A stretch of 22,366 nt of DNA, taken from the IMG/VR virus record IMGVR_UViG_3300037069_002972, positions 1 to 22,366 of that record; one strand, given 5' to 3'. Below the pieces are notes generated by a model that was not told where the DNA came from, made no database searches, and saw nothing but the letters and a program-made list of their open reading frames with translations. Shown one piece after another: positions 1 to 22,366 of this stretch (position 1 is the stretch's first letter; each line of letters starts with the position of its first letter). A program made the position numbers and the translations under genes. The DNA is from a virus.

Positions 1-420
1 CGAAGAGCCGCCGCCGCCGAAGTCCCCGCCACTGCCCTGGAATTCCTCTTCCGAGGCCGGCTGACTGTCATCGTTGGTGTCAATGTCGGCAAGACCGGCC
101 ACCTCGGCTTCCACAAGACCGGCCGTGGCGGCCAGGACGCCATCATCCTCCTCTGGCTCTTCGTCGGGGAGAGGATTTTCCTCCATGAACTTGTCGATGG
201 ATTCCGGGGTGACCATCAGATCGGTATGTCCCGGGGCCTCTGGAGCCCAATCCAACAGCACCTCGCTGGTCGGGTAAGGGGCGTCCTGGGACTGCTGGTA
301 GTCCCATTGGACGTACACCGTGCCATGCTCCGGCAGCACGCGCTTGATGGTTCCCAGCTCCTTGGTGTCATGGGCTCTGACGCGCCGGCCGACATCTTGG
401 GTGTCCACGGTGATGCTCAT
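1..420 (-). CDS. Acidic hypothetical protein, 3' end outside the window
   Basis: The gene starts at ATG 420-418 and runs off the left edge with 140 codons visible. The N-terminal half looks folded (MSITVDTQDVGRRVRAHD, then a KRVLPEHGTVYVQWDY stretch like a small beta-rich domain). The rest is very acidic (DEEPEEDD) and ends in a Gly/Ser-rich stretch (GGDFGGGGSS) at the edge, so that part is probably disordered. The ATG shares one base with the TGA of the gene upstream (TGATG). A GAGAGAG stretch inside the end of that gene acts as its likely ribosome site. I do not recognise the family; the start and frame are well supported by the overlap. Confidence 0.7.
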   Translation of the reverse strand, partial: MSITVDTQDVGRRVRAHDTKELGTIKRVLPEHGTVYVQWDYQQSQDAPYPTSEVLLDWAPEAPGHTDLMVTPESIDKFMEENPLPDEEPEEDDGVLAATAGLVEAEVAGLADIDTNDDSQPASEEEFQGSGGDFGGGGSS

Positions 421-818
421 CAGCGCTCTCTCTTCCCAATTCGCCACCAGTTCGCGACACCCCAGTCCGCCTTGCCGGTGGCGATGTAATGGTCCAGCAC
501 CTTGGCGGCTTGCTTGGGGGTAGCCTTGGTGGGATCAAATGAGAAATACCTGCCGCCGAGAAGGAAGAACAACGTTTCGGCGTCTCTCTTACTCAAACCG
601 AGATGACGACCGACTTCCCGAAGCTCACCCTGCAGGTTGTATCTCTGACGGGCGATCCCACCGATGCAGCGCCAAGCGTCCATCATGTAGAAGTCGCCTT
701 TTCCCAGGGTCCGCAGATGATCCACGAGGTCCACCAGCATTTCGCGCTGCGTCATGGGTTTAGGGATAGCTGGCGCTTCAACCGGGACCTCGACGTAATC
801 AGTGTTGTCGTAGGGCAT
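420..818 (-). CDS. Hypothetical protein, 132 aa
   Basis: It starts at ATG 818, preceded by CCGAGAGAGGACCAC, a form of the GAGAGA ribosome-site motif used by many genes in this window. The N-terminus is Pro/Glu/Val-rich (about residues 8-22). From about residue 23 to the end it looks like a compact helical domain, with MTQREMLVDLVDHLRTL, a central Arg-rich helix and a Trp-rich C-terminus (WGVANWWRIGKRER). A GLSKRDAETLFFLLG segment could be a helix-turn-helix-like pair, but I cannot assign a family. It is coupled to the next gene by a TGATG overlap and belongs to the leftward operon with the DUF6745 protein. Confidence 0.75.
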   Translation of the reverse strand: MPYDNTDYVEVPVEAPAIPKPMTQREMLVDLVDHLRTLGKGDFYMMDAWRCIGGIARQRYNLQGELREVGRHLGLSKRDAETLFFLLGGRYFSFDPTKATPKQAAKVLDHYIATGKADWGVANWWRIGKRER

Positions 819-842
819 GTGGTCCTCTCTCGGTGAACTAGA

Positions 843-2066
843 TCAGGTTTCGATAGCTTCAGACAACGACACCCCGAATGTCCAGTCCCTGGCGGCGGCA
901 GCGTCTTTCATGGTCGGCGGCACCCTCAGAAACACCTCCTTGGCCGTGCTTGTGCAGACCACGGTGAGTAGCACCAGGGGTTCGTCTTCCGGCATCTCGG
1001 CCCGGTAGAGTCTGCACAGCACCGGCTCGTCTTTGTGGGATAGTCGCCAAATGCTCAGTCCAGACGGTTGCATCTTGTCGGTGATGTCGGTCTGAGAGAT
1101 GGGATGCAGGCCGCCCGCCGAGAGCCATGCTCCGGCTGCAGCCGAGCCGCGCAGGCCTCCGAAGCGATCCATCATGTGGCGACGAATCTCGGTGTTCCTC
1201 TCGTCACGAACCTCCGAGAACGTCAGCGTTTCAGGTTGCTCCACGAGACGGCGATCAACTCGAAGTCCGTTTAGCGCCCAGACGCCGGTGCCGTCCGGGT
1301 AGAGGATGGCGGAGCCTTCGTCGTTGTGAAGACGGCCGTCTCGCATATGTAGCTCGGTGGGCCGCTCCGTCAGAATGACGGCGTTTTGGAACGGCCACCA
1401 CCATCCCGCAGATCGCGCGATCTCAAGAATGCCGCCCATGCGCTCGGTTTCTGAGGTCAGGCCTCCGACTTCACGGAAGAACGCCATGTATGAAAGCCAG
1501 CCTGCTTCGTGCTGTCCATATACTGCGCGGTAGACCTGAGCCCAGACCTGAGCCCCGACCTGAGCCCCGACCTGAGCCCAGACCTGATCCCCGACCTGAG
1601 CCCCGACCTGATCCCCGACCTGAGCCCCGACCTGAGCCCAGACCTGATCCCGGACCTGAGCCCCGACCTGAGCCCCGACCTGAGCCCCGACCTGAGCCCC
1701 GACCTGAGCCCAGACCTGATCCCCGACCTGATCCCCGACCTGATCCCCGACCTGAGCCCCGACCTGAGCCCAGACCTGATCCCGGACCTGAGCCCCGACC
1801 TGAGCCCAGACCTGAGCCCCGACCTCTTTTCCTGCCTTTTGCGTTCCGGCCAGAATTGCCGCTCCAATGGCTCCGGCCATGGGGGAGTCCAACCAGATAA
1901 CTAGCCTTGGAGGCGCTAGTCCGGCAGCCTTATAGGCCAGTCTGACGCCGGCCTCGGCGCGAGATCGGTCAGCACGTTCTGTGGATAGACCGATCTTCAG
2001 CCATTCATCTCGGAACTCTGGGAGTCGAGAGGCCTGCTCAGGGGTCAGCTTCTTTATCCGAGCCAC
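843..2066 (-). CDS. DUF6745-family protein with 24 tandem tetrapeptide repeats
   Basis: 407 aa with a GTG start at 2066, two bases after the stop of the upstream gene, so translation is probably coupled. Residues 1-60 ([24 protein letters not shown], then RLVIWLDSP) match the usual N-terminus of DUF6745 proteins. Residues 83-178 are about 24 tetrapeptides of the form V-(G/W/R)-(A/D)-Q, so a hydrophobic residue and a Gln recur every four positions. After that come AGWWWPFQN and a [27 protein letters not shown] segment, the hallmark region of the family. The family has no known activity; members occur widely in bacteria, often beside a small RQGDV protein, as here. The repeat may lengthen or shorten by slippage. 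Confidence 0.85.
1531..1830 (-). repeat. 12-bp tandem repeat array inside the DUF6745 gene
   Basis: About 24 near-identical 12-base units (plus-strand consensus GACCTGAGCCCC, with variants AGACCTGAGCCC, GACCTGATCCCC and GACCTGATCCCG). The unit length is a multiple of three, so all frames stay open through the array and long false ORFs appear on both strands. Only the minus frame giving V-x-x-Q units continues into conserved sequence on both sides. Confidence 0.9.
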
Positions 2067-2068
2067 GA

Positions 2069-2452
2069 CTAGTCCGCCGCCCGAATGATAGCCGCAGGGC
2101 TATATTCCCTTTGCAGGGCCACCCGGTATACGCCGGGCGGAAGCGTGATGGCCTCATGTTCCGCCATCTGGCCTCCGATGTACTCGTGGCTCAGCGTGGC
2201 TGGGCCAGAGCCGCCGACCTCGATGTAGTCCACACCACCAGACACCCCAGTCGGGTCTTCCGCTGTCGTGGCCAGCCGGAAGCTGCACACGTGGGGATCA
2301 CGAATCGCGTGGCCGTGGCCGCTCTTCTCGCCATGGGCCAGGACGATGCGGCCGGCCTTGTCGCGCTCCGTGGGAAGAAGACCGTCCGGAAGCGAATCGA
2401 CTCGCACCAGCACAACATCGCCCTGGCGGGCCGTGGTTTTAATCGTGTTCAT
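2069..2452 (-). CDS. Small conserved partner of DUF6745 protein, 127 aa
   Basis: I chose the start MNTIKTTARQGDVVLVRV at 2452 over an in-frame ATG at 2485, because GCGAGAGGAAAGGG lies just before 2452. The protein begins with an RQGDVVLVRV strand, has IVLAHGEKSGHGHAI in the middle, a TLSHEYIGG segment, and ends with LPPGVYRVALQREYSPAAIIRAAD. This pattern (GDV...GE.TGHAHAI...HEEH..I.LPPG.Y.V..QREY.P) is a known family of uncharacterised small proteins often encoded next to DUF6745 proteins. It is mostly beta in predicted character and has several conserved His residues that could bind metal; that last point is inference. Its stop is two bases from the GTG of the next gene. Confidence 0.82.
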   Translation of the reverse strand: MNTIKTTARQGDVVLVRVDSLPDGLLPTERDKAGRIVLAHGEKSGHGHAIRDPHVCSFRLATTAEDPTGVSGGVDYIEVGGSGPATLSHEYIGGQMAEHEAITLPPGVYRVALQREYSPAAIIRAAD

Positions 2453-2519
2453 TGGATTTCCCTTTCCTCTCGCTGAAGGTCTCATATGGCTTCAGCATGA
2501 TGGCTTCGTCAAGTGGGGG

Positions 2520-2747
2520 TTACGTCCAGAGTCCAGGAAGGTGTCCGGCGCTGATCAGATCACCAAGCTCTTGTTCGTCCGGCACCCCGGTTAGGTGCGC
2601 GAGGCGGGCCACGGCCAACATCCGGTTTATCGTCTCCAGGCTGTCTCCTCGGCTCTCATCGAACCACAGGGTCCGACACGCTCTGAGGCAGAATTCCTGA
2701 ACAGCTTCCCTCTGGTCGTCGGACCAGTCGTCAAACAGATCGCTCAT
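2520..2747 (-). CDS. Hypothetical protein, 75 aa
   Basis: The first gene of the leftward operon, starting at ATG 2747 behind AAGGAG about 11 bases upstream. It is acidic and mostly helical: MSDLFDDWSDDQREAVQEF, then CLRACRTLWFD, a central ETINRMLAVARLAHLTG helix, and a C-terminal EQELGDLISAGHLPGLW. I do not recognise the family. It lies next to the 2748-3216 spacer, so transcription of the operon probably begins in that spacer. Confidence 0.65.
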   Translation of the reverse strand: MSDLFDDWSDDQREAVQEFCLRACRTLWFDESRGDSLETINRMLAVARLAHLTGVPDEQELGDLISAGHLPGLWT

Positions 2748-3216
2748 CGCGCGCGCAGCTCCTTGATTCTGATTCTAAGATTCTGCGTAGGAAGGTTTGT
2801 ATCTCTACGGACTCTCAGAACCCTCTACTTCAACACTAGTTATGTAGAGACTCAGGTCTGACTGAAGTCATCGCCTCCTTCGGAGTCGCTTAGTAGAACT
2901 CTGAGTCTAAGCTGAGATTCTGAGTTCATATAGACTAAGAAGTTAGGGTTATATCACCAGCGCAGGAAGGCGGCCTCCCCACGGGCGAAGTTTTTCAATG
3001 TCAAAGAGCAAACAAAGGTTCTCGTCGGCATCTCGCGGTGTGATCCGCAAAACCCCGTTCCGCGATGGCTATGATCGCGGCGTGGGGCTGGCGTGTACTT
3101 AGCGAACCCCCCTGCAACCGGCTCGGGCTTGTCGGGGGAGTGAGGTCCGGGCTATATCTGCCTCGCAGACCTGCATTCCCGGCGACCTACACTCGTCGGT
3201 TCGGGCCGCCCGGGGA
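2748..3216. other. Gene-poor spacer, A+T-richer, with degenerate repeats and hairpins
   Basis: No convincing gene lies here. From 2760 to 2950 the sequence is A+T-richer than its surroundings and packed with related short words (GATTCTGATTCTAAGATTCTG at 2765-2785; GAACTC 2896-2901 inverted as GAGTTC 2922-2927; several GACTC/GAGTC). From 2940 to 3240 it holds successive hairpins: GCGG/CCGC at 3035-3048 and CGCGAT/ATCGCG at 3061-3079. It then ends in the strong terminator at 3203-3240. The leftward operon must start in this spacer, but I find no good -35/-10 pair. Confidence 0.6.
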
Positions 3217-3240
3217 CTAACCGGGCGGCCCATCGCTTTT
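3203..3240 (+). terminator. Intrinsic terminator, plus strand
   Basis: A perfect 11-bp stem (GGGCCGCCCGG at 3203-3213 with CCGGGCGGCCC at 3221-3231) and a 7-base loop, followed by ATCGCTTTT. The T tract is on the plus strand, so it ends rightward transcripts, although no rightward gene is evident upstream. The TAG stop of the leftward gene 3217-3435 sits in the loop, so the stem doubles as its last codons. A similar stem terminates the DUF932 gene at 11623-11652. Confidence 0.8.
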
Positions 3241-3435
3241 GTCCTCCTGTCCCGCTTCGGCGTCAATAGCCACTGCGTTGGTCACGTTGCCGTCTTCCCC
3301 GAAGACCAGCGAGTCCGTGTGACATTCGACGGCGTTCAGGAAGCACGACACGTCCCATCCTTCTGATGTGTCGGGATGGCCTCCTCGGCGATTTGGCGAG
3401 GTCTTCCCGCAGGCGGCGCAGACCCAGGTGGTCAT
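3217..3435 (-). CDS. Small putative zinc-binding protein, 72 aa
   Basis: The start ATG overlaps the TGA of the upstream gene (ATGA). The N-terminus MTTWVCAACGKTSPNRRGG has a CxxC pair (C6, C9), with further C31, C38 and H39 (SCFLNAVECH), so one zinc site is plausible. The C-terminus is acidic and ends DGPPG inside the terminator stem. It is the last gene of the 5117-3217 leftward operon. Function unknown. Confidence 0.7.
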   Translation of the reverse strand: MTTWVCAACGKTSPNRRGGHPDTSEGWDVSCFLNAVECHTDSLVFGEDGNVTNAVAIDAEAGQEDKSDGPPG

Positions 3436-3617
3436 GATTGCGTAGTGTCCTTCAGCACCGCTCTGGCGGCCTCAGAGGCCTGCTCGGGGGTCATGATGAT
3501 GTAGGCCAGCAGCGTGCCATGCTGGGCGATGGTGATCATCACGTCGCCCTTCTCGCTCAGTGCGTAGCCGAACTCGTTGCCGCGAGGGGTTTCCTCCAGC
3601 TCCTCTGGGTCAACCAT
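3432..3617 (-). CDS. Hypothetical protein, 61 aa
   Basis: It starts at ATG 3617, 14 bases after the stop of the upstream gene, with no strong ribosome site, so translation is probably coupled. The sequence looks like a small beta-beta-helix fold: GNEFGYALSEKGDVMITI, GTLLAYIIM, then TPEQASEAARAVLKDT. It overlaps the next gene by ATGA. Family not recognised. Confidence 0.65.
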   Translation of the reverse strand: MVDPEELEETPRGNEFGYALSEKGDVMITIAQHGTLLAYIIMTPEQASEAARAVLKDTTQS

Positions 3618-3631
3618 CTAGCCGGGCTTCA

Positions 3632-3808
3632 TCACGAATGCTGTTCCTTCCACTTGGCCAGCTCTTCCGCCAGCTCATCACGGGTGCTCACCAAGCCGTC
3701 GCGAAGAGCCTGATCCAGGATGGACAGAGGAGCGGTGTGGGTTTTGTCGAACTCCGCGACAGAAGCGGCAAACTTGGCGTGCCATCTGGCTGTGACCGCA
3801 GGATTCAT
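3632..3808 (-). CDS. Hypothetical protein, 58 aa
   Basis: A short gene whose ATG (3808-3806) overlaps the TGA of gene 3805-4092, like its operon neighbours. The product starts MNPAVTARWHAKFAASVAEF, has a middle SILDQALRDGLVSTRDELAEEL and ends AKWKEQHS. It is helical and charged, with no transmembrane segment and no family I can name. The ATGA overlap and the gap-free fit between neighbours are the main support. Confidence 0.65.
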   Translation of the reverse strand: MNPAVTARWHAKFAASVAEFDKTHTAPLSILDQALRDGLVSTRDELAEELAKWKEQHS

Positions 3809-4092
3809 GGGACGCTCTCGAATGTCAGGGTGTAGGCGGTGAGCGGACGGTTGGGCTGACCATCGTCACGCAGCGGCCTGGACTGCGGAATGCGCCGGGA
3901 GAACTCGAAGGCGTCCAGTAGCGAGTCGAAGCGCTTGGCGCTGGCGGCGTCCGGCGTCCACAGGACCACGCCGTAACCGTCCATGGCGTTGGGATCGTAG
4001 GCTTCCAGGTACTGGCCGATGGGGTCCTCTGAGTCGTCAGGAGGCCCGATAATCGTACCCACACTACCGCCGCAGACGATGATGATGCTCAT
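3805..4092 (-). CDS. Hypothetical protein, 95 aa
   Basis: The start ATG overlaps the stop of the gene upstream and the stop overlaps the start of the gene downstream (both ATGA). The N-terminus MSIIIVCGGSVGTIIG is hydrophobic with glycines, but too short and interrupted for a confident membrane helix. A VVLWTPDAASAKRFDSLLDAFEF segment looks like a strand followed by a helix, and RPLTAYTLTFESVP closes the protein as a strand. A small alpha/beta fold is likely. Function unknown. Confidence 0.68.
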   Translation of the reverse strand: MSIIIVCGGSVGTIIGPPDDSEDPIGQYLEAYDPNAMDGYGVVLWTPDAASAKRFDSLLDAFEFSRRIPQSRPLRDDGQPNRPLTAYTLTFESVP

Positions 4093-4394
4093 TCGTCACC
4101 ATCTGCGGCAAGGCGCTGCATACCCTCTATGCCCCCCAACTTGATCCAGGACTCGACCTTCTCCGGGGAGCCCTGACATGCAGCGGGCATGTAGTTGGAG
4201 ATGAACATCGCCCACTCCAAAAGAGCCCGTTGATTGCTCTGATCCGCACGGCCGGCGGCTCCCTTGAAGTCGTTCTCCAGGGCCGCCGCCAGGAACCCAC
4301 CCGGCCTCCAGCCCTTCATCACGTAGTCTTTCACGGGCTGGTGCATGTGTCCGGGGATCAAGCTCCAATCGGCCTTGGTGTAGTAGTCCGTCAT
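4089..4394 (-). CDS. Conserved phage hypothetical protein, 101 aa
   Basis: The start MTDYYTKADW at 4394 is chosen over an in-frame ATG at 4457, because GGGAGGATGGG precedes it and the ATG overlaps the TGA of the upstream gene. The protein reads as a helical unit with LIPGHMHQPVKDYVMKG, then WRPGGFLAAALENDFKGAAGRAD, LLEWAMFISNYMP and a CQGSPEKVESWIKLGG end. The pattern IP.HM...YV..G..PGGFL.AVL.ND...A...AD..N...L......L.N..P...GS.E.V..W is one I know from uncharacterised proteins of many tailed phages. Its role is not established. Confidence 0.78.
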   Translation of the reverse strand: MTDYYTKADWSLIPGHMHQPVKDYVMKGWRPGGFLAAALENDFKGAAGRADQSNQRALLEWAMFISNYMPAACQGSPEKVESWIKLGGIEGMQRLAADGDE

Positions 4395-4609
4395 CCCATC
4401 CTCCCGGTGTCGTGCCGCCAGCGGTCCTCGGATCGGCTGTTGGAGACCAGCCGCCACCGAGTCCCACGATTGGTGACGATAGAGACACGCAAGCCCTCCC
4501 CAGCGAGGAGGGCCGCCGCGTCCTTGGTTCCCGACAGGGCGGCGTGCGACTCGAACTTTCGGGTGCAGCCGTCATGAATCCTGGTGACGATGATGGTGTG
4601 CGGGCTCAA
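4391..4609 (-). CDS. Hypothetical protein, 72 aa
   Basis: The ATG at 4609 overlaps the TGA of gene 4606-4947, and its own TGA overlaps the next ATG. The product is basic: MSPHTIIVTRIHDGCTRKF, then a GTKDAAALLAGEGLRVSIVTNRG middle, and an Arg-rich end (RWRLVSNSRSEDRWRHDTGRMG). A strand-helix-strand pattern is visible. Family not recognised. Confidence 0.65.
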   Translation of the reverse strand: MSPHTIIVTRIHDGCTRKFESHAALSGTKDAAALLAGEGLRVSIVTNRGTRWRLVSNSRSEDRWRHDTGRMG

Positions 4610-4947
4610 TGGCCGGGCTCGCTGAGATTCGGGACTCCCTCGATAGAGACGGGATGCCCGGCCTCCTTGGTCGCCATGATCGCCATCGCGATCCCTGCGG
4701 TTGTAGCCAGCTCCAGGAGACCTTCGATTCGCTCCTTGGCCTCTTCGTCCAAGTTGGCCTTGCCCATGTCGGTGATCATGCCGGTCGCGGCGATGGCCGC
4801 CATCTGAGCGCAGCCGAGCATGACGGCGACCGGACTGTGATTGCCGTTGCTGGACATTTCCATGATCTTCTGCGCCACGTCAGCCGCCGCGCCAAGCGAC
4901 TGGTCGGCGACCAGCTCAGCCAGCTCTTTCTTCAGGTTTCGGCTCAT
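4606..4947 (-). CDS. Hypothetical helical protein, 113 aa
   Basis: The ATG at 4947 overlaps the TGA of gene 4944-5117. Residues 1-30 form a charged helix (SRNLKKELAELVADQ, then AADVAQKIMEM). Two Ala/Met/Ile-rich stretches follow (VAVMLGCAQMAAIAATGM and LATTAGIAMAIMATKEAG), separated by an acidic helix, KANLDEEAKERIEGLLEL. They look more like buried amphipathic helices than membrane spans, but membrane association cannot be excluded. The end is VSIEGVPNLSEPGH. Function unknown. Confidence 0.68.
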   Translation of the reverse strand: MSRNLKKELAELVADQSLGAAADVAQKIMEMSSNGNHSPVAVMLGCAQMAAIAATGMITDMGKANLDEEAKERIEGLLELATTAGIAMAIMATKEAGHPVSIEGVPNLSEPGH

Positions 4948-5117
4948 TGGGATTGCTCCACAGTTTCCGCCGACCGGGGAAGGAACTTGCCGTCCTCGTC
5001 CCTCTTGCGACCCCTGTGCAGCCGCAGACTTTCCAGGTGCGCGAGGCGGTTCTTACCGTTCTGATCCAGGAGCTGCTTTGCTTGGCTCAGAGTGATGATC
5101 TCGACTTTGGCTTGCAT
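4944..5117 (-). CDS. Hypothetical basic protein, 57 aa; first gene of a leftward operon
   Basis: ATG 5117 is preceded by AGCGAGAGAGATAG, the GCGAGAGAGA ribosome-site motif, which identifies this short gene. The product begins MQAKVEIITLSQAKQLLDQ, continues NGKNRLAHLESLRLHRGRKR and ends DGKFLPRSAETVEQSQ. It is basic and helical. Its TGA overlaps the ATG of the next gene, starting a chain of overlapping genes that runs to 3217. I do not recognise the family. Confidence 0.7.
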   Translation of the reverse strand: MQAKVEIITLSQAKQLLDQNGKNRLAHLESLRLHRGRKRDEDGKFLPRSAETVEQSQ

Positions 5118-5246
5118 CTATCTCTCTCGCTGTTCGCCCTGGTGGCCTCCGGAATGGCTGCCACATCAGGGAAATGGTGGTCTCGCTTCGGCTGTACTCA
5201 CGCCACCTTCGCTCGTCTAAAAGGGACCGGACTCGCTGGGTGGCGC

Positions 5247-5501
5247 TCAGTGCGTGGAGAGCTGTCGCTCCACTGCCGCTAGATAGGCCAGCACGGCCTC
5301 CAGATCGTCCAGGAAGGCTTGCTCCTCGGCCGGAATGGTGTCCATCGGAACGGTCTTGCTGGCCCCGATGGTCTGCGCAAAGCGCATGATCGACGCACTG
5401 GGCCGCTCGATGGCCGGCTTCACGAAGCGGTCGTCCGCCATCGCCGTGACCGGCTTTTCCGGGATGGCCTTCTGAGGCTGCTTGGGAGTCCTGTTGGGCA
5501 T
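5247..5501 (-). CDS. Hypothetical protein, 84 aa
   Basis: The start ATG 5501 is chosen over an upstream in-frame start at 5618, because GCGAGAGACACC lies directly before it and a candidate promoter lies at 5546-5574. The N-terminus is Lys/Pro-rich (MPNRTPKQPQKAIPEKP) and probably disordered. The middle reads SASIMRFAQTIGASKTVPM. The end is an acidic-to-amphipathic helix (AEEQAFLDDLEAVLAYLAAVERQL). It could be a small accessory or coiled-coil protein. It is separated by 129 bases from the next leftward gene, and I see no further gene in that gap. Confidence 0.65.
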   Translation of the reverse strand: MPNRTPKQPQKAIPEKPVTAMADDRFVKPAIERPSASIMRFAQTIGASKTVPMDTIPAEEQAFLDDLEAVLAYLAAVERQLSTH

Positions 5502-5503
5502 CT

Positions 5504-5533
5504 GGTGTCTCTCGCAAAGGATCACAGGTATCC
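5504..5533 (-). promoter_or_regulatory. Stem-loop + GCGAGAGA leader of gene 5247-5501
   Basis: On the minus strand a 4-bp stem (GGAT 5533-5530, ATCC 5522-5519) precedes GCGAGAGACACC (5515-5504), two bases before ATG. It is a short member of the leader family described in the findings. Confidence 0.5.
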
Positions 5534-5545
5534 GACTGGCATAAG

Positions 5546-5574
5546 CATATAGGACGGTGCCACGGCAAGCGTAA
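5546..5574 (-). promoter_or_regulatory. Candidate promoter for gene 5247-5501
   Basis: On the minus strand, TTACGC (5574-5569), a 17-base spacer and TATATG (5551-5546) make a moderate sigma70-like pair, about 45 bases before the ATG at 5501. The -10 runs into TATGCTTATGCC, related to the TGCTYAAGCC element found elsewhere in the window. Confidence 0.45.
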
Positions 5575-5615
5575 GCACGGGTTCGTGAGCATCGGCCAGG
5601 ATTCAAAAGCTCGCT

Positions 5616-5669
5616 CAACCGATTCCGAATCGTAAAAACTTGGCTTGCCTATCGACTCCTAATCGGTTG
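5616..5669. repeat. Inverted repeat with embedded palindrome in a regulatory spacer
   Basis: CAACCGATT (5616-5624) is repeated inverted as AATCGGTTG (5661-5669), 36 bases apart. CGATTCCGAATCG (5620-5632) is itself a 13-base palindrome. The interior AAACTTGGCTTGCCTATCGACTC is nearly repeated at 9221-9243. This looks like a regulator binding region, but the protein is unknown. Confidence 0.6.
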
Positions 5670-5730
5670 ACCGGAAAGGGTTTATGTCCTCGTTAGGACC
5701 GCTGAATGGTCAAGCCATGTAACATCCGAT

Positions 5731-5747
5731 CCCGCAAGCGATGCGGG
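5731..5747. terminator. Hairpin after the ribbon-helix-helix gene
   Basis: CCCGCA (5731-5736) and TGCGGG (5742-5747) form a perfect 6-bp stem with a 5-base loop, 16 bases past the stop of the leftward gene 5763-5930. There is no T tract on either side, so it is at best a weak terminator or an RNA-stabilising hairpin. Confidence 0.35.
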
Positions 5748-5762
5748 CGGTGGGTGTGTGGC

Positions 5763-5930
5763 TTAAGCCTTTTCATTGGGCTCTTGTGGCTCGTCTTGAG
5801 GGCGCTTCGGATCGGCCATGTGAATGAGGGTGCGGATAGCTTCTGCGGCCGATCTAGCCCCGAAACTGGCCCGGACGCGTTCAAGGGCCGCCTTGAGATC
5901 GCCGTCCATTGGCATTGAAAACTGCGGCAT
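5763..5930 (-). CDS. Ribbon-helix-helix DNA-binding protein, 55 aa
   Basis: The start MPQFSMPMDGDLKAALERV at 5930 is chosen over an upstream in-frame start at 5993, because TAGGAG lies about 12 bases before it and the upstream residues are hydrophobic promoter translation. Residues 3-8 give the strand that would contact DNA. Residues 9-20 (DGDLKAALERV) and 26-38 (RSAAEAIRTLIHMA) give the two helices of an Arc/MetJ-type fold, and an acidic tail follows. Such proteins are dimeric repressors. The gene faces the rightward operon, and TTGCA-type repeats lie in its own promoter, so autoregulation and control of the divergent operon are likely. The family call is by pattern only. Confidence 0.72.
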   Translation of the reverse strand: MPQFSMPMDGDLKAALERVRASFGARSAAEAIRTLIHMADPKRPQDEPQEPNEKA

Positions 5931-5950
5931 GTGTTGGATAACTCCTACTA

Positions 5951-5988
5951 ATTGCACATAGAATTGCACAAACCAAAATGCAATTGCA
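5951..5988 (-). promoter_or_regulatory. Promoter and operator-like repeats of the ribbon-helix-helix gene
   Basis: On the minus strand, TTGCAT (5983-5978), a 17-base spacer and TATGTG (5960-5955) form a reasonable promoter. It is overlaid with three TTGCA words: ATTGCAC at 5951-5957, ATTGCAC at 5963-5969 and the palindrome TGCAATTGCA at 5979-5988. The first two are 12 bases apart, about one helical turn, as expected for cooperative ribbon-helix-helix binding. Occupancy would block the -35 and -10. Confidence 0.55.
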
Positions 5989-6022
5989 AGCATCTAAATC
6001 GTGTGCTTATCTCAGCGCTCCG

Positions 6023-6053
6023 GCGGGGGTGGCCCCCGCTTTTGCGAGAGAGG
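6023..6053 (+). promoter_or_regulatory. Stem-loop + GCGAGAGAGG leader of gene 6062-6193
   Basis: GCGGGGG (6023-6029), loop TGG and CCCCCGC (6033-6039) form a perfect 7-bp stem. GCGAGAGAGG follows at 6044-6053, eight bases before the ATG at 6062. Confidence 0.6.
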
Positions 6054-6061
6054 ACAGGGAA

Positions 6062-6193
6062 ATGGTGGTGATGTTGAAGGCCGCTGATGTGGCGGAAGCG
6101 GGTGGTGTCGTGATCGAACCGGCCCCCAGCCTGACCCATGCGCAGGAAGAGATTGCCGAGACCGAAGCGACCGAAGAAGAGGCCGGAGAGTAG
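6062..6193 (+). CDS. Acidic small protein, 43 aa; first gene of the rightward operon
   Basis: The start MVVMLKAADVAEAGG at 6062 is chosen because GCGAGAGAGGACAGGGAA directly precedes it; the open frame reaches back to 5978 but that part is a hairpin leader. The short product continues VVIEPAPSLTHAQEEIAE and ends TEATEEEAGE. It is very acidic and Ala-rich, so it may be a DNA-mimic-like or disordered adaptor; nothing specific supports either. It begins the rightward gene series facing the ribbon-helix-helix gene. Confidence 0.6.
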   Translation: MVVMLKAADVAEAGGVVIEPAPSLTHAQEEIAETEATEEEAGE

Positions 6194-6234
6194 CGCCTTC
6201 GGCAAGGGGCGCGCTCACCGCGTGGCCACTTATC

Positions 6235-6266
6235 GAAGCCGCTAGGGCTTCATTGCGAGAGAGACC
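6235..6266 (+). promoter_or_regulatory. Stem-loop + GCGAGAGAGACC leader of gene 6267-6587
   Basis: GAAGCC (6235-6240), loop GCTAG and GGCTTC (6246-6251) form a perfect 6-bp stem, followed by ATT and GCGAGAGAGACC (6255-6266) abutting the ATG. The same GCTAG loop recurs at 7521-7525 with a different stem. Confidence 0.65.
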
Positions 6267-6587
6267 ATGCACACCGAAACCATCACCAGGCCCAAGCCGC
6301 GCGCTTCGCGTGAGCTGGAAGCGGCCATTCAGGGCGTCCGCTCCAGCGCGTTCCAAGACTCCATCGGCGGCGTGATCCTGGCCCGATTGCGGGACGGGGC
6401 TTCGACCTACTTCACCAAGGGAGCCGAAGCGCGCGCCTTCTGGCGTGGCGTCTACGACTCCGGCGACGGGTCGTTCGACTTCATGGCGTCGGAATACGAC
6501 GGCCTGATGCAATCGCCCAAGGCGATGCATGGCCGCCCCGATGCGTCCGGCCTGTTCTGGGTCTGGGAAGAGCGGGGGCAAGCATGA
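6267..6587 (+). CDS. Hypothetical protein, 106 aa
   Basis: ATG 6267 directly follows GCGAGAGAGACC. The product starts MHTETITRPKPRASRELE, then has an AAIQGVRSSAFQDSIGG helix, GASTYFTKGAEARAFWRGVYD, SFDFMASEYDGLM and a C-terminal GLFWVWEERGQA. A small alpha/beta fold with many aromatic residues is suggested. The stop overlaps the start of the next gene (ATGA), so translation is coupled. I do not recognise the family. Confidence 0.7.
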   Translation: MHTETITRPKPRASRELEAAIQGVRSSAFQDSIGGVILARLRDGASTYFTKGAEARAFWRGVYDSGDGSFDFMASEYDGLMQSPKAMHGRPDASGLFWVWEERGQA

Positions 6588-6859
6588 CCCGCGCCGACTG
6601 GAACGCCCAAGCGGCTGAAATCGCCGAGGCTGACGCCGAAATGACCGCCGACATCAAGAGCTGGCGCAAGGAGCTGGCCAGCCGGCGCATCGCACGCCGC
6701 GCCCTGCGCCGGGCCAAGCCCCGCCAGAGCCTCAAGAGCCGGATCAGCGGCGCTGGCGAGGTCTGCGCGGGGTATTGCGTGATCGCTATCTTCTGGTCGC
6801 TGTCGGTGGTCGCCAAGGGGGTAGGGGCCTTTCCCAGCGCCCGCCGCCTGCGCCGCTGA
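6584..6859 (+). CDS. Basic protein with a possible membrane segment, 91 aa
   Basis: It starts at ATG 6584, inside the stop of the previous gene, behind a GGGGGC stretch. Residues 1-30 form an acidic/Ala helix (DWNAQAAEIAEADAEM). Residues 31-55 are strongly basic (RRIARRALRRAKPRQ). A hydrophobic stretch, CAGYCVIAIFWSLSVVAKGVG (about 61-81), could span the membrane once, with a basic end RRLRR. The order, with basic residues on both sides, leaves topology uncertain. Function unknown; a small phage membrane protein is the best description. Confidence 0.62.
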   Translation: MTRADWNAQAAEIAEADAEMTADIKSWRKELASRRIARRALRRAKPRQSLKSRISGAGEVCAGYCVIAIFWSLSVVAKGVGAFPSARRLRR

Positions 6860-6896
6860 TCCTTCCTCATCAGCAACCTCATTCACGAGAAAGACC
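6856..6896 (+). promoter_or_regulatory. Stem-loop + CACGAGAAAGACC leader of gene 6897-7469
   Basis: CTGAT (6856-6860) pairs with ATCAG (6869-6873) across an 8-base loop and overlaps the stop codon of the upstream gene. CACGAGAAAGACC (6884-6896), a diverged form of the motif, abuts the ATG. Confidence 0.45.
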
Positions 6897-7469
6897 ATGA
6901 CCAAGAAGATTGTTGACCCGGAAGACCCGACTGTCCGCCTGGCGCGCGCCGAGGAGGTCTATGACACCCGCTTCCCCTTCCGCCCCAGCCCGTTGAATCC
7001 GGTCGCCAGCCCTTTCACCAAACTCATGAACGAGATGGGTCCCGGAACGGATTCCACGGAGCTTTTCGCCCATGATTACAAGGAGGCTGAAAAGGACGTG
7101 AAGAAGCGCCACCTACACGAAACGGTGGTCGCCATGTCTACATCAACGCCGCCCACGGTGCTGCCGTCCGAATGGTGGGACGCCGGCAATATCCCGCAAG
7201 CGCTTCACGCGGCCTGCTGGCTCGGCTTCGTGGCGCTCATGGCCAAGACCTCGACGCCCGATGAACTGCTGAACGATGGCGGGATCATTCACAATCTCTC
7301 CCACCTGATGCTGCCGCCGTCGAACTTCAGGGGCAATGAGGCCCTGGTGGAACGTCTGCGTGGAAAGATGGGCGACATGCTGCGCGCCTTGGAGGCCAAG
7401 ACGCCGGGCTTCACGCGTCCGGTTCCGGTGGACCTCAAGGCGCTCTATCCGGACATCGCGACGGCATAG
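6897..7469 (+). CDS. Hypothetical protein, 190 aa
   Basis: ATG 6897 follows CACGAGAAAGACC. The N-terminal third (MTKKIVDPEDPTVRLARAEE, then FPFRPSPLNPVASPFTKLMNEM) is polar with many prolines. The central part has YKEAEKDVKKRHLHETVVAM, and VLPSEWWDAGNIPQALHAACWLGFVALMA looks like a buried helix pair. The end (NLSHLMLPPSNFRGNEALVERLRGKMGDMLRALEAKTPGF) is helical. No motif I know is present. It is one of the longer proteins of the rightward accessory operon. Confidence 0.7.
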   Translation: MTKKIVDPEDPTVRLARAEEVYDTRFPFRPSPLNPVASPFTKLMNEMGPGTDSTELFAHDYKEAEKDVKKRHLHETVVAMSTSTPPTVLPSEWWDAGNIPQALHAACWLGFVALMAKTSTPDELLNDGGIIHNLSHLMLPPSNFRGNEALVERLRGKMGDMLRALEAKTPGFTRPVPVDLKALYPDIATA

Positions 7470-7514
7470 CCACCCCCTTGTGCGCCCCTGGCTTCGCTGC
7501 CGGGGGCGTAGCGG

Positions 7515-7548
7515 GGGGCGGCTAGCGCCCCGGAAAGCGAGAGAGACC
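7515..7548 (+). promoter_or_regulatory. Stem-loop + GCGAGAGAGACC leader of gene 7549-7680
   Basis: GGGGCG (7515-7520), loop GCTAG and CGCCCC (7526-7531) form a perfect stem, followed by GGAAA and GCGAGAGAGACC (7537-7548) abutting the ATG. Another GC-rich hairpin with a TTCG loop lies just upstream, around 7485-7508. Confidence 0.65.
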
Positions 7549-7680
7549 ATGCCTGAAACTCAGACGCGGGACCACGCCGCGCTCGTCTGGCTGTTGATGG
7601 GTCCGATAGACCCGGAAGACTTCGAGCGCGACCGCTGGCAAGACGACGGTGGCCCCCTGGCTCCCGATGAGGAGGCCTGA
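7549..7680 (+). CDS. Hypothetical acidic protein, 43 aa
   Basis: ATG 7549 is set by the abutting GCGAGAGAGACC. The product starts MPETQTRDHAALVWLLMGPI and continues DPEDFERDRWQDDGG to end LAPDEEA. It is short and acidic with one hydrophobic helix-sized patch (ALVWLLMG), too short to span a membrane. The stop lies four bases before the next ATG. Family unknown. Confidence 0.6.
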   Translation: MPETQTRDHAALVWLLMGPIDPEDFERDRWQDDGGPLAPDEEA

Positions 7681-7684
7681 CGCC

Positions 7685-8068
7685 ATGCCGCTGCAAATGA
7701 GCCTGGAAAAGGCGCAAGCGCGCTGGGAAGCCGACAAGGACAACCACGACAAGGCGAACGACTACCTGGGTCGCATCGCCGCCGCCTACATCCTGGGGCT
7801 GACCACGGAGGACGAGACGCTCACCCATGCGCGCAACCTGCTGGCCTGGGCCAAGACCAAGGTCGATCCGACCGTGGTGGAGAACCTGGAGAAGCTTCTC
7901 ACCATGGCCCCCGAAATCCCGCCGGAAATCGCCCACCACATCGCCAAGATGCTTGCCGAGAAAGGCCACGAGATCGAGTCGGCTTCGGTGGTGGAGGTGG
8001 ACAATGGCGGCGTGGCGACCATCCGCGTGAAGGGCGGCAAGTCGGAGTCCAGCACGACCGTTCACTAG
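7685..8068 (+). CDS. Hypothetical helical protein, 127 aa
   Basis: The start MPLQMSLEKAQARWEADKD at 7685 is favoured over 7649 because GATGAGGAGG lies just upstream and the earlier frame overlaps gene 7549-7680. Residues 1-100 are almost entirely charged helices (DKANDYLGRIAAAYILGL, THARNLLAWAKTKV, VVENLEKLLTM, IAHHIAKMLAEKGHEIE). The C-terminus (SASVVEVDNGGVATIRVKGG) is a short beta pair with a Ser/Thr tail. No family recognised. Confidence 0.68.
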   Translation: MPLQMSLEKAQARWEADKDNHDKANDYLGRIAAAYILGLTTEDETLTHARNLLAWAKTKVDPTVVENLEKLLTMAPEIPPEIAHHIAKMLAEKGHEIESASVVEVDNGGVATIRVKGGKSESSTTVH

Positions 8069-8076
8069 GAACATGG

Positions 8077-8118
8077 GCCGGCGGGTGCGTCGGCTCTCCA
8101 CCCATTGCGAGAGAGACG
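8077..8118 (+). promoter_or_regulatory. Stem-loop + GCGAGAGAGAC leader of gene 8123-8395
   Basis: GCCGGC (8077-8082) pairs with GTCGGC (8089-8094) with one G-U pair. TTGCGAGAGAGACGACCC follows, with GCGAGAGAGAC at 8107-8117 and the ATG at 8123. Confidence 0.5.
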
Positions 8119-8122
8119 ACCC

Positions 8123-8395
8123 ATGTTCCAGAGGATTCGATTCAAGATTCCCGGCTTCAAGCCGTTCTATGTCTACGTTCGCGTCGCCCGCCGGAGCTGC
8201 GAGCACATCTGCTTTATCGGGGCTCTGATGGATTGCGGGAGCTATGCAATCCACCTGGAGCCCTTCGCGCTGGTGCTGTTCGGCAAGGCGGCCTTCGCCA
8301 TGGGCGCGGCCGGCGTCTACCTCTTCCACTACGAAGAGCACGTCTTCCACGTTCACGACCTTCCCACCCTAGAAAACCCGGAGCCGGTCAAATGA
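8123..8395 (+). CDS. Hypothetical protein with a hydrophobic core segment, 90 aa
   Basis: ATG 8123 follows GCGAGAGAGACGACCC. The N-terminus is basic and beta-like (FQRIRFKIPGFKPFYVYVRVARR), then CEHICFIGALMDCG, then a hydrophobic stretch FALVLFGKAAFAMGAAGVYLF (about 50-70) that may be a single membrane helix. A His-rich tail follows (HYEEHVFHVHD). Its TGA overlaps the ATG of the DoxX-like gene, so the two are probably made together and may act in the same membrane. Not recognised. Confidence 0.65.
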   Translation: MFQRIRFKIPGFKPFYVYVRVARRSCEHICFIGALMDCGSYAIHLEPFALVLFGKAAFAMGAAGVYLFHYEEHVFHVHDLPTLENPEPVK

Positions 8396-8874
8396 TCCTG
8401 CTTTCACCTATCCAAGGCCTGGGCGCTTTCGATGTGGCTTCCCTTGTGGACCGCATGGCGCTTGGGGCCTTCTTCACCATCAGCGGCTTTCACAAGCTGT
8501 TCAACCAGAGCCGCCGCGCCAGCCTCGCCGCCACCTTCAAGGCCGACAACTGCTATTCGCCGGTCATGATGTGGCTCATCCCCATGGGCGAGCTGTTCGG
8601 CGGCCTTGCGGTGGCCACGGGCTTCCTGACGCCGCTGGCCTGTCTGGGGCTCATCGTCATCTGCGGCGGGGCCTGTCTCAAGGATGGGCTCAAGCGGGTG
8701 CGCGCCTGGGTTCCCTTGGACCGCGCCGACGCGATGGACGATGTGCTCTATCTGCCGGAGACCCTGTACATCCTGATGCTGGTCTTCCTGATCCTGATCG
8801 GCCCGGGCGCGTACAGCCTGGACGCCCGTATCTGGCCGCAGATTCTGCAAAATTCTCTCAGCCTCACCTCTTGA
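8392..8874 (+). CDS. DoxX-like membrane protein, 160 aa
   Basis: ATG 8392 overlaps the stop of the previous gene (ATGA). The product is hydrophobic with about four membrane segments: around 15-33 (VDRMALGAFFTISGFHKLF), 57-77 (PVMMWLIPMGELFGGLAVATG), 80-97 (LACLGLIVICGGACLKDG) and 122-142 (LYILMLVFLILIGPGAYSLD). The first-helix FHKLF and the GELFGGLAVATGFLTPLA segment fit DoxX/DoxD-type quinone-related membrane proteins. Bacterial members are linked to redox and thiol-stress systems; a phage copy is unusual, and its role here is inference. It ends about 70 bases before the next gene. Confidence 0.7.
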   Translation: MILLSPIQGLGAFDVASLVDRMALGAFFTISGFHKLFNQSRRASLAATFKADNCYSPVMMWLIPMGELFGGLAVATGFLTPLACLGLIVICGGACLKDGLKRVRAWVPLDRADAMDDVLYLPETLYILMLVFLILIGPGAYSLDARIWPQILQNSLSLTS

Positions 8875-8904
8875 GTATGCTCAAGCCAATCCTACATCGG
8901 ACTT

Positions 8905-8940
8905 GGCCTAGCAATCACGCCGAAGGCCTTTCGAGAGAGA
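8905..8940 (+). promoter_or_regulatory. Stem-loop + CGAGAGAGACC leader of gene 8946-9122
   Basis: GGCCT (8905-8909) pairs with AGGCC (8924-8928) across a 14-base loop. TTTCGAGAGAGACCACC follows and the ATG is at 8946. A TGCTCAAGCC element lies upstream at 8878-8887. Confidence 0.45.
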
Positions 8941-8945
8941 CCACC

Positions 8946-9122
8946 ATGACCACCGCTGTTCTGACCCGTCATCCGACCACCGGCGCTATCAAGGTGAAGC
9001 CCGTCGCCGGCTCGGCCCCGACCGCCGAGGACAAGGCCGCCGTGAACAAGATGCTCACCGACCTCCTGGGCTCCGCGCCGGATGACGCCAGCGACTTCTT
9101 CGATGACGACGACTGGTGCTGA
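8946..9122 (+). CDS. Hypothetical protein with acidic tail, 58 aa
   Basis: ATG 8946 follows CGAGAGAGACCACC. The product starts MTTAVLTRHPTTGAIKVKP, has PTAEDKAAVNKMLTDLLGS, and ends DDASDFFDDDDWC. The strongly acidic tail ending in Trp-Cys is unusual. It sits alone in a single-gene unit with a TGCTCAAGCC element and leader upstream and a terminator downstream, so it is probably expressed on its own. Function unknown. Confidence 0.65.
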   Translation: MTTAVLTRHPTTGAIKVKPVAGSAPTAEDKAAVNKMLTDLLGSAPDDASDFFDDDDWC

Positions 9123-9153
9123 TCGCGCCGCAGTCGCAGTAAGCGTAAGCGTT

Positions 9154-9207
9154 GAGCCCGCCCCGGGAAGTCCCCGGCGGCGGGCTCTTTACGTTTGGAG
9201 CCCAAAC
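9154..9207 (+). terminator. Strong terminator after gene 8946-9122
   Basis: GAGCCCGCC (9154-9162) pairs with GGCGGGCTC (9179-9187), with an inner CCGGG/CCCGG stem and TTTACGTTT after it. A second perfect hairpin, GTTTGG (9193-9198) with CCAAAC (9202-9207), follows at once. The first is a good intrinsic terminator for the rightward transcript. Confidence 0.75.
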
Positions 9208-9246
9208 GGATTCGATCCGGTGAAACTTAGCTCGCCTATCGAGTCG
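9205..9246 (+). repeat. Diverged copy of the 5618-5660 spacer element
   Basis: The stretch starts AACGGATTCGATCCGG and ends AAACTTAGCTCGCCTATCGAGTC. It resembles 5618-5660, with 20 of 23 positions identical in the second half (AAACTTRGCTYGCCTATCGASTC). Both copies sit in regulatory spacers at the heads of gene units, so a shared regulator site or recombination site is possible. Confidence 0.55.
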
Positions 9247-9327
9247 GGATCATCCGGGGCCAGCGGCCCGTCCCACACGATCAAGGGTGTTACACGCCAA
9301 CCGTCGCCCACTTCAAAACACCGGCTG

Positions 9328-9355
9328 TTGACTTCAACGCGCGGGCTCGTATGCT
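9328..9355 (+). promoter_or_regulatory. Sigma70-like promoter for gene 9406-9486
   Basis: TTGACT (9328-9333), a 16-base spacer and TATGCT (9350-9355), the -10 overlapping the TGCTCAAGCC element. Transcription would start near 9362, at the base of the hairpin leader of gene 9406-9486. This is the best match to a housekeeping promoter in the rightward operon. Confidence 0.6.
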
Positions 9356-9363
9356 CAAGCCAA

Positions 9364-9398
9364 CCACGGTCAACGGGACCGTGGCCATGCGAGAGAGA
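9364..9398 (+). promoter_or_regulatory. Stem-loop + GCGAGAGAGA leader of gene 9406-9486
   Basis: CCACGGTC (9364-9371), loop AACGG and GACCGTGG (9377-9384) form a perfect 8-bp stem. CCAT and GCGAGAGAGA (9389-9398) follow, with the ATG at 9406. With the promoter at 9328-9355 this is the clearest complete example of the leader family. Confidence 0.7.
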
Positions 9399-9405
9399 CA
9401 CGACG

Positions 9406-9486
9406 ATGAGCAAAGCAAAGGCGGCCCGTGCGATCCGGGCCTTGCGTCAGGCCGAGCTGGCCGCCTTCCGCAAGGGGGGCAAGTAA
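9406..9486 (+). CDS. Very short basic protein, 26 aa
   Basis: ATG 9406 follows GCGAGAGAGACACGACG behind a promoter and a perfect hairpin. The product begins [20 protein letters not shown] and ends FRKGGK: a single basic amphipathic helix with Ala, Arg, Lys and Leu. It could bind RNA or DNA or a partner protein, but nothing in the sequence shows which. The stop is one base before the next ATG, and its GGGGGGCAAG end supplies the ribosome site of that gene. The leader, promoter and spacing support reality despite its size. Confidence 0.6.
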
Positions 9487-9487
9487 G

Positions 9488-9712
9488 ATGGCCCGCAACG
9501 CCCTCACCGAGGACAAGCCAACCCTCTTCGTTGACCAGTACGGAAAGAAGGTCGTGGCCGCCAGCGCCAAGGCGCTCTGCGAGGCCGTGGGGTATCGCAA
9601 GGCCTCAAAGCAATACGCGGACAAACGAGACGGACGCGTCGTCTGGAATGGCTATGTCGTGGGGCCTTATTGGTTCACGGCGTTCAAATGGCGGGAAGTC
9701 CCGGTCAACTGA
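9488..9712 (+). CDS. Hypothetical protein, 74 aa
   Basis: ATG 9488 is one base after the stop of gene 9406-9486, behind AAGGGGGGCAAG. The product starts [20 protein letters not shown], then [20 protein letters not shown], and ends [18 protein letters not shown] strand-helix-strand pattern with aromatic C-terminus resembles small phage DNA-binding or inhibitor proteins in general shape, but no specific family is recognised. It is co-transcribed with the 26-aa gene. Confidence 0.66.
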
Positions 9713-9781
9713 GCGCCTCTCACTAAGCGGAGAACCCGCCCAAGGCCCGGAGCGCTGCAAAGCGTGGCCGGGCCGAAGGCG

Positions 9782-9806
9782 TGGGGATTGGCCCCATGCG
9801 AGAGAG
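9782..9806 (+). promoter_or_regulatory. Stem-loop + GCGAGAGAG leader of gene 9810-10412
   Basis: TGGGG (9782-9786), loop ATTGG and CCCCA (9792-9796) form a perfect stem. GCGAGAGAG (9798-9806) follows, with the ATG at 9810. A larger GC-rich imperfect hairpin (GGCCCGG...CCGGGCC) lies just upstream. Confidence 0.6.
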
Positions 9807-9809
9807 CCC

Positions 9810-10412
9810 ATGAAAATCAAAATCAAGTCGCGACTCGGAGCCGTGCTATTCGCGGCCGTGATCGCCAACGATACTGCGCCAACACTCCAAGTGCGGGAAG
9901 CGGTCAAAGCCGCCGTGGCGGCAAAGGCGGACCTGAGCGGGGCGGACCTGAGCGGGGCGTACCTGAGCGGGGCGGACCTGAGCGGGGCGTACCTGAGCGG
10001 GGCGGACCTGAGGAGGGCGGACCTGAGCGGGGCGGACCTGAGGAGGGCGTACCTGAGCGGGGCGTACCTGAGGGGGGCGGACCTGAGCGGGGCGGACCTG
10101 AGCGGGGCGGACCTGAGGAGGGCGTACCTGAGCGGGGCGGACCTGAGCGGGGCGGACCTGAGCGGAACCAAAGAGAGGCCCGAACTTGTGATCGCCTCCC
10201 TAGGCGGCAGGGCTTCCCGCAGCGACGGTTACGAATTCCTGATTTTCAATATGGAAAAAGGGGCTGCGATCATCCGCGCCGGCTGTCAGACGCGCACCAT
10301 TGCCGGCTACCGCCAGCATGTCGCCTCCGACTATCCTGACACGCCCAAGGCCAAGGAAACGCTGCGCATCCTGGCGTTTCTCGCGGCGCAGGCTAAAGCC
10401 GATCCGTGGTGA
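9810..10412 (+). CDS. Pentapeptide-repeat protein, 200 aa
   Basis: ATG 9810 follows GCGAGAGAGCCC. Residues 1-39 form a basic N-terminal segment with helix ([17 protein letters not shown], then [11 protein letters not shown]). Residues 40-119 are 16 pentapeptides A(D/Y)L(S/R)(G/R), predicting a right-handed beta-helix of about four turns. The C-terminal 80 residues ([12 protein letters not shown] to end) carry [28 protein letters not shown] and a closing helix. That matches the C-terminal part common in phage-encoded pentapeptide proteins (G..I..GC..GT...F...V). Some pentapeptide proteins inhibit gyrase; the function of this one is unknown. The near-identical 15-bp DNA units imply length variation by slippage. 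Confidence 0.85.
9927..10166 (+). repeat. 15-bp tandem repeat array coding pentapeptides
   Basis: Sixteen 15-base units, consensus GCGGACCTGAGCGGG with GCGTAC and CTGAGGAGG variants, show very little third-position divergence. The core GACCTGAGC is also the core of the 12-bp array at 1531-1830 when read on the same strand. Confidence 0.9.
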
Positions 10413-10439
10413 CCTAACCTGCTTTGCGCTAACGCGCCC

Positions 10440-10470
10440 AAGCCGGGAGCCTGAAAGGGTGGCCCGGCTT
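10440..10470 (+). terminator. GC-rich hairpin between the pentapeptide and DUF932 genes
   Basis: AAGCCGGG (10440-10447) pairs perfectly with CCCGGCTT (10463-10470), followed by TCGG rather than a T tract. It may weaken read-through or simply protect the transcript end. Confidence 0.4.
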
Positions 10471-10476
10471 TCGGCG

Positions 10477-10503
10477 TGCGGGCTCATCCGCAAGCGAGAG
10501 AGG
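10477..10503 (+). promoter_or_regulatory. Stem-loop + GCGAGAGAGG leader of gene 10512-11537
   Basis: TGCGG (10477-10481), loop GCTCAT and CCGCA (10488-10492) form a perfect stem, followed directly by GCGAGAGAGG (10494-10503), with the ATG at 10512. Confidence 0.6.
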
Positions 10504-10511
10504 ATCACACA

Positions 10512-11537
10512 ATGTCTCACGAATTGGCGACACGCGCGGACGGCAAGAAGGCCATGGCTTATGTGGGCAAAACCCCGTGGCACGTCCTCGGCGAAGAGCT
10601 GAAGCCCGGCGCGCCCCTGGAAGTCTGGACCACGGCCGCCGGCCTAGATTGGGAAGCGCTGGTCACGCCGTCGCAATACGAATTCGGCGGCCAGCTCGTC
10701 ACCGACCACAACGCCTTCCACATGGTGCGTAGCGACACCGGCGCGTCGCTCTCGGTCATGTCCAAGAAGTACAAGCCGGTCCAGCCCGCCGAGGTCATGG
10801 GCTTCTTTCGGGATTTCATCCTCACCGATGAGCGGTTCCAACTGGAAACGGCCGGCGCGCTCAAGGGCGGGCGTGTTATCTGGGGGCTCGCCAAGTTCTC
10901 GGACCCCATGACCGTGGCCGGTGACGCCCACACGCCTTACGTGCTGCTCACCACGTCCTACAACGGGACCATGGCGACCACGGCGCAAGGAACCATGGTG
11001 CGGGTTGTCTGCAACAACACGCTCACGGCCAGCGTCTACGGCGGCGAGAAAGCCATGGTGAAGGTCCCGCACTACAAGGACTTCGGCAACGCCACGGTGA
11101 AGGCCGACGCGGTGGAGCGGCTGGGGCTCATCGTCACCGGATATGACCGTTACAAAGCGCTTGGCGAGGCGCTGGCGGGCGTCAAGCTGGCGGCCTTTCA
11201 GGTGGAAGGCCTTTTCAAGCGCCTGACCATCGACAAGGCCGCCAAGGGCGACACCGACAAGACGCCCACGTCCAAGTCCCGCAATCAGCTCGAAGCCTTG
11301 CTCTCCAGCTACCGCGACACGCTGGCGGAGGGCACGCAAGGGGGCACGGCGTGGGCGGTGCTCAACGGCGTGACTCGCTATGTCGACCACGCTCGCACCA
11401 CGCGGGACACGGCTGGCGAAGGAGCCGGCGGCGCGCGCATGGCTTCGGCGCTCCTTGGCTCCGGCGCTGGCCTCAAGCGCGAGGCCCTGGACGTGCTCGC
11501 CGACCTCGGCCATATCAAGCTGGCCAACGCGGCCTAG
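10512..11537 (+). CDS. DUF932 (phage/plasmid-like protein), 341 aa
   Basis: The start MSHELATRADGKKAM at 10512 follows GCGAGAGAGGATCACACA; an upstream in-frame start at 10476 lies inside the hairpin leader and is rejected. The protein has the DUF932/TIGR03299 plan: AYVGKTPWHVLGEEL near the start, then DWEALVTPSQYEFGG, ASLSVMSKKYKPVQPAEVMGFF, a GGRVIWGLAKF strand, then YVLLTTSYNGTMATTAQGT with RVVCNNTL, then a helical C-terminal half. Such proteins are common on phages, plasmids and ICEs; their biochemical role is not settled. The length is typical. It is the last gene of the rightward accessory operon and is followed by a terminator. Confidence 0.9.
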   Translation: MSHELATRADGKKAMAYVGKTPWHVLGEELKPGAPLEVWTTAAGLDWEALVTPSQYEFGGQLVTDHNAFHMVRSDTGASLSVMSKKYKPVQPAEVMGFFRDFILTDERFQLETAGALKGGRVIWGLAKFSDPMTVAGDAHTPYVLLTTSYNGTMATTAQGTMVRVVCNNTLTASVYGGEKAMVKVPHYKDFGNATVKADAVERLGLIVTGYDRYKALGEALAGVKLAAFQVEGLFKRLTIDKAAKGDTDKTPTSKSRNQLEALLSSYRDTLAEGTQGGTAWAVLNGVTRYVDHARTTRDTAGEGAGGARMASALLGSGAGLKREALDVLADLGHIKLANAA

Positions 11538-11622
11538 CACGGGGCCAACGAGGCCTTAGAGCCGACGCGCGACTGGGATCATCGCGCTATATGGGGGCGC
11601 TACGAACCCCCCTCACCTCACA

Positions 11623-11652
11623 GGCCGCCCCTCACCGGGCGGCCTTTCTTTT
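11623..11652 (+). terminator. Intrinsic terminator after the DUF932 gene
   Basis: GGCCGCCC (11623-11630), loop CTCACC and GGGCGGCC (11637-11644) form a perfect 8-bp stem followed by TTTCTTTT. It ends the 6062-11537 operon. The stretch CGAACCCCCCT before it also precedes the similar terminator at 3203-3240, so the two terminators may be diverged copies. Confidence 0.88.
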
Positions 11653-11808
11653 GGCCGCAACTCGAAGGCTTTGTTTTGGATTGACCAAGCGAGCGGCGCG
11701 GCCACGAGGGGGCTCTATAAGGCGCGTGTGGTGGCTTGAGCATAAGAAAGGCCACGATCCTAAGACCGGGGCCAATTTGAAGGACCGTGTAACACCCTCT
11801 CCGGAGGG

Positions 11809-12009
11809 CTAGAGCATCGGGGTAAGGTCACCCGCCAGCGCCGCCTTGGCCGCCAGCCGCAGCGCGTTGGCTTCCCGCCGGTACTTGGCCGCGTAGGGTC
11901 CGGAGCCGTGAGCCTCGGCCATGCGATCACAGAAATCAGCCTTGTATTCGCGGCGGCGGGCCAACGATGCGCCAAGCCGCGCCTGCATGGGGCAGAGAGG
12001 TTCGCTCAC
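11809..12009 (-). CDS. Hypothetical basic protein, 66 aa (GTG start)
   Basis: The GTG at 12009 is chosen because CAGGAG lies about nine bases upstream and it overlaps the stop of the previous gene (GTGA). The product starts MSEPLCPMQARLGASLARRRE, then YKADFCDRMAEAHGSGPYA, and ends RLAAKAALAGDLTPML. It is basic and helical with two Cys. It is the last gene of a three-gene coupled unit. Not recognised. Confidence 0.62.
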   Translation of the reverse strand: MSEPLCPMQARLGASLARRREYKADFCDRMAEAHGSGPYAAKYRREANALRLAAKAALAGDLTPML

Positions 12010-12149
12010 GTGCGAATCTCCTGGGACGGCGGTGCTTGGTACAGCACGGCGGTTAGGGCTGGCGTGGCGGTGACGTGGTGCGCCGACCAGCCAAGGGCGA
12101 GGCCCGCGACGAAGGTTGCCGCCATCGCGACGAGTCCATGGCGGATCAT
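12006..12149 (-). CDS. Small membrane or exported protein, 47 aa
   Basis: ATG 12149 overlaps the TGA of the upstream gene and its own TGA overlaps the GTG of the next gene, so this short gene fits exactly between two others. The product starts MIRHGLVAMAATFVAGLALG, a positively charged start plus a hydrophobic helix, then WSAHHVTATPALTAVLYQAP and ends SQEIRT. A single membrane anchor or uncleaved signal is likely. A small spanin- or holin-like role is possible but unsupported by any motif; it lies far from any endolysin in this window. Confidence 0.6.
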   Translation of the reverse strand: MIRHGLVAMAATFVAGLALGWSAHHVTATPALTAVLYQAPPSQEIRT

Positions 12150-12325
12150 TGGCCCGCCCCCACGCCGCAGGCCGCCAGAAAGCGCGCCGGATCGAAACGG
12201 GTGTTCTCGCTGCGGAACGCCTCCACAAAGCGCAGGGCCATGGCCTTACGCTCCTCATCGGTGCGGAAATCGTGGTGGCGCACCGCGTCCGCGATGACTT
12301 CGAATTGATGCTTGTACATGGCCAT
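12146..12325 (-). CDS. Hypothetical protein, 59 aa
   Basis: ATG 12325 follows GCGAGAGAGACACCCA; a second ATG six bases on (MAM-YK) is an equal alternative start. The product starts MAMYKHQFEVIADAVRHHDF and continues RTDEERKAMALRFVEAFRSE to end ACGVGAGQ. It is a charged helical protein. Motifs like DEERKAMALRFVEAFRSEN with FDPARFLAACG occur in many small uncharacterised phage proteins; no function is known. Confidence 0.68.
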   Translation of the reverse strand: MAMYKHQFEVIADAVRHHDFRTDEERKAMALRFVEAFRSENTRFDPARFLAACGVGAGQ

Positions 12326-12330
12326 TGGGT

Positions 12331-12394
12331 GTCTCTCTCGCAATGAAGCTCGGAGCGGCTTCCCACTTCCCCCGGAGCGTGTTGACCGGGGGAA
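12331..12394 (-). promoter_or_regulatory. Hairpins + GCGAGAGAGAC leader of gene 12146-12325
   Basis: On the minus strand a perfect 9-bp stem (12394-12386 with 12375-12367, TTCCCCCGG/CCGGGGGAA) is followed by a GAAGC/GCTTC stem (12362-12358 with 12349-12345). ATTGCGAGAGAGAC follows, with GCGAGAGAGAC at 12341-12331, and the ATG is at 12325. The first stem may also serve as a weak terminator for gene 12411-12746. Confidence 0.6.
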
Positions 12395-12410
12395 GGACGG
12401 AAACCGCTCG

Positions 12411-12746
12411 CTAGGCCGTGCGCTGACAGACCTTGCCGGCGTCATCGATGGAGAGGGTGATGGGCGGGAAGCGGTTGCGCATCTGATAGGTCCACGCGTC
12501 GCCCCAAGACCTGAAATCCTCCTGGCGAGAGTTCCAGAACTGATGGCCGGCAACGGAGCTGTCCTCGCGCCACCCGCATCGCCTATCGGCTCGCGCCTCT
12601 GCGCAATCCCCCATCATCGCCTCTAGGGAGGCGGGGTGAAGGTCGGAGATTTCCTTGCCGACGCTCTGAGCCGCCGCCGTGAGATAGCCAAGCTCAAACC
12701 CATTGAAGTCGGGCTCGGCTTCGGCGCGCGGAATGTGGCCGCTCAT
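12411..12746 (-). CDS. Hypothetical protein, 111 aa
   Basis: ATG 12746 overlaps the TGA of the zinc-finger gene upstream. The product starts MSGHIPRAEAEPDFNGFELG, has YLTAAAQSVGKEISDLHPAS, then CAEARADRRCGWREDSSVAG, a Trp-rich FWNSRQEDFRSWGDAWTYQM middle and a FPPITLSIDDAGKVCQRTA end. The four Cys are not arranged as a classic finger. Coupled expression with the zinc-finger protein suggests linked function. Family unknown. Confidence 0.66.
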   Translation of the reverse strand: MSGHIPRAEAEPDFNGFELGYLTAAAQSVGKEISDLHPASLEAMMGDCAEARADRRCGWREDSSVAGHQFWNSRQEDFRSWGDAWTYQMRNRFPPITLSIDDAGKVCQRTA

Positions 12747-13114
12747 AGGTCACACGCGCGCCAGCCGGCTTCCATCTTGGGCGTCAGGTACTCGGCAGCG
12801 CTCATGCGGCCGGCGGCCTTGTCCTCGGCCAGCCACTGGTCGGCCAGCGCGTACAGCTCACGGCGGGCGAAGGTGGCGACGTCAGAGGAGCCACGGCGGC
12901 CCTGGACGGTCGCCAAGAGAAGCTGTGTTGCGACCCGCCCACGCTTGGAGTCGCGATTGTGCCAAGCATCCTTGCAGTTGCCGGGACCCTTGACGGTGCA
13001 GAAGCGGGCTTCGCTCCCGCCGACGAAGGTAGCGGAGCACTCGGGGCACTTGTGTTCGACCAGCGCGCGGCCCGAGGGCTTGGCGGTATCTAGGGTGGTG
13101 GCGTCGTAGGCCAT
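12743..13114 (-). CDS. Putative zinc-finger protein, 123 aa
   Basis: The start MAYDATTLDTAKPSGRALV at 13114 follows GCGAGAGAGACAACCACC; an in-frame start at 13174 is rejected because it lies in the hairpin leader. Residues 23-52 hold KCPECSATFVGG, FCTVKGPGNCKDAWHNRD: C23, C26, C39, C47 and H52. This CPxC...FC...C..A.HNR.SKRG layout is that of small zinc ribbons in many phage and bacterial proteins. The C-terminal two thirds are helical (LALADQWLAEDK-like and AAGRMSAAEYLTPK). It probably binds one zinc; a nucleic-acid role is inference. First gene of the leftward unit. Confidence 0.75.
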   Translation of the reverse strand: MAYDATTLDTAKPSGRALVEHKCPECSATFVGGSEARFCTVKGPGNCKDAWHNRDSKRGRVATQLLLATVQGRRGSSDVATFARRELYALADQWLAEDKAAGRMSAAEYLTPKMEAGWRACDL

Positions 13115-13120
13115 GGTGGT

Positions 13121-13158
13121 TGTCTCTCTCGCATGTCGGGCGAGCCGTCCCGTCCGAC
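13121..13158 (-). promoter_or_regulatory. Stem-loop + GCGAGAGAGACA leader of gene 12743-13114
   Basis: On the minus strand GTCGG (13158-13154) pairs with CCGAC (13139-13135) across a 14-base loop, followed by AT and GCGAGAGAGACA (13132-13121). The ATG is at 13114. A GGCTTGAGCA element lies upstream at 13178-13187. Confidence 0.5.
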
Positions 13159-13199
13159 GCCGAAGGCGTACCACATTGGCTTGAGCATTGGAAGAGGCG

Positions 13200-13302
13200 T
13201 GTAACGCTCCTCCCCCCGATGTAACGCTAGATCGACCCTGTAACGCTCATCGTGTAACGCTAGGGCACGCCAAACCGGCCTGTAACGCTAGGATGTAACG
13301 CT
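13200..13302 (+). repeat. Six direct TGTAACGCT repeats before gene 13303
   Basis: TGTAACGCT starts at 13200, 13220, 13239, 13253, 13281 and 13294, all on the plus strand; the last runs into the ATG of gene 13303-13644. Three are followed by AG. TGTAACGC recurs singly at 13676 and 14086. The spacing (20, 19, 14, 28, 13) is irregular. This could be an operator cluster or replication iterons. Confidence 0.8.
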
Positions 13303-13644
13303 ATGACCAAGACGCCCCTCCCCACGATTGCCGACCTGCGGCGCTCTGAGCCCATGGCCGCTAAGAAGGCCTATCCCTACAGCTTCATGGAGGCCTACGA
13401 GGCGATTGGCACCCTCATGACCAAGATCGCCCGCTACGAGGCCTTGCTGCGCTACTACGGCATAGACCTTGCGGAAGTCGCCCCAGCGCGCCCCCAAGCC
13501 GCCACCCCGATCCCGTGCGACGAAGAGGACGTTCGCCCGGCTATCGCCTTCACCCCAGAACAAGAAGAAGCCGAACGCCTCCGCGCCCAAACCCGAGCCC
13601 GCGTCGCCAAGCACCGCGCCCAAACCAAGGAAGAGAAGGGGTAA
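13303..13644 (+). CDS. Hypothetical protein downstream of the TGTAACGCT array, 113 aa
   Basis: ATG 13303 overlaps the end of the last TGTAACGCT repeat; AGGA nine bases upstream is the likely ribosome site. The product starts MTKTPLPTIADLRRSEPMAA, has a KKAYPYSFMEAYEAIGTLMTK helix and IARYEALLRYYGID. An acidic, Pro-rich linker follows (PCDEEDVRPAIAF), then a basic coiled-coil-like C-terminus (EEAERLRAQTRARVAKHRAQ). The basic tail could contact DNA, and the position behind a repeat array suggests control or replication, but the fold is not recognised. Lone gene with no downstream partner. Confidence 0.66.
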   Translation: MTKTPLPTIADLRRSEPMAAKKAYPYSFMEAYEAIGTLMTKIARYEALLRYYGIDLAEVAPARPQAATPIPCDEEDVRPAIAFTPEQEEAERLRAQTRARVAKHRAQTKEEKG

Positions 13645-13931
13645 GAGCACTACCATAGAAAGGCGCGGAGCGCCCTGTAACGCCCCATCGAAGGCTTTTA
13701 TCCCATGCGCTCACTCACATAGCCAAAGAAGCGCTCAGAGACCCCACGGACCACGGCAGGCCGCCTAGCGCCCATGCAGGCGCAAGAGCATCACCCGACA
13801 ACGGCGAGCGGCGCGGCAGGGGAGAGGGCCGGCGCTCAGAGCTGGGGGCGGAGGTGAAGGCGAAACCGCCCCGCCGCCGCCCTCCTCACACGCGTATCCG
13901 GGGCCTGATTCGGCCTGCTCAAGGCGCTGCG

Positions 13932-13967
13932 CCGAGGGACATACAAGATGTTGTATGGGGGCCTCGG
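13932..13967. repeat. Nested inverted repeat
   Basis: CATACAA (13940-13946), loop GATG, TTGTATG (13951-13957) is a perfect 7-bp dyad, enclosed by CCGAGG (13932-13937) and CCTCGG (13962-13967). The A+T core in G+C-rich DNA suits a protein binding or recombination site for the serine recombinase or another regulator; this is inference. Confidence 0.6.
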
Positions 13968-14179
13968 TAAACGTCTGACGCTGTGTGGAGGCGTGCCACT
14001 AGGCCAGCCGGCCCCCTAGCTGTGTGCGGTGCGGCAGGGGGCCAGGGGCCATGGGTCTAGGCGGCAGGCGGCCAAACCGGGACCGTGTAACGCGCCTGGA
14101 GCCTCGGGACTCGAAGCCCATCCGTGTCAGAGACCCCCCTCCCCGCCCCCCCCAAGAAATTCCCCTATGTCCCTCGTGC

Positions 14180-14214
14180 TTGACATTCATCCGCTCTCTG
14201 GGCACTCATGTCTC
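14180..14214 (+). promoter_or_regulatory. Candidate promoter for the 14262-15547 cassette
   Basis: A consensus TTGACA at 14180-14185; the matching -10 at about 14203-14208 (CACTCA or ACTCAT) is poor. It would place the start near 14215, about 47 bases before the first gene of the cassette, which argues against an ORF starting at 14167 or 14208. Confidence 0.4.
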
Positions 14215-14261
14215 GCCGGCTGCGGGGCTCTGTGTCCGCGTCGAGCTGGGAGTCGTCGGAG

Positions 14262-14447
14262 ATGACCCAAGACCTGGAGACCTACCGCGCTTCCGGCGCT
14301 GGCTCGGGCATAACGACCTCTGATGCCCTGGACGTGCTGCGGCTGATGCGCCAGAACCTGGAGGGTGCGTTGAGCAAGCGCATGAGGCTGGAGCGCTGGG
14401 CTCTGACGGCGGCCATAGACTTCATCGAGAAAGAGCTTCGTAAATGA
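14262..14447 (+). CDS. Small helical protein, 61 aa
   Basis: The start MTQDLETYRASGAGSG at 14262 is preferred to 14208 because GGAG lies just upstream and the promoter would start after 14208. The product has TTSDALDVLRLMRQNLEGAL, then SKRMRLERWALTAAIDFIEK to end ELRK: a long charged helix with a coiled-coil-like pattern. It is coupled by ATGA to the XRE-family gene, so it is likely a partner or modulator of that regulator. Not recognised. Confidence 0.6.
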   Translation: MTQDLETYRASGAGSGITTSDALDVLRLMRQNLEGALSKRMRLERWALTAAIDFIEKELRK

Positions 14448-14686
14448 TCCTTGCCGAACTCTCCCGCCGCGTGCGCGCCAACAACGCCTGGAGCATGGAG
14501 GTTCTGAGTCGGCGATCTGGGCTCTCGAAGAACCAGATTTCCCTCATCGAGAAGGGCAAGGGCAACAACCTGACGGTGACCAACATCTATGGGTTGGCCG
14601 GCGGTCTCAAGGCGTCCCCGGCGGTGGTGCTGGCGGCGGCCAAGGAAGGTCTGGATCAGAATCAACCGGAGAACGGCGATGAGTGA
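14444..14686 (+). CDS. XRE-family helix-turn-helix regulator, 80 aa
   Basis: ATG 14444 overlaps the stop of the previous gene (ATGA). Residues 1-60 give the standard five-helix DNA-binding domain: MILAELSRRVRANNAWSMEV, then LSRRSGLSKNQISLIEKGK (recognition helix KNQISLIEK), NNLTVTNIYGLAGGL. The tail (SPAVVLAAAKEGLDQ) is short. A Cro/CI-like or antitoxin-like repressor is the natural reading; it lacks any peptidase or effector domain. Targets are unknown; the TGCTYAAGCC palindromes or the TGTAACGCT array are candidates. Next gene overlaps it by 8 bases. Confidence 0.88.
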   Translation: MILAELSRRVRANNAWSMEVLSRRSGLSKNQISLIEKGKGNNLTVTNIYGLAGGLKASPAVVLAAAKEGLDQNQPENGDE

Positions 14687-14828
14687 GAAATTGACCCTGA
14701 CGGACACCGAGCTGCTGGAGGTGAGGAAGTTCGCGATCACCAGCGCCATCATGGTGGCCGACAGCCAGAGCGGCATCGTCGCCGCCGCCGAGATCATCGA
14801 GGCCTACCTGATCCGGGACGCCGACTGA
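14679..14828 (+). CDS. Hypothetical protein, 49 aa
   Basis: ATG 14679 lies 8 bases inside the end of the XRE gene, and its TGA shares a base with the ATG of the recombinase gene (TGATG). The product begins MSEKLTLTDTELLEVRKFA, then ITSAIMVADSQSGIVAAAEI and ends IEAYLIRDAD. It is acidic and probably two or three helices. The close packing on both sides supports it. It may accompany the regulator or recombinase; no family is recognised. Confidence 0.66.
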   Translation: MSEKLTLTDTELLEVRKFAITSAIMVADSQSGIVAAAEIIEAYLIRDAD

Positions 14829-15547
14829 TGGCCCTGGTCGGATACGCCCGCGTCTCCTCTCCGGACCAAGACCTCACGATTCAGCTCGACCAGCTCACGA
14901 CTGCCGGCTGCACGAAAATCTTCCACGAGAAGCAATCGGCCACCAACATCACCCAGCGACCAGAGCTGGAGCAATGCCTGTCGTATGTGCGGGATGGGGA
15001 TGTCCTGGTGATCACCCGCATCGACCGCTTCGCGCGCTCGGTGGCGGACTTCAGCAAGATGGTCCAGATGCTCCACGAGAAAAACGTGGAGCTGCGGTGT
15101 CTGCTGCAACCCTTCGACACCTCCTCTCCGGCCGGGCGTCTGATGCGTGACATGCTGGCCGCCTTCGCCGAATTCGAAACCGCCGTGCGCAAGGAACGCC
15201 AGCGCGAGGGGATCGAGAAGGCCCGGGCCAATGGTGTCTACAAGAAGGGGGCCTCTCAGCGCGCCAAGAAGGCCCGCGTGGGCCACAGCCTGCGCAAGGG
15301 CATGTCTGTCGCCCAGGTCGCCGAGAAGCACGGCGTCTCTGAGCGCGCCGTCCGACTATGGTTTACTCAATACAGAACGAGGAAACCCATGAACGGACCT
15401 ATACGTAAGGGCATCAATCTTGTAATCGAGCCGGCAGAGTCCGACCAAGCCCTCCCTCCCTCCGTGGGCGAACCCATCGAAACCGAGGCTACACCCGAAA
15501 TCGTCGCCCCCAAGCGGGGATTTTTCGGACGCATTCTTCCGGGCTAA
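14828..15547 (+). CDS. Serine recombinase (resolvase/invertase family), 239 aa
   Basis: ATG 14828 shares a base with the upstream stop. Residues 1-135 form the catalytic domain: GYARVSSPDQD with R8 and the nucleophile S10, VLVITRIDRFARS with R67 and R70, LRCLLQPFDTSSPAGRLMRDMLAAFAEFE with R104. Residues 136-150 are a basic linker, and 157-180 (KGMSVAQVAEKHGVSERAVRLWF) a helix-turn-helix. This is the compact resolvase/invertase type, not the large integrase. A further 55 residues follow (IEPAESDQ, KRGFFGRILPG), longer than usual; a good internal start sits at 15389. It could resolve multimers or invert a segment; the target site is unknown, with 13932-13967 a candidate. Confidence 0.9.
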   Translation: MALVGYARVSSPDQDLTIQLDQLTTAGCTKIFHEKQSATNITQRPELEQCLSYVRDGDVLVITRIDRFARSVADFSKMVQMLHEKNVELRCLLQPFDTSSPAGRLMRDMLAAFAEFETAVRKERQREGIEKARANGVYKKGASQRAKKARVGHSLRKGMSVAQVAEKHGVSERAVRLWFTQYRTRKPMNGPIRKGINLVIEPAESDQALPPSVGEPIETEATPEIVAPKRGFFGRILPG

Positions 15548-15673
15548 ATTAGCTCCGCCAAGGCCTCTTGCGCTTTTTAGGCTTTGAGGCCAACTTCCCC
15601 GCCGTTCCGTGTGACATGCCTGGGTGGTCCTTAACGGGCTGCCTGGGCTCCACGGTCCGGAGGGGCTTGGGGC

Positions 15674-16174
15674 TTGCCGATCAGAATCCTTAAGTCGGGC
15701 GCAACCGTCCTGGTGGACGATGAGGACGCCGATCTCGTGGACGCCAAGAGCTGGCACGTCTACCGGATCAGACCGTCCATGCGCCCCGAGGTCGCCGTTA
15801 TCGAATACCGATACGGCCGGATGTTCCGGCTGCATCTTCACCGGGAGGTGGTGATGCGGATGCGACCTGATCTCCTGGAGACCAAGCGGAAGTTCCGGGT
15901 GCTGCCGATCAACGGCAGCTACCTGGATTGCAGGAGGGAGAACCTTGAGATTGTCCTGGCTAGGCTCAAAAGAGGCGTCAAGCCCATCGAATACCGCCCC
16001 ATCGGATGGGAGCGAGAGCCCCCCCGCCGACCAAAACTCAACCCGTCCCCCGCAAGCCCAGCCTGGGCCGGGGGACTTGTCGTCCGGCAGCTCGACCGCC
16101 GTAAGCGGGGCGGGAAGCAGCGCTACCACCTCTGCGTCGGGCGAATCCCAGTCTCAGAAATCGACGGAAAATAA
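15674..16174 (+). CDS. HNH-like protein with degenerate active site, 166 aa
   Basis: The start is TTG 15674 behind CGGAGGGG; no ATG or GTG lies upstream before an in-frame stop. Residues 1-60 have the N-terminal layout of phage HNH_3-type proteins (DADLVDAKSWHVYR, then FRLHLHREVVM). Residues 76-94 carry LPINGSYLDCRRENLEIV, matching the usual VDHINGNxLDNRRENL, but the DH pair is replaced by LP, so the usual catalytic His is absent. The tail is Pro/Arg-rich and basic. It probably descends from a homing endonuclease beside the packaging genes and may now only bind DNA. Its 3' part overlaps another frame that begins at 15945. Confidence 0.72.
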   Translation: MPIRILKSGATVLVDDEDADLVDAKSWHVYRIRPSMRPEVAVIEYRYGRMFRLHLHREVVMRMRPDLLETKRKFRVLPINGSYLDCRRENLEIVLARLKRGVKPIEYRPIGWEREPPRRPKLNPSPASPAWAGGLVVRQLDRRKRGGKQRYHLCVGRIPVSEIDGK

Positions 16175-16187
16175 GCTCTTCGACTCC

Positions 16188-16583
16188 ATGGACCGGGCGG
16201 CCATGAAGATGATCGAGCTGCTGGAAGACGACACCACCGACGAGCACGGGGACCCGCGCATCTCCATCGAACTGCGCTTCAAGCTGTTCGACAAGGCCGA
16301 GTCCTGGCTCGCCAAGCGCCAGAAGCTGCGCCCGCCGGAGACCGATGAGGGGGCCGGCATCACCGACATGAAGGCCTGGATGGAAAGCCCCGACGTCCAG
16401 CAGATGCTGGACAAGCTGATGTTTGACCGTGGCTACGTGAAGGTCCCGCCCAGCCGCCCCGGCCGCCCGCGCAAGGATGAGGAACCCATCAGGGCTCGAA
16501 TGAAGGAGTTCAAGGCGGCCAAGAATGCCGATGACGATAGCGGCTGGCGAAAGATGCTGGGTCAGCCGGAGGGAGAGGCCTGA
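16188..16583 (+). CDS. Possible small terminase subunit, 131 aa
   Basis: The conservative start is ATG 16188 (MDRAAMKMIELLEDDTTDE). The protein is helical: a helix-loop-helix FKLFDKAESWLAKRQKL, then ITDMKAWMESPDVQQMLDKLMFD, a basic Pro-rich SRPGRPRKDEEP linker, and an amphipathic end, RMKEFKAAKNADDD. Size, the basic linker and a place three genes before TerL suit a small terminase, but no clear N-terminal helix-turn-helix is visible, so the role is inferred. The frame is open back to a TTG at 15945 with a strong GGAGGGAG site, which would add 81 Ser/Pro-rich residues. The TGA shares a base with the next ATG. Confidence 0.6.
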   Translation: MDRAAMKMIELLEDDTTDEHGDPRISIELRFKLFDKAESWLAKRQKLRPPETDEGAGITDMKAWMESPDVQQMLDKLMFDRGYVKVPPSRPGRPRKDEEPIRARMKEFKAAKNADDDSGWRKMLGQPEGEA

Positions 16584-16855
16584 TGGCGCATATCCAGATG
16601 ATCGAGTTCATCACCCGTGAGGGGCTGACGTGCCTCCAGCGGGCGGACGACATCTCCACGATCCTGGAAACCACCCACACGCCGCGCGGCGGGGCGAAGC
16701 AGACGGTCATGTACCTGCTGCTGCGGAACAACAACCGGATCGAGGTCGTGGGTGAGACCCGGGAGAGCATTTTCCAGAAGCTGCAATCCGCCAGCGGAAC
16801 CCTGCCCACGGTGATCCAGCGCCACGAGGGAATCCTGGAGGAGGCCGCCGCGTGA
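16583..16855 (+). CDS. Small beta-type phage protein, 90 aa
   Basis: ATG 16583 shares a base with the upstream stop (TGATG). The product reads MAHIQMIEFITREGLTCLQRADDISTILE, with a middle VMYLLLRNNNRIEVVGETRE and a C-terminal helix SIFQKLQSASG, then EGILEEAAA. Strand-turn-'DDIxxI'-strand-'ExxExIxxxL' is the layout of FlbD-like and similar small phage proteins that bind as a beta barrel plus helix. Together with the next gene it forms a pair of like-sized proteins between the candidate small terminase and TerL. Function unknown. Confidence 0.66.
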   Translation: MAHIQMIEFITREGLTCLQRADDISTILETTHTPRGGAKQTVMYLLLRNNNRIEVVGETRESIFQKLQSASGTLPTVIQRHEGILEEAAA

Positions 16856-17169
16856 GCGCCTACCTGGAGGTAATGATCGAGGGGAACTGTCGGGCCTATC
16901 TGAAGGCCGATTCCCTGATGGGGATTATCACTTCCCCCGGCGCGTCCGGTGACACGGTGGCTACGCCCGACGAGCCCCTGTCCCTGATCCTTTCGGGCAA
17001 TACCCTACCGGGCGTGTATGGTATCAGTCCCAACCGACTGATGGTTCACGCGGCCGGCGCGAAAATGCTGCTGCGGGAGGAGGGGAAGCTGGCCGTGGTG
17101 GCCTACCTAGACTCCCACCAGGACTTCGAGAACCGCATCGCCCATCACTTGGAGAAGGGCGATGGTTAA
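16852..17169 (+). CDS. Small phage protein related in layout to its neighbour, 105 aa
   Basis: GTG 16852 overlaps the stop of the previous gene (GTGA). The product starts MSAYLEVMIEGNCRAYLKADSLMGIITS, similar in layout to the preceding protein (a strand, then 'ADxxxxI'). It continues EPLSLILSGNTLPGVYGISPNRLMVH, then AAGAKMLLREEGKLAVVAYLDSHQDFENRI to a helical end. The two may be old duplicates. TerL starts 8 bases inside its 3' end. Function unknown. Confidence 0.66.
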   Translation: MSAYLEVMIEGNCRAYLKADSLMGIITSPGASGDTVATPDEPLSLILSGNTLPGVYGISPNRLMVHAAGAKMLLREEGKLAVVAYLDSHQDFENRIAHHLEKGDG

Positions 17170-18988
17170 GCCGGTCAAGACGTGGCTCCCCGCGTTCCTG
17201 CGCTTCATCGAGATGGTCCGGATCACCTCGAAGGAGTCCGAGGGGCTGGTGCCGATTGTCCCCTACGAGGGCCAGAAGAGGTTCCTTCGGGAGGTGACCG
17301 AAGGCCTCAACGATGACATCCACCACTTCACGGTTCTGAAGTCTCGCCAGCTCGGCATCTCCACGATCCTGCTCGCCCTGGACATCTTCTGGCTCTACAT
17401 GCACGACGGCCTGCAGGGCGCGCTGATCACCGACTCGGCGACCAACCTGGAGACCTTCCGGCAGACCATCTCGGAGATGCTGGAGAGCCTTCCACCCCGC
17501 TACAGCGTCCCGATCCTGCGTCACAACCGCAACGGTCTGGTGCTCGCGAATGGCTCCAGGCTTCAGTACATGAGCGCCGGCAAGCAGAAGAATTCCGGTC
17601 TCGGCCGCTCCCGCGCCCTGAACTATGTCCACGCGACGGAGTGCTCTTCGTGGGGCGATCAGAAGGGTCTCGACTCCTTGCGTCACGCCCTGGCCGAGAT
17701 CAACCCGTCGCGCCTGTACATCTTCGAGTCCACCGCCCTGGGCTACAACATCTTCGAGAACATGTGGCGCGACGCCAAGGCGGACCCGCGCCAAAAGGCG
17801 ATCTTCATCGGCTGGTGGTCCAAGGATACCCAGCGCGTTGAGGCCGGCTCTATCGAGTACGAAACTTTCTGGGCGACCAGTCCACACCTCACCGAGGAAG
17901 AGGCGGAGGTCGAGGAGCGGGTGCTCAAGGAGTATGGCTGGCAGATCACGCCGGAGCAGTGGGCGTGGTATCGCTACCGTCTGTCCCTGGCCCCCGATGA
18001 GGCCTCGTTCCTGGAGGAGCAGCCCTCCACGGAAGAAGAGGCCTTCCAGGCGACCGGCAACGGCTTCTTCAACCTCAAGAAGGTGAAGGTGGACCTGGAT
18101 TTCATCGCCCGTGGCGGCGTGGGCTATCGCGGTTACCAGTACACGCTCGGCAAGAGCTTCCTGAAGATGAAGACCGAGGAGACGCGCATCCCGGACGATG
18201 TGGACCTTCGGGTTTGGGAAGACCCCGTGAAGGACGCCAAGTATGTGATCGGCGTGGACCCAGCCTACGGAGCCGACGAAGACCGGGACCGCTCCACCAT
18301 CGAGGTCTGGCGGTGCTACTCTGACAAGATGGTCCAGGTGGCGGAGTACAACACTCCGATCCCGAACACCCGTCAGGTGGCCTGGGTGATGGCGCACCTC
18401 GCCGGCTGCTACCGAGACTGCATGATCAATCTGGAGATCACCGGACCGGGCGGCGAGGTGATGAACGAGCTGGACAATCTGCGTATGCAGATTCAGTACG
18501 GCCAGCTCCGTGAACTGGCCCCCAGTCTCAACCCAGGATGGGCGCTAGATCAGGCGCGCTGGTATCTCTACCACCGCCCCGACACCATGGGCACGGGATA
18601 CGCCTACGGGTTCAAGACCGGCTACGAGTCCAAGCAGCGCATCCTCAACCGCATGAGGGATGAGTACGAGGGTGAGAACCTGATCGTCCGCTCGGTGCTG
18701 CTGCTGGACGAGATGACTCACTTCGTCCAGGACGGCGGAAAGCTCCATGCCTCGGGCCGGTACAAGGATGACCGGGTGATGGCGACCGCCCTGGCCAACT
18801 TCGCGTGGTCTGAGTGGGTGCGCGCCGGGATGATGATCCAAGGGCGCACCTTTGAGACCGAGCAGAAGAAGGATCAGGAGAAATCCCTAAAGGGCGGCAC
18901 GGTAATTTCCTGGATTGTGCCTTTGCACTTTGAGAACGCGGCCAAGCAGCGCGCCGAGGCCGATCTGCAGCGCTACTTGGAGACCTGA
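17162..18988 (+). CDS. terL: Terminase large subunit, 608 aa
   Basis: The packaging motor ATPase and nuclease. Residues 60-68 (KSRQLGIST) are the Walker A variant with the invariant K replaced by an R-containing form usual in terminases. Residues 152-159 (LNYVHATE) hold the Walker B with E159; ESTALGYN (188-195) is the coupling motif. In the nuclease half, VIGVDPAYGAD (363-372) gives D365, INLEITGPGGE (423-431) gives E425, and YKDDRVMATAL (534-543) gives the late Asp. Length is typical. ATG 17162 lies 8 bases inside the previous gene. The packaging type (cos or pac) cannot be told from this alone. Confidence 0.95.
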   Translation: MVKPVKTWLPAFLRFIEMVRITSKESEGLVPIVPYEGQKRFLREVTEGLNDDIHHFTVLKSRQLGISTILLALDIFWLYMHDGLQGALITDSATNLETFRQTISEMLESLPPRYSVPILRHNRNGLVLANGSRLQYMSAGKQKNSGLGRSRALNYVHATECSSWGDQKGLDSLRHALAEINPSRLYIFESTALGYNIFENMWRDAKADPRQKAIFIGWWSKDTQRVEAGSIEYETFWATSPHLTEEEAEVEERVLKEYGWQITPEQWAWYRYRLSLAPDEASFLEEQPSTEEEAFQATGNGFFNLKKVKVDLDFIARGGVGYRGYQYTLGKSFLKMKTEETRIPDDVDLRVWEDPVKDAKYVIGVDPAYGADEDRDRSTIEVWRCYSDKMVQVAEYNTPIPNTRQVAWVMAHLAGCYRDCMINLEITGPGGEVMNELDNLRMQIQYGQLRELAPSLNPGWALDQARWYLYHRPDTMGTGYAYGFKTGYESKQRILNRMRDEYEGENLIVRSVLLLDEMTHFVQDGGKLHASGRYKDDRVMATALANFAWSEWVRAGMMIQGRTFETEQKKDQEKSLKGGTVISWIVPLHFENAAKQRAEADLQRYLET

Positions 18989-18989
18989 A

Positions 18990-19553
18990 ATGCCCGTTTC
19001 CCGATCCTACGCCTGCGACGACTGCGGATACGAGTGGAAGTTCCTCCACTGGAATCGAGATGACCCGATCCCAGAATGCCCGAGCTGCCAGGGGGTGGAG
19101 GCGAAGTCCATTCCAACGACCTTTGCCATCAACGGAGCCAAGGCCAAGGCCGTGGACTATGCCTACAGGATGGCCGAGGAGGACTTCGGCCTCACCAACA
19201 TGAAGGACAATCTCCGAGAGGGCGATGTAGCCGCCATGGCTCCATCGCGCCCGCAGACGGCCGAGGCCGAGGCGCTGGTCCGGGAGATGACCGAAGCTAT
19301 TCCTGAGTTGAGTCCAGAGCAGGCCGAGGCGTCCAAGCACTTCTGGCAGACGGGGGAAATGACTCCCTCGGCCGCGCCCGACCCTGGCGAGGTCATCAAG
19401 CAGCAGTACGTCGATATGGCCAAGATGAACGCCGCCCAGACCCGCGACGACGGACTCGATCCGGTGGGTCTGCTTCACAAGGCCGGCAAGGAAGGGCATC
19501 TTGCGCCCAAGTACGACGTCGTGGGACGGGCCAAGGCGGCCGACGTTACGTAG
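18990..19553 (+). CDS. FmdB-type zinc-ribbon protein between terL and portal, 187 aa
   Basis: ATG 18990 is one base after the terL stop; the frame is open upstream but inside terL. Residues 9-33 (C9-x2-C12 ... C30-x2-C33, in YACDDCGYEWKF and ECPSCQGVEAKSI) form a zinc ribbon like FmdB regulators. The remaining 150 residues are helical and polar (KAVDYAYRMAEEDFGLT, then AEALVREMTEAIPEL), with HKAGKEGHLAPKYDVVGRAKA at the end. Such ribbons between TerL and portal genes occur in several phages; they may help assembly or DNA handling, but this is not proven. Its stop lies 12 bases before the portal start. Confidence 0.75.
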   Translation: MPVSRSYACDDCGYEWKFLHWNRDDPIPECPSCQGVEAKSIPTTFAINGAKAKAVDYAYRMAEEDFGLTNMKDNLREGDVAAMAPSRPQTAEAEALVREMTEAIPELSPEQAEASKHFWQTGEMTPSAAPDPGEVIKQQYVDMAKMNAAQTRDDGLDPVGLLHKAGKEGHLAPKYDVVGRAKAADVT

Positions 19554-19565
19554 CCGGGGGGCTCA

Positions 19566-21257
19566 ATGAAGATTCCCAAGTCTGGGCTAGCCGACTGGTC
19601 CAAGGAGATCATTGACGAGTGCATGGTGAGCCGGGAAACCCGGATCGACACCTACCGCCGGTGGAAGAATATCTTCTACACAGGCTCGGATAACGGCGTG
19701 CCGTCCAAGCGCAACCGCTGCTTCAGCCACGTGGACAAGCTCTCCAGCTACCTGTTCAGTCCAGCCGATGTCTTCTTCAACGTGGAGTTCGATGACGACA
19801 GCCAGGGCAAGTGGACGTCCATGGCCGAGCGCGCGTCCAACTACCTAAACCGCCAGTTCTCCCGGCGCGGGTGCGACGTAGTGTTCTCTCAGGCCAACGA
19901 GTGGTCACTAGTGAAGGGAGCGACGCTGGTCAAGATGGTCTGGAGCCGAGGCGGATTCGAACCCTGGGTGATCCAGCCGGAGTTCTTCGGCGTTCTGCGC
20001 GAGGACATCGAAGACCTGGACCGCCAGGACGCGTTCGTTCACACCTTCTACCAGACGCCGACCCAGTTCCGCCGGCTCCTGGGTAACCATCCGGACAAGA
20101 CCCGGATCATGGCCGAAGTCGGGGCCTCCTTCGCCGTGCGGGCCGCCGAAGACAATGAAACCGGATTCCGGGACATCTCGTCTGGCGGAGGATTCCCGCT
20201 GGCGGTGATCGGAGTGCCGGGCGTCACCACGCCATCCACCCAGACTTTCGGAAACGTGGACTGGACCACCGCTCAAGAGGGGGCGATGCTGGCTCCCGAT
20301 GTCATCTCCAAGCTGATCCAGGTCTACGATCTGTGGGTCTGGAACGACGACCTGGAAGATTGGAGCACGATCCGCTACGTCGAGCCGGGTGTGATCATTG
20401 AAGGCAAGTACCAGCTCCGGAATCTGTCGGACATCCCGAAGGAGCATCCCTTCGTAAAGGTCTGCAGCAATACGGTTCCTGGGTATTTCTGGGGCCGCTC
20501 AGAGATCGCCAACGTCTGGCAGAACCAGCGCCTGCTGACCAACCGCCTCAACAACGCCGACCGCATCTACAACCAGCAGGCTCAGCCGGCCCGATCCGTC
20601 ATCGGCGGCACGGGCATCACCGATGAAAAGGTGAGAGCCCTGCTGTCTCCGGCCGGCGTGCTCACCGATCCGAGCCCCACCGCCAAGGTGGAGACCTACA
20701 AGCCGGACATGCCCCAGGGATTCATGGACTTCATCAAGTATCTGGACGATGCCTTTGATGAGGTTGCCGGATTCACGGCCATCACGTCTGGCCAGGGCGA
20801 GCCGGGAGTGCGCGCCGGCACCCACGCCAACACGCTGCTGCGCACCTCCACGCCCAGGCTTCGCGACCGGGCGCTTCTGGTCGAGAAGCAGGCGGCGGCT
20901 TTCGGGGGAATCTGCCTCAAGATGCTGCGGGCAAAGGATGCCTCGGTGCTGATCACGGAGGATGGCCAGCAGTTCCTTCTCGATCAGCTCCCGGAGGATG
21001 CTTCTGTCGTGGTGGATAGCCACACCTCATCGCCTGCCTTCTCTGGGGACAACGAGAACAAGCTGTTCGCTCTCTCGAAGGTCGGGGCCATCGACAATGA
21101 GTCTCTGCTGGAGGGCACCCACCCGCCTCGTCAGGAGCAGTTGATCGCCCGTCTGCGCAAGAAAGAGAAGGCTCAGGCTGCTCAAATGGAAGAGCTGAAG
21201 AAGACCGATCCTACCCAGTGGGCCAAGGCGATTGGTGGCGGCGGCCGTCACCGCTGA
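19566..21257 (+). CDS. Portal protein, 563 aa
   Basis: ATG 19566 follows GGGGGGCTCA. The protein forms the ring at the capsid vertex through which DNA is packed and to which the tail attaches. Consistent features: the N-terminal WKNIFYTGSDNG region with NRCFSHVDKLSSYLFSPADVFF and DDDSQGKWT, a RASNYLNRQFSRRGCD helix, and a VIQPEFFGVLREDIEDLDRQDAF segment with the binding-loop area TFYQTPTQFRRLL. A NRLNNADRIYNQQAQPARSVIGG region and KVETYKPDMPQGFMDFIKYLDDAFDEVAGFTAITSGQGEPGVRAGTHANTLL follow; that late stretch is typical of podovirus-like and related portals. The position right after TerL fits. I cannot say which morphology. Confidence 0.9.
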   Translation: MKIPKSGLADWSKEIIDECMVSRETRIDTYRRWKNIFYTGSDNGVPSKRNRCFSHVDKLSSYLFSPADVFFNVEFDDDSQGKWTSMAERASNYLNRQFSRRGCDVVFSQANEWSLVKGATLVKMVWSRGGFEPWVIQPEFFGVLREDIEDLDRQDAFVHTFYQTPTQFRRLLGNHPDKTRIMAEVGASFAVRAAEDNETGFRDISSGGGFPLAVIGVPGVTTPSTQTFGNVDWTTAQEGAMLAPDVISKLIQVYDLWVWNDDLEDWSTIRYVEPGVIIEGKYQLRNLSDIPKEHPFVKVCSNTVPGYFWGRSEIANVWQNQRLLTNRLNNADRIYNQQAQPARSVIGGTGITDEKVRALLSPAGVLTDPSPTAKVETYKPDMPQGFMDFIKYLDDAFDEVAGFTAITSGQGEPGVRAGTHANTLLRTSTPRLRDRALLVEKQAAAFGGICLKMLRAKDASVLITEDGQQFLLDQLPEDASVVVDSHTSSPAFSGDNENKLFALSKVGAIDNESLLEGTHPPRQEQLIARLRKKEKAQAAQMEELKKTDPTQWAKAIGGGGRHR

Positions 21258-21269
21258 ACCTTGTTCAGG

Positions 21270-21995
21270 CTAAGCCGTTAAGGCCTCATGGACCTCATCA
21301 CGATCATCATCGTCCTGTGCGTGGCCGGTCTGCTCATCTGGGCGGTGAACGCCTACCTTCCCATCGCCCAGCCGATCAAAGGTGTGGTGATTTTGATGAT
21401 CGTCCTGGTGCTGTGCATCTGGCTTCTGAACGCGGCTGGCCTTGGGGACGGCCTGAGTCTTCACCGCTAGGGAGCTGGGTGGCGTTTTCCTCCCAAGCCT
21501 TAGATTCAAGGCGTTGAGATAGATCAGCTCACACGGCCAGGGAGCACGGTTAGCCTTCCACGAATTGCAGCCGTAATGCGCGAGGCAGATGTTGCCCCCA
21601 TTCTTGCCACCCCTGGCGCGCGGACGGACATGATCCTCTGTCGCCCAGTGGTCGTCGCAAAATTGCAAATCACACAAGTAGCAGCGGCCATCCTGGGCCT
21701 TGAACATCTTCCAGGAAGGCGACCTGGGATGGGGGTTGGCCCACACGCCGCTATCTGGACGTTCCCGACGCTTGGCTTGCCAGAACGGATCGCTGGGCTT
21801 CAGTGGCCTTGGGCTCTTAGCTGATTTCCTAACCGGCCGCGCCGGATCGAACTCGAAGGTGGTCCCACGAACCCGGATTGTCACCTTCCTGTGGGCGCAC
21901 TCCACTTCCTTGCGGACAATGGCCTGTGCCCGCCGCTCGCGTGTGAGGGCGATCAGGATGGCATCGCTGGAGTCCAGGTAACTCATCTCTCGCAT
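21270..21995 (-). CDS. HNH endonuclease with antisense-overlapping tail, 241 aa
   Basis: The start is ATG 21995 (MREMSYLD); ATG 21986 is an alternative, but its GCGAGAG abuts it too closely. Residues 105-150 form an HNH domain: CYLCDLQFC (C105, C108), TEDHVRPRARGG (H122), NICLAHYGCNSWKANR (H140, C143, N144, K147, R150), the usual zinc and catalytic layout. Residues 176-241 lie exactly opposite the membrane-protein gene 21288-21470 and are low in family character (many His and Asp). The domain is intact, so a free-standing nuclease is likely, as often found beside phage packaging genes; the tail is probably a read-through addition. Confidence 0.82.
   Translation of the reverse strand: MREMSYLDSSDAILIALTRERRAQAIVRKEVECAHRKVTIRVRGTTFEFDPARPVRKSAKSPRPLKPSDPFWQAKRRERPDSGVWANPHPRSPSWKMFKAQDGRCYLCDLQFCDDHWATEDHVRPRARGGKNGGNICLAHYGCNSWKANRAPWPCELIYLNALNLRLGRKTPPSSLAVKTQAVPKASRVQKPDAQHQDDHQNHHTFDRLGDGKVGVHRPDEQTGHAQDDDDRDEVHEALTA
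21288..21470 (+). CDS. Small membrane protein of the Thivi_2564 type, 60 aa
   Basis: ATG 21288 follows TAAGGCCTC. The product has two membrane helices: DLITIIIVLCVAGLLIWAV (about 2-21) and VILMIVLVLCIWLLNAAG (about 34-51), joined by NAYLPIAQPIKG, with a short polar tail. This layout matches the small 'Thivi_2564'-like membrane proteins of bacteria and phages; a holin-like function is possible but not shown. Its whole length lies antisense to the 3' part of the leftward HNH gene, so one of the two frames may not be conserved there; the coherent helices favour this one. Confidence 0.75.
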   Translation: MDLITIIIVLCVAGLLIWAVNAYLPIAQPIKGVVILMIVLVLCIWLLNAAGLGDGLSLHR

Positions 21996-22005
21996 AGCTT
22001 AAGCA
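21996..22005. promoter_or_regulatory. AGCTTAAGCA element before the HNH gene
   Basis: A near-palindrome, directly upstream of the HNH start, related to the TGCTYAAGCC elements elsewhere; read on the minus strand it gives TATATGCTTAAGCT. It could be a -10 region or an operator for the HNH gene. Confidence 0.45.
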
Positions 22006-22146
22006 TATACGCTCGTGGGATGAAATCTGGTCTGGAAAATTTCCTGCATAGCAAGGATATGCTTGCCGATTGAATCCATTGGTCAAATCCCCACCAGATC
22101 AGAAGGCTTTCCGACGATCACGGATTATTCCTGCGAAAACAACGCG

Positions 22147-22176
22147 TTGACGGGATTAAAAACCCGGCTGTATCTC
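22147..22176 (+). promoter_or_regulatory. Candidate promoter for ORF 22266-22304
   Basis: TTGACG (22147-22152), an 18-base spacer and TATCTC (22171-22176). The transcript would have an ~85-base leader with a CGGCC-TTCG-GGTCG hairpin (22232-22245) before the ribosome site. Confidence 0.5.
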
Positions 22177-22265
22177 ATGGTCGTTGGCGGGTCGCGGGGG
22201 CGCTTGCTCCTCCACACCGTCTAACTCTCCCCGGCCTTCGGGTCGTGCGGTTCAGGAGGTTACCG

Positions 22266-22304
22266 ATGCGCAGTCGTCGCGGTCGTAAGTCTCGTCGGCG
22301 TTAG
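22266..22304 (+). CDS. Tiny arginine-rich ORF, 12 aa
   Basis: The ORF MRSRRGRKSRRR has 8 of 12 residues Arg or Lys. It is preceded by CAGGAGGT five bases upstream, the strongest ribosome site in the window, and a candidate promoter. A perfect 10-bp inverted repeat follows it. Short Arg-rich peptides can neutralise packaged DNA (as J protein does in microviruses), but it is far shorter than those, and could also be a leader peptide. Real translation needs proof. Confidence 0.4.
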   Translation: MRSRRGRKSRRR

Positions 22305-22315
22305 TCCGATGAGCA

Positions 22316-22346
22316 GTTCACACCCTGGCTTTGGCGGGGTGTGAAC
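22316..22346. terminator. Hairpin after the Arg-rich ORF
   Basis: GTTCACACCC (22316-22325) pairs perfectly with GGGTGTGAAC (22337-22346), with an 11-base loop. CTTAGTCTCTCTCC follows rather than a pure T run, so termination is uncertain; it may instead be part of a leader for a gene past the right edge. Confidence 0.45.
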
Positions 22347-22366
22347 CTTAGTCTCTCTCCGATGTG

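Follow-up and report, generated by a model that had tools for sequence, protein, structure and literature searches.

The window analysed here, a stretch of 22,366 nucleotides, belongs to a 22-kb virus record that is probably a fragment. Immediately ahead of the gene at position 13303 it carries an array of six identical 9-base words. We conclude from sequence comparisons that this array quite probably serves as a cluster of docking sites for the protein encoded by gene 13303, which would read them with a basic helix at its C-terminus. The gene 13303 protein is the most likely reader because helix and box are associated across phages in both directions and because the class of the helix covaries with the class of the box. 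A preliminary description of the DNA had named binding sites of this protein among several possible functions of the array, and at the sequence level this proposal is strongly supported.

An exact-match scan of the window located six copies of TGTAACGCT, all on the + strand, with starts at 13200, 13220, 13239, 13253, 13281, and 13294. This bears out the earlier observation of six exact copies in one direction between 13200 and 13302. The claim that the array lies far beyond chance also held: when the bases of the window were shuffled 100 times, no 9-mer exceeded three copies per 103 bp. With one mismatch to TGTAACGCT allowed, the window contained 10 matches versus 2.1 expected, a number reached in none of 100 shuffles. 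The single copies previously reported at 13676 and 14086 are indeed present, but as TGTAACGCC and TGTAACGCG, which match at eight of nine bases and are not exact; the common core is therefore TGTAACGC. This core is found in 8/8 boxes, on one strand (+) within 13200-14094, and is absent from the rest of the window. The last copy of the array, described as overlapping the ATG of gene 13303, abuts it. GTGTTAC at 9287 had been taken for a related inverted copy; the inverted word is CGTTACA, which occurs once, at 11148. The features of the region are as follows.

12743-13114, − strand: divergent gene, 123 aa, weak matches to PHROGs 20494/8162
13200-13208, + strand: box 1, TGTAACGCT, exact match
13220-13228, + strand: box 2, TGTAACGCT, exact match
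13239-13247, + strand: box 3, TGTAACGCT, exact match
13253-13261, + strand: box 4, TGTAACGCT, exact match
13281-13289, + strand: box 5, TGTAACGCT, exact match
13290-13293: AGGA, possible ribosome site, between boxes 5 and 6
13294-13302, + strand: box 6, TGTAACGCT, exact match, abuts the ATG of gene 13303
13303-13644, + strand: gene 13303, proposed reader protein, 113 aa
13591-13617, + strand: codons of the recognition-helix core, T97-R98-A99-R100-V101-A102-K103-H104-R105
13676-13684, + strand: box 7, TGTAACGCC, 8/9 match, 31 bp past the stop codon of gene 13303
14086-14094, + strand: box 8, TGTAACGCG, 8/9 match, within the non-coding stretch 13645-14207, 441 bp beyond gene 13303

The six-box array occupies the 188-bp gap between two divergent genes (− strand start at 13114; + strand gene 13303). 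The distances from box start to box start are uneven (20, 19, 14, 28, 13), and helical phasing of the six boxes was not significant (R 0.69, p 0.11). The boxes are direct repeats and lack the palindromic symmetry of an XRE operator. Single-strand folding of the array was no better than that of shuffles, an Rfam search gave no match, and no sigma-70-like promoter was found in the array region.

Searches of viral contigs, phages, plasmids, Pfam, and PDB revealed no convincing relative of the whole gene 13303 protein, and PHROGs gave one weak match (E 0.03). The protein has no Pfam match and no winged-helix domain (PF09681), replication-family, or bZIP assignment. Its C-terminus, RLRAQTRARVAKHRAQTKEEKG, carries the basic helix T97-x-x-R100-V101-x-x-H104-R105 (QTRARVAKHR). 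AF2 predicted a helix at residues 85-112 with a pLDDT of about 85-94, in a model from a single sequence with no alignment (pTM 0.32). At the background rate, T..RV..[HYF]R is expected in a 113-aa protein with a probability of ~0.0003. Gene 13303 has no detectable homologue, and so about 10 residues carry the entire helix match.

The window further encodes a large terminase (17162-18985), a portal protein (19566-21254), a serine recombinase (14828), an XRE protein (14444; Pfam HTH_3), and a DUF932 gene (10476). In those of its proteins that were scanned, neither a replication gene nor a small terminase could be recognised. A DNA-level search with the record found no named relative. Two window proteins are highly repetitive, one encoded at 843-2066 (−) and the other at about 9900-10412 (+), the latter with pentapeptide-type repeats. 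The non-coding stretch 13645-14207 also holds a perfect inverted repeat, CATACAAgatgTTGTATG, at 13940-13957, which may serve the XRE protein as its operator.

The starting scan covered viral contigs with three TGTAACGC words close together, the loci being the matches listed. Many of the clusters among these matches are unevenly spaced and lie in intergenic regions or inside genes. The cluster genes recurrently encode a short basic helix, and the residues NVT, CNA, or ALQ that come after it represent one box read in different frames. For a DNA-to-protein test, loci were selected by TGTAACG words alone, again among the matches listed. In these matches, R-V-x-x-[HYF]-R had 54 occurrences next to box clusters, against 65 in the remaining sequence, which is nine times as long; the resulting 7.6-fold enrichment near clusters has a p-value of 1.5e-23 that, like all p-values of the association, is descriptive because related sequences are not independent. 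When other residues were placed at the V position, E alone showed an enrichment among the matches listed, and this was marginal (p 0.04). The motif with T three residues before R was found 28 times near clusters and 4 times far from them in the same matches, and reversed and permuted motif controls were far weaker or absent. Helices or gene ends that were identical entered the counts only once.

For the protein-to-DNA test, viral contigs were selected by the peptide QTRxRVAKHR alone, which gave 42 distinct helices. TGTAACG occurred within 450 nt at least once in 39/42 and at least twice in 29/42 of them. Its density was 2.50 per kb near these helices versus 0.071 elsewhere, that is, 35 times background, and an unbiased count of 7-mers in their vicinity placed GTAACG-containing words as the most enriched. 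One contig (L468) combines a helix identical to that of gene 13303, QTRARVAKHR, with four boxes. Where a gene contains at least two internal boxes, these make use of at least two reading frames or orientations in 27 of 32 cases, which argues for constraint on the boxes at the DNA level; all five open frame classes are represented. A lambda-N-like, RNA-binding reading of the helix was rejected, as boxes occur in both orientations. The word is also found in bacterial contigs, several of them labelled Bacteroidota (L202, L212, L221, L186, L189, L162), as head-to-tail TGTAACGCT(T) words spaced 8-10 bp apart, a pattern that differs from the phage arrays. A contig of Acinetobacter variabilis (L147) holds six TGTAACGC words at a regular, iteron-like spacing of 20-22 bp outside any obvious gene.

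Covariation of helix and box was analysed with PF09681 organizers from bacterial genomes, selected by protein family; phrog_2509, whose Enterobacterales matches mostly cover the C-terminal part only, was left out. Organizers with a T..RV..[HYF]R helix were accompanied by TGTAACG in 6/10 cases, and three of the four T/V helices without boxes downstream are nearly identical. GTGACG was present in 4/4 organizers with N..RN..YR or, in one case, S..RS..YR, and TGTCCG in 11/12 with E..RK..YR. Non-cognate words appeared in these three main helix classes as single isolated copies at most. The organizers with non-V helices (L353, L354, L355, L359; L361-L367, L369, L370, L373, L382) have other boxes just after the helix, namely GTGACG with N or S and TGTCCG with K. 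Twelve named phages agree on the whole: SAC, SM1, A500, TL-2011b, and phiEf11 carry TGTAACG in the initiator gene, and named phages with altered helices have no TGTAACG there. The initiators of CP2 (L339), PAN70 (L345), and VW-6S (L348) contain RV..HK, and their genes hold several GTAAC/GTTAC words and no TGTAACG, perhaps a further variant of the helix-to-box relation.

The nearest relatives of the window (L440 and L441; portal 59% identical) have neither TGTAACG nor a T..RV..[HYF]R helix. In both, the recombinase is preceded by a small gene whose product ends in a basic helix of another kind (SREAMRRLRASRK); this product shows no BLASTP similarity to the gene 13303 protein and is not alignable with it. 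Their own repeats are weak candidates only, e.g., GCCGACC. This pattern fits a joint change of helix and box and provides no conserved orthologue. The nearest phages by terminase (MW202753, MW202825, and Hydrogenobaculum phage 1) have no array. The large terminase of L441 (6580-9420, 946 aa) has an apparent intein-like insert that starts with CLDLETPLP and ends near PTHN.

With the phage replisome organizers (Pfam PF09681, Phage_rep_org_N; PHROGs 2509, 4880, and 9474), the window shares the helix T..RV..[HYF]R and nearby TGTAACG boxes. These organizers have an N-terminal winged helix and usually a C-terminal region, whereas gene 13303 has neither by sequence; their boxes lie inside or after the gene, whereas those of gene 13303 lie upstream. 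An AF2 model of an organizer displayed a winged helix and a protruding helix at 106-129, and a PDB fold search with this model returned only CRP/FNR-like winged helices at E about 3e-3 or worse. Small proteins on the terminase side (L318, L003, L281, L118, and others) resemble gene 13303 in that they lack the winged helix, show the same helix pattern, and have boxes inside the gene or upstream of it. Their genes abut or flank those of terminase subunits, whereas gene 13303 is 3.9 kb away from the large terminase, and no sequence similarity to gene 13303 was noted except in the helix.

What the array does may be read in several ways. An iteron-type replication origin, with the gene 13303 protein as a minimal initiator or an origin-binding accessory protein, can be put forward tentatively. 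The majority of proteins with the helix belong to the replisome organizers or replication initiators (Pfam PF09681; PHROGs 2509, 4880, 9474), whose boxes lie within or directly behind their own gene, much as the lambda origin lies in gene O. The window has several direct repeats, as iterons do (six exact copies), at the point where transcription diverges. The spacing of these repeats, however, lacks the regularity and helical phasing of iterons. Moreover, gene 13303 matches no winged-helix or replication family, no recognised initiator family is adjacent, and no replication gene was recognised in the scan of the window proteins. The region from 13.0 to 14.5 kb, of about 65% GC, has no clear AT-rich element or GC-skew turn, in a record that may be a fragment. 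A pure autoregulatory operator, at which the protein would control nothing but the divergent gene and the promoter of gene 13303, is possible but rather unlikely. In its favour, the six boxes take up the 188-bp space between the divergent genes and extend to the start codon; on the other hand, relatives have boxes inside or after genes, at positions unsuited to promoter control, two boxes of the window lie 31 and 441 bp beyond gene 13303, and the array lacks a recognisable sigma-70-like promoter. We consider it unlikely that the array belongs to the packaging module, with boxes that mark or adjoin a pac/cos site and a helix protein that guides the terminase. The large terminase gene (17162) begins 3.9 kb downstream of the array, with the recombinase and other genes in between, and no small terminase was recognised, so that the terminase adjacency of a pac/cos site is missing. 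Even so, helix proteins without a winged helix adjoin terminase genes in eight loci with a terminase-typed neighbour (L318, L003, L281, L083, L252, L261, L118, L273); TGTAACG boxes lie inside or close to the genes of these small proteins, which may form a packaging-site system, and L118, with six boxes upstream of the helix gene, has a window-like layout.

That the array serves as an operator for the XRE-family regulator (gene 14444, 1.1 kb downstream of the array) had been suggested in the preliminary description as well. This reading found no support and is very improbable: the boxes are direct repeats of a word without palindromic symmetry, the perfect palindrome at 13940-13957 looks more like the usual XRE site, and it is the gene 13303 protein, rather than the XRE protein, that carries the helix paired with the box word across phages. 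Hardly credible at all is a chance or low-complexity repeat with no function. TGTAACG does arise in tail-fibre-like genes also from coding repeats, e.g., SVTPSVTP, but the array of the window is non-coding, irregularly spaced, and has the cognate helix next door.

The basic region of eukaryotic bZIP proteins (GCN4, Pap1, C/EBP, Skn-1) follows the spacing N/T-x-x-[A/R]-x-x-x-[S/F/Y/H]-R-x-[R/K]. The spacing of the phage helix, N/T-x-x-R-x-x-x-[YHF]-R-x-[RK], appears to fit it. On the DNA side, GTAAC resembles the C/EBP/PAR half-site and TGACG the CREB half-site. In contrast to bZIP proteins, the helix of gene 13303 has T for N at the first position, and its boxes are non-palindromic. The protein ends eight residues after R105 and has no leucine zipper. 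Because of the N-to-T exchange and the missing zipper, the parallel to bZIP is one of spacing, not of family. Thus, gene 13303 is not a bZIP member, and a bZIP-like reading mode is nevertheless plausible; for common descent of the phage helix and bZIP there is no evidence. As with the lambda O iterons in gene O and the RepA_N iterons, the direct repeats of the window lie next to or around the gene of their presumed reader. RepA_N iterons are direct repeats read by an initiator encoded nearby (PLE RepA, PMC7145576). The lambda O and RepA_N systems differ in fold and in their longer and more regular iterons, whereas the reading element here appears to be one added helix. For ORF80, another protein of a prokaryotic mobile element (a Sulfolobus plasmid), bZIP-like DNA binding has been reported (Lipps 2001, as cited in PMC4234260), and we liken it to the phage proteins by the account in that citation.

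According to our model of the array as docking sites, the gene 13303 protein would read TGTAACGC via its C-terminal T-x-x-R-V-x-x-H-R helix and, since there is no leucine zipper, would read each box as a single non-palindromic site. Bound to the six boxes, which take up the divergent control region as far as the start codon, it should also repress its own gene. Such autoregulation probably follows from the geometry if the protein binds. As the helix-and-box pair recurs in replication initiators and beside terminases, the array most likely has a further role as a site of DNA transactions, either a replication origin or a packaging site. Given binding, an origin would be the foremost single role, without reaching even chances; an operator function only would come next, and packaging last. 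On a broader scale, we lean slightly towards the view that phages share a plug-in helix, with bZIP-like spacing and no zipper, on different bodies, i.e., winged-helix initiators, zinc-ribbon or other small terminase-side proteins, and the orphan gene 13303. A one-position code would link V to TGTAACG, N or S to GTGACG, and K to TGTCCG. The boxes would often lie inside the helix protein's own gene, and the window would be a case with boxes outside the gene, in the control region.

Searches of the open-access literature for the word, for organizers together with bZIP, and for Phage_rep_org_N found no description of this helix-and-box module. Origins within initiator genes and arrays ahead of autoregulated genes are already known; the shared helix, the helix-to-box code, and the use in two phage modules appear to be new. 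If the model is true, about ten residues of a single protein would suffice to predict where many uncharacterised phages have their origin or control sites, and box specificity would become approachable residue by residue. It would also mean that bZIP-like DNA reading arose independently in phages, and that one reading device serves replication and packaging modules alike.
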